Assembly: GCA_937899725.1 (NCBI GenBank)
Contig: CALCCA010000087.1
Span: 1 to 61,978, forward strand
Direction: 5' to 3'
DNA from: an uncultured Halomicronema sp.
GTDB taxonomy: Bacteria > Cyanobacteriota > Cyanobacteriia > Phormidesmidales > Phormidesmidaceae
Length of the DNA: 61,978 bases
The notes under the pieces are model-generated. The model had not been told where the DNA came from. It saw only the letters and a program-made list of their open reading frames with translations, and ran no database searches. Below, piece after piece: positions 1 through 61,978 of this stretch; the stretch's first letter is position 1, and each line of letters opens with the position of its first letter. A program made the translations under genes and the position numbers.

Positions 1-85
1 GTCGGCTGAGCGGAGTCGTTCGCATCGCGTCTCCCCGAGGGAGAAAGCCGACTTATATGTGTAGCTGTAATTCGTAGAACTGGTA
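1..85 (+). repeat. Truncated copy of the 140-bp MITE-like repeat
   Basis: This is the right-hand part of a dispersed element found complete at 28351-28490 and 36703-36842 and, diverged, at 59061-59224. It starts with GTCGGCT, continues with a 38-bp core (8-45) and the inverted AGCCGAC (46-52), and ends in the terminal motif AGAACTGGTA at 76-85. The core has the same orientation as in the copy at 28351. The left end lies outside the window. Confidence 0.85.
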
Positions 86-268
86 TCAGTCAGTAAAGCC
101 GCCCTGTCAGAGCTTACTTTTGCGGAGAGGAACAACCTTGCAATCACAGAAGATACCAAGATCGCCGGAGAAGCCTTATCCAGTCAGCTCCAAGAACAGA
201 ACAACTTACCTCTTCACTCGTCGCCCTGCCCCCCTGCTCCTAAAGCTCCCCTTCGCTCCTAAAGCGCT

Positions 269-1957
269 CTAAACCTTCTGCAACTGACGGAAATCAAGCT
301 GCCGATGGAACCAGTATTGATAGCCTTCCACGCCCGGCTGCATGGCGATGCCAAGCTGCGGCTGCACCAGCGGCGCGCGGGGCATTTCTTGCCAGGCCAT
401 TTCGATAAAGCCTTTGACGTTTTCGTCATAGTCAGCTTTGCCTGGTTCTGAGGCCAACGCCGCTTCGATCTGCTTATCCATCTCAGGATTTTTGTAAGAG
501 CTGCCGTTAAAGGTCGCGTCTTGACCGTGATAAGCGTAAAAGAAGAAGTAATCAGGATAGTTGAGCCAACCGCCAAAGTTGTTGATGATCATCGGGCGGC
601 TCTTTTCGACTAAGACGGAGCGGAAGTTAGCACCGGGCACCTTCTCAATGTTGACGATGATGCCGAGTTCCGCCAGGGATTCTTGAATCAGCACCACTGC
701 TGGTTCCGCCCACTCCTTGGTGCCCATGTTGAAGGCTAAGGTGGTTTCAAACCCGTCGGGATAACCGGACTCTGCCATCAACGCTTTGGCTTGATCCATA
801 TCGGTGCTGTAGGGACTGGGCTGGGGCCAGGCGATCGAGTCGGGCTTCGCGCTTTTGCCGCCGTACATCGGTACGGCCTGCCCATAGAGTGCCGTATCCA
901 TAATGGCGTCGTAGGGAATTGCGTAGGAAACTGCCTGCCGCACCTTCACATCGACAAAGGGATTGTCTTCGCCGTTGAGTTGGGGATTGGTGTGCATGTC
1001 GACGGAATAGAGACAGTTCTCAATAGGGGTCGAGACCACGGTGAAATCACCTGAGGCTGCCAGCTCTTGCTGATCTTTTTCAGACAGTTCGAAGTTGACG
1101 TCAATATCGCCTTTTTCTAGCAAGGCGCGACGGTTACCCGCTTCGGGCACGTTCAGCACAATTACCTCGGCTACTTGTGGCAGCGGCCCCGACTTCCAGT
1201 CGGCAAAGCGTTCTAACACAATGCGCTCGTTGGGCTTAAATTCCTTAATTGTGTAAGCCCCGCCGCCCGCATCATTGTTATTGAGCCACTCAGCACCCCA
1301 AGGGTCTTCGTCGGTGAGGTGGGGTTCGACCAACTTCGCGTTGATAATGACGGGAATCGGCACGGCCATGTCGATCATGGTGAGTTTGTCAGGCCGCAGA
1401 AACTTCACGACGAAGGTGGTGTCATCCACAACTTCGAACTGCTCAGGATTTTCGAGGGCACCGGCCTTCATCTGAAAGCTGGGGAAGCCGCCGATGGAGA
1501 CGGCGCGATCAAAGGACCATTTCACATCGTTGGCGGTGACCGGCGTACCATCGTGGAAGGTGGCATCGGCGCGGAGCTGGAACGTCACGGACATGCCGTC
1601 TTCGGCCATTTCCCAGCTCTCGGCCAGCTCGGGCTCAAGCACGGTGTAGTCGTAGGAAACCGAGCCGTCATCTAAGGTCTTTTTGCCAAAGGTCATCAGG
1701 CGATCGTACATCGCCCAAGAAACCCCATAGGCCGGACGGTTGGTGCCGACGCGGTGTAAATCCAAACTGTTGGGAAAACCGCCACCCTGAACGACTGTCA
1801 GGGTGGCATTAGCCACCTCGCCCCCCTCGGCGGCAGCTTCATCGGGGGCGTCTGAAGGCGTGGAGGCAGACTCATTACTGCAGGCTTTAAGGCCACCGGC
1901 AAGCGTCATGCCTGCCGCAAATCCCACAGTGGTTTGAATTAAACGTCGGCGTCTCAT
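269..1957 (-). CDS. ABC transporter substrate-binding lipoprotein, family 5 (peptide/nickel/opine type)
   Basis: A 562-residue extracytoplasmic solute receptor of the SBP_bac_5 (DppA/OppA) family, which hands oligopeptides or similar ligands to an ABC importer. The N-terminus has an arginine run (MRRRRLIQ), a hydrophobic stretch and a Cys at about residue 26 (GGLKAC), which suggests a lipoprotein signal, possibly Tat-like. A Ser/Ala/Glu-rich linker follows. Family hallmarks are the LEPELAESWEM and FHDGTPVTANDVKWSFDRA segments near residues 105-150. Length is normal for the family. No permease or ATPase gene is next to it, so it is an orphan binding protein here and its ligand cannot be read from sequence. 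The ATG at 1957 is the natural start because the signal follows directly. Confidence 0.9.
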   Translation of the reverse strand: MRRRRLIQTTVGFAAGMTLAGGLKACSNESASTPSDAPDEAAAEGGEVANATLTVVQGGGFPNSLDLHRVGTNRPAYGVSWAMYDRLMTFGKKTLDDGSVSYDYTVLEPELAESWEMAEDGMSVTFQLRADATFHDGTPVTANDVKWSFDRAVSIGGFPSFQMKAGALENPEQFEVVDDTTFVVKFLRPDKLTMIDMAVPIPVIINAKLVEPHLTDEDPWGAEWLNNNDAGGGAYTIKEFKPNERIVLERFADWKSGPLPQVAEVIVLNVPEAGNRRALLEKGDIDVNFELSEKDQQELAASGDFTVVSTPIENCLYSVDMHTNPQLNGEDNPFVDVKVRQAVSYAIPYDAIMDTALYGQAVPMYGGKSAKPDSIAWPQPSPYSTDMDQAKALMAESGYPDGFETTLAFNMGTKEWAEPAVVLIQESLAELGIIVNIEKVPGANFRSVLVEKSRPMIINNFGGWLNYPDYFFFYAYHGQDATFNGSSYKNPEMDKQIEAALASEPGKADYDENVKGFIEMAWQEMPRAPLVQPQLGIAMQPGVEGYQYWFHRQLDFRQLQKV

Positions 1958-2520
1958 GGCAGTTATCCACAGTAATAGGGTGAGGGCAGGGTCTCGGCAG
2001 CGGGCTCCGAAGTAGGACTTTTAGCCACCGTTCCAAGACTTCCGAAAAGTCCAGTTTCAAGGAATGGTAAAAAGGGCTACAATTTAGAGCGGGTAACGGC
2101 TTTCGCCTGCGAGTTGGGTATTAACTTACGGCTTGCCCCAGCAACTTTTTGGGAAGAAATCGGGAAGAAATTGGGAAGACGATCGCGATGCGGGCGGTTG
2201 CTGGGCTGTGGGTAGGGAAAAAAAGGGCTATCTGGATTCCTCACAAACCTGGATACGCTGGGGAGCGAGGGGGCAAGGGGGGCCGGATGATGGCGCTGTG
2301 GCAGAGATCTTGCATCAGCGGAGAACCGGTGCGAGCGACCACACGAATGGGGATTTCGTTCTCGGCAAGGTGTCTGGCGATCAATTGTTCAAATGATTCG
2401 AGCTTGTCCGGCAGCACACAACGTTTGCCCGTGAGTTTGGCTCTTTATCGCCTGTGGGCGAACAGTTGCAGCGAACGGTTTCCGGTAGGATAGAGCGCCT
2501 AAGCATTAACGGCGAGATTT
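1958..2520. other. Intergenic region between divergent genes
   Basis: These 563 bases should hold the promoters of the binding protein (minus) and of the histidine kinase (plus). A short direct repeat of the type GGGAAGAAAT occurs around 2149-2180. Open frames on the plus strand have no recognisable product or ribosome site and are not called. Confidence 0.5.
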
Positions 2521-4284
2521 ATGATGTTTGCTGCGCTGCGCTATCTGCCGACGGTTTTGATTCTCACGCTGGGGTTAGGCACAACGCTGGCGGCAACGGT
2601 TTGGGTTGAGCGGTGGGAACGGCTCTCGCATCAAAGTGAATTTCAACAGCAAATCAATAACCTCACGACGGCGCTGCAGCGTACGACTAATCGCTACACC
2701 GAACTGCTGCTATCGATTAGTGATTTGTACGAAGCGGCCAACAATGAAGTGGACGAAATGGCCTTTCGGCGGTTTGTGAGTCGGGCAGTTCAGACCTATC
2801 CCGGCATTCAAGCGCTGGAGTGGGCACCACAAATTACGGACGGGCAAAGACCCCCCTACGAGCAGCAGTTGAGCGCCGCAACGGGGCAGGCCGATTTTTC
2901 GATCACCGAACGAGAGGCGTTGACGGGGCAGTTAATTGCCGCTGGGCAGCGCGATCGCTATGTGCCGGTCACTTTTGTCGAACCGCTGCAAAACAACGAA
3001 GCCGCTCTGGGCTACGACTTGGCCTCTGATGAGACGCGCCGCCGGGCTTTGGAACGCGCTCGCGATACGGGCACGATCGCGGCCACGGGCCGCATTCAAC
3101 TGGTGCAAGAAACCACGCAAAATCAATACGGCTTTTTAGTGTTTGTGCCGATTTATCAGGCGGCGGCGGCGTCCGTCTCGGCTGGCACCTCAGCTACCCG
3201 TCGCGCTGACGTTGCGGGTTACGTGCTGGGTGTTTTTCGCATCGCCGACGTGGTGGAAGAATCGCTGCGTGACCTCGACTACGACATTGATTTTTACATC
3301 CTCGATCAAACGGCGAAACCCGCAGAGCAGCTATTGGGCATTTACAACGCTGATGCCCAGAGCGTGCGGGTGCGATCGCCCACCGTCGAGATCGTCAACC
3401 CGGCCCCCCCTGCCCTCTGTGCGACACCCTCAGACTGCACGCAGCAGATTCAGTTGGGCCAGCGGGAGTGGCAGATTGTGTTTGTGCCCTCAGCTTCTCA
3501 TCTGCTGTGGGGCACGCTTGCCACCCTCACCATTGGCCTGCTGCTCACCGCCACCGTGCTGATTTATTTCTCGCGTTGGCAAAGCGAACTGAGGCGCACC
3601 CGCGAGCTGAGTGACCTCAAGCTCCGCCTGTTTTCCATGGCGTCTCACGAGCTGCGCACGCCGCTGAGCATTATTGCCGTTTCGGCTCAGTCGTTGGCCA
3701 CCCATGACCAAACGCTCTCGCCCCAGCAAAGGGCGGGCAATTTGGAGCGCATTCGCGGGGCGGCCAACCGCATGGGCAAGCTCGTGAGCGATATGTTGAC
3801 CTTAACTCGGGCCGAGGCGGGCAAGCTCGAATTTGACCCGTCAATTGTGGCGCTGGCCCCGTTTTGTCGGCAGTTGTCTGATCAGGTTCATTTCAAAGCC
3901 GGGCAGACATTGGTGCTCCAGGGCAATGCCCTACCCACCCAGATTTATGCCGATAAGCATTTGCTGAATTCAATTCTGATCAATCTGCTCTCTAACGCCG
4001 CGAAATATTCGCCGGAGCACAGTCAGATTCACCTAACAGTGACGCGAGAGGACACCACCGTTTGCTTTCAAATCGTCGATGCGGGTATTGGCATTCACCC
4101 CAAAGAGCGATCAGCGATTTTGGGGGCGTTCTACCGAGGCGAAAATGTCGGCCCCGTTTCCGGCAGCGGTTTAGGATTAGCCGTAGTGAAGACCTGTGTG
4201 GAGCTGCACGGGGGTACCCTGGCGATCGCCAGTCAGCCCAATGAAGGAACGTGCGTCTCGGTGCGATTGCCTGGTGTTGATTAG
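2521..4284 (+). CDS. Membrane sensor histidine kinase with CHASE domain
   Basis: A 587-residue two-component sensor. A first membrane segment (about residues 7-27) is followed by an extracytoplasmic CHASE domain (about 75-270, with the motif ALEWAPQI), a ligand-binding module. A second membrane segment lies near 325-347. The cytoplasmic kinase core follows: HisKA with phospho-acceptor His376 in SHELRTP, an N box (NLLSNAAKYS), a G1 box (DAGIGIH) and a G2 box (GSGLGLAVVK). No HAMP or receiver domain is evident. It converges on an OmpR-type response regulator on the opposite strand (4643-5317), its most likely partner, although the two are not co-transcribed. The signal sensed is unknown. Confidence 0.93.
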   Translation: MMFAALRYLPTVLILTLGLGTTLAATVWVERWERLSHQSEFQQQINNLTTALQRTTNRYTELLLSISDLYEAANNEVDEMAFRRFVSRAVQTYPGIQALEWAPQITDGQRPPYEQQLSAATGQADFSITEREALTGQLIAAGQRDRYVPVTFVEPLQNNEAALGYDLASDETRRRALERARDTGTIAATGRIQLVQETTQNQYGFLVFVPIYQAAAASVSAGTSATRRADVAGYVLGVFRIADVVEESLRDLDYDIDFYILDQTAKPAEQLLGIYNADAQSVRVRSPTVEIVNPAPPALCATPSDCTQQIQLGQREWQIVFVPSASHLLWGTLATLTIGLLLTATVLIYFSRWQSELRRTRELSDLKLRLFSMASHELRTPLSIIAVSAQSLATHDQTLSPQQRAGNLERIRGAANRMGKLVSDMLTLTRAEAGKLEFDPSIVALAPFCRQLSDQVHFKAGQTLVLQGNALPTQIYADKHLLNSILINLLSNAAKYSPEHSQIHLTVTREDTTVCFQIVDAGIGIHPKERSAILGAFYRGENVGPVSGSGLGLAVVKTCVELHGGTLAIASQPNEGTCVSVRLPGVD

Positions 4285-4642
4285 GATGAAAGAGCGGAGG
4301 GGCAGGGAGCAGGGGAGCGAGGGGCAGGGGGGCTGGGTGACGAGTGAAGTGATGAGCGGTTCTGTTCTGGGCGCGAACGGATCAAAGCTGCTCTCTTGAT
4401 CTCTGTCATTACCCAGTCATGTCAAGGTGTTTTCAAGATCATAAAGACCTGACAGGACGGCTTGCCCGACTCGCTAACGACACCAGATCTAATTTTCCTG
4501 AGTAGCTCAATAGTTTCACCTTCGCTTTGCAACCCCTCCTCATCTGCTGCTCTCTTGCCCCCTTGCTCCCTTGCTCCCCGACTCCCCCTCTCTCCTCCCC
4601 CTATCAACCAAAAGCGCATGCCCCGACCCTAAACTCCTGCCC
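4285..4642. other. Low-complexity spacer between convergent kinase and regulator genes
   Basis: The spacer begins with a G-rich run (4296-4335, GGGGCAGGGAGC-like) and has the complementary C/T-rich run near 4550-4610. The two runs could pair into a long imperfect hairpin. Such GGGAG/CTCCC tracts are common between cyanobacterial genes. No gene is seen. Confidence 0.45.
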
Positions 4643-5317
4643 CTAAACAGTCATCAACCGATAGCCCAACCCATGCACTGTTTCAATAAAATTTCGAGGG
4701 GCTCCGGCTTTGCGCAATTTTTGTCGCACTGCTTTGAGGTGAGCCTTGACGGTATCTTCGCCCGGCGGATCCGTCATTTGCCAAAGCGATTCCAAAATGA
4801 AGTAGCGGCTCAACACTCGCCGTCCGTGGCGGATGAGCAGATCGAGCAGGGCAAACTCTTTGGGCGTCAGCCGCAGTGGCGTTTCCTGATAGGTCGCCTC
4901 GTAAGTGGTGGGGTTGAGGCATAAGGCTCCCCATGTCAAGAAGGGACTGGTGCTGGTTTGACCCCGTCTCAGCAAGGCGCGAATCTGGGCAATCAGTTCT
5001 GCCAGGTCAAAGGGTTTGACCATATAGGCATCGGCACCAGCCTCTAAACCCGCGACTTTGTCTTGGCTGGTGTCACGTGCTGTCAGCATGAGAACGGGTG
5101 AGTTGATGCGGTGCGATCGCAGGCGTTGGCAGAGGGTAAGCCCATCGATGCGCGGCAACGTGACATCCATCAACATCAGGTCGTAGGACAGTAGGTTAAT
5201 GTTTTGCCAGGCCGTTTCACCATCGCTCGCCACGTCTACGGTGTATTGCAGCGCTTCTAAAGCCTCTGACAGTGAGGCCGATAAATGGCGATCGTCTTCA
5301 ACGAGTAAGATCCGCAC
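4643..5317 (-). CDS. OmpR/PhoB-family DNA-binding response regulator
   Basis: A 224-residue transcription regulator. The receiver domain (1-118) has the acidic pair E7-D8-D9, phosphorylation site D51 in LMLMDVTLP, T79 and K101 in the KPFDL motif. A C-terminal winged-helix domain (about 125-222) carries LTPKEFALLDLL and VKAHLKAVRQKLRK. The start is GTG at 5317, giving the canonical MRILLVEDD. It converges with the CHASE histidine kinase at 2521-4284 and is probably its cognate regulator. Targets are unknown. Confidence 0.93.
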   Translation of the reverse strand: MRILLVEDDRHLSASLSEALEALQYTVDVASDGETAWQNINLLSYDLMLMDVTLPRIDGLTLCQRLRSHRINSPVLMLTARDTSQDKVAGLEAGADAYMVKPFDLAELIAQIRALLRRGQTSTSPFLTWGALCLNPTTYEATYQETPLRLTPKEFALLDLLIRHGRRVLSRYFILESLWQMTDPPGEDTVKAHLKAVRQKLRKAGAPRNFIETVHGLGYRLMTV

Positions 5318-5487
5318 GACTGACAGTCTCCCAGCACCGGTTGGCGACCGCAGAAAGTCTTGAATAATGTCGGTATCATGCGGTGTTTGCGTCCGAGACG
5401 ATGTAACTCAAGCTACAGATTGGGGCGAGGCAGAGATCGGGCGATCGTGGCTATGGCGATCGCGCTCTAAATCTGCCTCGTCGTCGT

Positions 5488-5712
5488 GTGAATCTGCCTG
5501 ATGTCGTTGTGGCGGAGCAGGCACCCCCCGCCTCCAAAGCTGAAATGGCGGCGATCGCGGCGCTGCCTAAGGTGCAGTCAACTCGTTTACCCAGCACCTT
5601 AGACCAAGCAGAGGAATATGGGAACGCTGCAGCAGAAACCATCAAACCCTTTTTAGCTTCCGTAACCTTGTAGAAGGGAACGAGAAAAGGCCTCTAACGG
5701 TGAAGTTTTGCG
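5488..5712 (+). pseudogene. C-terminal gene remnant, copy A
   Basis: An open stretch to a stop at 5671-5673 encodes a peptide ending in TRLPSTLDQAEEYG and AETIKPFL, which reads like the last 50 residues of a longer protein. The style resembles the C-terminus of alpha/beta hydrolases, but that is only a suggestion. The same sequence, including bases after the stop, recurs in more decayed form at 6718-6891. The pair brackets the toxin-antitoxin genes between them. No upstream part of the gene is present. Confidence 0.5.
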
Positions 5713-5845
5713 GCGATAGACAGACTTGAACGTTCACCAATAACCTTGATCTAGCCGCACCAACGCAGTGCTTGCTGACCGGGACAAAATGCAGACCCAT
5801 TCGAGACCAGGAGCGTACAATTGGAAAGTAGCAAGGAATTAGGCT

Positions 5846-6091
5846 ATGAGTGTTGTTGTCACTGATGAAGTCTTAACTGCCACTCGCATGAGTGAAGCTG
5901 AAATGCGTCAAGAGATTGCTGTCATGCTTTTTCAGCTTGAAAAACTTACCCTTGCTCAAGCCAGTCGTTTTGCGGGAATGCACCGTGTTGCTTTTCAACA
6001 TCTACTCGCTAGCCGCCAGATCACAGTACATTACGGAGTAGAGGATTTTGAGCAGGACATCCAAAACCTTCGGGAGATGGGTAGATTGTGA
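5846..6091 (+). CDS. UPF0175 family protein, probable antitoxin
   Basis: An 81-residue protein of the UPF0175 family, small helix-turn-helix-like proteins common in cyanobacteria and archaea. Visible hallmarks are MRQEIAVMLFQLEKLTLAQASRFAGM and the terminal VEDFEQDIQNLREMG. Its stop overlaps the GTG start of the DUF3368 gene (GTGA), a translational coupling typical of toxin-antitoxin pairs. It is likely the antitoxin and autoregulator. It sits between two decayed copies of a gene end, which suggests the pair arrived as a unit. Confidence 0.85.
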   Translation: MSVVVTDEVLTATRMSEAEMRQEIAVMLFQLEKLTLAQASRFAGMHRVAFQHLLASRQITVHYGVEDFEQDIQNLREMGRL

Positions 6092-6585
6092 TTGTTGTCA
6101 GTGACACATCACCCATCAATAATCTCGCTGCAATCAATCACCTCAATCTTCTTCACCAACTGTATGGAACGGTTTTTATCCCCGAAGCCGTTTATCGAGA
6201 ATTAACCGACCCCAATTTTCCTGTTGCCGGTGCGGCTGAAGTACAAACCTTTGACTGGATTCAAACTCGTACTGTTAGCGATCTCACCCTTGTCGAAGCT
6301 CTGACCAGCGAACTGGATTTTGGAGAAGCAGAAGCGCTCGCGCTGGCTGTCGAGATGCAAGCTGATCAAGTTTTGATGGACGAACGCCGAGGTCGGTTGA
6401 TTGCAAGCAGGCTGAATCTTCGCTGTACAGGGATTCTCGGAATCTTAGTCGAAGCGAAAAATAAAGGCTTGATCGTTAAGGTGAAAACGCTATTGGATGC
6501 GTTGACAAATGAAGCTGGATTTTGGGTTTCAGAGCCTTTGTACAAAAGTGTTTTGCAACTTGTCAACGAGATCGAACTGCCTTAA
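6088..6585 (+). CDS. DUF3368 PIN-like protein, probable toxin
   Basis: A 165-residue DUF3368 protein, a PIN-fold relative. PIN domains use acidic residues to bind a metal and cleave RNA. Candidate acidic sites are D6 in VVSDTSPI, E30 in IPEAVYREL, the DFGEAEALALA segment near residues 77-87 and D98 in VLMDERRGR. The GTG start at 6088 overlaps the antitoxin stop. The pair UPF0175/DUF3368 is widely found as a putative toxin-antitoxin module. Activity is inferred from family and arrangement only. Confidence 0.85.
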   Translation: MIVVSDTSPINNLAAINHLNLLHQLYGTVFIPEAVYRELTDPNFPVAGAAEVQTFDWIQTRTVSDLTLVEALTSELDFGEAEALALAVEMQADQVLMDERRGRLIASRLNLRCTGILGILVEAKNKGLIVKVKTLLDALTNEAGFWVSEPLYKSVLQLVNEIELP

Positions 6586-6717
6586 TCTTCTGGGTAACTG
6601 GTAAGAGTTGCGAATTTTTTACAGACAATATAGAGCTAGCTAACGGCTAAGCTCAGCGGTAGCAAAGAACTGGAAACGGCGCAAAATTTGTTGTGGTTTG
6701 TCCGCGCATTCGCATCG

Positions 6718-6891
6718 CTAGAATGTGCGATCGCGGCACTGCCGAAGGTGAAGTCCACCCGATTACCGGACACCTAGGCCAAGCAGAGGGATATGGAGAC
6801 ACGGTGGCAGAGACCATCAGGCCGTTTTTAGCATCCATAGCTCTTTAGGGAGAGAATGAAAACGAGCATCTAAAACCTGCAGAGCAAAACG
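6718..6891 (+). pseudogene. C-terminal gene remnant, copy B (decayed)
   Basis: This stretch aligns along its length with 5541-5712. Shared landmarks are GCGATCGCGGC, CCAAGCAGAGG and GGCAGAGACCATCA. A one-base deletion relative to copy A (CACCTAGGCC against CACCTTAGACC) breaks the frame, so it is non-coding. Together with copy A it forms direct repeats around the UPF0175/DUF3368 pair. The rest of 6586-6925 shows no gene. Confidence 0.55.
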
Positions 6892-6925
6892 TAAAGCAGT
6901 CTTTAGCAACCACCTACTAGCACAT

Positions 6926-8248
6926 CTATATGTCCCATATTTCTCCATTAAATAACTGCTCATTTATCTTTGGTGGATTGACTCTAACTTTTGGATGATT
7001 TGCCAAGATCTGCCTTAATGTTCGGACTGACTTATAGGCATTTATAACAATTTCTCTCTGCTTTCTGAATAGCTCTTGATCGAAAGAGTCAACGTTGACT
7101 TCGTGGGCTGGCTTTTGACGCAGTTGCCTTATCTTCCTAAAGGTTTTTATCATTTCTTCGATTGGCGTTGGATCTACGGGCTTAAAATACCTATTAACCC
7201 ATGCCTCAAGTATTTGTATAGTCCCTTTAGGCTTGACGATAATTTTCCCGTCGTCCCGTTCTTCCTCACTCTCTAGCTCTACATCGTTCTCAAAGATTTT
7301 TTTATTGATGTTATCAGACATCAATTTATCCAACAACAACATGAAGTTATTAAATTCAGTCTGTGTTGGGCGTAAAAGAAAGCCGAATTCTTTGGGCATC
7401 TCTCCATCGTAACTGTTTCGGAACAGAGTAGGCTTTCCGATCAATATGCTCATTTCATTGATGATTTTTAGCTCCTCAGTAAATGCTCTGAAAATAGACA
7501 TTCGAGAGCCCCATGAACCCAAGATACTGGAAGCGTAATAATCAGGGTGGAGCTTAATATCTCCTTTTATTTCCTTCGCTGCCCAAACCTTTTGATGTTC
7601 GGGGCTAAGATTACATAGGTATCGCAAAAATACTGCGACATATCGATTCAGATCATTGTCGTATGCAAAGCCAAATGTTTGAAGCAGAACTTGATCATGT
7701 TCTGGAACACTATCGGATTCAAAATATTCATCGGTAATGCATATTTTTCCATTGATAAAGTCGGTATCATATGAATAGCGAGGATCGTTTCGGTAATATT
7801 CAAGGATTGACAGATTAAAAGTCCTAAAATCAAGCTGACCGCTACCTCTAGCAAGCTCCATTGCGTAGGGTGCTTCACTATATAAAGTTAATCTCTCCGA
7901 GCTAGCCAACTTTTTTTCATGAGGATACAGGCATATGTGGCCAGGGTATTCTGCGACATCGAATCCCTCAAGAACTTTATCCTTAGGAATTTTTGAAAAA
8001 CCTCTTATATGCGGATTCCCCTCAAAGCAGGCAGTCAAGACCTCATCTTCGATAGCCTGCCGAACCGTAGCTTTAAAGGCTTCACCGTTAATTTCGAAGA
8101 TGCCTTTCAATCCATAAATTGGCATTCCGTTAAAGTCGCCTGATGAAAAGTATTTTTCTTCTACGATTGAGTATAATTCTTCGATCATCTTGTGAGTCCA
8201 ATACTTCCTCATAATGCCAACAACGTTACTTGGACAGAAAGTTTCCAT
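6926..8248 (-). CDS. Uncharacterised protein with C-terminal HEPN-like motif
   Basis: About 440 residues with no family I can name. The ATG at 8248 is used; another ATG at 8212 gives a product starting MRKYWTHKMIEELYS. The body is mixed alpha/beta and has no signal peptide or membrane segment. Near the C-terminus the helical stretch FRKIRQLRQKPAHEV contains R-x4-H (RQKPAH), the arrangement of catalytic residues in HEPN ribonucleases, followed by another long helix. It is a lone gene, clearly more AT-rich than its neighbours and with almost no HIP1 octamers, which suggests recent acquisition. It could be a HEPN-containing defence or stress RNase, but this is inference. Confidence 0.7.
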   Translation of the reverse strand: METFCPSNVVGIMRKYWTHKMIEELYSIVEEKYFSSGDFNGMPIYGLKGIFEINGEAFKATVRQAIEDEVLTACFEGNPHIRGFSKIPKDKVLEGFDVAEYPGHICLYPHEKKLASSERLTLYSEAPYAMELARGSGQLDFRTFNLSILEYYRNDPRYSYDTDFINGKICITDEYFESDSVPEHDQVLLQTFGFAYDNDLNRYVAVFLRYLCNLSPEHQKVWAAKEIKGDIKLHPDYYASSILGSWGSRMSIFRAFTEELKIINEMSILIGKPTLFRNSYDGEMPKEFGFLLRPTQTEFNNFMLLLDKLMSDNINKKIFENDVELESEEERDDGKIIVKPKGTIQILEAWVNRYFKPVDPTPIEEMIKTFRKIRQLRQKPAHEVNVDSFDQELFRKQREIVINAYKSVRTLRQILANHPKVRVNPPKINEQLFNGEIWDI

Positions 8249-8508
8249 ACACTGTCTCAAATAGCCTAGATAGGCAGAAACTTTCGGCCTATTTATCTCA
8301 ATCTGCCCCGATCGCAGACAACCCTCCGCATATTATCTCGACAGCTAAAGATCACCAAGACCTACCAATTCTTTTTTACCTCGATCTCAGTCCAAGGCAT
8401 CCATGCAACGCTCAGAGCCTACAAACGCGGTTCTTTACAGCAACGAAACACTCACCTGAGCAAACCAGAGTAAGACGTCTCGCCTGACTTGATCTTGCCT
8501 TAGACTAG

Positions 8509-8523
8509 GAATGATTATCATTC
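8509..8523. promoter_or_regulatory. Zur/Fur-like palindrome upstream of the COG0523 GTPase
   Basis: The sequence GAATGATTATCATTC is a perfect 6-3-6 palindrome ending 16 bases before the start of the gene at 8540. It resembles cyanobacterial Zur boxes (TGATAATnATTATCA type) and also fits the Fur box style. Zinc-dependent repression of the gene is the likely meaning. Confidence 0.65.
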
Positions 8524-8539
8524 TTGCTGGTGATTCGCT

Positions 8540-9508
8540 ATGGTCAACACCGCGATCGACACTGTGCCCGTAACCGTCCTGACGGGCTATTTGGGGGCGG
8601 GCAAAACCACCTTGCTGAATCGCATCCTCACCTACGAGCACGGCAAAAAGGTGGCGGTGATTGTCAACGAGTTTGGGGAAGTCGGCATCGACAATCAGCT
8701 CGTGATTGACGCCGACGAAGAAATCTTTGAGATGAATAACGGCTGCATCTGTTGCACGGTGCGGGGCGACCTGATTCGCATCATTGGCAACCTGATGAAG
8801 CGGCGCGACAAGTTTGACCACTTGGTGATTGAAACTACTGGGCTAGCCGACCCAGCCCCCGTCATCCAGACCTTTTTTGTGGATGAAGACATGCAGGGGC
8901 GGCTCAACTTGGATGCGGTCGTCACCGTCGTTGATGCCAAGCATATTCATGACCATTGGGAGGCCGACGAAGCCCAGGAGCAGATCGCCTTTGCCGACGT
9001 GATTTTGCTCAACAAAACCGATTTGGTGAGTGAGGCCGACCTGGCAGCGCTAGAAGCCCGGATTCACACGATGAACGCGATGGCTAAGGTGTACCGCACT
9101 CGCGATGCTGCCGTGGAGATGGACACGATTCTCGGCGTCAATGCCTTTGATCTGAATCGGGCGCTGGAAGTTGACCCCGACTTTTTGGGTGAAGATGCCC
9201 ACGAACACGACGAAACCGTTGGCTCCATTGCTCTGGTAGAAGCGGGAGAGCTGGATGGCGACAAACTCAACGCCTGGCTCAGCGAACTGTTGCAAACCCA
9301 GGGACCCGATATCTTTCGGATGAAAGGCATCCTCAATATGGCCGGAGAAGATCAGCGGTTTGTGTTTCAGGGGGTACATATGCTGTTTGATGGTCGGGCC
9401 GATCGCCCCTGGAAGGCGACTGAAACCCGCAAAAATGAGCTGGTTTTTATTGGTCGCAATCTGAACGAAGCTCAACTGCGGGAGGACTTCCGCGCGTGCC
9501 TAGTGTGA
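8540..9508 (+). CDS. COG0523 (CobW/ZNG1-type) metal-chaperone GTPase
   Basis: A 322-residue G3E-family GTPase thought to deliver zinc to client enzymes when zinc is scarce. Walker A GYLGAGKTT is at 16-24, the diagnostic metal-binding CxCC (C69-I-C71-C72) follows, and the guanine-specificity NKTD is at 158-161. A small His/Asp cluster (HEHDE, 221-225) sits in the linker, and the CobW C-terminal domain covers about 228-320. A Zur-like palindrome lies just upstream and the neighbours are metal genes, so a zinc role is preferred over cobalamin synthesis. The next gene overlaps its end by 13 bases. Confidence 0.92.
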   Translation: MVNTAIDTVPVTVLTGYLGAGKTTLLNRILTYEHGKKVAVIVNEFGEVGIDNQLVIDADEEIFEMNNGCICCTVRGDLIRIIGNLMKRRDKFDHLVIETTGLADPAPVIQTFFVDEDMQGRLNLDAVVTVVDAKHIHDHWEADEAQEQIAFADVILLNKTDLVSEADLAALEARIHTMNAMAKVYRTRDAAVEMDTILGVNAFDLNRALEVDPDFLGEDAHEHDETVGSIALVEAGELDGDKLNAWLSELLQTQGPDIFRMKGILNMAGEDQRFVFQGVHMLFDGRADRPWKATETRKNELVFIGRNLNEAQLREDFRACLV

Positions 9509-10578
9509 CCAAATCGCTGCTGACGGGTTGTCGGCAAGGCCATCTCAATGACTATGTGACGGCGATCGCTTGGTCTCCCCATCATGCTCTCGCGATCGCC
9601 TCTGCCGCTGGTGAAATCCTCCTGGTCAATCCCGAAACCCAGGTCGAGATCATCCTTCAGGAAGCTAAAGGGGAGTCCGTCGACTGCCTCGCGTTCTCTT
9701 CAGATGGTCAATATCTCGCCGCCGGCGGCCAATCCGGTCAACTCCTGATCTGGTCCATTGCTCCTCTTACCGATCCATCTACCCCTCTACCCATCCCCTC
9801 ACCCACTCTGCTCTCCCACCCCCGCACCTGGCTTGATCGCCTCACCTGGCATCCGACCCGCAATGAATTGGCCTTTAGCCTCGGTCGCCAGGCCCAAGTC
9901 TGGGATGCTGAAACCGCAGAAATCGCCACCATTCTCCAGTTTGAAAATTCCTCAGTCCTTGATTTGGCTTGGCATCCCCAGGGCCAGCATTTAGCCGTGA
10001 GCGGACACCAGGGTGTCAAAATCTGGCATCGGGATGACTGGAATGCCGATCCAGAGGTGCGTGAAATTGCCGCCGCTAGTGTCGTGATCGCCCCCTCCCC
10101 TGACGGTCAATACCTCGCCTCCGGCAATCTCGATCACACTTTGCTGGTCTGGCCGTTTGACAGCGACGTGCCCTGGCGGATGAGCGGTTTTCCCGGTAAA
10201 GTGCGCCAACTTGCCTGGTCTGACGTCACTGTCGGTCAAGCGCCTTTGTTGGCGACCGCTAGCGGCACTGGCGTGGTCATTTGGCGCAAAAAAAGTAACG
10301 CCAACGACGGTTGGGATGCCCAAGTCCTTGATTTGCATGATGAACGGGTGAACGCGATCGCCTTTCAACCTGGCAGCACCCTGTTGGCCTCCGCCGCTGA
10401 AGATGGCCAACTCTGCCTGTGGAAAAAGGCTCGACAAGTCGCCCAGATTCTAGAAGGCGCTCCCCAGGGGTTCTCTACCCTTGCCTGGAGCCCTAATGGC
10501 CAATGGCTCGCTGCCGGTGGCCAACAGGGCGAGTGGCTGGTGTGGCAGCAGAGCCATCGGGGCCAGGGGTTTGGCTAA
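9496..10578 (+). CDS. WD40 repeat protein
   Basis: A 360-residue beta-propeller made of about seven WD40 repeats. Repeats show the usual pattern, for example LAFSSDGQYLAAGG..LLIW, VIAPSPDGQYLASGN..LLVW and IAFQPGSTLLASAAEDGQLCLW. There is no signal peptide, so it should be cytosolic. It starts at a GTG inside the 3' end of the COG0523 gene, so the two are almost certainly co-transcribed and under the same Zur-like box. WD40 propellers act as protein-binding scaffolds; this one may present a client or partner to the GTPase, which is inference from the overlap. Confidence 0.9.
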   Translation: MPSVTKSLLTGCRQGHLNDYVTAIAWSPHHALAIASAAGEILLVNPETQVEIILQEAKGESVDCLAFSSDGQYLAAGGQSGQLLIWSIAPLTDPSTPLPIPSPTLLSHPRTWLDRLTWHPTRNELAFSLGRQAQVWDAETAEIATILQFENSSVLDLAWHPQGQHLAVSGHQGVKIWHRDDWNADPEVREIAAASVVIAPSPDGQYLASGNLDHTLLVWPFDSDVPWRMSGFPGKVRQLAWSDVTVGQAPLLATASGTGVVIWRKKSNANDGWDAQVLDLHDERVNAIAFQPGSTLLASAAEDGQLCLWKKARQVAQILEGAPQGFSTLAWSPNGQWLAAGGQQGEWLVWQQSHRGQGFG

Positions 10579-10639
10579 TGGCGGTGCAGGGGCTGGCAGA
10601 CTTCGCCCGGCAAGGTTCTAGGTCAGGGCAGGGATGGTT

Positions 10640-11251
10640 TCAAGCGATCGCCCGCCAAGATTGTGACAAGACCGTGCCAGCAGAGCGGGCAAACACGACG
10701 GTGAGCAGCAGACCCACCAACAAATCTGGGATAGGAGATTGGGTCAGCAAGACCAGTCCTGCTGCGGCCAAAACTGACGTGTTGGCGATGATGTCATTGC
10801 GGGAGCAGAGCCAGACGGATGACATATTCAAGTTGTCTTGACGATGGCGGGTCAGCAGCAACAGGCAGATCAGGTTAGCCGCCAGCGCTAGCAAGCCCAC
10901 GAGGCCCATCAGTTCTGCGGTGGGGGCCGCCCCGGTCGTAAATTGGTAAACGGCGCGGGCGCAGACCGCGATCGCAAAGCCAAACATAATCACCCCCTTC
11001 AACAGAGCCGCACCCGCCTGAGCTTTGGCACTGCGATGAATCACATACAGGCTGGTGCCATAGACCAGAGCATCGCCCAACATATCCAGCGAGTCCCCCG
11101 TCAGTGACAGGGACGCCGCTCGCACGCCTGCGCCAAACTCGACGACAAACATCACTAAGTTAATCCCCAACACCACCCAAAGCACCCGAGCCTGACGCTG
11201 CTTGAGTTGAGTCAAGGCTTCAGTCTTGTTCTGACAACAATGATCGGCCAT
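10640..11251 (-). CDS. Short cation diffusion facilitator (CDF) transporter
   Basis: About 203 residues with six predicted membrane helices and no cytosolic C-terminal metal-sensing domain. The second helix has SLTGDSLDMLGDALVYG and the fifth has SRNDIIANTSVL, the two places where CDF transporters carry their Asp/Asn/His metal ligands. It probably exports a divalent metal (Zn, Cd or Co) using a proton gradient. ATG 11251 is chosen over GTG 11260 because AGGTGG lies at a good distance upstream. A dyad typical of ArsR/SmtB operators lies in front of it (11264-11321). Confidence 0.85.
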   Translation of the reverse strand: MADHCCQNKTEALTQLKQRQARVLWVVLGINLVMFVVEFGAGVRAASLSLTGDSLDMLGDALVYGTSLYVIHRSAKAQAGAALLKGVIMFGFAIAVCARAVYQFTTGAAPTAELMGLVGLLALAANLICLLLLTRHRQDNLNMSSVWLCSRNDIIANTSVLAAAGLVLLTQSPIPDLLVGLLLTVVFARSAGTVLSQSWRAIA

Positions 11252-11263
11252 CGCTTCCACCTA

Positions 11264-11321
11264 AACGTTCAAACGAATATTTGGATAAAGGATAAGTCAT
11301 TATGACGATCATTTGAACGTT
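11264..11321. promoter_or_regulatory. Candidate ArsR/SmtB-type operator for the CDF gene
   Basis: The exact 10-bp inverted pair AACGTTCAAA (11264-11273) and TTTGAACGTT (11312-11321) is separated by 38 bases. The left arm continues as TTCAAACGAATATTTGGA, resembling SmtB/ZiaR sites built on TTCAA and TTTGA half-sites. It lies immediately before the CDF start. A regulator of the right family is encoded at 13709-14074. The rest of 11322-11609 shows no gene. Confidence 0.45.
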
Positions 11322-11609
11322 CTCAAGCAATCCAGCGCGGTCCGGTTGCGGTGGGGAGAGATTGGCGCTTCGGGATTGATGTTTGTCTCTAGGGAGGCGA
11401 TCGCCTGGGTCGCGGCGTGAGGTAGGCGATCAAGAGCGCGAGGTTCTGGTGAGTAGGGGCGTCATATTCTGCCTGAATGCCCAACCTGAGATGTGATTCA
11501 ATCCCATTGAAAGCCCTACGGCATGGGTGTTTTGATGGGTTCGAGAGCCTATCATATTAGGTGGAATGACTCTTTCTAAATAAATAGTTATGTGGCATGA
11601 GACACACCC

Positions 11610-12041
11610 ATGATGTTGCGACTTGCCTCAATCACGGATGCGGATGCGATTGTCGCGTTCGATGACGTCGCAGCATCCAAACCTGAACGCGTTGAGTTCA
11701 TTCACGACCAAATCAAATCGTCCGCGTGTTACGTCGCCGTCATCGACGCGAACGTCGTGGCCTACGCCGTACTGAACTACAAGTTCTACGACAACGGTTG
11801 GATCGAAATGTTGTATATCCATCCACAATTCCGGCGTCAAGGAATCGGTTCTGCGTTAATCCGTCATTTGATCAACGAATGCCGCACATCCAAACTGTTC
11901 ACATCGACAAATCAATCCAACTGCCCGATGCAGCGGTTGCTGGCAACGCTCGAATTTGTTCGAAGTGGCTTTATCGAAAACCTTGACGAAGGCGATCCAG
12001 AACTGGTGTACTTCAAACGATTACGCGATAATGCCACATAA
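11610..12041 (+). CDS. GNAT family N-acetyltransferase, likely gene-cassette cargo
   Basis: A 143-residue GNAT acyltransferase that would transfer an acetyl group from acetyl-CoA. The acetyl-CoA loop is visible as IHPQFRRQGIGSALIRHL, motif A with the R/Q-x-x-G-x-G/A signature. Substrate unknown. Base usage is unlike the neighbours: many GTCG/CGTC codons and no HIP1 sites, in a style reminiscent of planctomycete DNA. The stop codon is embedded in an attC-like start (ATAACAACGCG), as in integron cassettes. It was probably acquired horizontally. Confidence 0.85.
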   Translation: MMLRLASITDADAIVAFDDVAASKPERVEFIHDQIKSSACYVAVIDANVVAYAVLNYKFYDNGWIEMLYIHPQFRRQGIGSALIRHLINECRTSKLFTSTNQSNCPMQRLLATLEFVRSGFIENLDEGDPELVYFKRLRDNAT

Positions 12042-12110
12042 CAACGCGTTGAACCGGAGCGGCGATTCACGCGTTTTTTGAGATCAACGTCAACCGACGC
12101 CGCAGCGCTT
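12036..12110 (+). other. attC-like recombination site remnant after the GNAT gene
   Basis: Starting within the stop codon, ATAACAACGCGTTGAACC is followed by GGAGCGGCG and, about 45 bases later, by CGCCGC, so GCGGCG/CGCCGC can pair as a short stem. This is the layout of the 5' half of integron attC sites, especially those described in planctomycetes. The expected 3' arm ending in GTTG is absent; sequence similar to a different gene begins instead. No integrase is visible in the window. The call is by pattern only. Confidence 0.4.
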
Positions 12111-12311
12111 GCTAAGCTCTCAAGAAGATACGATCGCGACCTTCATGATGTGCGGGTTATGTATGCACAGGGATTATTTTCGTTAGAAGATTTGAGTGAT
12201 TGCTTAAGTGAAATTGAGCCTGAATTAATCCGTTTCCCTTCTCTTAATCCTGAGACTTTAAAGCGCCGGATCAATAATTTTACTGAGCAGACATTATCAG
12301 AAGGAAGTTAA
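12078..12311 (+). pseudogene. Truncated C-terminal part of a DUF6036-like nucleotidyltransferase
   Basis: The open frame (77 residues from a TTG) has no good ribosome site. From about 12111 it reads KLSRRYDRDLHDVRVMYAQG and then a helical tail with ELIRFPSLNPETLKRRI. This matches the style of C-terminal ends of DUF6036/MNT-like nucleotidyltransferases (K-L-x-R-x-x-x-D-L-x-D-V). The N-terminal catalytic domain is missing and the attC-like segment lies exactly where it should be, so the gene seems to have been cut by the cassette. A short expressed protein cannot be excluded. Confidence 0.5.
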
Positions 12312-12313
12312 CG

Positions 12314-12598
12314 ATGGAATGGCAAGAATTGCCAGGAGCGGAATTGATTTTGCCGGGGCTGAAGGATTTACAAAATGGTAACTCTGAAACGGTTGGCGCG
12401 TTATTGATTGCGATCGCCTCAAAGCGCCTAACCGAAGCAGGTCTAATTTTTTACAGAAGTCACTTGATTGCAGAACCAGAGCTAACACTGTACGACCGTT
12501 TACAAAATGAACGGGACGATGCTTATCCTTACTACAATGCTTTATTGAGCAGTCTCAACAGCTTTTGCAATGCGCTGGAACTTGCTAAGGCTGACTAA
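12314..12598 (+). CDS. Small hypothetical protein downstream of the truncated nucleotidyltransferase
   Basis: A 94-residue soluble, mostly helical protein with no signal peptide or membrane segment. The ATG follows the preceding stop by two bases, so the two frames were an operon. The sequence begins MEWQELPGAELILPGLKDLQ and contains no catalytic motif that I recognise. Its pairing with a nucleotidyltransferase-like gene suggests a former two-gene module, perhaps toxin-antitoxin, of which only this member is whole. Confidence 0.6.
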   Translation: MEWQELPGAELILPGLKDLQNGNSETVGALLIAIASKRLTEAGLIFYRSHLIAEPELTLYDRLQNERDDAYPYYNALLSSLNSFCNALELAKAD

Positions 12599-12688
12599 CA
12601 ATTCGTTGGTGCCCCGGAACGAAAGGTATCGGTGAGAATTCAAGTTTGCCTACTGCTGCGCTACAGACCACCCTGGTTTCTATAATCT

Positions 12689-12950
12689 TTAAGCCACTAA
12701 CTGTCTCAGTGAATAGTTGAGAATTTCGGAGACCCGCCGATCGCGCAACGAATAGTAGGCCAGCTTCCCGCCATTGCGATATTTGAGAATCTTCAAGTCT
12801 CGCAGATTGTAGGGATGGTGGAAGGCGATCGCGACTTTGACCTTTAGCAGAGTAGCGATGTCGCAGACGCAGAGTTCCTGGTCGTGGCTCAGGGCATACA
12901 GAATTTTAGCCGTGAGCGATTGGCGGTAGGGCGCGTTCTTAAAAGCTTAT
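12689..12950 (-). pseudogene. Decayed second copy of the ArsR regulator gene
   Basis: The sequence matches the 3' two thirds of the ArsR gene at 13709-14074 with an offset of 1020 bases. The C-terminal end is readable (RDLKILKYRNGGKLAYYSLR to a TAA at 12689). The recognition helix is altered (HHPYNL for HHLRKL) and one base is missing near 12920, breaking the frame upstream. Similarity stops near 12930-12950. Together with the intact gene it brackets the DUF433/DUF5615 pair. Confidence 0.75.
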
Positions 12951-13006
12951 TGATGAAGAGGCACGCATGATGTCTAGGCACGTGCCCTACTGATGAGTTC
13001 TGAGAA

Positions 13007-13339
13007 CTAATAAAGCTCCAAACAGTGCAAATCCGAATTACGGAAGAGTTCTTGAATTGCTGTTGCTCCGGAACGAATGAGTGCCTCAACTTGATCAGTC
13101 GGTGTATTGCCACACCGCAACCAAACAACTTTAGGGGGAGAGCCGTAAAGCCGACTTCTTTCAGGGAAATCTGCATCTTGCGTCACGATGCAGAAATCGT
13201 TGAGCTTAGCAAACTCCCAAATCTCAGTATCTGTTTTCTCAGCTAAGTTGTGGAATTGGACGTGGCTGGATTCAGGAAAAATATCAGCTAACCGATTGAC
13301 CAGCTTACGGCTAAGGTTTTGGTCGAACAGCAGTTTCAA
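13007..13339 (-). CDS. DUF5615 PIN-like protein, probable toxin
   Basis: About 110 residues. The start is read as TTG at 13339, giving the family-typical LKLLFDQNLSRKLVNRL and a TTGA overlap with the upstream stop; an ATG further upstream at 13366 is less likely. Hallmarks are the N-terminal FDQNLS with its Asp, HNLAEKTDTEIWEFA and IVTQDADFPERSRLYG, which carry the acidic metal-binding residues of this PIN-related fold. DUF5615 proteins pair with DUF433 antitoxins, as here. Probable ribonuclease toxin; the substrate is unknown. Confidence 0.82.
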   Translation of the reverse strand: MKLLFDQNLSRKLVNRLADIFPESSHVQFHNLAEKTDTEIWEFAKLNDFCIVTQDADFPERSRLYGSPPKVVWLRCGNTPTDQVEALIRSGATAIQELFRNSDLHCLELY

Positions 13340-13566
13340 GTAGCCGTTACTGATGCAACTAAACAATGTTCGCGATCAGCGGCAAACTCCAAGCAGGCCC
13401 TGATGTCGGTTTCCGTTAATTCTGGAAAGTCGTCAATGATTTCAGCGGTAGACATGCCAGCCGCTAACCAACCTAGAACATCGTAGACTGTAATCCGCAT
13501 CCGGCGGATGCAGGGCTTGCCACCACGCTTACCAGGCTCAATCGTAATGATGTCGCGATAGTTCAT
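13336..13566 (-). CDS. DUF433 family antitoxin
   Basis: A 76-residue protein of the DUF433 family. The signature is ITIEPGKRGGKPCIRRMRITVYDVLGWLAAGMS followed by DFPELTETDIRACLEFAADRE, which forms a helix-turn-helix DNA-binding fold. It is the first gene of a minus-strand pair with the DUF5615 toxin and overlaps it by four bases. It should neutralise the toxin and repress the operon. It lies between an intact ArsR gene and a decayed copy of the same gene. Confidence 0.88.
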   Translation of the reverse strand: MNYRDIITIEPGKRGGKPCIRRMRITVYDVLGWLAAGMSTAEIIDDFPELTETDIRACLEFAADREHCLVASVTAT

Positions 13567-13708
13567 AATACGACAGGTCGCTTGTGCATACTGAAAGTCT
13601 AGAGCAGGCTAACACCTCGCTGCAATGGACGGCCATTAGTTGGTTGGTCAGAGGTTATGTGCCGCCGTTGAGCTTCACCGTTACAGTCCTCCCCAATTCC
13701 TGACATCG

Positions 13709-14074
13709 CTAATCCACTAACTGTCTCAGTGAATAGTTGAGAATGTCGGATACCCGTTGATCGCGTAACGAATAGTAGGCCAGCTTGCCATCGTTGCGAT
13801 ACTTAAGAATCTTCAAATCCCGCAGTTTGCGGAGATGGTGGGACGCGGTCGCGACTTTGACCTCTAGCAGCGTAGCGATGTCGCAGACACAGAGTTCCTG
13901 GTCATGGCTGAGGGCATACAGAATTTTCAGTCGTGAGCGATCGCCTAAAGCGCTAAAGATGATCTGTGCCGTCTCTAGGGTGTCAGCGCTGGGCAGCGTA
14001 TTTTGGACATGATGCACCAGCTCAATGTTGAAGCACCGAATTTCGCAAATGTCCTTGGGCTTAGAGTTGCTCAC
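13709..14074 (-). CDS. ArsR/SmtB-family metal sensor with CadC-like alpha3N site
   Basis: A 121-residue winged-helix repressor. The metal-binding motif ELCVCD is in helix 3 (C62, C64). The N-terminal arm carries C10 and C14 (CEIRC). This four-cysteine layout matches the alpha3N site of CadC-type sensors, which bind Cd, Pb or Zn and then release DNA. The alpha5 His/Asp residues of SmtB are not present (DQRVSDILNYS). The recognition helix includes ATASHHLRKL. Start is GTG at 14074. The nearest metal exporter is the CDF gene at 10640-11251, which has a matching operator-like dyad. A decayed duplicate lies at 12689-12950. Confidence 0.88.
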   Translation of the reverse strand: MSNSKPKDICEIRCFNIELVHHVQNTLPSADTLETAQIIFSALGDRSRLKILYALSHDQELCVCDIATLLEVKVATASHHLRKLRDLKILKYRNDGKLAYYSLRDQRVSDILNYSLRQLVD

Positions 14075-14139
14075 AAGTGGTTCAGGGGTTGTATGGGCTC
14101 ATTATGGCCTATGGGCTGCGGTTCAACGTGGGTGGAGGC

Positions 14140-15366
14140 TTAAGCGAACGATAGGGTGGCTTTGGTGAGGGCAGGCACGATGCGATCGCAGGCCAGCTTG
14201 CCGCCAAACAAATTTCGCGCCACGGGGCCAACTTGCAGGGCGGCCCAAGGCCCCATCAAAAACAGCTCACATCCCGGCCAGCGCAGATGTTCATCCAATC
14301 TGGGTAAGCCATTGATGGTGGCGATGGGGTGTTGCTGCCAGACGTCTGCCAACAGGGGATGCGATCGGATATCGAGGGTCGTGCCCGTGGCGAGCCAGAC
14401 GCGATGGATGGGCTGATGGGCGATGCAATCATGCACCGAGTGATGGTCGCAGCAGACCTGCCAGGCCTCCCCTTGCCACTGGGCAGCCGCCACCTGACAG
14501 TGCTCGTAAAAGGTAATGTGCCCCTGGCGCTGGAGTTTCCGTAGGTACGTCATGACAGCGGGCGTCAGGGAGCCGCCATTGCGGGCTTGCTGCACCATTT
14601 GCCAGCGAGTCTGCATATCGGGTTCGGCGTGGAATCCTTTCAGATACTTTGGCCCCAACCATCCCGGCTCAGCATCAAACAGCTTTTCTTGGAAGGTGCG
14701 CCGCGCCATCATCACGACTTTCGCGCCGCGCTTCACCGCCCCGACGGCCAGATGCCCGCTGGTCAACCCACTGCCCACAATGAGCACGGTTTCACCCGCG
14801 AGTGAACTGAGTTCAGGCAATCGGATTTGGTGGGCATGGCCCAACCGTTCGGGGGGATGGGTGGCGTTGATTGGCCTGGCCCAATCGGGTAAATAGGGCT
14901 GCCCGCCGCCCGTGGCTAGCACGACCCGCCGCGCCAGCACGGTGTCCCCGGTGGATAAGGTTAATCGAAATTGGGAAGGTCGTTTCTGCAAGGGCTCCAG
15001 TCGGGTGACTGCGGCGGGCACCACCTGATGTTGCAACTGCCAACGCTGCACCACCGTGTCACAGAACTCTTGAAACAGTTGCGTGCCGGGGCGATCGTAG
15101 GGGGGATGCAGTTCGTCATAGCGTCCTTCGGCAAAGGTGCGCAGGGCATGGGCATTGGGGTCAGGATGATGGACGGCGGGCGATCGCAACTCCGGAATTT
15201 CTTGCGCCGCAAACTGCTGCTGCCACCGGGTCATCCAAGTACCGCTGGGGTCAAATACCTGGATGCGATCGCGCAGTTTCGCCTTCTTTTGCAGTACGTG
15301 GGTGACCAGGGTGAGGGCCTGCGGTCCGGCCCCAATGACGGCAATATCGGTCTGCGACTGAGCCAT
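14140..15366 (-). CDS. FAD/NAD(P)-binding oxidoreductase
   Basis: A 408-residue flavoprotein of the FAD/NAD(P)-binding type related to lysine/ornithine N-monooxygenase-like proteins. It has an N-terminal FAD dinucleotide motif VIGAGPQAL (residues 10-18) and a second nucleotide-binding motif LIVGSGLTSGHLA near 195-207, with ATGGGQPYLPDW between them. The C-terminus is FAD-contacting (MGPWAALQVGPVARN). The substrate is unknown. A strong Zur box (15406-15420) lies in the divergent promoter shared with the COG0523-like gene at 15439, so it is probably induced under zinc shortage, possibly in synthesis or reduction of a metal ligand. Confidence 0.8.
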   Translation of the reverse strand: MAQSQTDIAVIGAGPQALTLVTHVLQKKAKLRDRIQVFDPSGTWMTRWQQQFAAQEIPELRSPAVHHPDPNAHALRTFAEGRYDELHPPYDRPGTQLFQEFCDTVVQRWQLQHQVVPAAVTRLEPLQKRPSQFRLTLSTGDTVLARRVVLATGGGQPYLPDWARPINATHPPERLGHAHQIRLPELSSLAGETVLIVGSGLTSGHLAVGAVKRGAKVVMMARRTFQEKLFDAEPGWLGPKYLKGFHAEPDMQTRWQMVQQARNGGSLTPAVMTYLRKLQRQGHITFYEHCQVAAAQWQGEAWQVCCDHHSVHDCIAHQPIHRVWLATGTTLDIRSHPLLADVWQQHPIATINGLPRLDEHLRWPGCELFLMGPWAALQVGPVARNLFGGKLACDRIVPALTKATLSFA

Positions 15367-15405
15367 AACGTCTACTTGAGTTGATCGAATCCGATGCGAG
15401 CAATA

Positions 15406-15420
15406 TGATAATGATTATCG
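15406..15420. promoter_or_regulatory. Zur box in a divergent promoter
   Basis: TGATAATGATTATCG matches the cyanobacterial Zur consensus TGATAATnATTATCA at nearly every position. It lies between the FAD protein gene (start 15366, minus) and the COG0523-like gene (start 15439, plus), so one site could repress both when zinc is sufficient. Confidence 0.8.
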
Positions 15421-15438
15421 TTACCACTTGGCAAGCCT

Positions 15439-16188
15439 ATGATCACTGTCGTCGCTGGTCCCTGCGGGGCTGGCAAAACGACCTGGATTCTGCAGGAACT
15501 GGCTCAGATACCGACACCTGCGGTTTACGTTACGCCGGGCGTCGGGTCGGCGCCCATTGATGCTACCCGCGTGCAGGCGCGATGTCCCCAGGTCGAAATC
15601 TTTGATCACCAGTCCGAAACGGAACTGCTACAGCGCCTAACGGCTGGTGTACCCGCCTACTTTGAGTTGGGCTTTCAGCTAGAGACGGACATCCCGCTAT
15701 TGGCAACTCGGCCCCATCGTCGGGTGGCGCTGGTGGCTGAAGAGAATCAGGAAACGAGCTGGCAACTGTGGGCGGATACCGTCATCCAGGGCAATCCATC
15801 TACCCTGGATCTGCAAGCGGCGCAGCTGTGGCGGGCTCCCCTGAGTGGTCAAGTATTTGACTCGCCCAGCCTGGATACCTTCTGGCAAGAACTGACTCAA
15901 GGAGCCTATGGCGAAGTGCATCGGGCCAAAGGCATTTTTGAACAGAGCGATGGTCAGGCCTTTCATCTCGACTTTATGAACAGCTTGCCGGGTAATGCCT
16001 ACACTGAACTCAATTTGCCGCGATGTGTGCAGGGGCGTCCCAATCGCTTTAGCGGCCTGGAGGTGGTGGGGCAAGGACTGGATGAAGGGGCGATCGCTGC
16101 TACCCTTAAGGACTGTTATTTATCTGACTCACTCCTCGCCGCTCATCAGGCGACCCTAAAAGACTCTGTCCCCCTGGAGGTGGCATGA
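15439..16188 (+). CDS. Small COG0523-like P-loop protein, CxCC motif absent
   Basis: A 249-residue relative of COG0523 GTPases. Walker A GPCGAGKTT is intact at residues 7-15 but the rest of the G domain is eroded. No CxCC metal motif and no clear NKxD are seen; EENQETSWQLW and VIQGNP occupy the place of the G4 region. The C-terminal part (about 155-220) has the CobW-C style RAKGIFEQSDGQAFHLDF. It lies behind a Zur box and overlaps the next gene (ATGA), so it starts a three-gene unit with two metallophosphoesterase-like proteins. It may still bind nucleotide but cannot hold zinc in the classical way. Confidence 0.75.
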   Translation: MITVVAGPCGAGKTTWILQELAQIPTPAVYVTPGVGSAPIDATRVQARCPQVEIFDHQSETELLQRLTAGVPAYFELGFQLETDIPLLATRPHRRVALVAEENQETSWQLWADTVIQGNPSTLDLQAAQLWRAPLSGQVFDSPSLDTFWQELTQGAYGEVHRAKGIFEQSDGQAFHLDFMNSLPGNAYTELNLPRCVQGRPNRFSGLEVVGQGLDEGAIAATLKDCYLSDSLLAAHQATLKDSVPLEVA

Positions 16189-17003
16189 ACATTGCCGTAC
16201 TGTCCTGTATCCACAGCAATCTCGCCGCCTTGGAAGCCGTCCTGCGAGATATCGATCAGCAGTCCGTTGATCAGATCTATTGCCTCGGCGATCTGGTCGG
16301 TTATGGCCCCTATCCCAACGAAGTAGTCGCCCGCATTCGCGAACTCGACATTCCTACCTGCCAGGGCTGTTGGGATGAAGACATTGTTGACGGGCTCAAT
16401 GCCTGCGACTGCAGCTATCCTTCGCTGCTGGCGGAAACCCGAGGTCACCTCGCCCATGAATGGACGAATCGCGAAGTCACGCCCGAAACCCGCGCCTATC
16501 TGGCCAGTCTGCCCCTGACCCTGCAACAGGATAATTTGTGCTTCGTGCACGGCAGTCCCCATAGCCAGCACGAATATTTGCTGCCTGATACCAGCGCCTT
16601 CATCGCTCTGGAAAGGGTTCTCGCTACTGGAGCCGATACCCTTTTCTGCGGCCACACTCACGTTCCCTACGTGCGCAACTTAGAGAACAGCCACCTCACC
16701 CTCACAGCTGTTCACCCAGCCACTCCTTCACCCTCCCACTCTCCCACTCCTCTCTCCTCCCTCAAGCGCATCATCAATGCGGGTTCTGTCGGCGAACCCC
16801 GTCATGGACGTCCTCATGCTACTTACGTTATTTACGACACCGACAGCCAACAGGCCCAACTCCGCGAAGTCGAATACGACTACACCCAAACTTGCGCCGC
16901 CATCCGCGAAAAAGGTCTACCCGCGATTTTTGCTTGGCGACTCTCCCAGGGGTTGGAGTACGCCGAAAAAGCCGACGACCCCACTCATGTTTGTGAACGG
17001 TAA
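16185..17003 (+). CDS. Metallophosphoesterase-like protein with altered metal site
   Basis: A 272-residue calcineurin-like phosphoesterase fold. Motif I is SCIHSN (7-12), where the usual metal-ligand Asp is Cys8. GDLVGYG (35-41) is intact. The GNHD motif is replaced by GCWDED (61-66), so the Asn ligand is Cys62. HGSP (His122) and GHTH (156-159) are intact. A Pro/Ser/Thr/His low-complexity insertion follows at about 177-192. The Cys replacements may shift metal preference or abolish catalysis. The gene overlaps the P-loop gene before it, is Zur-controlled by position, and is followed by a more eroded paralogue. Confidence 0.85.
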   Translation: MNIAVLSCIHSNLAALEAVLRDIDQQSVDQIYCLGDLVGYGPYPNEVVARIRELDIPTCQGCWDEDIVDGLNACDCSYPSLLAETRGHLAHEWTNREVTPETRAYLASLPLTLQQDNLCFVHGSPHSQHEYLLPDTSAFIALERVLATGADTLFCGHTHVPYVRNLENSHLTLTAVHPATPSPSHSPTPLSSLKRIINAGSVGEPRHGRPHATYVIYDTDSQQAQLREVEYDYTQTCAAIREKGLPAIFAWRLSQGLEYAEKADDPTHVCER

Positions 17004-17201
17004 AGGGGAGTAGGAAATAGGGGACAGGGAGTAGGGAATAAGGGAGTAGAGCAAACCCGATGCTCAGAACCCAAAACCCAAAACTTAACACCGACAAACT
17101 ACTCCCCATTTCCCTGACTTCCGTTCGGCTGAGCTCGCGTCGAAGCCCACTCTTCACCAACCCATCCACCCCCTACTCACCCACCCATCCACTCTCCACC
17201 C
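17004..17201. other. Low-complexity spacer between the two phosphoesterase-like genes
   Basis: Purine-rich runs of the GGGAGTAGGG type (17006-17050) and pyrimidine-rich runs of CCCATCCACC type (17155-17200) occupy most of the gap. The latter resemble the Pro/Ser-coding insertion of the gene upstream. No gene is seen. Confidence 0.4.
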
Positions 17202-17936
17202 ATGACCCACTGGGCCATTCTCTCCGGCATCAACGGTAATCTTTCTGCCTATGAAGCAGTGCTCGCTGACCTCAAGCGAGTCCGCTACCAGGTGGAAGCG
17301 CTGTATATTCTGGGCGATCTCGTCGGTCCCCATCCGCACTGTGAAACGTTGGTGCACCGGGTGCGCCAACCGCACCGGGGTGAGTTAGAACCCCAAGTTT
17401 GTTTGGGCTGGTGGGAGGAGCAGTGTTTTAACCTGCACGGCATGGGCAGTGACCCGGAGGCCACCGAGTTGTTGAAGCAGGCCGGCCCCGATGGCGTTGA
17501 GCAACTCTGGAAATCGGTGTCGCGACAGACGGTACAGTGGCTGAGGTCGCTGGACTTTGGCTTTTTTGAATTCGATTGTCTGCTGATTCACGGCAGTACG
17601 GTGGGGTGCCATGATGTGTTGACGCCGGAAACGCCACCCATGCAACTGCTGGATCGACTGCTGCGGGCAGACGCTAACACACTATTTTGTGGGCGATCGG
17701 GGTTAACGTTTCACTTGCAAATTCCGGCAGGGGCTGTGACCTCTACCGTGACGACGCTGGACGCCCCAGCACAGACCATGACGCAGACGGTGAGCGATCG
17801 CCAAATTGTCGGCGTTGGCAGTGTCGGCAAAGAACCAGGGAAAGCCACGTATACCCTGTACAGCCCTTATACCAATGCCGTCAGTTTCCGAACGGTACGC
17901 TACGGCAACCAGGGCAAGGGATTTGGGGCGATTTGA
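17202..17936 (+). CDS. Metallophosphoesterase-like pseudoenzyme
   Basis: A 244-residue paralogue of the preceding protein whose active site is largely lost. Motif I reads SGINGN in place of D-x-H-x-N, GDLVG remains, the GNHD position is GWWEEQ, HGST keeps its His, and GHTH has become GRSG. Five of the usual ligands are gone, so phosphoesterase activity is unlikely although the reading frame and fold-determining segments are intact, which argues for a retained non-catalytic role. Its last 220 bases are duplicated at 21547-21769. Same strand and order as the Zur-controlled genes upstream. Confidence 0.8.
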   Translation: MTHWAILSGINGNLSAYEAVLADLKRVRYQVEALYILGDLVGPHPHCETLVHRVRQPHRGELEPQVCLGWWEEQCFNLHGMGSDPEATELLKQAGPDGVEQLWKSVSRQTVQWLRSLDFGFFEFDCLLIHGSTVGCHDVLTPETPPMQLLDRLLRADANTLFCGRSGLTFHLQIPAGAVTSTVTTLDAPAQTMTQTVSDRQIVGVGSVGKEPGKATYTLYSPYTNAVSFRTVRYGNQGKGFGAI

Positions 17937-17971
17937 CGCCATTCGCGTCAATCAGGATTGGGGTAGGAACG

Positions 17972-18058
17972 ATGGCAACGGTTAACCAGCCCTTGGAAGA
18001 GTCAGCCCAGAAATTTGACGTGGTTATAAAGCGTTCTACCCCCGATTACGCATACTAG
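17972..18058 (+). CDS. Possible 28-residue peptide
   Basis: An ATG with AGGA five bases upstream opens a short frame beginning MATVNQPLEESAQKFDVV and ending PDYAY. No family is recognised. It lies just past the pseudoenzyme gene and runs up to the end of the ABC permease gene on the other strand. It may be a real small protein or an N-terminal remnant; evidence is limited to the start site. Confidence 0.25.
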   Translation: MATVNQPLEESAQKFDVVIKRSTPDYAY

Positions 18059-18067
18059 AGAGGGTAT

Positions 18068-18994
18068 TCAGAACTTTCTCTCTGGTGAATTGAGGCGCTG
18101 CATCACCAGGGTTTGATCGACTTCGTCAGCATCGGTCAAGTGCGATCGCTGGCGCTGGGTCCAAAGGTCAACCAATAACCCTTCCGATGGACTGAATAAG
18201 AAGGCTAAACAGAAAAAGCAGAAGGATACGAGGACAATTGAAGCTCCGGACGGCGCATCCAAGTAATAACTCAGGTACATCCCAACGATGCTAGACAGGG
18301 CTCCAATGATTGACCCTACCCACATTATTTGATGGAGCTCTTTAACCAGTAGGTAGGCGGTGGCGGCTGGGGCAACTAGCAATGCCACCACCAACAGTGC
18401 GCCCACCGTGGGTAAACAGACGACGATGGTGACAGTCATCGCCGTAATTAGTGAAGCGTTGTACCAATGCACCGGCATCCCGCTGGCTTGAGCCCCTTTC
18501 GGGTCAAAGGTGTAAAACAACAGCTCTTTGAAAAACAATCGCACCAAGATGATTCCGACCACGGTGACGGCTAAGCTCCACCACACCTCTGTCATGGTGA
18601 CTCCCAGAATGTTGCCGAACAGGATATGCACCAAGTCAATCCGATTGGCTCCGGGCAGGATACTGACTAACACGACGCCAATGGCCACAAATGAGGTCAA
18701 AATCAGGGCCATCGCGGCATCTGTTTTTACCCGCGATCGCGATTCAATCAAATACAACACCAGGGCACTAATTACGCCAGCCACTAAGGCCCCAATCGAG
18801 AGGGCAACGCCAACCACATAGGCGATCGGCAGGCCCGCCATCACCGAGTGAGAAATGGCATGGGCTAACATCCCCATCTGCTGCACAATCATGTAGCTGC
18901 CCACAATGGCACAGAGAATCCCCAGCAAAATACCCAGCATGAGGGCACGTTGCATAAACGACAATGACAATGGCTCAATAATCCAATCCAACAT
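18068..18994 (-). CDS. Metal ABC transporter permease (Mn/Zn type)
   Basis: A 308-residue ABC-3 family membrane permease with eight or nine helices. Family segments include GILCAIVGSYMIVQQMGMLAHAISHSVMAG, PKGAQASGM and PTVGALLVVALLVAPAATAYLL. It forms the channel of a TroCD/MntB/ZnuB-like importer for Zn or Mn. A charged cytosolic tail of about 35 residues follows the last helix. It is downstream of the ATPase gene with a 136-base gap. The binding protein is divergently encoded at 20357-21370. Confidence 0.92.
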   Translation of the reverse strand: MLDWIIEPLSLSFMQRALMLGILLGILCAIVGSYMIVQQMGMLAHAISHSVMAGLPIAYVVGVALSIGALVAGVISALVLYLIESRSRVKTDAAMALILTSFVAIGVVLVSILPGANRIDLVHILFGNILGVTMTEVWWSLAVTVVGIILVRLFFKELLFYTFDPKGAQASGMPVHWYNASLITAMTVTIVVCLPTVGALLVVALLVAPAATAYLLVKELHQIMWVGSIIGALSSIVGMYLSYYLDAPSGASIVLVSFCFFCLAFLFSPSEGLLVDLWTQRQRSHLTDADEVDQTLVMQRLNSPERKF

Positions 18995-19130
18995 AGAAGG
19001 GTTCCGTATCTTTTAAGGTTGATGGGTTGAAAGTGATGTGACGAGGCGATGCTCAAGGAATGCAACGGTGTCTGTTTAGAGATCTTGGTCATCCCTAGAG
19101 GCAGCAAAGCCCGGTCTATGGGGATTTCGC

Positions 19131-19856
19131 CTAAGCGAAAACTCGGGCGAGGCCTCGACCGTAGGCTCGTTCTAAATTATCGGAGGTCACAACTTCGCGA
19201 CGGTTGCCCTGGGCAATCAGGTGTTTATTGAGTAGCAGCAGCTGGTCATAAATCGCTAGCGAATCACCCAAATCGTGGTTAATGACGAGCAAGGTTTTAC
19301 CCTCTGCCCGCAGCTCCTGAAAAATATCAAAGATGATGTCTTCGGTTTTGCGATCAACCGCTGTAAAGGGCTCATCAAAAATTAACAGCTCCGCTTCTTT
19401 GGCCAAGGCGCGGGCCAGAAACACTCGCTGCTGCTGCCCTCCCGATAACTCGCCAATGGGGCGATCGCGCAAATCATACATATCTACCCGTTCGAGAGCA
19501 GTGCGGGTCTGCTGTCGTGCCCACTGGCTAAATCCCTTAAAGAGACCAGTCTGCACGGTCTGAGCCATCATTACCACATTCCAAACGGTGACGGGGTAAT
19601 CCCAATCAACGCGAGAGCGCTGGGGGACGTAGGCGGTTTGCAGGAGCTGACGCTTGAGGGGCATGCCTTTAAACCGAACCACTCCCTGAGTCACGGGCAC
19701 CAGGTTCAAAATGGCTTCAACTAGGGTACTTTTGCCCGCACCATTGGGGCCAATAATGCCGACTAGCTGACCCATAGGGACTAAAAAGCTGACATTGCTA
19801 AGTACGCAGTTACCTTTATAGTCAACCGACAAGTTCTGAATTTCTAGCATCGGCAT
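19131..19856 (-). CDS. Metal ABC transporter ATPase (Mn/Zn type)
   Basis: A 241-residue ABC ATPase energising Zn or Mn uptake. Walker A GPNGAGKST (about 36-44), Q-loop VPQRSRVDWDYP, signature LSGGQQQRV, Walker B LLIFDEPFTAVD and the switch His in INHDLGD are all intact. The VDWDYPVT segment is characteristic of the Mnt/Sit/Tro branch. Start is ATG 19856; a second ATG at 19850 is possible. The promoter is shared divergently with the binding-protein gene and contains a Zur-like sequence. Confidence 0.92.
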   Translation of the reverse strand: MPMLEIQNLSVDYKGNCVLSNVSFLVPMGQLVGIIGPNGAGKSTLVEAILNLVPVTQGVVRFKGMPLKRQLLQTAYVPQRSRVDWDYPVTVWNVVMMAQTVQTGLFKGFSQWARQQTRTALERVDMYDLRDRPIGELSGGQQQRVFLARALAKEAELLIFDEPFTAVDRKTEDIIFDIFQELRAEGKTLLVINHDLGDSLAIYDQLLLLNKHLIAQGNRREVVTSDNLERAYGRGLARVFA

Positions 19857-20053
19857 CAACCTGTGACAAAAGAATAATACACTCCCTCAACTATCTTCAT
19901 TGAGGCAGCCAACTCGGTAGAGACGGCACCAATCGCAAGAGCCAGCTAGTGAGCAGCTACAGACACATAACAGTTAACTGCCTGAGCCAAGATTGGGCTG
20001 ATGTACTGAAGCAGCTTAGCTTAATGACAGTATCTATTGATAATCAATCAAGA

Positions 20054-20068
20054 TGATAATGCCTATTA
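20054..20068. promoter_or_regulatory. Weak Zur-like site between divergent metal ABC genes
   Basis: TGATAATGCCTATTA keeps the left half of the Zur consensus and a partial right half. The neighbouring bases ATTGATAATCAATCA (20036-20050) form a second AT-rich dyad. The 497-base region 19860-20356 holds no gene and should contain promoters for both transcription units. Confidence 0.4.
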
Positions 20069-20356
20069 ATAGGCTAATCAAAAGGTTGACACAACTGTAT
20101 AGGTTAGTAGTATTAATATCTAAGCTTGATAGCGTGTTGCTCGTTTCTGCCCTAATGCAGGCTGAACATAGAGCAATGCCAACAGTTTCAACGTATATAA
20201 GCGCACAGAAAAGGATGGTCGAGACCAAAGTTCACCAAACTTTTCTGGGTGTAACCATCGTTGAACTAACCCGTGCGGTCGTGAGCAATCGGTGGCTATT
20301 TAGGCTCCATTGTTGACGACAGTTCTTTATAAATACGAGGCATAGAGGAACCGTCA

Positions 20357-21370
20357 ATGCAACGATTTTTTGCCCCCCATCAAGGGACGTTAGGAGTTGC
20401 GATCGCACTCCTGGTCGGTCTTGCCGGTTGTACCGGCTCAACCCCTAGCGATGCAGACAGCGCAGCCGAATCTGACCCAGCCGCTGAATCTGACCCAGTT
20501 GTTAGTGATGCCACAGACGAGTCCCTGATCGATGTCGTCGCATCCTACAGTGTTATTTGCGATTTAACCGCTCAAATTGCGGTGGATGCAGTGCAACTGA
20601 CCTGTTTAATCCCCCCCGATCAAGACCCTCATACCTATGAGGCCACCCCCTCCGATCGCGAGGCAGTCGATACGGCTGACTTGGTCTTTTATGCGGGGCT
20701 CAACTTTGAACCTGCGATTATTGATATGGCCACCGCCTCTGACTCTGAGGCGCCGAAAATCGCCTTGCATGAGGAATCGGTGCAGGAATTGATTGAAGTG
20801 GAAGAAGAGGGTGGATTAGAGCCCGATCCTCACGTCTGGCATGACGTTGAGAATGGCCTGGAAATGGTCGCCTTAATTCGGGATAACCTCATCGCCGTTG
20901 ATCCAGACAATGCCGATATGTATACCGAAAATGCTGAACAACTGACGGCTGAGTTGGAAGTTCTCGATACCTGGATTCCCGAGCAAATTGCCACCATTCC
21001 GGAAGCGCAGCGCCGCTTGATTACGACCCATGATGCGATGTCGTATTACTCCCAAGCCTATGGGTTAACGGTCGAGGGCACATTGCTGGGTGTTTCAACT
21101 GAGGAGGAACCCACTGCCGCCAAGATTAATGAGTTAGCCACATCAATTCGTGACAAAGACCTGCCGATCATTTTTGCTGAACTCACGGCTGACGATCGCG
21201 TCCTCAAAACGGTGGCGGACGAAGCTGGGGTCTCCATTTCTGAGAACGTCTTGCTGGCAGACGGTTTAGGGGCAGAAGGTACGCCTGGGGAGAGCTACAC
21301 CGGCATGTTAATTTACAACACTTGCGCCATTGTGGATGGTCTGGGCGGGGAATGTGCTCCGGCACCGTAG
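20357..21370 (+). CDS. Metal-binding ABC lipoprotein (TroA/ZnuA-like)
   Basis: A 337-residue cluster A-I binding protein. The signal ends in the lipobox LAGC (Cys25), followed by an acidic Ser/Asp/Glu-rich linker to about residue 55. The metal ligands can be read as H92 (DPHTYE), H159 (DPHVWHD), H225 (TTHDAMSYY) and D302 (LLADGLG), the 3-His-1-Asp set of TroA-like proteins that bind Zn or Mn. The His-rich loop of many ZnuA proteins is absent. ATPase and permease are divergent on the other strand. Zinc is favoured by the genomic neighbourhood, manganese by the ATPase subtype. Confidence 0.9.
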   Translation: MQRFFAPHQGTLGVAIALLVGLAGCTGSTPSDADSAAESDPAAESDPVVSDATDESLIDVVASYSVICDLTAQIAVDAVQLTCLIPPDQDPHTYEATPSDREAVDTADLVFYAGLNFEPAIIDMATASDSEAPKIALHEESVQELIEVEEEGGLEPDPHVWHDVENGLEMVALIRDNLIAVDPDNADMYTENAEQLTAELEVLDTWIPEQIATIPEAQRRLITTHDAMSYYSQAYGLTVEGTLLGVSTEEEPTAAKINELATSIRDKDLPIIFAELTADDRVLKTVADEAGVSISENVLLADGLGAEGTPGESYTGMLIYNTCAIVDGLGGECAPAP

Positions 21371-21546
21371 GACGTGCAAACCCTAAGCTCTATAAGGTTT
21401 CTGCAATTAGAGGGATGATGCCCTCGAGTTCTTAAAAGTGCTAGCGTCAACCTTGATATTCACAAGAATGTCAAGGCTGACGCACATAGCTCCAGCTAAG
21501 CTGCAGTTAACTGACTGAAGTCATTGGTGGTTAGGTAAACCTTCCA

Positions 21547-21769
21547 ACTGCAAATTCCGGCAGGGGCGGTGGCCTCCACCGTGATGATTTTGGATACCCC
21601 AGCGCAGACAACGAGCCAAACTGTGAGCGATCGCCAAATTATCGGCGTTGGTAATGTTGGCAAAGACGCAGGGAAAGCCACTTACACGCTATACAGCCCC
21701 TACACCAACGCGGTGAGTTTTCGAATGGTACGCTACGGTAGCCAGGGCAAGGGATTTGGGGCGATGTGA
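21547..21769 (+). pseudogene. Duplicated 3' end of the phosphoesterase-like pseudoenzyme gene
   Basis: This segment matches 17711-17936 almost base for base (for example GCAAATTCCGGCAGGGGC and CAGGGCAAGGGATTTGGGGC) and keeps an open frame to a TGA at 21767-21769. No start or N-terminal part is present. The duplication brackets the metal ABC transporter genes. Bases 21371-21546 and 21770-21877 show no gene. Confidence 0.85.
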
Positions 21770-21877
21770 GTGTGTCGGTGATAAGCAGGAACAGCTCCCT
21801 TTTGAGCTGATATGACAGCATAATGGTGTGAGTGAATTTCATTAGCCTGTGTCACTGGTCACTTTTTCTAAATTCAG

Positions 21878-22123
21878 ATGCAAGCCCAAGAACTTTTCCT
21901 ACAAGTGCAAAAGCTGCCACTGTCTGAGCAAATGGCACTGCTGAGTTATTTGGTGCAGCTCATTCAGCGAGAAGTAGACAATACAGAAACTCCGCAGACT
22001 GTTTTAGAACGCATGGGAGGAATGCCTCAGCATTTACTTTCGGAGGGTGGGCGATCTGACAGAGACACTCGTCGGCAGATTATTGATGAACGGATTCGTG
22101 CTCGGCACCGGGTTGAATCGTGA
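21878..22123 (+). CDS. Probable antitoxin of a PIN-domain module
   Basis: An 81-residue acidic/basic helical protein (MQAQELFLQVQKLPLSEQ..) of the small antitoxin type found before PIN toxins in cyanobacteria. The C-terminal half (GGRSDRDTRRQIIDERI) looks disordered and is the likely toxin-binding part. Its stop overlaps the GTG start of the PIN gene. No DNA-binding motif can be assigned with certainty. Confidence 0.75.
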   Translation: MQAQELFLQVQKLPLSEQMALLSYLVQLIQREVDNTETPQTVLERMGGMPQHLLSEGGRSDRDTRRQIIDERIRARHRVES

Positions 22124-22542
22124 CGTTACCGCCTGACGTTTTGGTGGATACTGGATTGCTCGTAGCGTTTTACGATGCCGCTGATCGACACCATGACGCG
22201 GTGGTGGATTTTTTCACTAGCTGTACCGCTCGCCTGATTACGACATTGGGCTGTGTTACAGAAGTGATGTGGCTACTTTCGTCGAGCTGGCGGGTGCAGA
22301 ATGAATTTCTGAACCATCTGGTACAGGGTATTTACGTCTGCGAACCTTTACTAGCAAAAGACTTTGGTCGGATAGCAGAACTCAATAAGCAGTATGCAGA
22401 TCTGCCGGGCGACTTTCCGGATTTGGCGCTGATAGCGATCTCTGAGCGTTTGAACATTGCCGCGATCGCGACCCTGGATAAAGACTTCGATATCTACCGT
22501 CGCTACCGCAAAGAATTTTTCAATCGGGTATTTCGTCCTTAG
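22120..22542 (+). CDS. PIN-domain ribonuclease toxin (VapC-like)
   Basis: A 140-residue PIN domain. Conserved acidic residues are visible as D10 in LVDTGLLVAFYD, E48 in CVTEVMWLL, D97/D100 in GDFPDLALIAIS and D119/D121 in LDKDFDIYR, the set that binds Mg2+ for RNA cleavage. The start is GTG at 22120 overlapping the antitoxin stop (GTGA). It forms a VapBC-type toxin-antitoxin pair with the gene before it and lies next to the duplicated phosphoesterase-like gene end. Confidence 0.85.
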   Translation: MTLPPDVLVDTGLLVAFYDAADRHHDAVVDFFTSCTARLITTLGCVTEVMWLLSSSWRVQNEFLNHLVQGIYVCEPLLAKDFGRIAELNKQYADLPGDFPDLALIAISERLNIAAIATLDKDFDIYRRYRKEFFNRVFRP

Positions 22543-22695
22543 CGAGCAACCCGTTTCCCGTTGACTGCTTCAAGTATTTTTACCAATGAGTCACGCGGAA
22601 GCCTTATAAAGCCAGAGTCTCAAGTCTCTGAGTGGCGTTTCAATCGGCTCAAAACGACATCGCTGCAGCAATGCTGCCGTCAGATTCAACCTAAA

Positions 22696-23049
22696 TCAAT
22701 CGTCAGGTTCATCCAGGTGCTCTGAGGCTTCCTGATAGAGATTAAAGATGTGGTCATCTTTGAGGCAGTAGTAAACGCTACGGCCCTGTTTGCGGTAGCT
22801 CACCAAGCGCATCGTCCGTAACACCCGCAATTGATGAGAAACGGCAGATTCACTCATGTCAACCGCCTCAGCCAATTCTCCCACGCGCAATTCTTTCAAA
22901 GCCAGGGCAGACAAAATGCGCCAGCGATTCGGGTCTCCCAGCACCCCAAAAAACTCAGCCATCCGCTGCGCCTTTTCCACACTGAGAATCTGACTGACCG
23001 GCACATCTACCCCGATCGCCTGCACTGTCTTGTCTTCAGAGTTCGACAT
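22696..23049 (-). CDS. smtB: SmtB-type zinc-responsive repressor
   Basis: A 117-residue ArsR-family repressor that releases its operator on binding zinc. The DNA-reading helix [13 protein letters not shown] and the wing [10 protein letters not shown] match SmtB closely. The alpha5 zinc site is complete: D99, H101, H112 and E115 (numbered from a TTG one codon upstream) correspond to SmtB D104, H106, H117 and E120. The alpha3 Cys of SmtB is Arg here (ELRVGEL), so only the functional alpha5 site remains. The gene is divergent from the smtA metallothionein, with two TGAA-TTCA dyads between them, exactly the smt arrangement. Confidence 0.92.
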
Positions 23050-23138
23050 CAATCAGCCGATCGCCACCAGCAACATCACCGCTTTCCACTTCAGCTCAAT
23101 CATTTTAGTCAGAACTCAAGAATGTGTACCTAGATACC

Positions 23139-23182
23139 TGAACAAGCATTCAAGTGTTATATTATCCATGAATAACTGTTCA
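23139..23182. promoter_or_regulatory. SmtB operator dyads in the smtA-smtB promoter
   Basis: Two imperfect inverted repeats, TGAACAAGCATTCA (23139-23152) and TGAATAACTGTTCA (23169-23182), resemble the 12-2-12 sites bound by SmtB. They lie between the divergent starts at 23049 and 23217, with the second 34 bases before the smtA start codon, so SmtB binding would block smtA transcription until zinc rises. Confidence 0.75.
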
Positions 23183-23216
23183 AGTATCTGCCATTCTATC
23201 GGCTGAGGAGACTACC

Positions 23217-23384
23217 ATGACGACTGTTACCCAAATGAAATGTGCCTGCGATTCTTGTCTGTGCATTGTGGATACCAGCAAAGCTCTGGAAAAGGCGGGG
23301 CACTACTATTGCAGCGATGCCTGTGCGAACGGCCATACTGAAGGTTCTGGCTGTGGGCATACCGGCTGTACCTGTCATAGCTGA
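23217..23384 (+). CDS. smtA: Cyanobacterial metallothionein SmtA
   Basis: A 55-residue cysteine- and histidine-rich protein that sequesters excess zinc in a four-metal cluster. It begins MTTVTQMKCACDSCLC and ends HTGCTCHS. Cysteines are at 9, 11, 14, 16, 32, 36, 46, 51 and 53, with His 40, 48 and 54, matching the SmtA pattern of Synechococcus including the YYCSDACANGH centre. A GAGGAG ribosome site sits seven bases before the ATG. It is divergent from the SmtB repressor and preceded by two SmtB-type dyads. Bases 23385-23614 downstream show no gene. Confidence 0.95.
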   Translation: MTTVTQMKCACDSCLCIVDTSKALEKAGHYYCSDACANGHTEGSGCGHTGCTCHS

Positions 23385-23614
23385 AGCCCTATAGACAGCA
23401 GTCACGAGGCCTTCCTCAGCGGGTTCAACTGCTGGCAAAGGGAGGCAGGTGATCGGCTGCTGTCTGTATGTGCCCGTCTGCCATTCCTTTGTTCAGCAGG
23501 TGTAACCATTCATTATCACGAGTCATCGTTTCCACTAGGCTGCACATCAATTGAGTTTTGAAAGCTGGGACATCGTCATCTACGCCCAGTCTTTTCGGCA
23601 GTTTCTAGCCCCAT

Positions 23615-24478
23615 TTATGTGAGCCAACGCCGCCGCCAGGCTCCAGTCGATTGCAAGGCTGAGGTCGCCTGTTCTTGAGTGCGTCGTTGTTGAATAGTTT
23701 CCGCATCATCCCGCAGCGAGGGATCGCGATAGGGCACGGCAGCGCGGGTTTGCAGGTGTTCTTGCTCTTGCTGAGATAACGGTTGCAGATCGGTATCGTT
23801 GTAGCTGGCGAGGGTGCTGGGCCATTGGCGATCGCGTACGGCCAGCGAACCGATTTGTAATCCCGCCAGCTGTAGCGCCGTGCGCACCGCCGCCGCGCAA
23901 GAGTAGGTCACCAGCACCCCCTGCGGCTGCAGACATTTTGCCATCAACGCGAGAAACTCGACCGTCCACAGTTGCGGACAGCGCGGTGGGGAAAATGGAT
24001 CGAGAAAGATGACGTCGGCCTGCAGCCCGCTTTTGACCAGCGTTTGCAGGTGCTGTCGAGCATCGCCGATCAGCAGGTCTGCGTGGAGATGGGTGCGAAT
24101 CTGTTGCATCTTGGCGAGATCAGCGAGGGCGGCTTGTACCGGTGGTGGCCAGTCCTTGAGAAGCCCTTGCGCGATCGCGGCGCGGGGCACAGTTTCATCC
24201 AGTTCCAGCCCCACCAGCTGAATTTGCGCCTGGGGCTTGACCGCCCAAATGCCTTCCAAAGCCGCAGCAGTGTTGTAGCCTAGGCCGTAACAGACATCCA
24301 CAATCGTCATGCGATCTTGCTTTAGGGCACGGGGCACCAGATTGGTCGCCTGCACGTAGATGCTGCGGGCTTCGGCATAGGCCCCCGCGCGGCTGTGAAA
24401 CCATTCGCCAAAGACTTCGGAAAAGAAGGTGGCGCTGCCGTCGGCGGTGGGGATCAGGGGAAAATGCGGCGTTTCCAT
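23615..24478 (-). CDS. MnmD-like SAM-dependent methyltransferase (DUF752)
   Basis: A 287-residue protein of the MnmC N-terminal family (MnmD), which methylates the aminomethyl group of the modified wobble uridine 34 in some tRNAs. The SAM-binding motif is VDVCYGLGYN (about 61-70). Further hallmarks are the acidic strand end LVGLELDE, LLIGDARQ and the family motif FLDPFSPPRCPQLWT (about 157-171). The FAD oxidase half of bifunctional MnmC is absent, as usual in cyanobacteria. The gene stands alone, divergent from flv3. Confidence 0.88.
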   Translation of the reverse strand: METPHFPLIPTADGSATFFSEVFGEWFHSRAGAYAEARSIYVQATNLVPRALKQDRMTIVDVCYGLGYNTAAALEGIWAVKPQAQIQLVGLELDETVPRAAIAQGLLKDWPPPVQAALADLAKMQQIRTHLHADLLIGDARQHLQTLVKSGLQADVIFLDPFSPPRCPQLWTVEFLALMAKCLQPQGVLVTYSCAAAVRTALQLAGLQIGSLAVRDRQWPSTLASYNDTDLQPLSQQEQEHLQTRAAVPYRDPSLRDDAETIQQRRTQEQATSALQSTGAWRRRWLT

Positions 24479-24603
24479 CGGGATCTTTAGCGAAACTGGC
24501 AGGATTGATAAAAGATCCTAACGGCTCAATCTTTCTAGATGCGGCACAATAAAGGAAGTTAAGAAACTTTACCGTTGTTAAAGTATCCCGCCAGGAGGGC
24601 TCG

Positions 24604-26328
24604 ATGGTCGTCGCCGCACCCCAAGTTCAAAAACGCCTCACCATGCAAGTGGAACCCGACATTGCTGCGGACACCACGGTTATGCGATCGCTCGATTGGG
24701 ACCGCGATCGCTTTGACATCGAGTTTGGCCTGCAAAACGGCACTACCTACAACTCCTTTCTGATTCGCGGCGATAAGGTTGCCCTGGTCGATACCTCCCA
24801 CGCCAAGTTTCGCGCGCTGTACCTCGATATTCTCAAAGGGCAAATCGACCCGACCACGATTGACTACCTCGTCATTAGTCATACCGAGCCCGACCATAGC
24901 GGCCTCGTGCGCGATGTGCTAGAACTCGCTCCGCAGGCGGTTGTCGTCGGTGCTAAGGTGGCGCTGGCTTTTTTAGACGACCTGGTACACCAGCCCTTTG
25001 AACGGCTACAGGTCAAGAATGGTGACCAGCTCGACCTGGGCAACGGTCATGTTTTAGAGTTCGTCAGCGCGCCCAACCTGCACTGGCCCGACACGATTTT
25101 CACCTATGACCACAAGAGCCAGGTGCTGTTTACCTGCGATGCCTTTGGTCTGCACTACTGCAGTGACGACCTGTATGACGAAAATTTAGACGCCATTTCC
25201 CCTGATTTTCGCTTCTATTACGAGTGCTTGATGGCCCCCAACGCCCGCTCTGTGCTCTCGGCCATGAAACGGATGGATGCCCTGCCCGAAGTGACCACTG
25301 TCGCCACTGGCCACGGCCCGCTGCTGCGCCATAATGTCGGCGAGCTAACGGGGCGCTATCGCCGCTGGAGTCAAGCCAAGAGTCAGGCTGAAACGCTGGT
25401 CGCGGTGTTTTACACCTCAGACTACGGGTATAGCGACCGTCTCTCGCAGGCGATCGCGCGCGGCATTGCCAAAACTGGCGTAGCGGTTGAAATGATGGAT
25501 CTGCGATCAGCCGACCCGCAAGAGGTGAATGAGTTGGTGGGTCGGGCGCGGGGATTGGCGATCGGCATGCCCCCGGCGACCAATGCGAAAGGAGCTCAGG
25601 CCGCGCTCGGTACGATTTTGGCGGCGGTGAGTGACAAGCAGGCCGTGGGCCTATTTGAATCCTACGGTGGCGATGATGAGCCGATTGATCCACTCACGGC
25701 CAGTTTGCAAGACCTGGACCTACGATTGGCCTTTGATTCCATTCGCGTCAAAGACACACCAGATGAGGCCATTTACCAGCTCTGCGATGAGGCGGGTATC
25801 GACTTTGGTCAACTGTTGGGTCAGGCCAAAAAGCTGAAGAAACTGAAGTCGCTGAACGCCGAGATGGAAAAAGCGCTCGGTCGCATCAGCAGCGGCCTAT
25901 ACATCATCACGGCGCAAAAAGGCGATGTCTCTAGCGCCATGTTGGCCTCCTGGGTTTCGCAGGCGAGCTTTAAGCCGCTGGGCCTCACGGTCGCTGTGGC
26001 CAAAGACCGGGCTATTGAGTCACTCATGCAGGTGGGCGATACCTTTGTGCTCAACATTCTGGAAGAGGGCAACTACGCGTCACTGATGAAGCACTTTTTG
26101 AAGCGGTTTCCACCGGGGGGCGATCGCTTTGCGGGCATTCGCACGCGTCCAGCGAACAACGGCTCGCCGCTCTTGGGTGATGCCCTAGCCTATCTGGAAT
26201 GTACGGTGACCAGCCGTATGGAAGTGAGCGATCACTGGGTTGTTTACTGCACCATTGATGAGGGTAAGGTGTCTGACCCCGACGGCATGACTGCCGTTCA
26301 TCACCGCAAAGTGGGCACCTACTATTAA
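24604..26328 (+). CDS. flv3: Class C flavodiiron protein Flv3
   Basis: A 574-residue fusion of a beta-lactamase-like diiron domain (1-260), a flavodoxin domain (about 265-400) and a C-terminal flavin reductase domain (about 430-574). With Flv1 it reduces oxygen to water downstream of photosystem I, protecting the chain under changing light. All diiron ligands are present: H93, E95, D97, H98, H160, D179 and H237, which marks the canonical Flv3/Flv4 type; N-terminal wording (RSLDWDRDRFDIEFGLQNG) favours Flv3. A strong AGGAGGG site precedes the ATG. No flv1 partner is adjacent in this window. Confidence 0.93.
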   Translation: MVVAAPQVQKRLTMQVEPDIAADTTVMRSLDWDRDRFDIEFGLQNGTTYNSFLIRGDKVALVDTSHAKFRALYLDILKGQIDPTTIDYLVISHTEPDHSGLVRDVLELAPQAVVVGAKVALAFLDDLVHQPFERLQVKNGDQLDLGNGHVLEFVSAPNLHWPDTIFTYDHKSQVLFTCDAFGLHYCSDDLYDENLDAISPDFRFYYECLMAPNARSVLSAMKRMDALPEVTTVATGHGPLLRHNVGELTGRYRRWSQAKSQAETLVAVFYTSDYGYSDRLSQAIARGIAKTGVAVEMMDLRSADPQEVNELVGRARGLAIGMPPATNAKGAQAALGTILAAVSDKQAVGLFESYGGDDEPIDPLTASLQDLDLRLAFDSIRVKDTPDEAIYQLCDEAGIDFGQLLGQAKKLKKLKSLNAEMEKALGRISSGLYIITAQKGDVSSAMLASWVSQASFKPLGLTVAVAKDRAIESLMQVGDTFVLNILEEGNYASLMKHFLKRFPPGGDRFAGIRTRPANNGSPLLGDALAYLECTVTSRMEVSDHWVVYCTIDEGKVSDPDGMTAVHHRKVGTYY

Positions 26329-26423
26329 GTTGTCTGGCGTTGGGGACCTCAATCGTTATGCCAGTCAGCTTTTGAACAGTTAGCTGGGAAGCCTGTTAAC
26401 TAGAAGCTCCATCGCTGACGGCA

Positions 26424-27035
26424 ATGAAATTTGACACTCATCTCGGCACGCTCAAAAAGTGGCAGGGCGATCGCGGCTTTGGCTTTATTCAGCCTAAGGA
26501 CGGTGGCGCTGACGTTTTTTTGCACATCAGTGCTCTGCGTCCAGCGACTCGGCCCCCTCAGGTGGGCGATCAGATTTCGTACAGTCTATCGATGCAGCCG
26601 GATGGCCGAGTCAGAGCAGTGAATGCCACCCTTCAAGGGGTGCCGCTGCGGCCTACCCGTCCGGCCCAGTCAGCTTCAAGCAAACCGGCCCCTAAACCCA
26701 AGAGAACCGGTCAGCGAAACTTGACTGGATTAATCAAAACGGTGGTTGGCATTGGGGTGCTGTTGACCGGCCTGGTGTCTGCCGGTGTCTTCAAGCGGAC
26801 ATCGCCCTCAGTCACTGAACCCACTAACGAGACGACCTCAGCGATCACTGCTACTGTGAACCCCGATTGTGTAATCAAAGGCAATATTTCTCACAACACT
26901 GGGCGTAAGTATTATCATCTGCCCGGCATGGAAGATTATGCCAACACTAAAATTGATCCGAGCTGGGGAGAACGGTGGTTTTGTACTGAAGCTGAGGCCA
27001 AGGCCAGCGGTTGGACAAAGGCCCCTACTCGTTAA
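26424..27035 (+). CDS. Cold-shock-domain protein with membrane helix and ExoI-like C-terminal domain
   Basis: A 203-residue three-part protein. Residues 1-68 are a cold-shock domain with the nucleic-acid motifs GFGFIQPK and DVFLHIS. A basic Pro/Ser/Lys linker leads to one membrane helix (about 105-125). The C-terminal 55 residues contain CVIKGNISHNTGRKYYH, YHLPGMEDYANTKID and GERWFCTEAEAKASGW, the small domain seen in succinoglycan ExoI-like and thermonuclease-associated proteins. Topology would put the RNA-binding part in the cytosol and the small domain outside. Function unknown. It follows flv3 by 95 bases with its own probable start. Confidence 0.82.
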   Translation: MKFDTHLGTLKKWQGDRGFGFIQPKDGGADVFLHISALRPATRPPQVGDQISYSLSMQPDGRVRAVNATLQGVPLRPTRPAQSASSKPAPKPKRTGQRNLTGLIKTVVGIGVLLTGLVSAGVFKRTSPSVTEPTNETTSAITATVNPDCVIKGNISHNTGRKYYHLPGMEDYANTKIDPSWGERWFCTEAEAKASGWTKAPTR

Positions 27036-27151
27036 CCAGCAAGAACACTGACCAACACAAGAAAAGCTCAACCAAATTTTGGCAAACCCTCAACTTACAA
27101 ACCCGCGCTAGCTTTTATCTTGTGCTGAGCGACACCTTATCTTTTGCCAAA

Positions 27152-28198
27152 TTAAATACTCGTTACCTTAATCAAGAATAGAGTGATAGTTCCTAAGAAG
27201 AACCAGGAAATGATTGCTAGGCACAAGGGCTTAACACCAACATTGGCGAGCTTTCTGAGCTGAGTAATTAACCCCATACCTGCCATAGCAAGACAGAGAA
27301 AAAACTGATTTAGAGCAAGCATAAAAGATTTTAGACCAGCCGATAACAGCTCAGTACTATTGAATAACGATAGAAGCACAAAGGCACACACAAACCAAGG
27401 GATTGAACTCAGTATATTGCTGATCCTGAATCCTTTCCCCGAGGTTACCTTCTGGCAGCTAATCAACACTATCACTGGAATAATTAAAAGAACTCTAGAC
27501 AATTTTATAACTGTGGCTATTTCGCCACTGGCTGCTCCATTCTGAAACGAGGCGGCCACCACTTGTGCGACTTCATGAATAGAAGCACCACACCACACGC
27601 CAAATTCAATTGGACTGAGCTGAATGAATTCTTGGAGAATGGGATAACCGATGATGGCTAACGTCCCCAACCCAGTTATGGTTGCGATGGCATAGGCCAC
27701 ATCTTCTTCAGAGGTGCCAATGATTGGGGTTGTGGCGGCGACGGCTGATGCCCCACAGATAGAAGTCCCCACTGCAATTAATTGTGTTAGCCGGTAATCT
27801 ACTCCTAACTTTGCTCCCAGCCAGCAGGTAAACAAAAATGTGCCAATGGAACCGAAAACTATGATGGATATGCCATCAATACCAATACTCAGTATCTGAG
27901 AGAAACTGAGCTTTAAGCCGAGTAGAACGACAGCTAGTCGCAGGATCTTCTTGGCAGAAAAGCTGATGCCAGGCTCGAATGCTTTTGATACGCTAACCGT
28001 GTTCCTGATGATGATGCCGATGATGATGGCAATCAAAAGCGGACTGATAACTTTCTGGGTTTGTAGGCTACTGCTAATTAAAGCTGCGATCGCGACAATA
28101 GATGCGAGCCCAATGCCCGGTAATAATATCTTGAGTTCTTCTGCGAACGTCGTAATGTGCCGTGAGACGCTCTTGGAACGGCAGTGGAGTTGCTTCAT
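27152..28198 (-). CDS. UPF0324/YeiH family membrane protein (putative sulfate exporter family)
   Basis: A 348-residue integral membrane protein with about ten helices. Family landmarks are ISPLLIAIIIGIIIRN, LRLAVVLLGLKLSF, GTSICGASAVAATTPII and GVWCGASIHEVAQVVAA. The family is annotated as putative sulfate exporters, but transport has not been settled for most members. It lies next to ribBA and the flavin-dependent monooxygenase operon, so release of an inorganic sulfur product is one possible role here; that is inference from context. Sequence is AT-richer than the window average. Confidence 0.85.
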   Translation of the reverse strand: MKQLHCRSKSVSRHITTFAEELKILLPGIGLASIVAIAALISSSLQTQKVISPLLIAIIIGIIIRNTVSVSKAFEPGISFSAKKILRLAVVLLGLKLSFSQILSIGIDGISIIVFGSIGTFLFTCWLGAKLGVDYRLTQLIAVGTSICGASAVAATTPIIGTSEEDVAYAIATITGLGTLAIIGYPILQEFIQLSPIEFGVWCGASIHEVAQVVAASFQNGAASGEIATVIKLSRVLLIIPVIVLISCQKVTSGKGFRISNILSSIPWFVCAFVLLSLFNSTELLSAGLKSFMLALNQFFLCLAMAGMGLITQLRKLANVGVKPLCLAIISWFFLGTITLFLIKVTSI

Positions 28199-28350
28199 TT
28201 TTAATTCTCAACCATAATTGTGCACGGCAATTGGGTGCCTCAGGTTCTGCTGGCTGAGGCAAGGCAGAATAAAAAGCTTCCAGAAAACAAGCACTCAGAT
28301 CTGGAAGCTACTCAATCAATACAAACTAAAATTCTGGATTGAACAAGTAA

Positions 28351-28490
28351 TACCAATCCTCTGAAACTGAACTACAGATCTTCCTTTCGACTCCGCTCAA
28401 GGAACGTCGGCTGAGCGGAGTCGTTCGCATCGCGTCTCCCCGAGGGAGAAAGCCGACTTGTCTGTGTAGCTGTAATTTGTAGAACTGGTA
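28351..28490 (+). repeat. 140-bp MITE-like repeat, core in orientation A
   Basis: The element runs from TACCAATCCT to AGAACTGGTA, imperfect terminal inverted repeats. Internally GTCGGCT (28406-28412) and AGCCGAC (28451-28457) flank a 38-bp core beginning GAGCGGAGTCG. The copy at 36703 is the same length and collinear in its outer parts, but its core is inverted. It encodes no protein. It lies between the UPF0324 exporter gene and ribBA, marking the left side of the island. Confidence 0.9.
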
Positions 28491-28583
28491 AGTAGGTTGC
28501 CGTAAGTATCCTCAAGATTGTATTCAAGCCCCGCAGGTGTTTGAGTTGCATCTATCTGCACTTTATTTCAGGCAACCTACTTA
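28489..28583. repeat. 95-bp element with 13-bp terminal inverted repeats
   Basis: TAAGTAGGTTGCC (28489-28501) is repeated exactly inverted as GGCAACCTACTTA (28571-28583). It abuts the right end of the 140-bp repeat. It could be a nested miniature element or the 3' hairpin of the ribBA transcript, whose stop lies at 28670. No other copy was seen. Confidence 0.55.
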
Positions 28584-28669
28584 TAAATGTTGCGCTGCTA
28601 GTCATTATTTACTTGTATGCATATCAACATAGATTTCTCTTCACCTATGCCATATGAAAATCAACGACA

Positions 28670-29938
28670 TTAAGCCGTTTTCTTGCTGACAGGAATTAAA
28701 TGCCCAAGCTTATCGGCCTTGGTAGATAAGTAAGAAGCGTTGTGTGAATTGATGTCCGGTATTAAAGCCACTCGTTCCACAATGTCTAACCCGAAACCCT
28801 TTAATCCAGATATTTTTCTGGGATTATTGGTGATCAGCTGCACCCTTGAGATCCCCAAATCAATGAGAATTTGAGCGCCGATACCATAGTTTCGCAAATC
28901 CGGCTTAAATCCAAGTTTGGTGTTTGCTTCAACGGTATCAAGACCAGCGTCTTGCAAAGAGTAGGCCTTGAGCTTATTGATTAGCCCAATTCCTCGACCT
29001 TCTTGCCGTAAGTAGACTAAAACTCCTCTGCCTTGCTTTTCGATGATTTTCAAGGATGCCTGCAATTGATTTCGACAATCGCAGCGTAAAGACCCCAAAG
29101 CATCTCCCGTCAAACATTCTGAGTGTATTCGAACCATCGTGAGGCGGTTGGGAAACTTTTGCGGATCGCCTTTCACTATGGCGACATGCTCAGAATTATC
29201 AATCAAATTACGATAAGCATACGCTTTGAATAGGCCAAACTTGGTTGGAAGATCTGTGATCGCTTCGCGGATAATTAATCGCTCAGTTCTTAACCGATAG
29301 TCAATCAAATCAGCAATAGAGATGATTTTTAGCTCATGCTGCTGGGCGAACTCTAATAGCGTGGGTAGCCTTGCCATAGAACCATCAGGGTTCTGAATTT
29401 CACAGATTGCCGCTGCCGGATAAAGACCCGCTAAATTCATTAAATCGACGCTCGCCTCGGTATGCCCGGCTCTGACTAGAACCCCTCCTTGCTTAGACTG
29501 CAAGGGGAAGACATGTCCGGGGCGCCGGAGATCGGCCGGGCGAGTCACTGGATTAATACAGGCTTGAATGGTTCTGGCGCGATCGGCAGCAGAAATTCCG
29601 GTCGAAACCCCTAAATGCTTTGCGGCATCGACGCTCACGGTAAAAGCCGTTTCGTGAGGGTCAGAATTCTCCATCACCATGGGCTTAATATCAAGGGCGA
29701 GCAGCCTCGGGGCCTCCAGCGCTAGACACAAAAGTCCTCTCGCATGAACCGCCATAAAGTTGACAGTTTGAGGTGTCATGAACTGAGCAGCGCAGACGAT
29801 ATCGCCTTCGTTTTCTCGGTCATCGTCATCAACGACAACCACCATCCTGCCACATCTCAGGTCGGCTAAAGTCTCAGGTATCGAATCAAAAGTCTTACTA
29901 AATTCAGCTCTTTCTGGTTCAGAAATTAAATTATTCAT
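28670..29938 (-). CDS. ribBA: Bifunctional riboflavin enzyme RibBA
   Basis: A 422-residue fusion catalysing two entry steps of riboflavin synthesis. The N-terminal half is 3,4-dihydroxy-2-butanone-4-phosphate synthase with the acidic loop DDDDRENEGD (37-46), HARGL and RRPGHVFPLQ with His142. The C-terminal half is GTP cyclohydrolase II with zinc ligands C275, C286 and C288 (ECLTGDALGSLRCDC) and LRQEGRGIGL. All catalytic motifs look intact. It is divergent from an operon containing an FMN reductase and an FMNH2-dependent monooxygenase, and shares an intergenic region with two LysR-type boxes. A dedicated flavin supply is therefore likely; whether another ribBA exists elsewhere cannot be seen. 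Confidence 0.95.
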   Translation of the reverse strand: MNNLISEPERAEFSKTFDSIPETLADLRCGRMVVVVDDDDRENEGDIVCAAQFMTPQTVNFMAVHARGLLCLALEAPRLLALDIKPMVMENSDPHETAFTVSVDAAKHLGVSTGISAADRARTIQACINPVTRPADLRRPGHVFPLQSKQGGVLVRAGHTEASVDLMNLAGLYPAAAICEIQNPDGSMARLPTLLEFAQQHELKIISIADLIDYRLRTERLIIREAITDLPTKFGLFKAYAYRNLIDNSEHVAIVKGDPQKFPNRLTMVRIHSECLTGDALGSLRCDCRNQLQASLKIIEKQGRGVLVYLRQEGRGIGLINKLKAYSLQDAGLDTVEANTKLGFKPDLRNYGIGAQILIDLGISRVQLITNNPRKISGLKGFGLDIVERVALIPDINSHNASYLSTKADKLGHLIPVSKKTA

Positions 29939-30045
29939 TGAGGATTTTCTAGTGAATCTCTGGGCTAAATGGTGAGTTGACTTACCCTAGAGTAGTGAGG
30001 GAAAACCCTCAAGACAGTAAGATTTACTACCGGCATCCAAAACCC

Positions 30046-30064
30046 TCATCACGATTTGGAATAA
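30046..30064. promoter_or_regulatory. LysR-type box 1
   Basis: TCAT-N11-ATAA with the N11 segment CACGATTTGGA. It shares the core CACGATT and the AATAA end with box 2 at 30154, 108 bases away. T-N11-A dyads are the usual binding sites of LysR regulators, and a LysR-domain gene is in the adjacent operon (32588-34642). It lies 108 bases upstream of ribBA. Confidence 0.55.
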
Positions 30065-30153
30065 ACGTAAAATTACTCTTTACTGCATCAATTTCGAGTG
30101 TATCCGAGGCCTTTCGGTAAAGCCTGCTACCATTCCAGAAGCTTAAAAAGCAA

Positions 30154-30172
30154 TTATCACGATTCAGAATAA
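30154..30172. promoter_or_regulatory. LysR-type box 2
   Basis: TTAT-N11-ATAA is a perfect T-N11-A dyad with inner sequence CACGATTCAGA. Together with box 1 it could let the LysR-type protein control both ribBA and the symporter operon. The remainder of 29939-30458 shows no convincing gene and no FMN riboswitch. Confidence 0.6.
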
Positions 30173-30458
30173 CCAAAATCATAAATCGTATCTTTACTTA
30201 CAACGCTGATTTTTCTCGCTGCTAATCTACAGCCAGATCATTATTTATGGCATCGTCATTCCTTCTAAAACGCATTTTCTGCCGACATGAAATGATTCTT
30301 GTCTGCGTTTATGGAAGATTGTCTGATGTTCAGTTTCTGAGTTCTTTTGCTCTTAGGGTTCTGATGCTTTCTGACTCGATTTTGTGGCGATCGAGAATTT
30401 TGAGCAGCTTATTTATAGGTGCTCAAAATAAAAATTTGACTTGGAGGTCGTGGTTTCG

Positions 30459-31928
30459 ATGAACGTAGATTTAATTGCCAATCCTTCTTTGCTCCCGATT
30501 CAGGGAATAGCGATGCTGTTGCTTCTCGGATTGATTTCCTTAGGAACAGCAATTTATGTCAAGTCAAAGTTGGTGCGGAATACTCACGATTTTATTATTG
30601 CCGGTCGCAAGCTCGGCTTCGGGTTTGGCGTTGCCGGACTGATCTCTGTCTGGACATGGGCGATGGCGGTCATGATGTCTGCCGCCATGACTTACAACTT
30701 TGGTCTTTCCGGTCTCTGGTGGTTTACGGTGCCTAACGGCTTAGCGGTGATCGCGATTATTCCGTTTGCTCGCCAACTTCGAGACAAGATGCCTCATGGC
30801 TACACCATTGGTGAGTTTGTCAGTTCCCGATTCAACGGCATGAAATTTGCGCGAATAGTCGTGACTGTGGGCTTGATTTTCGGCTCGCTAATCGAGATTA
30901 TTATCAATCTGAAAGGTACATCGCTCGTTATTTCTACTGTCTTTGGCATGAATCAACTGACGGTAGCCACCATTGCGATCGCGATCGTGCTGGTGTACAG
31001 CATGACGGGTGGGTTATGGGCTTCGATGTCGACATCCACCCTGACTACCCTGTTCATCACAGTTCCCGCTTCAATCGTGGTCATCTCTGTGTTAGGCCAT
31101 TTAGGCGGCGCGACTCCTGTTTGGGAAGAGGTTGCCAGCAGAGGGCAGGCGCTTCTATCCGTCACGAGAGCTGATGTACCAGCGGCTTTTGGCATTACCC
31201 TGGCCCTGGGATTACTGACCGCCACCTTGGCTGGACAGTCATTCTGGCAAGTCGTCTGGGGGCTCAAGCAAAAAGAGGTAGGCAGAACTTTTCTGTGGGC
31301 GGGGGCTTGGTTCTATCCCATTCCCATCTGTCTCGGCATTCTCGGGTTAGTCGGGATCGCCTTAAACGTTGATTTAGCCAGCGATCTTGGCAATGATGCC
31401 GCCGCCATTGGCCCCTTTGTGATATCTCATATCGGTCTGCCTAACTGGTTGATCTACGCCTATGTGTTTGTGATTCTCTCTGCCTGTTATTCGACGATGG
31501 ATGGTGCCTTGGCATCGCTCAGCTCGATTGCTGCCGTGGATGTGGTCAAACCCATTGCTCCTAACGTCAGAGAACAAACGCTGTTAAAGCTAACCAGGAT
31601 TTCGATGTTAGTGGCGGCGCTAGTGGCTTTAGCGGTGGTTTTATCGGGCGTTGACTTTGTGACAATTGTGCTCACAACCTATGCCATTCGCACCGCTATT
31701 TTAGTGCCGCTGATGTTGTCAATTTTTTGGCCCAAAATGACGGGGGCCGGATTTGTTTGGGGTACTGTGCTTGCCATCGCTATTGGGATGCCGATCCGAA
31801 TGATGACCGGCGAACTGACTGGAACTTTTGTCATCTTAGGCATCAGCACTATTATTCCAATCGTTCTCAGTTTGACCAACAACCAGCCCTTTGACTTCAA
31901 TTCTTTGAGAAAGGTAGAGGATATCTGA
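30459..31928 (+). CDS. Sodium:solute symporter (SSS family)
   Basis: A 489-residue membrane protein with about 13 helices that would import a solute with sodium. Recognisable are the first helices followed by THDFIIAGRKLG, GYTIGEFVSSRFNG and the core GGLWASMSTSTLTTLF, plus SACYSTMDGALASLSSIAAVD in the helix 8 region where sodium is usually coordinated. ATG 30459 is preferred because GGAGG lies 11 bases upstream, although the frame is open to a TTG at 30441. It is the first gene of the plus-strand operon with a LysR-fusion regulator and a flavin monooxygenase, so it probably imports the monooxygenase substrate. Confidence 0.92.
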   Translation: MNVDLIANPSLLPIQGIAMLLLLGLISLGTAIYVKSKLVRNTHDFIIAGRKLGFGFGVAGLISVWTWAMAVMMSAAMTYNFGLSGLWWFTVPNGLAVIAIIPFARQLRDKMPHGYTIGEFVSSRFNGMKFARIVVTVGLIFGSLIEIIINLKGTSLVISTVFGMNQLTVATIAIAIVLVYSMTGGLWASMSTSTLTTLFITVPASIVVISVLGHLGGATPVWEEVASRGQALLSVTRADVPAAFGITLALGLLTATLAGQSFWQVVWGLKQKEVGRTFLWAGAWFYPIPICLGILGLVGIALNVDLASDLGNDAAAIGPFVISHIGLPNWLIYAYVFVILSACYSTMDGALASLSSIAAVDVVKPIAPNVREQTLLKLTRISMLVAALVALAVVLSGVDFVTIVLTTYAIRTAILVPLMLSIFWPKMTGAGFVWGTVLAIAIGMPIRMMTGELTGTFVILGISTIIPIVLSLTNNQPFDFNSLRKVEDI

Positions 31929-31996
31929 AGTCTGCAGGTCTTTTGGTCAACTATTCCGACGAAGTACTCAGTTATCGTTTTGCGTGAGATTTAATC

Positions 31997-32500
31997 ATGA
32001 GAGAAAATTCGCCCAGAAAGCCTTTTAAGTTCGGGCTACATTTTGTATTGGGTGCGATCGTTGTTTGCTGTTCTATTCTTTTGCATCCAGTCTCAGCCAG
32101 TTTTGCCGCTGCTCCAGCAACGGTCGGCAGTGCTTACTCAGCTTTGAGCATCACAATGATTGTCGTGGGCGTAATCGTTTTTGGAGTTTATCTGAAATCG
32201 ATGTTGACCATCTTGCAAGAGGCGGCGTCTTCCTACACTGAGATGGAGGCCGATAGCGATCACATTTCATACTATTCGTCTCCTGCCTGGGGTGCAGCAA
32301 TTGCGGGTTTAATTGCGGCAATCGTGATCTGGTCCTATGGAATTAGCCCCATCCTTTTATATTTGGGGCCAATTCTTTGCATGATCAGCCCCATGGCAGT
32401 TATTTACTGTATGTCCAGAGATATTCGAGAATTTCAAAGCACTCATTCTGATGCTGCTGTAGAGGTAAAGGAGCCTCTGACCAGAGCGATTGATCGATAG
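31997..32500 (+). CDS. Small integral membrane protein, symporter-associated
   Basis: A 167-residue protein with four hydrophobic segments: about residues 13-37 (possibly a cleaved signal ending in ASFAAA), 46-66, 94-113 and 116-135. The C-terminal tail is charged. I recognise no family. It lies 68 bases after the SSS symporter and before the regulator in the same orientation, so it may be a symporter subunit or regulator, but nothing in the sequence proves this. Confidence 0.7.
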   Translation: MRENSPRKPFKFGLHFVLGAIVVCCSILLHPVSASFAAAPATVGSAYSALSITMIVVGVIVFGVYLKSMLTILQEAASSYTEMEADSDHISYYSSPAWGAAIAGLIAAIVIWSYGISPILLYLGPILCMISPMAVIYCMSRDIREFQSTHSDAAVEVKEPLTRAIDR

Positions 32501-32587
32501 GTTCTTTTCGCTAGAGTTCCTTGGCGGCAATGGCTCTAGCTGAAAGGATCAGCCTGCAGCCGTATAGAGTGAGTGTTTGGCAATTCA

Positions 32588-34642
32588 ATGAAACTAGGCG
32601 ATATCACGCTTAACCACATTAGGATTCTCAAGGCTGTCGATGACTGTGGAAGTTTTTCCCATGCTGCTAAGAAGTTGGGATACAGCCAAGCCTTAATTAG
32701 CAAAAAGATAAAGCAACTTGAAGATTACTTTGGTTGTCCGTTGCTGACGCGATCGCCAGGCTCGGCCCACCTCACTAATAATGGCAAAAGGATTATTTCT
32801 AGATCAGTCCATGTTTACGAGGATTTAGAAGGTTTACAGCAAGAAATTGCGAGGCCCGTAGACTCTCTGGGTGAAAAGATTGTAGTTGGGATTTCTCCGC
32901 TGCTGTCTGCGGCCTGGTTCCATCAGTTTCGCGATCGCTTTTCCATGTGTTTTCCGAATAAGGAGATTTGCCCTGTTGAAGCCAATGGCAATCAGTTTTT
33001 CTCAGACACCCACTCAACCCCCCTTGAGCTCGTTATCAACAGCACGTCTGCATACAAGGAAGAGCATCCTTGTAATCGGCTACAGACCTATCGTTTTGCA
33101 TTATTAGGATTTGGTAAAACGAACAAGCTAGAGGGGCTAGACTCTATCAAAATTCAAGAGATAGAGTTCCGAGGCTTGCTGCTCCTTCAAGAACTAGCAC
33201 AAGAACTCCTCAGAAGTGGATCAATTGAGCAAAAGCATCTTGAACTTGCTGTTCAAGTGGATAGTTATGCAGAACTCGTTGATCGCCTCCTGGCACAGGA
33301 AGGGACAACAATACTTCCCGAGTTCTGTATAGCTGACTTCCAGACTAAACGTGAGGTTTACTGCACGCCGATTTACGATGCCAGTGAGCTTGGGGTTTAT
33401 ATCCATGTGCCCCCCTTTAGTGAGTTGCTAGTCATTGCTGAGGGATTAGTTCGCAGTTTTCGCCTTGACCAAGATGAATCTGAAAAGCGAGCAACCAGAA
33501 AAGTTCCCATGCCACAGGTTCATTCTGGTAGAGCAGAAGTTCTCAGGATCGGCGTTCAAAGAGATTCTATCGGTCAATTAATCGCTTCATATGGGGTTAA
33601 ATACATCTCTAACTCCCTAAAGTTTTCATTGTTGAACTCTCAGCCGCTCAATGATTTAAAGATTTATCGAGATTTTGAAATCGATATTAATCTCTATTCA
33701 TCTGGTGAGGCCATGAGCCGGCAGATGAGTAAGTCTGAGTTAGACATTTGCATCATGGATGACATGTCTTTACTCAATAATGGGTCTGCTTTTTTTGATG
33801 GGCTCAATTTCCACTCAAAACTCATCGCGATCGCCTCTTATAACCTTTTAGGCAGAGACAACAGTATTGTTGTTCCCAGAAAATCAAGCATTTCTACAAT
33901 CCAGGATTTGAGAGAGAAAAGAATCTCAACGCTTTTTGGCTCGAATTCACACAGATTTCTGGTCACGCTTCTAGATGCCTATGGTATCGATACGAGTACT
34001 GATTGTTTTCTGATTGATGAAGATCCGAGGACGGCGAGCAATAGCCTCTTAAATGGCAATATTGACGCTCATGTCTGTTGTAAATCCTACGGACTGTTGC
34101 TAGAAGAACACAATTTTTCGAAAATCCTCGCTCAAGATGACTGCAAAGTTCTGAAGATACCTTCCCTGCGGGGCATCGTCTGTCGATCTCAGTTTATTCG
34201 CGAAAATCCTGAATTTGTGATTGCCTATCTGCATGACCTGATTATTGCTAATCAATGGTTTTTAGAAGACCAAATTAGTGCGCTTCAACAGTTGAGTCAG
34301 CTGACTAGCCTTAATACTGAGCAGGCGCTTCGATTCTTTTCTGTCTCCTTTGGCTCCCGAATTGAACCGACGTTGAAACCTCAGTGGTCTTGGCTGTTGA
34401 AAACACTCAATAGAAGGCTGGAAGGAAAATATGAGATCGCTAAATTTGATGTCGATTTCTGGATGGACGACTATTTTTTACGACTTGTCTATAATGCGCT
34501 GGACTTAGATTATCATTTCCAGCAAATTGGTTTTTCAAATGAGCTTTCTCAAAGCTATTTTATGGATGAAAAATTTGGAGAATATATGGAAATTTTGAAC
34601 GCCAAAAAGGAAAATCTAAAATACTTAGTTGAACCTTTTTGA
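32588..34642 (+). CDS. LysR-type regulator fused to an SsuA/NMT1-like solute-binding domain
   Basis: A 684-residue fusion about twice the length of ordinary LysR proteins. Residues 3-62 are a LysR helix-turn-helix (ILKAVDDCGSFSHAAKKLGYSQ-type motif ending in TRSPG). Residues about 85-300 form the usual LysR effector domain. After a basic linker, a second periplasmic-binding-protein fold starts near residue 318 (LRIGVQRDSIGQL) and runs to about 600, with STIQDLREKRIS and ANQWFLEDQ as in sulfonate/nitrate/thiamine-precursor binding proteins (SsuA/NMT1). There is no signal peptide, so this domain is cytosolic and probably senses the pathway substrate. ATG 32588 is chosen over GTG 32573. It sits before SsuE-like and monooxygenase genes. 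Confidence 0.85.
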   Translation: MKLGDITLNHIRILKAVDDCGSFSHAAKKLGYSQALISKKIKQLEDYFGCPLLTRSPGSAHLTNNGKRIISRSVHVYEDLEGLQQEIARPVDSLGEKIVVGISPLLSAAWFHQFRDRFSMCFPNKEICPVEANGNQFFSDTHSTPLELVINSTSAYKEEHPCNRLQTYRFALLGFGKTNKLEGLDSIKIQEIEFRGLLLLQELAQELLRSGSIEQKHLELAVQVDSYAELVDRLLAQEGTTILPEFCIADFQTKREVYCTPIYDASELGVYIHVPPFSELLVIAEGLVRSFRLDQDESEKRATRKVPMPQVHSGRAEVLRIGVQRDSIGQLIASYGVKYISNSLKFSLLNSQPLNDLKIYRDFEIDINLYSSGEAMSRQMSKSELDICIMDDMSLLNNGSAFFDGLNFHSKLIAIASYNLLGRDNSIVVPRKSSISTIQDLREKRISTLFGSNSHRFLVTLLDAYGIDTSTDCFLIDEDPRTASNSLLNGNIDAHVCCKSYGLLLEEHNFSKILAQDDCKVLKIPSLRGIVCRSQFIRENPEFVIAYLHDLIIANQWFLEDQISALQQLSQLTSLNTEQALRFFSVSFGSRIEPTLKPQWSWLLKTLNRRLEGKYEIAKFDVDFWMDDYFLRLVYNALDLDYHFQQIGFSNELSQSYFMDEKFGEYMEILNAKKENLKYLVEPF

Positions 34643-34691
34643 AGCAGCCAAGCCGCGACATTGACATCATGATTGAGGAGATAGATGACGA

Positions 34692-35222
34692 ATGAAAAAA
34701 ATCTTGACTATTGCCGGTAGTCCATCTGGCACATCGAGGTCTTCTGCTGTTTTAAGGCTATGTTCTTCTGTTTTGGAAGAACAATCGATGGATGTTTCTT
34801 CACTATCAGTGAAAGATGTTCCTCCTGAGGATCTGGTCTATGCAAACTTTGAGAGTGAGGCTCTTAAAAAAGCACAGCTTTTGATTGAACAAGCCGATGG
34901 CATTGTGGTTGGCACCCCCGTGTATAAAGCTTCGTATACCGGGGTGTTAAAAGCATTGCTTGACTTGATGCCCCAATATGCGTTTGCGGGCAAAACGATA
35001 TTGCCGATCGCGACTGGCGGCACGATTACTCATTTACTCTCGATTGAATATGCGATGAAGCCTCTGTTTGGCGTTTTAGGGGCGACAAACATTTTGAGGG
35101 GCATATTCATCCTCGATTCGCAAATGGAGAAAACAGCAGAAGGCGGCATAATTCTTGAGGCTGAAATTAATGAGAGGCTGAAAAATTCTTTGTTAGAACT
35201 TTCCACGTCGCTTGCACACTAG
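34692..35222 (+). CDS. NAD(P)H-dependent FMN reductase, SsuE-like
   Basis: A 176-residue flavodoxin-fold reductase that makes free FMNH2 for a partner monooxygenase. The FMN phosphate loop is GSPSGTSRS (about 9-17). SsuE-specific stretches follow: VPPEDLVYANFES, VVGTPVYKASYTGVLKALLD (about 73-92) and LPIATGGTITHLLSIEYA. A GAGGAG site lies upstream of the ATG at 34692. It is followed 33 bases later by the LLM monooxygenase, the enzyme that would use its product. Confidence 0.93.
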   Translation: MKKILTIAGSPSGTSRSSAVLRLCSSVLEEQSMDVSSLSVKDVPPEDLVYANFESEALKKAQLLIEQADGIVVGTPVYKASYTGVLKALLDLMPQYAFAGKTILPIATGGTITHLLSIEYAMKPLFGVLGATNILRGIFILDSQMEKTAEGGIILEAEINERLKNSLLELSTSLAH

Positions 35223-35255
35223 CTAAGAAATATACCCAACGACTCAGTTCTTGAA

Positions 35256-36674
35256 ATGTCTAATGTCCGTCTGAAATTACAGATGCATTACGGCTTTTCT
35301 CTCATTCCCCTCACTCACTCACTCACTTACGAACCTGGAGATGATAAGGCTATGCCAGATAAAAAGAAAATGCACTTGTTGGGATTCATTCAGCATGGCG
35401 TGAATAGTCATGCAACCGGAATGTGGCGACATCCTAAAGACAAAGTGAATTGGGACTGGAGCCAGCCGGCCTACTGGCAACATATGGCTCGAACGATGGA
35501 GAGAGGCATGTTTGACGGCATGTTTATTGCTGACGAGCTTGCTCCTTACAATAACTATGAAAAAAGCTCAGATGCCTGTGTCAAGTATGCCGTTCAATGT
35601 CCGACCCATGAGCCTTCAACAATTGTTCCGATCATCACAACGGCCACTCAGCATTTAGGCGTTGGTCTCACGCTTTCTACCGCGTTTGAGCACCCTTACT
35701 CAATGGTGAGACGCCTTTCCAGCTTGGATCACCTGTCTGGTGGCAGAGTTGCCTGGAACATTGTCAGCTCTTACTCAAAAAGTGAGTGGGATGCCTATGG
35801 GGCGGAAATGACTGACCGCTCTAGGCGCTATGACCGCATGGAGGAATATGTCGATTTGTGCTGTCAGCTGTGGGACTCTTGGGAGTCTGACGCCATTATC
35901 GCTGATAAAGAGAGTGGCATATTTGCCGACCCGGAAAAAGTCAAAGAAATTGACTTTAAAGGTGAATTCTTTGAGTGCAAAGGACGGTCGTTCTGTTTTC
36001 CATCTCCTCAGGGAAGACCGGTTTTTTGGCAAGCTGGCTCCTCTGACCGGGGTCGCGATTTTGCGGCCAAGCATGCTGAAGCGATCTTTGCCGTGCATCC
36101 CAATGTTGAGCGCATGCGACAGTATTCAGAAGACTTAAACGAACGGCTGGAGAAGAAATTTCAGAGACCGCGCGATAGTGTCAAACTGATCTATGGACTG
36201 CAATGTATTGTGGGCGAGACCACACAACACGCCCAAGAAAAGTACGAGAAAATTCGTTCTTGCATCCCACTTGAAGGTGCACTCGCCTGGATCTCAGGAC
36301 ATTTTGGGCCTGACTTTTCCACCTATGATCTTGATGAATATGTACAGAATGTAGAAATTCCAGGCATTCAAGGATTATTTGAAAGCATTATCTATGCGAA
36401 GGGAGGTGACCCGATCACGATTAAAGAAGCTGCTCTTTACTATGCCATGGGCATGGGCATGCCCGTCATTGTGGGGACGGCATCTGACATCGCTGACAAG
36501 ATGGAATACTTCGTTGATGAAGGCGGTGCGGATGGCTTTATGTTGGTTGCCACCTACACGCCTGGATGCTACGAAGAGTTTGTCGACTACGTGGTTCCAG
36601 AACTGCAGAAAAGAGACCGGTTTCGGACCAGCTACACTGGCAGCACCCTACGAGATAACTTGCTGCAGTATTAA
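35256..36674 (+). CDS. FMNH2-dependent monooxygenase, NtaA/SnaA/DszA family
   Basis: A luciferase-like (LLM class) flavin monooxygenase of 472 residues from this ATG, or 440 from ATG 35352, which has a GGAG upstream and fits the family start (KMHLLGFIQHG). Members oxidise nitrilotriacetate, EDTA, dibenzothiophene sulfone, dimethyl sulfide or pristinamycin precursors with FMNH2 from a separate reductase. Visible landmarks are ATGMWRHP, FDGMFIADEL, HLSGGRVAWNIVSS, RPVFWQAGSSDRGRDFAAKHAE and the C-terminal VIVGTASDIADKM. The SsuE-like reductase is next door. The substrate cannot be deduced; organosulfur or aminocarboxylate compounds are the main options. Confidence 0.92.
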   Translation: MSNVRLKLQMHYGFSLIPLTHSLTYEPGDDKAMPDKKKMHLLGFIQHGVNSHATGMWRHPKDKVNWDWSQPAYWQHMARTMERGMFDGMFIADELAPYNNYEKSSDACVKYAVQCPTHEPSTIVPIITTATQHLGVGLTLSTAFEHPYSMVRRLSSLDHLSGGRVAWNIVSSYSKSEWDAYGAEMTDRSRRYDRMEEYVDLCCQLWDSWESDAIIADKESGIFADPEKVKEIDFKGEFFECKGRSFCFPSPQGRPVFWQAGSSDRGRDFAAKHAEAIFAVHPNVERMRQYSEDLNERLEKKFQRPRDSVKLIYGLQCIVGETTQHAQEKYEKIRSCIPLEGALAWISGHFGPDFSTYDLDEYVQNVEIPGIQGLFESIIYAKGGDPITIKEAALYYAMGMGMPVIVGTASDIADKMEYFVDEGGADGFMLVATYTPGCYEEFVDYVVPELQKRDRFRTSYTGSTLRDNLLQY

Positions 36675-36702
36675 CTGTGCGAGCCTGAAAAGCTGAACCT
36701 TA

Positions 36703-36842
36703 TACCAATTCTCTGAAACTGGACTACAGATTTTTCTTTCGACTTCGCTCAAGGAACGTCGGCTTTCTCCCTCGGGGAGACGCGATGCGAACGACTCCGC
36801 TCAGCCGACTTGTCTGTATAGCTGTAATTTGTAGAATTGGTA
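36703..36842 (+). repeat. 140-bp MITE-like repeat, core inverted (orientation B)
   Basis: This copy has perfect 10-bp terminal inverted repeats, TACCAATTCT and AGAATTGGTA. The outer arms are collinear with the copy at 28351, but the 38-bp core between GTCGGCT (36758-36764) and AGCCGAC (36803-36809) is the exact reverse complement of the core at 28413-28450. It lies just past the monooxygenase and closes the right side of the island. Confidence 0.92.
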
Positions 36843-36914
36843 TCAGCAGCTTGCTCAGCAGCAATTGCTATGACTCAACACTTTCATGTTCTATTGATAC
36901 CAACTTCTAGTAAT

Positions 36915-36966
36915 AGGCCAGGTATGACAAGATGATGAGCCCTGTCATACTTGGCCTGTTGTCGTT
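36915..36966 (+). terminator. Hairpin terminator downstream of the monooxygenase operon
   Basis: AGGCCAGGTATGACA (36915-36929) pairs with TGTCATACTTGGCCT (36943-36957) with one mismatch over 15 bases and a 13-base loop, followed by a T-rich run. It is placed to end the island operon and could also serve the convergent ABC transporter gene, which stops at 37047. Confidence 0.65.
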
Positions 36967-37046
36967 TTTCCAATTTAAGGAAAGTCCGACGGGGCAATGA
37001 GCGGGTTGACCGTGTTGCAGTAACGGTCTGCTGCTTAATCCAGGAT

Positions 37047-38936
37047 TTAGAGGGACTGCAGCTGCCAGGTACTGTCTTCGGCGAGGCGGAGTAGTAAGCG
37101 GTGGTGCGCTTCCAGTGATTCGTGGTGGCCGACGCTGAGATAGGCGGTAGGAATCTCTTCTAGCGCGGCATAGAGTTGCTCTTCGTTGAGGCGGTCGAGG
37201 GCACTGGTGGCTTCATCCAAAATGGCGTAGCTGGGCTGATGCAAGAGGACACGAGCAAAGCTGAGACGCTGCTGCTCACCAAGCGACAGCACATCGCCCC
37301 ATTCGGCTTCGGCATCGAGGCCCTCAAAGCGCGCGGCCAGATTGGGCAAGTTCACGGCTTTGAGCGCGGTGTGAATCTGGTCATCCGCGATCGCCGCCGC
37401 TGGATACGGGTAGAGCAATTGCTGTCGCAGGTTACCGAGCACCATGTAGGGCTTTTGCGGCAAAAACAGCAGGTCGCCTAGAGCCGGACGTTGAATCAAC
37501 CCCTTGCCAGAATTCCACAGCCCGGCGATCGCCCGGAGCAGCGAACTCTTGCCGCAGCCGCTGGGGCCAACGACTAATAGGGAACTGTGCGGTTCTAACT
37601 CTAATGTCAGGTCATCGATCAGCGTGCGCTGGTAGTTGGGCGTCTGTAGGGTGAGGTGATGCAGGCTGAGCAGTGGCGCTGTTTCTTGCAGAATTACCGG
37701 CTGGGTTTCGGCGATCGCGGCAACCTCCGACTCTCGTTCCTCTGGGTTTGATTCAGCCTCTGACTCTGACTCATCGTTGCTAGTCGGCACTGTGACATTA
37801 GCGGCCGCCTCCGGCTCCGACTCATCGCTGGCCTGCACAGCAATAGCATCTGCAGCCTCGGTGTCGGCTGGAGCGGCAACTGCCGTGGCCTCCACCGTGG
37901 CTTCGTCAGCGGATATTTCGTCATCGTCAAAGTGACCGAGGGTGTTGGCAAACTCGTAGAGGCGATCGATGCCCGCCCCGAACGCCGTCAACGATTGGAA
38001 TCGCGCCACAATCACATTGAGCGAAAAGAAGACGCGAATAAACGCACCTTGGGCTTCGCTGACTTTGCCAACTTCCAAATCACCGCTAAAGACGGCGGGA
38101 GCGACGACTAGGGCCGGGAGCACGAAGGGAATGAATTCGTAGGCGTTGGTCAGACCGTTAAGGTTTAATTCCCAAAACAGCAGCCGTTTGAAATTTTCGA
38201 AGGCGGCGGTAAAGCGGTCTTTAACCTGAGTTGATTCTTGGCCTTCACCCTGGTAGAAGGCGATCGCCTCAGCATTTTCGCGAATGCGCACGAGGCCAAA
38301 GCGAAAGTCAGCTTCGCGCTTGAGCTGCTCAAAGTTCAGTCTGACCAGCGGTTTGCCAAAGACGCCCACCGTCAGCAGACTGCCAATCACGGCATAGCCG
38401 ACCAAAAACAGCACCAGCTCTCGCGAAATGCTCCACAGCACCCCGCTGAAGGCAATCATTTCCAGCACGGAGGAGGCGACCACCAGTACCAGCGTCAACG
38501 ACTCTTGAGTAAAACTTTTGACATCTTCAGCGATGCGCTGATCGGGGTTGTCGATATCGGGGCTGAACTGGTTAATACGATAAAAGGCGCGATCGCCAAA
38601 GTAGCGATCGATAAATCGCCCCGTCAGCCAGCGCCGCCACTCTAACCCCAGGCGATCGCGCAGATAGGTATAGCCTGCCAGCAGCGGCGCATACACCACC
38701 AGCACCCCGACGAAAACAATTACCGTGTGCCAAAAGCGATCTTGATCCTTAGCGGAAAGCGATGAAATCAGCTCGCCCCGCTGGCTGTTGAGCACCACGC
38801 TCAGGCCCGTATAGCCCAGCAGCAACACGACGATGAGCAGCAGCAGTCCCCGCGCTTGCCATTTTTCATCGCCAAACCAATAGGCTTTGGCGATCGCCCA
38901 AAACCGCCGAAAAACATTGAGATCAAACCGTTCCAT
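37047..38936 (-). CDS. SbmA/ALD-type ABC transporter (fused membrane and ATPase domains)
   Basis: About 629 residues: an N-terminal ABC membrane domain with six helices (about 25-320) of the SbmA/BacA and peroxisomal ALD subgroup, an acidic Ala/Glu/Ser-rich linker of about 80 residues, and a C-terminal ATPase. Motifs are EWRRWLTGRFIDRYF near residues 95-110, Walker A GPSGCGKSS, signature SLGEQQRLSFAR and Walker B YAILDEATSALD. Half-transporters of this type act as homodimers on peptides, vitamins or acyl chains; the substrate is unknown. ATG 38936 gives the usual family start; an ATG at 38972 is possible. Confidence 0.88.
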   Translation of the reverse strand: MERFDLNVFRRFWAIAKAYWFGDEKWQARGLLLLIVVLLLGYTGLSVVLNSQRGELISSLSAKDQDRFWHTVIVFVGVLVVYAPLLAGYTYLRDRLGLEWRRWLTGRFIDRYFGDRAFYRINQFSPDIDNPDQRIAEDVKSFTQESLTLVLVVASSVLEMIAFSGVLWSISRELVLFLVGYAVIGSLLTVGVFGKPLVRLNFEQLKREADFRFGLVRIRENAEAIAFYQGEGQESTQVKDRFTAAFENFKRLLFWELNLNGLTNAYEFIPFVLPALVVAPAVFSGDLEVGKVSEAQGAFIRVFFSLNVIVARFQSLTAFGAGIDRLYEFANTLGHFDDDEISADEATVEATAVAAPADTEAADAIAVQASDESEPEAAANVTVPTSNDESESEAESNPEERESEVAAIAETQPVILQETAPLLSLHHLTLQTPNYQRTLIDDLTLELEPHSSLLVVGPSGCGKSSLLRAIAGLWNSGKGLIQRPALGDLLFLPQKPYMVLGNLRQQLLYPYPAAAIADDQIHTALKAVNLPNLAARFEGLDAEAEWGDVLSLGEQQRLSFARVLLHQPSYAILDEATSALDRLNEEQLYAALEEIPTAYLSVGHHESLEAHHRLLLRLAEDSTWQLQSL

Positions 38937-39050
38937 AGGGAAACTGTGGCTGCCAGTGCACAACCCCTTCATTGTGTCATTCTGTGAAGTTAAAGGGGGT
39001 CAGCTCCTGGTTGCTGACTCTGCTCTAGCAAGGAGCCAATTTTTTCGACA

Positions 39051-39202
39051 GAAACCGGGGTTCTTGACGCGATTTCTAGAGCCACCTGTCGTGACGCGGG
39101 TGCACCACTCCAAACCCTGCAAAGAGGCTTTCAGAACCCCGGTTGCTTGGGTATGACCGTCCATCACAGGTTTTCTCCGATAGAAACCGGGGTTCTTGAC
39201 GC
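39051..39202. repeat. Cluster of GAAACCGGGGTTCTTGACGC repeats
   Basis: GAAACCGGGGTTCTTGACGC occurs at 39051-39070 and again at 39183-39202, with an inverted partial copy AGAACCCCGGTT near 39132. The same palindromic family forms the hairpin at 46113-46145. It is a dispersed intergenic repeat. No gene is seen in 38973-39459. Confidence 0.7.
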
Positions 39203-39279
39203 TATTTTCAGGGCAAAGGCGAACGACGCGGACGACGCCACGCCACATGATGAAGAAGTTGGGTCATATGGTGGGGGAC

Positions 39280-39343
39280 GGTGGGTGGAACGGCTCTCTG
39301 GTTGAGAGTTTTGAGCGATGGTTGGGGAGCTGACCCACCCTAC
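39280..39343 (+). repeat. GGTGGGT...ACCCACC short dispersed repeat, copy 1
   Basis: The element begins GGTGGGT, contains GAGTTTTGAGCGATGGTTGGGGA and ends TGACCCACCCTA, giving 7-bp inverted ends. Related copies are at 52214-52270 and 54073-54131. It is non-coding and lies upstream of the UBP zinc-finger gene. Confidence 0.7.
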
Positions 39344-39459
39344 GCGGAGTGCAGTTACAGCGAGTTTTGGAGAGTTGGTATGACCGGTCTGATGGTCGAT
39401 AGACAAACGCCAGACGGCTTCGCTACTGTGCAAAGGAACTCTCGACGCTGTAAGGCCCT

Positions 39460-39735
39460 ATGAGCTGCCAACATCTGGATGGATTAAGCCTTGAGAACAT
39501 GATTCACAAGGCGAACTATCCAATTTTTCGGTGTGAAGAATGCCTCAAAGTAAATAGTCAGTGGGTGCACCTGCGCATCTGTCAGGACTGTGGCAAGATG
39601 CTGTGCTGCGATTCTTCTGAAAATCAGCACGCACGTCGTCACTTTGAAGCCACCGGACACCCCGTGATCAGCTCTGCTGAACTCAGTGAGCAGTGGCTGT
39701 ATTGCTTCACCGATGAAGCGCAGAAAGCTTACTAA
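39460..39735 (+). CDS. UBP-type zinc-finger protein
   Basis: A 91-residue protein consisting almost wholly of a UBP zinc finger. Zinc ligands are visible as C3 and H5, the pair C25-x2-C28, C41-x2-C44, C49 and several His residues in the helix SSENQHARRHFEATGHP. In eukaryotes this fold binds ubiquitin tails; in bacteria its role is unknown and it probably mediates protein binding. It is a single gene preceded by repeats. Confidence 0.88.
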   Translation: MSCQHLDGLSLENMIHKANYPIFRCEECLKVNSQWVHLRICQDCGKMLCCDSSENQHARRHFEATGHPVISSAELSEQWLYCFTDEAQKAY

Positions 39736-39772
39736 TGGAGCTGATCGGGTTGCTGATCGAGGCCGATCGCCC

Positions 39773-41020
39773 TCAACCCGGTTCTAGCCGGATCAGTCGC
39801 CCATTAGGTTCATCGGTCAACACATAAATCAGCCCGTCTGGCCCCTGGCGCACATCGCGCACCCGCTGCCCGATTGCAATCGGCGTTTGATTGATCACCG
39901 CACCGGCCTCATCCACTTCAATGTGGCGAATATCGCCAGAAACCAGCCCGCCCGCAAACACATCGCCCTGCCATTGCGGAAAGCGATCGCCTCGATAGAC
40001 CAGCAGCCCCGATGGCGCGATCGCGGGCGTCCACACCACGAGCGGATCGATCATGCCGGGGCGCGACTGCTCAGAGGAAATCTCGCCGCCGGTATATTCG
40101 CGGCTGTGGGTCACCAGCGGCCAGCCATAGTTTTCTCCCGCCGTCACGCGATTGAGTTCATCGCCCCCCCGCGAGCCGTGCTCGGAGGCCCACAGCTGAT
40201 TGGTCACCGGGTCAAACATCATGCCTTGAATGTTGCGATGCCCGTAGCTCCAAACAGCGGGGTTGGCATCGGGCGTGTCGACGAAGGGATTGTCCGCCGG
40301 TACCGAGCCATCGGCATTGAGCCGCACCACCTTGCCGAGGTGACTGTCGAGCTTTTGGGCCTGATTGCGAATCAGCTCACCCTCCAGCTGCACCGGCGGA
40401 TTGCCGCCATCGCCAATCGAAATCAGCAGCGTGTTATCCGGCAACCAGGTCATCCGCGAACCGAAATGCTGGCTGCCTTCCTTTGTGCGGTTCACCTCAA
40501 AAATCACCGTCCAGTCGGCGAGGGCAGTGCCGTCAAAGCGGGCCCGCGCCACCCGCGTTTGATTCATCGCGCGATCGCCGTGGGCATAGGTGAAATAAAC
40601 CCAAGGATTCTCGGCAAATTGGGGATGAACGGAGACATCGAGCAGGCCGCCTTGGCCGGACGCGAGCACGGGGGGGACGCCCGACAGCGGTGTGGGATCA
40701 AGCTGACCATCGCGAATCAGTCGCACGCGGCCCGGACGTTCTGTCACGATCAGCGTGCCATCGGGCAACCAGGCCATGCCCCAAGGATGCTCCAACCCCT
40801 CGACCACGATAACCGGCTGCGCTGAAGTGACCTGGGCGATCTCCGAGGATGCTGGCGCTGCCGGTGCTACCGCTGTGGGCGCAGCATCCGCCGTCACTGA
40901 CGAAGACGGACTTTCCGTCGGGGCCGCCTCTGTCTGATCGGGCGTCGTCGCCGCGCAGCTAACGAGTGTTGCTCCCAGCACGAACGTTCCCACGATAGGA
41001 ACTGACCAATGGCGAATCAT
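39773..41020 (-). CDS. PQQ-dependent soluble aldose dehydrogenase family lipoprotein
   Basis: About 415 residues of the GDH/HedgeHog-like six-bladed propeller (Asd/YliI type), which oxidises sugars with PQQ. The start ATG 41020 has GAGGAG upstream. A lipoprotein signal ends at LVSC, followed by an Ala/Thr/Pro-rich linker. Family landmarks are LEHPWGMAWLPDG, GGLLDVSVHPQF, the catalytic-site region SQHFGSRM, ISIGDGGN, SYGHRNIQG and SEHGSRGGDELN. It probably works at the cell surface or periplasm. Whether the host makes PQQ is not visible here. Confidence 0.9.
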   Translation of the reverse strand: MIRHWSVPIVGTFVLGATLVSCAATTPDQTEAAPTESPSSSVTADAAPTAVAPAAPASSEIAQVTSAQPVIVVEGLEHPWGMAWLPDGTLIVTERPGRVRLIRDGQLDPTPLSGVPPVLASGQGGLLDVSVHPQFAENPWVYFTYAHGDRAMNQTRVARARFDGTALADWTVIFEVNRTKEGSQHFGSRMTWLPDNTLLISIGDGGNPPVQLEGELIRNQAQKLDSHLGKVVRLNADGSVPADNPFVDTPDANPAVWSYGHRNIQGMMFDPVTNQLWASEHGSRGGDELNRVTAGENYGWPLVTHSREYTGGEISSEQSRPGMIDPLVVWTPAIAPSGLLVYRGDRFPQWQGDVFAGGLVSGDIRHIEVDEAGAVINQTPIAIGQRVRDVRQGPDGLIYVLTDEPNGRLIRLEPG

Positions 41021-41313
41021 GGTTATTCTCCTCAAGGGTGCTAAACACCTAGAAACGACCAACCCGAAACTTGTGTAGAGCCAATGTTGAACGCGTGAAA
41101 TTGGCCTCCATGCACCCTAGCTTAAAAAGCCATGGCTTGGCGATCGCGCCACAATTTTCTGGCCTTACGGGGATGTTGTCAGCGATCCCAGTCCGCCCCT
41201 GTCATCCGGAAACACTGCTGCTAGGGCTGTTGGTTGAATTACCGGCCCGCGATGCCCGCCTTTGACCTCCCTCAGCGGTTGCAGAACCGATTCGTTCACG
41301 TTAGAGACACCCT

Positions 41314-41958
41314 ATGCGACGCTCCCTTCTGAGAAAACTAGCCGCTACCGCAGCGATCGCGGGCACTTTGCTCGCCGCTCACCTATCCGGTGGCTTACCG
41401 GCGGCCGAGAGCCAGCCCGTGGCCGACATTCCGACCGTTACCGTCACGGATGGCGGCACTAGCCTCACGCTCAACTGGCCCAGCGGCGACCGCACCCCCC
41501 TTGATATTCAGGATTGGACGATCGCGATTCTCGATTCTTTTGACTGCGCCACGTATGAGTTAGTGGCGGAGCGCGATCTCTCAGCTCAGCGTATTTTGGG
41601 CACCCCGACTGTGAATCCTCAAACGGGCGATGTCGCCGTCCCTGTGCTTTTAGAAGAATGTATCGATGTCCAAAAATCGGCGGTGTTTATTATTGACCCC
41701 CAGGGATCGCAGAGTCATGCTTTGTATCGACTGCAGGTGCCTGGCGATCGCCCGTTACCCCATGAATTTTCGAGCTACGCCCTCAGCAGCATTAGTGGCT
41801 TGCAGTATTGGGATCACACGCTGCTAGTCAGTCATGGTGATGCCTCAGGGGCGGGTGCCATGATGGTCTTTCCCGCCGGCAACACGCCTGCCGGGCAATA
41901 CGCGGGCTGCGTCGTCACTCAACCGGGAGAAGGCGCTGGGAGCCTCTGCCCGCTGTAG
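41314..41958 (+). CDS. Secreted hypothetical protein with beta-rich domain
   Basis: A 214-residue protein with a signal peptide (RRSLLRKLAATAAIAGTLLAAHLSG-type, cleavage near residue 30). The mature part is beta-rich and holds four cysteines (CATYE, ECIDV, GCVV, LCPL), enough for two disulfides. No family is recognised. It stands alone between the PQQ-type dehydrogenase and a convergent SDR gene. Confidence 0.7.
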   Translation: MRRSLLRKLAATAAIAGTLLAAHLSGGLPAAESQPVADIPTVTVTDGGTSLTLNWPSGDRTPLDIQDWTIAILDSFDCATYELVAERDLSAQRILGTPTVNPQTGDVAVPVLLEECIDVQKSAVFIIDPQGSQSHALYRLQVPGDRPLPHEFSSYALSSISGLQYWDHTLLVSHGDASGAGAMMVFPAGNTPAGQYAGCVVTQPGEGAGSLCPL

Positions 41959-41999
41959 AGCTAATTTTGGATGAGTGAACGCGATCGCCCTATCCCGGT

Positions 42000-42698
42000 T
42001 CAAAAAGCAATCACCTGGCGATCACGCCACAGTTTGCCAGTTTCGCGGAGGGCTGCGGTGGCAAGCCAAATGGCGGTATCCGCACCCTGCTCGGGCGATC
42101 TCGGAGCCGCATCGCCCCCCATGTCCGTTTTCACCCAGCCCGGATCGATGGCGTTCACCGTAATGCCGTGGGGCTGCAGGGCTTGAGCCAGCATAATCGT
42201 CGCGCCATTTAGCGCCAGTTTTGACAAACAGTAGCTGGGCACCGCTGCCGACAGACCGTTAATCTCGCCATAGCCACTAGACGTATTGATCACGCGGGCC
42301 GCTGCAGCGGCTTTGAGCAGAGGTAAACAGGCTTGCGTCAGGCGAATTGCGCCGAGGGTATTGGTGTTTAAGGTGGCAGCTAGCAGCTCTCGGCGAATGG
42401 TGAGGATGTTGACGCCCTCATCGGGATAAACGCCCGCATTGTTGATCACTACATCCAGGCGATCGCTGTGTTGCCGAATCGTCGCCACAGCCTGCTCAAT
42501 CGAGTCATCTTGACTGATGTCTAAGGCCACTGGCACGACATTGCCCGACAGCTTCGCCGCTGCTTGTTCCGCGCTGGTTAAAGACCGGGCCGTAATCATG
42601 ACTTGGTAGTCTTTAGCCAACAGGCCTTGGGCGATCGCGAAGCCGATACCCCGATTGCCGCCGGTGACGAGAGCCACCGGTTTTGATGTTGCGGTCAT
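42000..42698 (-). CDS. Short-chain dehydrogenase/reductase
   Basis: A 232-residue classical SDR with a Rossmann fold. The cofactor motif is TGGNRGIG (13-20), NNAG near 83-86, a catalytic Ser in NTSSGYG and the Y-x3-K pair in YCLSK (about 153-157). An Arg in ITARSL after the second strand suggests NADPH preference. The substrate is unknown; the sequence resembles carbonyl reductase-like SDRs. Confidence 0.92.
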   Translation of the reverse strand: MTATSKPVALVTGGNRGIGFAIAQGLLAKDYQVMITARSLTSAEQAAAKLSGNVVPVALDISQDDSIEQAVATIRQHSDRLDVVINNAGVYPDEGVNILTIRRELLAATLNTNTLGAIRLTQACLPLLKAAAAARVINTSSGYGEINGLSAAVPSYCLSKLALNGATIMLAQALQPHGITVNAIDPGWVKTDMGGDAAPRSPEQGADTAIWLATAALRETGKLWRDRQVIAF

Positions 42699-43075
42699 GA
42701 GGTCACCTCGAATGGTGGAAATTGTTTACCAAACTGAGTTGTACGCTGTCGATTGGGCGGCGATGAAAATTATCGGTTAGAAATCGGGCTCCTAGGGCAT
42801 TGGGAAATGCTGAGGCATCTGGAAGTCAAAGGGGCGGGAGTGAGTCAAGGATAGGGGCGTTAGATGGGGCGGCAAACTGAGCCAGAGATTTGGGGGTAAT
42901 GGTGGGCAATCGCGGCCAAATTAACTGGATAACCGGATCAGGAGGCTCTCCTTGCTCGACCCACCATTGCGATGAGCTAAGCCTCACGGACAGAGTCTTT
43001 TGCTCATGCTACGGGGGCTGAAGTCATAGAATCGCATAGGATTAATGGCATGTTCTTGCAAACCTGCGATCGCCC
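42699..43075. other. Intergenic region before the NTPase/TPR operon
   Basis: These 377 bases separate the SDR gene from the P-loop operon and must hold promoters for both. No gene, hairpin or repeat that I can support is present. Confidence 0.4.
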
Positions 43076-44494
43076 ATGTTGCAAACCACCCCAGCCCAGT
43101 CTCTCGATGAGATTTACAAAACCTTGAGGCCGGAACCGCTGGATACACCGGAAACCCTTCAGGCATTTTATCAAGAGGCCATTAACAACACCCGAGGCGG
43201 CGATAAAATGCGGCGGATTCGGCTGCGATTAAATCGCGCGGCCCAGGATGGCATCCCCTTCAAAGCCTGCATCATGGGGCATCGGGGCGTGGGCAAATCA
43301 ACGGAACTGTCGCGGTTAATTGAGCAGGTGCAAGGGGATTTTCAAGCGGTACGATTTAGTGCCGTGACAGCGCTCGATCCTGGTAACTTTCGGCCCTTGG
43401 ATGTGGTGTTGCTGTTGATGGCCGAAGTTGCGGAACAAACCGCTAAACCCGTGGCCGAAGGCGGCGCTGGGCAGCCACCGTCGGAATATCGGTTAAAGGA
43501 GATCTGGGACTGGTTTGCCTCGGAGGAGCGCGTTCGCACGGAAGCACAGGCCATGGCGGTGGGCCTGGAAGCGGGAGCGGGAGCCGAATCGGCGTCGCTG
43601 TGGGCCAACATTATCGGCTTGTTTGCCACCTTGAAAGGGGAAATTAAGTATGCTTCGACGCGCGAACGCACTGTGGTCGAATATCGGGTCAGTCGGCTGT
43701 CGTCCTTAATTGAGGTAGCCAACCGGCTGTTGGATGAGTGCAATCAGCTGCTGCGGACAGCCACGGGAAAGCAATGGTTACTGATTGGCGAAGATTTCGA
43801 TCGCGCCGGAATTCCCAGTACCCGCATTGAGGAGCTGTTCATTACCTACGCCAATATCTTTCAGGACTTGCGGGCTCATCTGATCTTCAACTTGCCGATT
43901 GGACTGTATTACTCCACCGATGCGCCCCGGCTGCCCTTTGCCGGGGATTGTAGCTTTGTGCTGCCCGACACGCCCGTTTACACCGTTGAGCATCACCCGA
44001 ACGAGATGGGTCGCCAAGCCCTCGTTGAGGTATTGACGGCCCGGATGGACATTGACCTCTTTGAGCCAGAGCAGATGATGCGGGCGATCGTGGCGTCTGG
44101 GGGGAACCTGCGCGATTTGTTTGCCCTGGTGAATTATGCGGCGGATAGTGCCTTGCTGCGAGATGACCCGGCACCCAAAATTGGCGCGGATGACATCACT
44201 GGGGCGATCGTCAATTTACGCAGTGACTATGAGCGGCGGCTGGGCCAAAGCCCCTTTGACCAAGAGGAGATTACCTACGAGCAGAAGGCCGATCGCTTGC
44301 AGGCCGTCTATAGCGGGGACAAAGCGGCCCAGGTGCCAGATCCAGTGCTGTATTCGCTGCTCAATGCCCGAGCGGTGCAAGAGTTTAATAGTCAACGCTG
44401 GTTTGGCGTGCATCCGTTAGTGGTGGATGTGTTAGCGGGACAAGGCCGCATCGAGCGACTGGCCTCCGGGGAGGTGCCGGGTGGCCCTCTCTGA
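43076..44494 (+). CDS. P-loop NTPase (AAA/STAND-like), first gene of a two-gene module
   Basis: A 472-residue ATPase. Walker A GHRGVGKST (about 69-77) is followed by RLIEQVQ. The Walker B-like strand is WLLIGEDFDRAG (about 236-247) with a sensor-type NLPIGLYYST further on. A C-terminal helical region (about 330-470) resembles the winged-helix lid of STAND/AAA proteins. There is no transmembrane segment. It overlaps by 14 bases with the next gene, which carries a second domain plus TPR repeats, so the pair looks like a STAND protein split into NTPase and sensor chains. The biological role is unknown; signalling or anti-phage defence is an inference from architecture. Confidence 0.8.
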   Translation: MLQTTPAQSLDEIYKTLRPEPLDTPETLQAFYQEAINNTRGGDKMRRIRLRLNRAAQDGIPFKACIMGHRGVGKSTELSRLIEQVQGDFQAVRFSAVTALDPGNFRPLDVVLLLMAEVAEQTAKPVAEGGAGQPPSEYRLKEIWDWFASEERVRTEAQAMAVGLEAGAGAESASLWANIIGLFATLKGEIKYASTRERTVVEYRVSRLSSLIEVANRLLDECNQLLRTATGKQWLLIGEDFDRAGIPSTRIEELFITYANIFQDLRAHLIFNLPIGLYYSTDAPRLPFAGDCSFVLPDTPVYTVEHHPNEMGRQALVEVLTARMDIDLFEPEQMMRAIVASGGNLRDLFALVNYAADSALLRDDPAPKIGADDITGAIVNLRSDYERRLGQSPFDQEEITYEQKADRLQAVYSGDKAAQVPDPVLYSLLNARAVQEFNSQRWFGVHPLVVDVLAGQGRIERLASGEVPGGPL

Positions 44495-46112
44495 GTCTGC
44501 CCGACAACCCGGCAGCATTGGGGATATTGCAGGCCGCTTGACCCTGTGGGCACGGCGCAATCCCCAGGGTTTAGTGCGGGTGGAATACAGTTCAGAATTC
44601 GCCCGCCAAGACACGATGCAGCGGTTGAAGTCGCAGCTGGCCAGTGACTCTATTCCCGTGACGGAGGTGGCGCTGCCGTTTAACCAAGCCGCTGACGCCG
44701 TCGTGGCTGACTTGCTCAATCAGCTTGCACAGGTGGCGGTGGAACAGCCCCACAGCTTGGTTTCGATTACGGGGTTTGCGACGGCCTTTCATCACCAGGC
44801 AGCCTGGCCAGATGCCCTGCGCGTGGTGAACTTTAATCGGGAACGGTTTGCTGCCCTGCAACTCCGGCAAATTTGGTGGCTGACGCCTGCTATCATGCAG
44901 ACGGCAATCCATGCGATGCCCGATCTCAACAGTTGGTTTAGTCAGCGGTTGCAATTGACAGAGGCCGTCATCCCCGTGGAGGCCACGAAGGTGCACCTCG
45001 ATGCCGATACTCCCACCTCTAACATTGACGATGCCCGCCAGCGTGCCCAAACCTTGATAGCGCAGTTTCATCAGGCTAAAGAAGCCGAAGCGACGGATGC
45101 GGCATTATTGCAGACCTATTTGCTCCCAGCCTTAGAAGCCCTGGCTGAGGCGAGTGCCCAGCGAGACTTGCGAGAACTGGCGGGAGAATTTGAAGGCTGG
45201 CTAGGCAGCTTAAAGCTTGATGGCTCGGCGGACTTGGCCCAAAGTCTGGATCAGTTAGCGCGCATTTATGAAAAGCAGGGTCGGTATCGAGAAGCGTTGC
45301 CGCTCTATCGGCGATCTCTGCAAATTCGCGAACAGCAATTGGGAGCAGACCATGCCGATGTTGCCCAAAGCCTCACCAATCTAGCAGCGCTTTACTACAC
45401 CCAGGAACGCTATGACGAGGCGGAATCCCTTTATCAACGCTCGCTCCAAATCTTTGAACAGCAGTTGGAGGCGAATCATCCTGATGTGGCTACTATTCTG
45501 AATAATCTAGCGGCGCTATACACTAACCAGGGGCGTTATGACGAAGCGGAATCCCTCTATCAGCGCTCGCTCCAAATTGATGAACAGGTGTATGGTGCAG
45601 ACCATCCCAAAGTTGCCACCAGCCTCAGTAATCTGGCGCTGTTGTATAAAATCCAGGGGCGCTATGACGAGGCGGAATCCCTTTATCAACGATCACTCCA
45701 AATCTATGAACAGATATATGGTCCAGATCATCCCGATGTGGCCATTAATCTGAATAATCTGGCGAATTCATACTACGCACAAGGAATCTATAGCGAGGCT
45801 GAACCCCTATACTGGCAATCTCTCCATATCCGGGAACAGCAACTGGGGACGAATCATCCCGATGTGGCCACCACCCTTAATAATCTGGCGAACTTATATC
45901 AAGCTCAGGGGCACTATGACAAGGCTGAACTGCTGTTTATCCGTGCCACTGAGATTTTGGTCAGAGCACTACCGGAAGATCATTCGTATGTTCAGGGCGG
46001 ATTGAGCAACTTTACAGACATGATTCAAGCGGCACTGGCGGCGGGGCAAGCCAACCAGCTCTCGGACCATCCCATCACCCAGGCAATTTTGCAGCAGCTC
46101 CGCGAGGCCTAG
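44481..46112 (+). CDS. TPR-repeat protein paired with the P-loop NTPase
   Basis: A 543-residue protein with a GTG start inside the end of the NTPase gene. Residues 1-165 are a domain of unknown family rich in Trp/Gln (RQIWWLTPAIMQT). A helical linker (about 180-240) leads to about six kinesin-light-chain-type TPR repeats of 42 residues (about 246-493), each of the form LNNLAxLYxxQGRYDEAESLYQRSLQI-x-EQ. The repeats are nearly identical at DNA level, so copy number may vary. TPRs bind proteins, so this chain may recognise a trigger and control the NTPase. A palindromic hairpin directly follows the stop. Confidence 0.85.
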   Translation: MALSESARQPGSIGDIAGRLTLWARRNPQGLVRVEYSSEFARQDTMQRLKSQLASDSIPVTEVALPFNQAADAVVADLLNQLAQVAVEQPHSLVSITGFATAFHHQAAWPDALRVVNFNRERFAALQLRQIWWLTPAIMQTAIHAMPDLNSWFSQRLQLTEAVIPVEATKVHLDADTPTSNIDDARQRAQTLIAQFHQAKEAEATDAALLQTYLLPALEALAEASAQRDLRELAGEFEGWLGSLKLDGSADLAQSLDQLARIYEKQGRYREALPLYRRSLQIREQQLGADHADVAQSLTNLAALYYTQERYDEAESLYQRSLQIFEQQLEANHPDVATILNNLAALYTNQGRYDEAESLYQRSLQIDEQVYGADHPKVATSLSNLALLYKIQGRYDEAESLYQRSLQIYEQIYGPDHPDVAINLNNLANSYYAQGIYSEAEPLYWQSLHIREQQLGTNHPDVATTLNNLANLYQAQGHYDKAELLFIRATEILVRALPEDHSYVQGGLSNFTDMIQAALAAGQANQLSDHPITQAILQQLREA

Positions 46113-46145
46113 AGAACCCCGGTTTCTTGAAGAAACCGGGGTTCT
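46113..46145. terminator. Perfect palindrome following the TPR gene
   Basis: AGAACCCCGGTTTCTT and its exact inverted copy are separated by one base and overlap the last gene stop by one base. The 16-bp stem is strong, though no long T-run follows, so it may act as an mRNA-stabilising or terminator hairpin. It belongs to the same palindromic repeat family as the copies at 39051-39202. Confidence 0.65.
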
Positions 46146-46367
46146 AAGCACTTGGATTTTGGCCAAATAGCATTGTGCGTGCGTTCTTAACTCAGGCAGC
46201 GAGCCTTCCAACGGAGAGTGAGGCCGATGTTTGGGAGCTTTTGCCAAGGCAAAGTTTGCGCGGCTCGCTGCACGTGCCGGGATGTTTGCTTTTGCTATGT
46301 CGAGATCGCCGCTTTGCTATTGTTTCAAAGTGATTGGTTTTAGGTTCGTTGCTAGTTGAGAATCTTC

Positions 46368-46919
46368 TCAGCCGAAATCGTCGCTTTGATCGCCGCGAAT
46401 GGCTGGCGATGTCGCCAATGTTGTGGCCCCTTGCTGCAGGCACTTAGTATCGCGATCGCTCCAAATGCGGGTCGATTGACAATGGTGAGCCACGAGCAAG
46501 CCCCACAAACCTTGAGGCGTCAGCACCGGCACGACCAAATTGGCGCGCACCTGCAGGTTACGGAGAAAATCGCGATGACACTCAGCGATCGGTTCAGTTT
46601 CGATATCGGCGATCGCCCGTATGCGTCCCGCTAGATAGAGTGCCGCATAGTCGCCGTTAAAGCATTCATCGGGGCCGGTGGAGCCAAAGATCGAAAGTTG
46701 AGGATGGCTCAGCGCTTCGAAGGTGACTTGCCCCTTCCATTCGCAATAAAAGTAATAGAGCAGTACTCGATCAACTGCCAGCTGCTGCTGCAAATCATGC
46801 GTCACTTGCGTCACTAACTGATCGCGCTCAAGCGTTGTCGAGAGGCGGCCAATGACTTGCCGTAGCCCAGGGTCTGCACCTGATTGGGAATTGTAACTAG
46901 ACCTTTCAGGCAGCGACAT
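46368..46919 (-). CDS. Stand-alone cyanobacteriochrome-type GAF protein (DXCF type)
   Basis: About 183 residues from ATG 46919 (a GTG at 46949 is possible). A short N-terminal helix is followed by one GAF domain. It holds the canonical bilin-binding Cys-His (C124-H125 in ECHRDFL, numbered from the GTG) and, upstream, D94-E95-C96-F97, the DXCF motif whose second cysteine forms a photolabile link to the bilin. Other cyanobacteriochrome landmarks are GRIRAIADI, QVRANLVVPV and LWGLLVAHHC. These suggest a blue/green or violet/green light sensor. There is no output domain and the C-terminus is short and atypical (SPAIRGDQ), so it may act through a partner or be truncated. Confidence 0.75.
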   Translation of the reverse strand: MSLPERSSYNSQSGADPGLRQVIGRLSTTLERDQLVTQVTHDLQQQLAVDRVLLYYFYCEWKGQVTFEALSHPQLSIFGSTGPDECFNGDYAALYLAGRIRAIADIETEPIAECHRDFLRNLQVRANLVVPVLTPQGLWGLLVAHHCQSTRIWSDRDTKCLQQGATTLATSPAIRGDQSDDFG

Positions 46920-46949
46920 GGGCACAAGCCAACCGAGCACAGCAACCAC

Positions 46950-47264
46950 ATTAATAACTTCTCACTTTAAATGACTCAGACCAGAATCGCCGGTAGTCCT
47001 CAAAAAGTAATAATCGGCCTACATGCCTTCACACTCGGTCTTCACAGCTTGCAATGATGGTTCGAGAAAAGGAGTATCCCGCCCATGGCGATGGCTGGGC
47101 AATGATGCCACTCAGCTCCTCATGAGGTCAATCAGGTCGCTTTGATGGGGCGATCTGCCACGAGTTGAAGGGGGGCGCGATCCTCTCGCTGAGAGTTCAA
47201 CCCACCCCATTAGCCCCTCTCCAGAGGGAAAAGACACGGAGTTTGGCTTTACCCGAATTGGCAA
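46950..47264. other. Intergenic region upstream of the GAF gene
   Basis: These 315 bases contain a short dyad near 47160-47205 (GTTGAA...TTCAACCCACC), a fragment related to the GGTGGGT repeats, and no gene that I can support. Confidence 0.35.
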
Positions 47265-47690
47265 TTAGGTCGCACAGGGCATCACCGGCAGGCGTTGCTC
47301 ACGATAATCCTGTAGGTCGCTGACCAAACGCGTGGTGGCAGCATCAGTCGCACTGAGAGGCACCAGCGTTTGCAAAATTGTATCCATTTCATCGGGCGAT
47401 AGATAGCCCGCGCAAGGGCTGCTCAGCGGCACGGGGAGATTGACCCGGTGGGTTTGGGCCATTTGCCTCAATCGCTGGGTGGCTTCGAAAGGAATCACAA
47501 TAACCATAAGATGCTCCGGCAAGGGTAAAGGGGGCAATCGGCGCCAAAGGATGTCGGGGACGAATCGCTCAACCCCCTGCAAGAACAGGGCTAATCGATC
47601 GCCGACATCAATACTGTCGCCGGGCTGCTTAAGTCTGAGGTGAGGCGAGTCTGAGTGTTGGATGAGCATTTTCGCGATCGCTTGCTCCAC
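47265..47690 (-). CDS. Hypothetical protein
   Basis: A 141-residue soluble protein from a GTG at 47690. It is rich in Leu and Pro (WRRLPPLPLPEHLMVIVIPF) and contains a mixed alpha/beta region without membrane segments or catalytic motifs. No family is recognised. It lies 68 bases downstream of the saccharopine-dehydrogenase-like gene on the same strand and may be co-transcribed with it. Confidence 0.55.
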   Translation of the reverse strand: MEQAIAKMLIQHSDSPHLRLKQPGDSIDVGDRLALFLQGVERFVPDILWRRLPPLPLPEHLMVIVIPFEATQRLRQMAQTHRVNLPVPLSSPCAGYLSPDEMDTILQTLVPLSATDAATTRLVSDLQDYREQRLPVMPCAT

Positions 47691-47757
47691 CGCGCTAGGC
47701 GGCGGCTAGGCGCACATCGCTGGCCCACTCGGGCCGTCGCGATCGCTGAGCTGGGGA

Positions 47758-48876
47758 TTAGCTGACATCATTGATGAACGTTTGAGTCTGGATGCCCATA
47801 GCTTGCATATCAGCTATCAACTTGTCCGGGTCAACCAAGTGTCCCATCATCCAGAGACCGGGCTGGCGGATGTCATCATTTAGGTATTGATGCAAGCAGG
47901 CGATGACTGGCACCACCGTAAATTCGTAAACATCGTCGTGGTCTGAAAATATTTCGACTGTGTAGTGTTTGCCAGCCTTTTTGCCCGTGGCTTTCAGTAG
48001 GAAAACGACGCCCTCTTGCTGGCTAGAAAAGGTGTTTAATCCAAAAATAAATAACTTCGCCCAAACCTGTCGAAACACCCCTTTTTTGATAGCGTTGGAC
48101 AGCGTGATGAGTGGGAACACCAGATAATCGACAAACCAGTTGAATCCTGCTGTAAAAACACCGGCCTCTTGCAACCCCAACTGCTCTGGCAAGGGTTTGA
48201 TTTCCACCATTGTCAAGGGCATACTGCTGCGCACGCCAAACCGGTTGCCGTAGTTGACCGGGATGGCATCTTCGTAGGTGCCGGTTTTCCAGGCCCCGTT
48301 GTGCCAGAATTCCGGCTGATAATCGGCAACCGTATCCACGATTTCTAGAACGGATGCAAAGTCTTCAATCTGGGTCTGCATGGCAAAGGCGATGATGGCT
48401 TGGTCATACTGATCAAAATACTGTGCGCCTTGGCGCATATACGCTGCTGGCAGACCGGGATGAAACCCCGCCTGGGTGATGAAGCAGCGGCCTGCCGCCT
48501 GAATCTGGGGCTGCAGCTCGGCCAAGACCGCATAGACATCCTGCTGAAAGTAGATATCAAGATAATCAATCTGGGCTTCTAGCGCAGCTTCGGCAATTTG
48601 CTTAGCCCATTGGGTCGTGGTGGCTGCTACCAACACCAAATCGATGTCCTGAAAGGACTGCCGCAGACTCTCAACATCGGCCGCATCGGTATGGCGGGCG
48701 GCAATGCGTTCGGGCGGGAATGCCTGCTGCAATTGCTCGACTAAAGCTTCGGCTTTGGCGAGCCTTCTGCCTGCGACAATGATCTTGGCCGGAGTTTCTT
48801 GGAGCAGATACCGGCAAAACACTTGGCCCGTGTCGCCATATCCCCCTAAAACCAGGATGGTGATATCTTTTGCCAT
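47758..48876 (-). CDS. Saccharopine dehydrogenase-like NAD(P)-binding protein
   Basis: About 372 residues beginning MAKDITILVLGGYGDTGQVF, a Rossmann motif (GGYGDTG) of the saccharopine dehydrogenase N-terminal family; further in-frame starts upstream to 48972 are less likely. Other features are AGRRLAKAEALVEQL with the cofactor-binding Arg, VLVAATTTQWAKQI and ITQAGFHPGLPAAYMR. Cyanobacterial proteins of this type are not lysine enzymes; they act as oxidoreductases on unknown, perhaps lipid or homospermidine-like, substrates. Confidence 0.82.
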   Translation of the reverse strand: MAKDITILVLGGYGDTGQVFCRYLLQETPAKIIVAGRRLAKAEALVEQLQQAFPPERIAARHTDAADVESLRQSFQDIDLVLVAATTTQWAKQIAEAALEAQIDYLDIYFQQDVYAVLAELQPQIQAAGRCFITQAGFHPGLPAAYMRQGAQYFDQYDQAIIAFAMQTQIEDFASVLEIVDTVADYQPEFWHNGAWKTGTYEDAIPVNYGNRFGVRSSMPLTMVEIKPLPEQLGLQEAGVFTAGFNWFVDYLVFPLITLSNAIKKGVFRQVWAKLFIFGLNTFSSQQEGVVFLLKATGKKAGKHYTVEIFSDHDDVYEFTVVPVIACLHQYLNDDIRQPGLWMMGHLVDPDKLIADMQAMGIQTQTFINDVS

Positions 48877-49081
48877 GGCCGTCACCGCCGATCCCTTTGC
48901 CCTCAGCATAGCGATGCTTTTAGACGCACTGCTGGTAAAAGGAGCCTCAACCCGGCGACTTAAACCGTTCACTCCCCTTCACTGGCGGTAAACTTTTGCT
49001 CATTCACCTCGCCCACTGAGCGCGATCGCGCCCCCAACGATCTTGGATTGACGTATCGGGGCGATCGCCGTTGCCCACCCC

Positions 49082-49732
49082 ATGTCATCGCCTGCCATGA
49101 ACGATTATTCAAAATTTGCCGCCCTGTCGCCCACTGCCTATGCCGATGCTCAACTGGGGCGATCGCAGTTTATGGAGATGGGCATTCATGAACTCTGGCC
49201 ACACACGCCCCGCATTGCCGGGCCAGCCTATCCGGTGAAGTGCCCCCCGGGCGACAACCTGATGCTGCATGCGGCCATCTATCGAGCCGCCCCTGGTGCC
49301 GTCATTGTGGTGCAGGCGGGCGATGTGGACTATGCGCTGGCGGGCGGTAATGTGTGCGCGATCGCCCAGCAGCGGGGCATTGCCGGATTTGTGATGGATG
49401 GCGTAATCCGCGATGTGGCTGAAGTGCGAGCCGCCCAATTTCCCGTCTTTGCCCGCGGGGTAGTGCCGATTCCGGGACAAAAGCAAGCGCTGGGCCCCCT
49501 CAATCAACCGATTTGTTGTGGGGGCGTGACGGTGCATCCTGGTGATGTCGTGGTTGCGGATGAAGAAGGCATTGCGGTGATTCCCGCCGCTCAGCAGGAG
49601 GCCATTTGGGCAAAGGCCCAACAGCGTACCGAGCAAGATGCCGCGAGATCGCTCAAGGACTGGGAAATGAATCACCGTGCCAAGATTACCGGGCTGCTGC
49701 AATCGTTAGGGTTTGAGGATGAGGAGGCATGA
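49082..49732 (+). CDS. RraA-like aldolase/decarboxylase family protein
   Basis: A 216-residue RraA/HMG-aldolase-like protein. The motifs are GDNLMLHAAI, AGDVDYALAGGNVCAIAQQRG (the G-x20-R-D region) and GVIRD with Arg-Asp that in the aldolases bind pyruvate and Mg2+, followed by VVADEEGIAVIP. These enzymes cleave 4-hydroxy-4-methyl-2-oxoglutarate or decarboxylate oxaloacetate. Its stop overlaps the start of the ring-opening amidohydrolase (ATGA), so the two act in one pathway, likely processing the ring-opened product. Confidence 0.88.
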   Translation: MSSPAMNDYSKFAALSPTAYADAQLGRSQFMEMGIHELWPHTPRIAGPAYPVKCPPGDNLMLHAAIYRAAPGAVIVVQAGDVDYALAGGNVCAIAQQRGIAGFVMDGVIRDVAEVRAAQFPVFARGVVPIPGQKQALGPLNQPICCGGVTVHPGDVVVADEEGIAVIPAAQQEAIWAKAQQRTEQDAARSLKDWEMNHRAKITGLLQSLGFEDEEA

Positions 49733-50784
49733 AAGTTGACGTTTATAAAATTGCCCAAAGCAGCCCTGATGATTTGAGTGGATTGCAAACACTGATTGTC
49801 AGCCAGCGGCTCGACCCCCAAACCATCGTCGCGATGATGGGTAAAACCGAGGGCAATGGCTGTGTCAATGACTTTACGCGGGGTTTTGCCGTGGCCACCC
49901 TGCAGGGCTATTTGCGGCCTTTGATTGGCAACGAGCTGACTGAGCAAATTGTGTTTGTCATGTCGGGCGGCACGGAGGGGGTGTTGAGTCCTCATCTGAC
50001 GGTGTTTACCCGTCAAACGGAGGGATTGACGGGGCCAACCCGTCTCGGGTTAGCGATCTGCATGAGTCATACGCGCGATTTCTCCATGGCAGAGATTGGC
50101 ACGATGACCATGGTGCAGGTCGTTGCCGATGGCGTAAAACGGGCGATCGCGGCGGCGGGGCTGACTGCTGAGCAGGTGCACTTAGTGCAAATCAAGTGCC
50201 CACTCATTACGGCCTCTCGTCAGGAGCAGGGCCATGCCGTCGGGGTGCAAGACAGCTACAAGTCGATGGCCTATTCGCGGGGGGCATCAGCGCTGGGCGT
50301 GGCGGTGGCGCTGGGCGAACTGCAGCCAGACGACTTGACCGAGGCGGATATTTGCACCAATTACGCTCTCTACTCGACCGTGGCTTCCACCTCCGCCGGG
50401 GTCGAATTGCAAAACTGTGAAATTCTCGTCCTCGGCAATGCCCCCGATTCCCACAGTGATTGGGTGATTGGCCATGACGTGATGGCCCATGCGCTTGACG
50501 GTGCCGCCGTGCAGCGAGCACTGCAGAGTGTTGCGGGGGACGGCGATCACATTGTGAATATTTTTGCCAAAGCGGAAGCTGCTCCGTCGGGGCAGATCTT
50601 GGGCTGTCGCCACACCATGTTGGATGATTCGGATATTAGCCATACCCGCATGGCGCGGGCGGTCGTCGGGGCGGTGATTACCTCGGTGGTGCAAACGCCG
50701 ATGATTTATGTGTCAGGCGGCAGTGAACATCAAGGGCCACCCGGCGGTGGGCCGATCGCCGTCATCAGTCAACGGCAACCGTGA
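49729..50784 (+). CDS. Ring-opening amidohydrolase (cyanuric acid amidohydrolase/barbiturase family)
   Basis: A 351-residue member of the AtzD/TrzD/barbiturase family, which hydrolyses cyanuric acid or barbituric acid through Ser-Lys dyads in three repeated domains. The signature GKTEGNGCVNDFTRGFA is near residues 38-54. Further family segments are VFVMSGGTEGVLSPH, VQIKCPLIT with its Lys, SKGASALGVAVALGE-like YSRGASALGVAVALGE, ILVLGNAPDS and VSGGSEHQGPPGGGPIA. Full length. The substrate could be cyanuric acid, barbiturate or another cyclic imide; context with an RraA-like enzyme favours a cyclic C/N compound degraded to a keto acid. Confidence 0.92.
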   Translation: MKVDVYKIAQSSPDDLSGLQTLIVSQRLDPQTIVAMMGKTEGNGCVNDFTRGFAVATLQGYLRPLIGNELTEQIVFVMSGGTEGVLSPHLTVFTRQTEGLTGPTRLGLAICMSHTRDFSMAEIGTMTMVQVVADGVKRAIAAAGLTAEQVHLVQIKCPLITASRQEQGHAVGVQDSYKSMAYSRGASALGVAVALGELQPDDLTEADICTNYALYSTVASTSAGVELQNCEILVLGNAPDSHSDWVIGHDVMAHALDGAAVQRALQSVAGDGDHIVNIFAKAEAAPSGQILGCRHTMLDDSDISHTRMARAVVGAVITSVVQTPMIYVSGGSEHQGPPGGGPIAVISQRQP

Positions 50785-50954
50785 TGTAGGGCTGGGGGAA
50801 GCGATCGGCCCTCAAGTCCGACTCGATTGGCCAGACATCGCGATCGCGCTTCTCAGATTTAACATGTTTGGATAGCGCGATCGCCTGTTCATGTTTCTGT
50901 TCCACTACAGTGTTCGTTACCTAAGATAGAAAGTAGGTCGAGGCAGAAAGTCAC

Positions 50955-51293
50955 GTGAGCACATCCACTCCGAGATCGCAAATCTACGATCGTTTGGGTA
51001 TTACCTCCGCTGAGTTGGCAGATTTTTGTCAGCGGTGGGATATTGCTGAACTATCGCTTTTTGGCTCGGTGCTGCGTAATGATTTTTCGACAGGTAGCGA
51101 TATTGATATTTTGGTTTCGTATTTCCCTGAGAAAACCAAGGGTCTATTTGAACACGTAAAGATCAAAAACGAACTTGAAGCCCTTTGTCATAGAGAAGTC
51201 GATGTGATGACGAAGAAATCAATTGAGCAGAGCCGTAATCAGTTACGACGTCAAGAGATTTTAGGCTCAGCAAAAGTAATTTATGTCGCGTGA
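50955..51293 (+). CDS. MntA-type minimal nucleotidyltransferase, antitoxin
   Basis: A 112-residue minimal nucleotidyltransferase. The active-site motif GSVLRNDFSTGSDIDILV (about 37-54) has GS and the two Asp of SDID; a third acidic residue is in REVDVM. In characterised MntA/HepT pairs the antitoxin AMPylates the toxin. Start is GTG at 50955. It overlaps the HepT gene by 11 bases. Confidence 0.9.
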   Translation: MSTSTPRSQIYDRLGITSAELADFCQRWDIAELSLFGSVLRNDFSTGSDIDILVSYFPEKTKGLFEHVKIKNELEALCHREVDVMTKKSIEQSRNQLRRQEILGSAKVIYVA

Positions 51294-51618
51294 TCAGCAG
51301 TCAGTACAGGATATCTGGAATGCGGCTCAGGAAATCCTGAGTTTCACAGCAGGAATGAACCAAGCATCGCTGACAGCAGATCGTCGAACTCAGGCAGCTG
51401 TGTTGTATGACATTGTGGTGATTGGTGAAGCGGCTAATCGACTATCAAACGATTTCCGCACACAGCATTCCACGGTTCCCTGGAAAGACATTATTGGGAT
51501 GCGCAATATTCTGGCACACCAGTATGAAAAGGTAGATGCTGATGTCGTTTGGAATGTCGTCCATCGAGATATTCCAGACCTAATGGCCATGATTGCACCG
51601 TTACTGCCTAATAAGTGA
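51283..51618 (+). CDS. HepT-like HEPN ribonuclease toxin (DUF86)
   Basis: A 111-residue helical HEPN protein. The catalytic motif R-x4-H-x-Y is seen as RNILAHQY (about 76-83). The segment VLYDIVVIGEAANRL is typical of the family. It would cleave RNA unless its Tyr is AMPylated by the MntA partner encoded just upstream. Together they form a type VII toxin-antitoxin module. Confidence 0.92.
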   Translation: MSRDQQSVQDIWNAAQEILSFTAGMNQASLTADRRTQAAVLYDIVVIGEAANRLSNDFRTQHSTVPWKDIIGMRNILAHQYEKVDADVVWNVVHRDIPDLMAMIAPLLPNK

Positions 51619-51757
51619 TCGCGTAGACAGATGTGTGTTGGCGATCACATAGGGTGATTGCTCTATTCACGACTTTAGTGCGTTGAAGGGGCGATCGCTT
51701 ATGCAAACCCCTCCCACTGGCAAAGCTCTACGAATGAGATGATTTGGGATGCTGTTG

Positions 51758-52081
51758 TCAGCAGTCAACATCAGCCTTAAACCAAAACTCGATTTCAGAA
51801 GTGTCTTGCTCAAACCGAGCGGCATGCCTGACCTGGGCCGCCACGTGATACCACTGCCCGACGCCAACCCGCTGCTCCTCGTCTCCGATCGCCAAAATCA
51901 ACTCGCCCTGAGTGATCACCCCATAGTTATCCGTCTCATGATGGTGGCTGTCGATCGTCGTACCGGCAGGGTAGCTGGCGAAATACACTTCGCAGCCCTG
52001 AGCCGCTAGATGAAAGGCATCAAAGGGGCCATCAAACTTGGGTAGAGCGCGAATGCGATCGGGGAAATCAGGAGGGGGCAT
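51758..52081 (-). CDS. Cupin-domain protein
   Basis: A 107-residue single-domain cupin. The metal motif is DSHHHETDNYGVITQGEL (about 45-62; His pair, Glu/Asp) and the second motif is GVGQWYHVAAQVRHAA. Small cupins of this type are dioxygenases, isomerases or ligand sensors. No partner is adjacent. Function cannot be narrowed. Confidence 0.85.
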   Translation of the reverse strand: MPPPDFPDRIRALPKFDGPFDAFHLAAQGCEVYFASYPAGTTIDSHHHETDNYGVITQGELILAIGDEEQRVGVGQWYHVAAQVRHAARFEQDTSEIEFWFKADVDC

Positions 52082-52213
52082 AACGCCGTGAGAACTTTGA
52101 TCTGACCTCAGTTTAGGCCAATGGCTCAGGGCGCGATGGTCCTCTGGATCGGTCTTCGACCATCGCCACCCTTCGAACCCTGAAGAAGGGGTCGCTATCT
52201 ACCAGTCGAAGGC

Positions 52214-52270
52214 GGTGGGTCGGGCTGCTTGTTGAGGAGTTTTGAGCGATTGTTGGGAACCTGACCCACC
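52214..52270 (+). repeat. GGTGGGT...ACCCACC short dispersed repeat, copy 2
   Basis: It shares inverted ends and the inner GAGTTTTGAGCGATTGTTGGGAA with copy 1 at 39280 and copy 3 at 54073. Similarity with copy 3 extends about 45 bases further upstream (CCTGAAGAAG), so the full unit is near 100 bases. It lies in the 52082-52323 gap, which has no gene. Confidence 0.7.
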
Positions 52271-52323
52271 CTGAGGCATGGGCTCTGAATGGCTAGTTTC
52301 GGAAAAGAGCCGCGATCGCTTAA

Positions 52324-53163
52324 CTACTGCGCGTCTTTGAAATTAAACAGAAAAGGCGCACTGTCTTGCTCATCGCCGCCCATGACTAACACTTTCGGCA
52401 TCTGAGCACCGCCTGCCTTCCAAGCTTGAATCGCTTCCTTTTGCAGCACCAGCTGTCCGCCCTCGGCCTTCAACGTTTCGGCTAGCAATCGCTGCGCCTC
52501 AGCCTTACCTTGCGCTCGATTAATATCCGCCTGCGCCTGTTGCTCCGCTTCTTGAGCCACATAGATCGCTCGCTTGGCGCTCTGTTCCGCGATTTGCTTT
52601 TCTTCGACTGCGCGGGCAAATTCTGGCGAAAAGTCCAAATCCACCACGCTCGTATCCAGCACCAGGATGCCGTATTTTTCGAGTCGTTCACTGAGAGCCT
52701 CATCAAAATCTCGCTTGAGTTCGTTTCTTTTGGTGATGGCTTCTTCTACCGTGCGGCGGGCGGCGGCAATCTTAAACGATTCTTGCGTTTGCGGGGCAAT
52801 GATTTTAGACACGATATTTGCGAGCGTGCCTTGAGTACGGCGAATATCCACAACGTTTAGCGGATCAAGGCGAAAGTTAATCGCAAACCGAGCTGACAGA
52901 TCCTGCAGATCCTCCGTCGAACTTTGTGCGGGCACTTCAAACTTTTGCACCGTTATATCGTAAATATCAACGATAGAAACCAGCGGCGGTTTGACGTGAA
53001 TGCCCTCCAGCAAAACGCCATCTCTCGCCTTACCCAAAACGCTGAGCACCCCGGCCTGTCCGGGATTGATCACCACAAAGCTATTCAACGCCACAAACAA
53101 AACAAAGGCAATCAAGATCACCGGTGCGAGGAGCGCATTGCTGGGAGGAGAGGCGTTTTTCAA
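52324..53163 (-). CDS. Prohibitin-like SPFH/Band 7 protein
   Basis: A 279-residue membrane-anchored protein. One N-terminal helix (about 11-32) precedes the SPFH domain (INPGQAGVLSVLGKARDGVLLEGIHVKPP to about 200) and a long coiled coil rich in Ala/Glu/Gln (about 195-250). The pattern matches prohibitins, which form ring scaffolds around membrane proteases and complexes, including in cyanobacteria. The start is TTG at 53163. The short C-terminus ends NFKDAQ. Confidence 0.9.
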   Translation of the reverse strand: MKNASPPSNALLAPVILIAFVLFVALNSFVVINPGQAGVLSVLGKARDGVLLEGIHVKPPLVSIVDIYDITVQKFEVPAQSSTEDLQDLSARFAINFRLDPLNVVDIRRTQGTLANIVSKIIAPQTQESFKIAAARRTVEEAITKRNELKRDFDEALSERLEKYGILVLDTSVVDLDFSPEFARAVEEKQIAEQSAKRAIYVAQEAEQQAQADINRAQGKAEAQRLLAETLKAEGGQLVLQKEAIQAWKAGGAQMPKVLVMGGDEQDSAPFLFNFKDAQ

Positions 53164-53456
53164 AATCTAAATTCCGATTATGGGGTAATTAAAACGATAA
53201 GATTCAGCGGTGCCAGCCAAGACCGGCAGCCTTGATCGTACAGGCAGAGGCGGTATGACCGGCACCTATCCTCAATATTCTTATTCCACAACACTGATAT
53301 TGGTCTGGGGCGATCGCGCTCAACCCCAGACCAATATCAGCACTCAGCCGCGTTTGGGGAGAATTGCTGATTGCCGAAGTTGAACAGTGGGTGTTGAGTT
53401 TTCTAATAACAGCACAGTCTGCACGAGGCGCGATCGCACTGCATTGCCACCTTAAC

Positions 53457-54014
53457 CTACATGTGATTAAGCACCATCAACAGTAATGATGTAGGGACTA
53501 TCGTCAATGCACCAAACAACAAGTAAGTCCAAGTGAGCCTAGCAGAATTCCAATATGGATTAGGGAAACCAATCGAAATACCGAATAGAAAAATTAATAA
53601 GTGAAAAAACAACAGCATCACTGAGGATAGGATGCTGTTGTTGGTTGCTGTCACAAAAACCGTAGTAGCAGCGAGTACTGCAATAAATAGGCGCTGTAGA
53701 TAAATCTCATACTCTATAAGAGAAACTAAATCAGCTTTATACTGATTGGGCACAGTACCAAAACTATTTGTACATAATCCAATAGAAAATATTGTGATCG
53801 AAGACAAGCAGGTACACAGAAATCCGTATAAGACAATTAGATAACTTTCTCTATTTCCAAGGAAAAGCGGCTCTGTAAGAGAAGATACATGAATAAGAGC
53901 GTCGGAAACCATACTGAATCCTATGCCGAATAGCAAAGAAGAAATGATGCTAGAAAATATCGAAGCGTATTTCATATCGACATTAAAGAGAAACAACCTT
54001 TTCAACAGGTTCAA
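53457..54014 (-). CDS. Hypothetical membrane protein
   Basis: About 185 residues with five hydrophobic segments (roughly 15-37, 58-80, 105-125, 128-150 and 160-182). The TTG at 54014 gives a basic N-terminus; an ATG at 53975 is an alternative. AT-rich and without HIP1 sites, unlike the neighbours. No family or partner is recognised. Confidence 0.6.
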   Translation of the reverse strand: MNLLKRLFLFNVDMKYASIFSSIISSLLFGIGFSMVSDALIHVSSLTEPLFLGNRESYLIVLYGFLCTCLSSITIFSIGLCTNSFGTVPNQYKADLVSLIEYEIYLQRLFIAVLAATTVFVTATNNSILSSVMLLFFHLLIFLFGISIGFPNPYWNSARLTWTYLLFGALTIVPTSLLLMVLNHM

Positions 54015-54072
54015 GACGCGATCACAACCCTTCCAATCCTGAAGAAGATGCCGCTACACACCGGTTGAGAGA

Positions 54073-54131
54073 GGTGGGTCGGATGATTTTTGATGGGGAG
54101 TTTTGAGTGATTGTTAGGGTGATGACCCACC
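54073..54131 (+). repeat. GGTGGGT...ACCCACC short dispersed repeat, copy 3
   Basis: The inner part GAGTTTTGAGTGATTGTTAGGG and inverted ends match copies 1 and 2. Upstream 54028-54072 also matches the flank of copy 2. It separates the hypothetical membrane protein from the DUF1622 remnant. Confidence 0.7.
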
Positions 54132-54174
54132 CTACAACAGCTCAACCGAACTTCTCCACAAAGCGAACATTCCT

Positions 54175-54583
54175 TTATCCCATAACATGGGGCCAAGCGT
54201 CTGGCCCAGCAGTGATTTCTTTTTGGCCCATTTTATGAGCTCGCTCCAGCAGCAAATTCAGCGCGGTGCGAATGACGATCGTGACCACGAGCTGAGCAAT
54301 ATCATTCCACTGCCTCGAAATCATGGTCTTCAGAATGCTGGCCCCAATCAAAAAGCTGAGCTCCAAAGAAAAGGCATAGCCCATCATCAGACGGCTCCTT
54401 TGAAAGGCTGCAGAGGTCTGGGCTTTGAAGCCTTTCATTCAGGAAAATGACCAAAGCGCGAATCACCTTGATCGCAATCACGATCAAGGCCAGCAGCTGA
54501 CAAAAGCTAATCAAAATGCCATTGCAGGCCTGAACAAAGAGATGGGCATAGACATTGACGAGATCTAAACTCACGATCCGCAT
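54175..54583 (-). pseudogene. DUF1622-family membrane protein gene, split by a frameshift
   Basis: From ATG 54583 the frame encodes the first helix of a DUF1622 protein (QLLALIVIAIKVIRALVIFLNE) and then runs into unrelated residues. The second half continues in the +1 frame from 54438 (MMGYAFSLELSFLIGASILKT, then NDIAQLVVTIVIRTALNLLLERA), the conserved core. Joined, the halves make a normal-length protein of about 130 residues. A decayed paralogue at 56401-56795 is broken at the same place, so the split may be old. Programmed frameshifting is conceivable but there is no obvious slippery heptamer. Confidence 0.7.
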
Positions 54584-54668
54584 CCTCTTTGAGTAGGCTG
54601 AAGCTGGGGGAACAATTTAGGACCCCTTAAACCTTAGTCCATCCCTATCCGTACCTCTTTATGCCGCA

Positions 54669-55292
54669 ATGTCGTCGCCACCTGTGAAGTACAAAGCTTT
54701 GTTGATCGATCTAGATGGTGTTATTCGTCAATGGAACCCTTCTGACGAGAATATTGAAGTCTCTTGCGATCTGCCGATTGGCAGTATTCGGCAGGTGGCA
54801 TTCGATCCGCCGCTGGTGGAGCTAGCTATCACGGGTCAGATAACGGATGAGGAATGGCACAGCAGAACTGTGGAAACACTGCGTCAGAGGTTCGGCGCAC
54901 CTAATGCCCACAAAGCCGTCGCTCGATGGGCCTCTTTTCCAGGAAAAGTCGATACAAAAACGCTCGACATCTTAGACCGGTGTTCGCCCTCTTTACGGAC
55001 TGTTCTTGTCACTAACGCCACTTCGAAGTTGGCCTGCGATCTGCTGGAACTGGGTTTGACTGAACGTTTCTTTGCTGTGGTTAATGCCAGCGAGGTAGGT
55101 GTCTCAAAGCCTAGTCAAGAAATCTTTCACATTGCTTTGCAGCGTGCTGAGGTCTGCGCTGAGCAGGCGCTTTTTATCGATGACTCTCTCAGAAATGTAG
55201 AGGCCGCATCTGCTCTTAATATTTGCAGTCACCAGTTCACTGGGCATGATGCAATGACTGCTTTCTTAAGAAAAAATGGTGTGCTGGATTAG
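54669..55292 (+). CDS. HAD-superfamily hydrolase
   Basis: A 207-residue phosphatase-like protein with all four HAD motifs: DLDGV (nucleophile Asp15), TNATSK (motif II Thr), K in VSKPSQEIF and DDSLRNVEAA (motif IV acid pair). A small helical cap lies between motifs I and II (about 25-95). It probably removes phosphate from a small metabolite. Single gene; substrate unknown. Confidence 0.9.
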   Translation: MSSPPVKYKALLIDLDGVIRQWNPSDENIEVSCDLPIGSIRQVAFDPPLVELAITGQITDEEWHSRTVETLRQRFGAPNAHKAVARWASFPGKVDTKTLDILDRCSPSLRTVLVTNATSKLACDLLELGLTERFFAVVNASEVGVSKPSQEIFHIALQRAEVCAEQALFIDDSLRNVEAASALNICSHQFTGHDAMTAFLRKNGVLD

Positions 55293-55511
55293 TCGTGAGT
55301 TATTCGTCAATTGCCAGAACCGGGTGCAGCAGGTATTGCCGCGTCTGCCCCAAAAGCTAAGACCTGAGACTGTTCCAAGACAAACAACCTTGCCCCCTTG
55401 CCCACACACTGCTTCAGGTAACAGACGCTTTGTTGTATACCTTGGTTTAATTAGCCCAACCTACTTAGAAAATAGAGAAACTCAACTATCCAGATATTTT
55501 TTGGGACAGTA

Positions 55512-56147
55512 ATGAAAGAATCAAATCTACTGGCTCTTCACTCTTGTGCTATGGATGCGACACTACATATTCTAGGGCAACCCATATTTCCGCAGGAAGT
55601 TGATAAACATCCTAATTGTAATAAAAGAGATTTGTGTTTCTTAGATGATTATTATCTTGGAGTTAGAGGCTTACAAAGCCGAAAATTCATTGTGGATTTT
55701 CGACTCATCGAAGAAAGCGATTTTAGCAACATAGCTGAATTAAAGCAAAATCTAATCGATGATCCAGAATTTCCTAATTCAGTTGCGGGACCAATGGCGA
55801 TTAACGAAAATAATGAGCTTTATGTAGGTGATATTATAGATTTAGGTGAAGTATTCAGTAGACAAGAAGAATCGACTCCTAAGTATGAAGCACAGATGGG
55901 AAACTATGAACTCTTAATGAGGCAGAAATTAGCTTCCTATGATGATGTGGCAATGTTTCCAGACGAGGTTGAGATGATCCTGGATTATCTGAATGGATTA
56001 ATCGAGAATGATCCCGATGAGCCCCCTTATGAACATAAGGATGTTCGCAGAATCTGGGATGGAATTTCTGCGAAAAAAGCACCTCTTTTTGTCGATCTAA
56101 CCTTGATTCCAGTTCGAGAGCTGCCGCCAGTTCAAATCCTAAGGTAG
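55512..56147 (+). CDS. Hypothetical protein
   Basis: A 211-residue acidic soluble protein with no signal peptide, no membrane segment and no motif I can assign. It contains LCFLDDYYLGVRGLQSRKF and a Glu/Asp-rich C-terminal half ending PPVQIL. AT-rich compared with its surroundings, suggesting acquired DNA. No partner gene is visible. Confidence 0.6.
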   Translation: MKESNLLALHSCAMDATLHILGQPIFPQEVDKHPNCNKRDLCFLDDYYLGVRGLQSRKFIVDFRLIEESDFSNIAELKQNLIDDPEFPNSVAGPMAINENNELYVGDIIDLGEVFSRQEESTPKYEAQMGNYELLMRQKLASYDDVAMFPDEVEMILDYLNGLIENDPDEPPYEHKDVRRIWDGISAKKAPLFVDLTLIPVRELPPVQILR

Positions 56148-56400
56148 TCGTACCCTACTAGCCAAAAGTGACGACCGCGACACAGGTTCAGTCATTTGCA
56201 TGAAGCTATAACAACTGATACTGATTAAACCGTTGGTAGATGTTAGAGACAGTGCGCGAAATGGTGTGTTAAGTACAGAGATATTCATACTCTTGACTGA
56301 TAGATACTTGATATTTTTGGCAAGCATTAATATTGTGCTGATTGACTAAGTCAGTGCTCTACAGTCTTCGGTGTTCTAACCAGCGTACATTCATCAAGCA

Positions 56401-56795
56401 ATGGTATGGGTCAAAGCGTCTTGCCCGACAATGATTTCTTTTTGACTCATTTTATTAGCTCGCTCCAGTAATAAATTTAGAGCAGTGCGAATGATGATCG
56501 TGACCATGAGCTGAGCAATATCATTTCACTGACTCAAAATAATCGTCTTTAGAATGCTGGCGCCAATTAAAAAACTGAGCCCCAAAGAAAAGGCATAGCC
56601 CATCATCAGACGGCTCTTTTGAAAAGCTTCAAAGCCCAGATCTTGGAAGCTTTTCATTCAAGAAAATGGTCAAAGCGCGAATACGCCGATCTCAATCACG
56701 CTCAGGGCCAGCAGCTGACAAAAGCTGATCAAAATACCATTGCAGACTTGGACAAAGAGATTAGCGTAGACATTGACGAGATCCAGCCTCACAAT
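56401..56795 (-). pseudogene. Second DUF1622 gene copy, decayed
   Basis: It aligns end to end with the copy at 54175-54583. Relative to that copy one base is lost near 56685 (GTATTCGC for GTGATTCGC), giving TGA stops after the first helix, and a TGG codon has become TGA in the second half (LSQ-stop-NDIAQL). The ATG is also missing, with only ATT/GTG at the start position. It cannot make a full protein. The two copies flank the HAD and hypothetical genes. Bases 56148-56400 show no gene. Confidence 0.8.
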
Positions 56796-56915
56796 CTACT
56801 ACCTCTGGGGTGGGCTAAAAACGGAATGACAATTTGCCCCGGCGACATGATTTCCTCGTAAGGCTTAGCTCACAGCGATTCACATAGGCTCTAAGCACTT
56901 GAGCTTAGCGAACCC

Positions 56916-58754
56916 CTAGTCCAACTCAAACTCCTGCTGCCAGGCATCATCTTTAGCCCAGGGTTTTTGGTCAGATTTCTTGAGTACAAAATTCTCGACC
57001 ACGAGATAGTCCATTTCGGTGCGCATAAAGCAGCGATAGGCGTCTTCAGGGGTGCAGACAATCGGCTCGCCCCGCACGTTGAAGGACGTATTGACCAGCA
57101 GCGCACAGCCCGTTTTTTGTTCAAATCGGCTGATGAGGTCGTAGTAGCGGCGGTTAGTTGACCCATGCACCGTTTGAATGCGGGCAGAATAGTCAACATG
57201 GGTAACGGCGGGAATCGTCGATCGCGGCACATTGAGTTTTTCAATGCCAAAGAGCTGCTGCTGCTCCGCCGTCATGGGAATCTGCAGCTCCGTCTGTAAC
57301 GGGGCGACGAACAGCATGTAGGGGCTGGCGCGATCGATTTGAAAATAGTCGGAGACCCGCTCAGCCAAAACCGACGGCGCAAACGGGCGAAAGGACTCGC
57401 GATATTTAACCTTCAAATTCATCACGGACTGCATCTTGGCGCTGCGGGGGTCGCCAATAATCGAGCGGTTGCCCAGGGCACGCGGGCCAAACTCCATGCG
57501 GCCTTGAAACCAGCCCACGACATTTTCCTGCGCTAAAATTTCGGCGACTTGAGTCAGCAGGGTCTCGTCATTGAGCTGCTGATAGGTGGCTCCCAATGCG
57601 TCTAGCGATCGCTGAATCGCGGGGGGGCTAAAGCTCGGCCCCAAATAAGCGCCCTGCATGTGATCCGTCGTTGATGCGGGGCGGGGGCGATCGCAATATT
57701 GATACCAGATCGCCAGCGCCGCTCCCAAGGCTCCCCCGGCATCTCCTGCCGCTGGCTGAATCCAGATGTTTTTAAACGGCCCTTCTCGCAGCAGCCGACC
57801 GTTAGCCACACAGTTCAGCGCGACGCCCCCGGCCAGACAGAGGTTTTCTGCACCGGTTTCCCGCTGCACCGTCTGCGCTAGTCGCAGCACGATGGTTTCT
57901 ACCACGGCCTGCACCGAGGCGGCCAAATCCATCTCGCGCTGGGTGATGTCGCTTTCGGCTTGACGCGGGGGGCCACCAAAAAGTTCGTCAAACTTGCGGT
58001 TAGTCATGGTAAGCCCGACCGCATAGTTGAAATACGACAGGTTGAGGCGAAAGGTGCCGTCGGGCTTCAAATCCACCAGGTTTTGCAGAATCAAGTCCTG
58101 ATAGATCGGTTCACCATAGGGCGCTAGCCCCATCAGTTTGTATTCGCCTGAGTTGACCTTGAACCCGGCGTAATAGGTAAAAGCAGAGTAGAGCAGGCCC
58201 AACGAATGGGGAAAGTTGATCTCCCATTGGGGGATCAGTTGGTTGCCCTGACCGAGCCACAGCGACGTCGTGGCCCACTCACCCACGGCATCTAAACACA
58301 ACACCGCCGCCTGCTCAAAGGGACTAGGAAAAAAGGCCGACGCCGCATGGGACTGATGATGCTCGGTAAAGAGTAGCTGCGGCAGCTGCGATCGCTCGCA
58401 TTGCCCGAGCTCCCGCAGTTCTCGTTTGAGAATCGATTTGAGATACAGCTTTTCTTTGAGCCAAACCGGCATCGCTACTAAAAACGATTTGAACCCGCGC
58501 GGCGCGTAGGCCAAATAGGTCTCTAGCAGCCGTTCGAAGGTGATGAGGGGCTTTTCGTAAAAGACGACGGTATCAATATCGGTCAAAGCGAGCCCGGCGG
58601 CCTGCAAACAATAGGCGATCGCCTGGGCCGGAAATCTAGCATCGTGCTTTTTGCGTGAAAATCGCTCTTCTTGGGCGGCGGCAACGATAGTGCCGTCAAT
58701 CACCAGGGCAGCGGCGCTGTCGTGATAAAAAGCGGAAATGCCGAGAATTCTCAT
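56916..58754 (-). CDS. NodU/CmcH-family carbamoyltransferase
   Basis: A 612-residue O-carbamoyltransferase. The N-terminal Kae1-like domain has ILGISAFYHDSAAALV, EERFSRKKHDARFP and the metal-binding HHQSHAASAFF (about 132-142), with LCLDAVGEW and LAGGVALNCVANG as further nucleotide-site segments. The C-terminal domain has GRMEFGPRALGNRSI, RPFAPSVL and LLVNTSFNVRGEPIVCTPEDA. These enzymes carbamoylate hydroxyl groups of antibiotics, Nod factors or glycans using carbamoyl phosphate and ATP. No biosynthetic cluster is adjacent, so the acceptor is unknown. Confidence 0.93.
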   Translation of the reverse strand: MRILGISAFYHDSAAALVIDGTIVAAAQEERFSRKKHDARFPAQAIAYCLQAAGLALTDIDTVVFYEKPLITFERLLETYLAYAPRGFKSFLVAMPVWLKEKLYLKSILKRELRELGQCERSQLPQLLFTEHHQSHAASAFFPSPFEQAAVLCLDAVGEWATTSLWLGQGNQLIPQWEINFPHSLGLLYSAFTYYAGFKVNSGEYKLMGLAPYGEPIYQDLILQNLVDLKPDGTFRLNLSYFNYAVGLTMTNRKFDELFGGPPRQAESDITQREMDLAASVQAVVETIVLRLAQTVQRETGAENLCLAGGVALNCVANGRLLREGPFKNIWIQPAAGDAGGALGAALAIWYQYCDRPRPASTTDHMQGAYLGPSFSPPAIQRSLDALGATYQQLNDETLLTQVAEILAQENVVGWFQGRMEFGPRALGNRSIIGDPRSAKMQSVMNLKVKYRESFRPFAPSVLAERVSDYFQIDRASPYMLFVAPLQTELQIPMTAEQQQLFGIEKLNVPRSTIPAVTHVDYSARIQTVHGSTNRRYYDLISRFEQKTGCALLVNTSFNVRGEPIVCTPEDAYRCFMRTEMDYLVVENFVLKKSDQKPWAKDDAWQQEFELD

Positions 58755-59060
58755 GGTGCGTGATAGGCCGCGTTAGTAAGGCGATGGTGGGCAGAGTGAC
58801 CGGGCAGAGAGGGCGTCAGAACGAATGGTCGGCGCGCCTGCCCCAACTGGTGAGTCGAACTTCTCGCTGCCGGTGAGCCAGAGGAGAACTCAAGTGAGCA
58901 ATTGCCCTCACCTTGAGCATCCTCAAGGTGAAGTTCACCGAATGATGCTCAGACTCTCTGGCAAGCAATACATGCAGGCCATTCTAACCTCAAGCAGGAG
59001 CCCGATCGGGCGGTCTCCAAAAGTTTTGAGAGATGCATGGTTCGTCGTTCTCTCTTTTAA

Positions 59061-59224
59061 TACCAGTTCTACGAATTACCGCCACACATCCGAGTCGGCT
59101 TTCTCCCAGTCGAAGACCCTGCGGGTTGGCCTGGCCTGCCTGTCGGGCTGACGACTCCACTCAGCCAACGTTCCTTGAGCGGAGTTGAAAGGCAGCTCCA
59201 TCGCCCAGTTTCAGAGAATTGGTA
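59061..59224 (-). repeat. Diverged copy of the 140-bp MITE-like repeat
   Basis: In reverse orientation the element begins TACCAATTCT, passes CAACTCCGCTCAAGGAACG and ends AGAACTGGTA. The centre is longer than in the other copies and partly replaced (the GAGTCGTC...GACTGGGAGAAAGCC part), so only the core ends and the AGCCGAC arm remain. The core is in orientation A relative to its flanks. It lies in the 58755-59306 gap, which has no gene. Confidence 0.8.
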
Positions 59225-59306
59225 TAACACCATTGTGCTATCAGCTAAATTACCGCAATAATTCCAGGCAATCGGTGGGATCCCAGAGAACGGAGGGATA
59301 AGGCGA

Positions 59307-59546
59307 TTACTCAACATCTTCACTGGTTTCACCAGTTTCTCTTCGCAGTAGATAATCCAGTATGCGGTCATGCTGTTCACTCGCAGCGGCTAGGCTGTCA
59401 ATTCGCTGCGTCAGGGCTTGAATGTCAACGGCGTTGCGTTGCGCCACGTTCGAGGCTTGCCGCAAGAGTTCCCTAGCGCTCGTTAAAACGTCTTCGAGGC
59501 GACGAATTCTGGGTTCCCAATCTCGCTCACGCGGGGTGCTAGTCAT
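59307..59546 (-). CDS. Small coiled-coil protein
   Basis: A 79-residue protein from ATG 59546 (MTSTPRERDWEPRIRRLEDV). Nearly all of it is one amphipathic heptad-rich helix (RIRRLEDVLTS, LLRQASNVAQRN, LTQRIDSLAAAS), so it should form a coiled coil. Proteins of this size and type are common in cyanobacteria, often without known role. It precedes the end of the PEP-CTERM-like gene by 29 bases on the same strand. Confidence 0.65.
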   Translation of the reverse strand: MTSTPRERDWEPRIRRLEDVLTSARELLRQASNVAQRNAVDIQALTQRIDSLAAASEQHDRILDYLLRRETGETSEDVE

Positions 59547-59575
59547 CTCACACAAGCCACTATGGCATGCACCAA

Positions 59576-60217
59576 TTATAGAACTGAGATCAGGCCGACG
59601 AGGGCATGCCCCAAGACCGCTTGCCCTGAGGAAGCCTTTGTTTGCAAAGCCCCACAGGCCATCAGAGCACCGACTGCCACGAGAGCCCAAATAGACGTTG
59701 CTTCGGGAACGGCTGCTGTGACTGAGGTGTCAGGGACGGGCTCAGTATCGCCGTTGTCTTGAGGAAAGGTCAGCGCGATATCTGCCGTCGTCACGCCGGG
59801 CACTCCGATCACGATGCTACCGGGCGAGTTGCTCAGGCCAGCGCGGAACGATGCACCGGCTAATAACGACGAATTCAAGAAGAGCGTGTTGTCAGTCACC
59901 GCCGGGGAAGTATTCCGACTACCCGAACTGGAAAAGGCAAAATCAGTAAGCTTGCCTCCTGAAACAGTCCAGGTGTTGAGCAGAGGATTGCCAACATACT
60001 CACCCAAGCCAAACCCGGCGGTATTGCTCGTAATTTCCACGCTAGTCGCGGCTGAAGTCCCTTCGTCTGATAACCCTCGAATCAATCCCTCGACAGTGCC
60101 GCCGCCGTTCAGCTCGTTTTCGAATTGGAATCTGAAGTCAACGGCTGCGGCAGCACCCGCAAATCCAACGCCCACCGCGATCGCACTGGCCCATACGCAC
60201 ATCGTTTGCCGGAACAT
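59576..60217 (-). CDS. PEP-CTERM-like secreted protein
   Basis: A 213-residue exported protein: a signal peptide (about 1-25, ending GAAAAVD), a beta-rich Ser/Thr/Gly-rich body, and a C-terminal sorting region VPEATSIWALVAVGALMAC resembling the PEP-CTERM tripartite signal, with PEA where PEP is usual. The signal is normally followed by a short basic end; here a further 20 residues (KASSGQAVLGHALVGL..) extend it, which suggests a mutated stop or an altered tail. Such proteins are processed by exosortase and often belong to the extracellular matrix. Confidence 0.75.
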   Translation of the reverse strand: MFRQTMCVWASAIAVGVGFAGAAAAVDFRFQFENELNGGGTVEGLIRGLSDEGTSAATSVEITSNTAGFGLGEYVGNPLLNTWTVSGGKLTDFAFSSSGSRNTSPAVTDNTLFLNSSLLAGASFRAGLSNSPGSIVIGVPGVTTADIALTFPQDNGDTEPVPDTSVTAAVPEATSIWALVAVGALMACGALQTKASSGQAVLGHALVGLISVL

Positions 60218-60776
60218 TGCACTTTTCCCGTAGAGATCATGAAGGTGTACTCAGTGGCTCCTTGATGCCATCACTGGCCCAGGTTTCAGAGGCGATCGCC
60301 GCTGGTTCGCGAGGAGTTCTACAGAGCTTACTTTACTAAATCTTCAAAAGGAATTCAGTAATGCCTCTGTAGTCAGAACCTGTTCACGGAGCTAGCCAAT
60401 AATACTTCTATCCCGAAGCCTCATCACACGACCAAGAGCACCGATGATTCTTGAGCACCAACCTGCTCATCGCAAAAGGCGGCTCAGGCGACATTGCTAC
60501 CTGGGAAAAGGATGCGTTCTGCGGTTACGGCATGGGTGAGTGAGCGTCTCATCGAACACTGCTGGGCAGAATTTTCCGCCCCTTGGACGGGTTACCTGAT
60601 TTGAACTCTAAGCCTTGGACTTCCAACCCCAGTCATTGCGAATAGTCAGGCTCTTGGCGCCACCCTCTACTCGGCGATCACCCCATCAATCAAGTTGGCG
60701 TGGGCTCTTCCTAAGATCTTCTTTTTCTTTTGCTCTAATGATGGCGTCCACTTAGATGATTTCATCTTTAAGACCA
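60218..60776. other. Long upstream region of psbA
   Basis: These 559 bases separate the PEP-CTERM-like gene from psbA. No tRNA, riboswitch or convincing gene was found. A stretch at about 60451-60543 reads open on the plus strand for some 30 codons, but lacks a start with ribosome site. The psbA promoter and 5' leader must lie in the right part. Confidence 0.4.
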
Positions 60777-61856
60777 ATGACTACCCTTCTACAACGTCAA
60801 GACAAAAACTTGTGGGAGAGCTTCTGTAATTGGATCACCAGTACCGAAAACCGCCTCTATATTGGCTGGTTCGGTGTTTTGATGATTCCGCTGCTAGGAG
60901 TTTCTACCACCGTCTTTGTCCTTGCCTTTATTGCGGCTCCCCCGGTCGATATTGATGGCATCCGGGAACCGCTGTCTGGCTCATTGCTGTATGGCAACAA
61001 CATCATTACAGCGGCAGTCGTGCCCTCGTCTAATGCGATCGGCCTCCATTTTTATCCAATTTGGGAAGCAGCCACCCTGGATGAGTGGCTCTATAACGGC
61101 GGCCCGTATCAGATGATCGCCTTCCATTACATTCCGGCATTACTTTGCTATATGGGCCGTGAATGGGAACTGAGCTATCGCTTGGGCATGCGTCCTTGGA
61201 TTTGTGTAGCCTATTCTGCTCCGGTGGCGGCAACGACCTCAGTATTTCTGATTTACCCCATCGGCCAGGGCAGCTTTTCTGACGGCCTACCCATGGGCAT
61301 TAGCGGCACCTTCAATTTTATGTTTGTCTTCCAGGCAGAACATAATATTTTGATGCATCCGTTCCACATGTTGGGGGTCGCGGGAGTGCTCGGCGGTTCT
61401 TTGTTCTGTGCCATGCATGGGTCTTTGGTGACCTCAAGCCTGATTCGAGAGACGACCGAAAATCAGTCTCAAAATGATGGCTATAAGTTTGGCCAAGAAT
61501 CAGAAACCTACAACATTCTGGCGGCACACGGCTATTTTGGCCGCTTGATTTTCCAATATGCCAGCTTTAACAACTCCCGCTGGCTGCACTTTTTCCTAGC
61601 TGCCTGGCCGGTCGTTTGTATCTGGTTTGTGGCGCTGGGCATTAGCACGATGGCGTTTAACCTCAATGGCTTCAACTTTAATCACTCGATTCTGGACTCT
61701 CAAGGTCGAGTGTTGCCGAGTTGGGCTGATGTGGTTAATCGAGCCAATTTAGGGTTTGAGGTTTTGCATGAGCGTAATGCCCATAATTTCCCTCTAGATT
61801 TGGCGAGCGCACCGGCGATTCCTGTGGCCTATCAGGTATCTGAGATTCAGGCTTAA
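60777..61856 (+). CDS. psbA: Photosystem II D1 protein, divergent variant
   Basis: A 359-residue D1 reaction-centre protein from ATG 60777 ([10 protein letters not shown]; an in-frame upstream ATG at 60756 is unlikely). By alignment with standard D1 numbering, all water-oxidation ligands are kept: D170, E189, H332, E333, H337, D342 and A344, as are Tyr161, His190, His198, His215 and His272. Position 130 is Glu, the high-light type. Unusual residues are A80 (for Gly), W270 (for Ser in SRSLHFF), C282 (for Gly), V286 (for Thr) and D235 (for Tyr). A80 and a changed 286 are two of the three marks of the low-oxygen-induced D1' form; F158 is unchanged. The C-terminal extension after A344 is normal. 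Confidence 0.95.
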
Positions 61857-61888
61857 TCTTGGTTTTGACTGTTAAACGCGTCAAGCAT

Positions 61889-61923
61889 ACAGCGCTTTCT
61901 CTTCAGAAAAGCGCTGTTTTTTT
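61889..61923 (+). terminator. Rho-independent terminator of psbA
   Basis: ACAGCGCTTT (61889-61898) pairs exactly with AAAGCGCTGT (61908-61917) around a nine-base loop, and is followed by seven T. It lies 33 bases after the psbA stop, so the gene is transcribed on its own. Confidence 0.92.
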
Positions 61924-61978
61924 ATGGTTGCCAAGGTCTGTCAAACGACCATCTTGAAGGGCAAGCATCCTGAGATTT

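Follow-up and report, generated by a model that had tools for sequence, protein, structure and literature searches.

A far-red D1 gene (psbA3) of the FaRLiP cluster in a Nodosilinea-like cyanobacterium, preceded by a candidate direct-repeat operator

The stretch of DNA analyzed here (the window) corresponds to bases 1–61,978 of contig C87 (154,692 bases) in a 7.0-Mb draft genome and ends with a gene for an unusual photosystem II D1 protein. Judged by its residues, its position in the D1 tree, and its neighbors, this gene is almost certainly psbA3 of the FaRLiP cluster in a Nodosilinea-like cyanobacterium, which would be switched on by far-red light and encodes a D1 whose ChlD1 site would carry chlorophyll d. 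The window D1 is a further member of an already known family and not a new D1 class.

The gene encoding this far-red D1 (FR-D1/PsbA3) is located at positions 60777–61856 on the plus strand and translates into an intact D1 of 359 residues; its assignment draws on the translation, the diagnostic residues, the FR-D1 clade, the matches to solved structures, and the cluster downstream. The frame is already open from an ATG at 60756, and the start was set at 60777 based on the likeness to other far-red D1 proteins; because the N-terminus is one residue short, standard D1 numbering, used below, equals the protein index plus one. In this numbering, the window D1 presents A80, F158, D235, W270, C282, and V286 and keeps Y161, D170, E189, H190, H198, H215, S264, H272, H332, E333, D342, and A344. 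All Mn4CaO5, TyrZ, PD1, and iron ligands checked are thus intact, in agreement with the first-pass annotation, which had described the water-oxidation ligands as complete. Shortly 3′ of the stop codon, an inverted repeat followed by a T run (61890–61923, plus strand), read directly from the sequence, probably represents an intrinsic terminator, suggesting that psbA3 is probably its own transcription unit. psbA3 is the sole FaRLiP-cluster gene placed inside the window.

D1-type proteins were gathered from cyanobacterial genomes, and removal of rows with <300 query residues reduced the set from 165 to 148 rows (131 unique). For a census of diagnostic columns, rows with <280 residues or <45% identity were removed, and L003 and L007–L012, second copies of L115, L119–L121, L123, and L124, were left out; some doubles were retained (L061 is identical to L068, L005 and L116 are one gene, and the G033 row equals 8eqm) and some genomes may duplicate strains of named loci, so that counts represent rows, not independent events. 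Among rows with >70% identity, labeling by Y119 and T154 yielded 33 far-red and 90 other D1 rows, the latter including 88 standard rows and two (L134 and L137) with a D1′ signature. Twelve columns (L40, V43, S44, V47, M114, Y119, P121, A122, L123, T154, L172, and M174) split the two groups, with the letter present in ≥90% of far-red rows and ≤10% of other rows; while the far-red label started from Y119 and T154, the other ten columns are independent of it, as is the reduced tree described below. The window D1 carries all 12 of these letters, Y119 and T154 among them; none of the 12, which separate the far-red group best, was in the list of the first-pass annotation. After the addition of three more far-red rows, the number of diagnostic letters per row is bimodal (36 of 152 D1-type rows with 11–12, all others with ≤4), and Y119 and T154 are each found in 36/36 far-red rows and 0/88 standard rows. 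Thr155 and Tyr120 (PCC 7335 numbering, i.e., 154 and 119 in standard numbering), both named in PMC9325196, are known hydrogen-bond contacts of chlorophyll d at ChlD1. The same source gives twelve FRL-specific D1 residues, clustered around ChlD1; that this number equals that of our census columns may be a coincidence.

In a tree of 92 rows, obtained by a quick search with SH-aLRT support only and including 28 of the 88 standard rows, the far-red rows formed a single clade (SH-aLRT 100). A reduced tree omitted 19 columns, i.e., the 12 diagnostic ones and positions 80, 158, 235, 270, 276, 282, and 286; the far-red clade retained a support of 98, and the window D1 stayed in a 13-row Nodosilinea/PCC 7335 branch, also with a support of 98. 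The first-pass annotation had proposed that clustering with ordinary D1, together with its noted residues being common there, would speak against an alternative D1; both trees placed the window D1 apart from the standard rows, and of its five noted residues, four were absent from all of these rows (0/88). An ordinary constitutive D1 that had undergone neutral drift would show, as here, all catalytic ligands checked intact; however, the 79–82% identity to the three other D1 copies of the same genome, the position in both trees, and 12 letters common to nearly all other far-red rows reduce the probability of this explanation to almost nil.

The nearest solved chains are D1 of far-red photosystem II from Synechococcus sp. 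PCC 7335 (8eqm and 7sa3); this FR-D1/PsbA3 shows approximately 90% identity to the window D1 and has A80, Y119, P121, E130, T154, F158, A276, C282, and V286 in common with it, but differs at positions 270 (Q270 vs. W270) and 235 (E235 vs. D235) and at about 30 further positions. Even higher identity (93–94%) was found for the FR-D1 of Nodosilinea sp. P-1105, LEGE 07088, and LEGE 07298, which present W270, C282, and V286 as in the window D1 but T or S, instead of D, at position 235.

The first-pass annotation had listed A80, D235, W270, C282, and V286 as departures from standard D1, and the translation and counts over 88 standard and 36 far-red rows (rows not de-duplicated) indicate that these departures are real. 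A80 was found in 0/88 standard and 28/36 far-red rows, D235 in 0/88 and 2/36, W270 in 0/88 and 10/36, C282 in 11/88 and 36/36, and V286 in 0/88 and 12/36. Judged by these counts, C282 and, usually, A80 are part of the general far-red D1 set. V286 and W270 are markers of the Nodosilinea/PCC 7335 branch. Column 235 is variable, with at least five different letters among the 36 far-red rows, so that D235 was not kept as a marker.

Low-oxygen (microoxic) D1′, which is expressed under anoxia, has changes at positions 80, 158, and 286, and its signature we take to be A80, L158, and A286. The window D1 shares A80 with the two rows of D1′ signature; position 286, however, is V rather than A, and F158 is kept, confirming the first-pass annotation, in which positions 80 and 286 were changed and Phe158 was not. 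L134 and L137 (A80/L158/A286, assigned by signature alone) fall outside the far-red clade, and the window D1 has all 12 far-red letters, such that a D1′ identity appears exceedingly improbable. What remains of the earlier idea of a stress-specific D1 is an alternative, probably condition-specific D1; a D1′-like low-oxygen form is not retained, given F158 and the absence of A286.

The first-pass annotation had also offered a new D1 subgroup, and such a subgroup, specialized on the QB/iron side and defined by W270 together with V286, would be in line with several observations. A DNA pattern for N-N-S-R-W-L-H-F-F matched in 10 of 388 genomes of the class, every carrier being a far-red D1 (carriers identical to an existing row were not added a second time) and nine belonging to the same family. 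V286 is present in 12, and W270 in 9, of the 13 rows of the supported far-red branch, and position 270 is a contact of the QB lipid: S270 of Thermosynechococcus interacts with an SQDG lipid close to QB, and its loss is considered to make the exchange of QB easier (PMC9709244). However, this branch is nested inside FR-D1, D235 is just one of at least five letters found in its column, and on the tree of 36 far-red rows W270 needs four changes while V286 needs two, so that these residues change separately and do not form one package. Mixed states are found in G323 (W270 with T286), in PCC 7335, G033, and LEGE 11477 (Q270 with V286), and in G030 (S270 with T286); G323, the tenth carrier of the pattern, lies elsewhere and has T286, suggesting a second origin of W270. 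We consider a QB/iron-side subgroup unlikely, and because the window D1 is a far-red D1 of the FaRLiP cluster, it does not represent a new subgroup. The related proposal of acceptor-side tuning fits W270, given the contact of S270 with SQDG near QB, but not V286, since position 286 is a contact site of PD1, the donor chlorophyll (PMC12107152). In the window D1, W270 may accordingly have its effect at QB, and V286 may have its effect at the donor pigment; both residues look like tuning at the level of the lineage, added to the far-red design.

On C87, the FaRLiP cluster begins at about 60.8 kb, runs past the window end, and continues beyond 91.5 kb. psbA3 is followed by a DUF1257 gene, psbH2, a gene for a small membrane protein, psbB2, psbC2, and psbD3, then by allophycocyanin genes and an ApcE-type linker gene (apcE2), then by psbO, psbF, psbV, a divergent psbA, psaA2, psaB2, psaL2, a PsaI gene, psaF2, and a PsaJ gene, and finally by the rfp genes, which encode a response regulator (a winged-helix domain plus two receiver stretches), a kinase of the phytochrome type, and a CheY-like protein. 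Pfam was run on ten cluster proteins; the other names, including those of several small genes, come from similarity and translations. A FaRLiP cluster of this kind has been described by Gan and others (PMC4390838). The divergent psbA near C87:78.2–79.4 kb encodes A170, D189, S332, F342, and G344 and keeps E333; since most Mn ligands are lost, as in ChlF, this gene was read as ChlF-like. An identity of the window D1 itself as ChlF (super-rogue PsbA4) was ruled out by its intact Mn ligands, with the ChlF-like gene being a separate one.

FaRLiP apc or rfp genes were found nearby in 24 of 25 named far-red psbA loci and in 0 of 53 standard psbA loci, using similarity thresholds that were chosen once the far-red loci had been looked at; the remaining far-red locus, a 3.4-kb contig, has a match to chlF alone. 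This comparison does not use chlF because 13 of the 53 standard loci passed the chlF threshold, presumably due to standard psbA itself; chlF was the only label in each of these 13 loci. While psbB2-psbC2-psbD3-apcE2 also adjoin FR-D1 in Nodosilinea sp. P-1105, LEGE 07088, and LEGE 07298, psbB2-psbC2-psbD3 are upstream on the same strand in these three genomes but downstream on the other strand on C87. In its location and length, the small protein encoded after psbH2 is similar to the 48-residue subunit of Nodosilinea and others described in PMC9325196. A reaction-centre family search of the assembly gave six matches, of which four were taken to be D1, one a ChlF-like protein, and one the far-red D2 (psbD3); this search found no white-light psbD in the draft assembly, probably due to an assembly gap.

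Paralogues of psbO, psbF, and psbV are present in the cluster at about 75.2–77.2 kb of C87 (L116:3164–5198), with 54%, 82%, and 49% identity, respectively, to the other copies in the genome. Matches to psbO and psbV together with FaRLiP genes were also found in G003, G007, G012, G030, and G033, and matches to psbF in the same genomes except G007. The FaRLiP cluster of Halomicronema hongdechloris is likewise reported to have additional psbO and psbV copies (PMC6416890); the C87 cluster contains a psbF copy as well, while the word psbF is absent from the main text on the H. hongdechloris cluster in that source. In G033 (L144, G033:C1:2765000–2784000), the far-red D1 is identical to 8eqm (PCC 7335) over the aligned part, and psbO-psbF-psbV adjoin the cluster gene apcD3. 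If G033 is PCC 7335, this placement would contrast with PMC9843442, according to which the genes for the PsbO, PsbV, and PsbF isoforms of that strain lie outside any FaRLiP cluster. In addition, one contig filed under ‘Candidatus Gracilibacteria’ (L047) holds cyanobacterial FaRLiP genes, probably representing a binning error.

The mechanism we propose begins with far-red light, which, as known for other species, would switch on the cluster through the phytochrome system RfpA/RfpC/RfpB; RfpB apparently activates genes of the FaRLiP cluster (PMC4658448). The window D1 would then be made in far-red light, replace ordinary D1, and pair with D2, CP43, CP47, and PsbH from the cluster in a water-splitting photosystem II. 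Based on residue identity, Y119 and T154 would keep a chlorophyll d in the ChlD1 site by its formyl group, and this chlorophyll d would make charge separation possible at about 727 nm. In the structures from PCC 7335, the chlorophyll d at ChlD1 is held by Thr155, which in turn is bonded to Tyr120, and the donor bleaching at 727 nm comes from Chroococcidiopsis thermalis (PMC8689208, PMC9843442). V286 would take away a threonine hydroxyl near PD1, and W270 would stand in for the serine that contacts the lipid beside QB.

Alignment of psbA3 upstream regions identified an element, TCTTCCTAAGATCTTCTTTTTCTTTTGCTCTAAT, at positions 60706–60739 on the plus strand, 37–71 bases before the psbA3 start codon. 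Each of the 12 Nodosilinea-type far-red psbA genes compared has a counterpart of this 34-base element in its upstream region (250 bases aligned; 11 different sequences), with the TTTG part 42–58 bases before the start codon. The window copy is a degenerate variant with 3 mismatches to the 15-mer TTCATnRGTTCTTCA; because ten sites in the window, this one included, have ≤3 mismatches to the 15-mer, the window copy rests on the upstream alignment and not on the 15-mer. A matrix built from psbA3 sites only also matches four other places in the same cluster (scores of 32.4, 23.4, 19.7, and 18.0), i.e., two divergent sites between apcD3 and psbO, one site before chlF, and one before rfpB on the opposite strand. 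By comparison, the highest score within 60.5 kb of the window was 8.7. Forty first-order shuffles gave a mean maximum of 8.1 and a largest maximum of 19.7, a value that the two weaker cluster matches (19.7 and 18.0) fail to surpass.

The consensus of 30 Nodosilinea-type sites includes a repeat of TTCA, and a matrix of these sites scored >15 within 500 bases before psbA3 in 16 of 21 far-red loci of other groups; both matrices were built without any site from these 21 FaRLiP loci. The five loci without such a score are L047 and L052, which have a match ≥20 further upstream, and L058, L072, and L075, which have a match ≥20 before the psbA-type or chlF gene preceding psbA3. The 15-mer, worded after the matches in the 21 loci were known, had 20 exact matches in 13 of these loci and none in the 53 standard psbA loci (787 kb); with ≤1 mismatch, there were 32 matches in 20 of the 21 loci and none in the controls, and with two mismatches 44 matches (21 loci) vs. 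11 in the controls (9 loci). The 32 matches lie outside mapped cluster genes, facing psbA-type genes (26, divergent psbA genes included), chlF (4), or psaA2 (2), 52 to 1155 bases ahead. In 600-base upstream regions, the median score of the psbA3-only matrix was 20.4 for the 21 FaRLiP loci and 6.5 for 50 standard loci (Mann-Whitney p = 6e-11), a comparison among related loci in which the 600-base span and the operon heads for L058, L072, and L075 were chosen after a first look and 3 of the 53 controls (<300 bases upstream) were dropped. With a score of 20.7, one control region (L056) ranked higher than several FaRLiP regions, the weakest of which scored 11.7, and at a threshold of 12 this matrix is unspecific (58 matches in 306 kb of FaRLiP loci vs. 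52 in 787 kb of controls, i.e., in 30 of 53 loci).

At the genome level, an exact 15-mer was found in 16 of 21 genomes with the far-red D1 pattern, in nine of them on the D1 contig and within 14 kb, vs. 60 of 367 genomes without the pattern; this pattern is rough, in that its 21 carriers, five of them without the 15-mer, were only partly checked as D1 and in that it misses the far-red D1 of G323. A 19-base version allowing ≤3 mismatches gave 10 matches in the genome studied here, three of them in the cluster, compared with four for the reversed control; two out-of-cluster matches that were inspected (L161 and L165) presented no obvious regulon member. The TTCA half-sites of the 15-mer are 11 bp apart, a spacing that fits OmpR/PhoB-type regulators, and RfpB has an OmpR/PhoB-type DNA-binding domain according to Pfam. 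We therefore propose TCTTCCTAAGATCTTCTTTTTCTTTTGCTCTAAT as a candidate RfpB-type operator. That FaRLiP transcription units across cyanobacteria share one direct-repeat operator, TTCATnRGTTCTTCA, bound by RfpB, with the window psbA3 having a variant copy, is about as likely as not. No prior report of such an upstream element was found in the available text of the literature searched, which included PMC6424891, PMC4658448, PMC11424453, PMC9386421, and PMC8827656 and mostly excluded subscription papers and preprints.

A second unusual D1 of the same genome, designated here GRTNEI D1, is encoded on the minus strand of another contig (G000:C112:9622–10698; L001, L204, and L213) and shows 91% identity to the D1 encoded on contig C1. 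This protein keeps the Mn, TyrZ, and Fe ligands checked, and its rewritten QB loop, GRTNEILLGARANSR, is five residues longer than that of the C1 D1 and is without S264 and F265. All 53 solved D1 sequences among the matches listed span five residues fewer than the C112 query piece (alignments inspected for two). The loop pattern matched in 15 of 388 genomes of the class, which belong to three family groups, whereas the reversed control matched in none; all 15 carriers decode to a D1 with the ligands checked. A divergent TetR-type gene is located upstream in 13 of the 15 carriers vs. 0 of 53 standard psbA loci, the TetR type being based on Pfam for three of these genes; L199 and L201 gave no match. 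Our guess is that GRTNEI D1 is induced chemically and evades inhibitors acting at the QB site.

For the D1 family, our analyses remove the claim of a new D1 class and add one well-placed member to a known family, in which the residues of the far-red design (C282 and, usually, A80) can now be separated from the lineage-variable V286, W270, and D235. GRTNEI D1 and the shared upstream element are more interesting outcomes than the window D1 itself. If confirmed, the upstream repeat would provide a binding site for the far-red master regulator RfpB, which would make the far-red regulon predictable from sequence and would help in moving far-red photosynthesis into other organisms.
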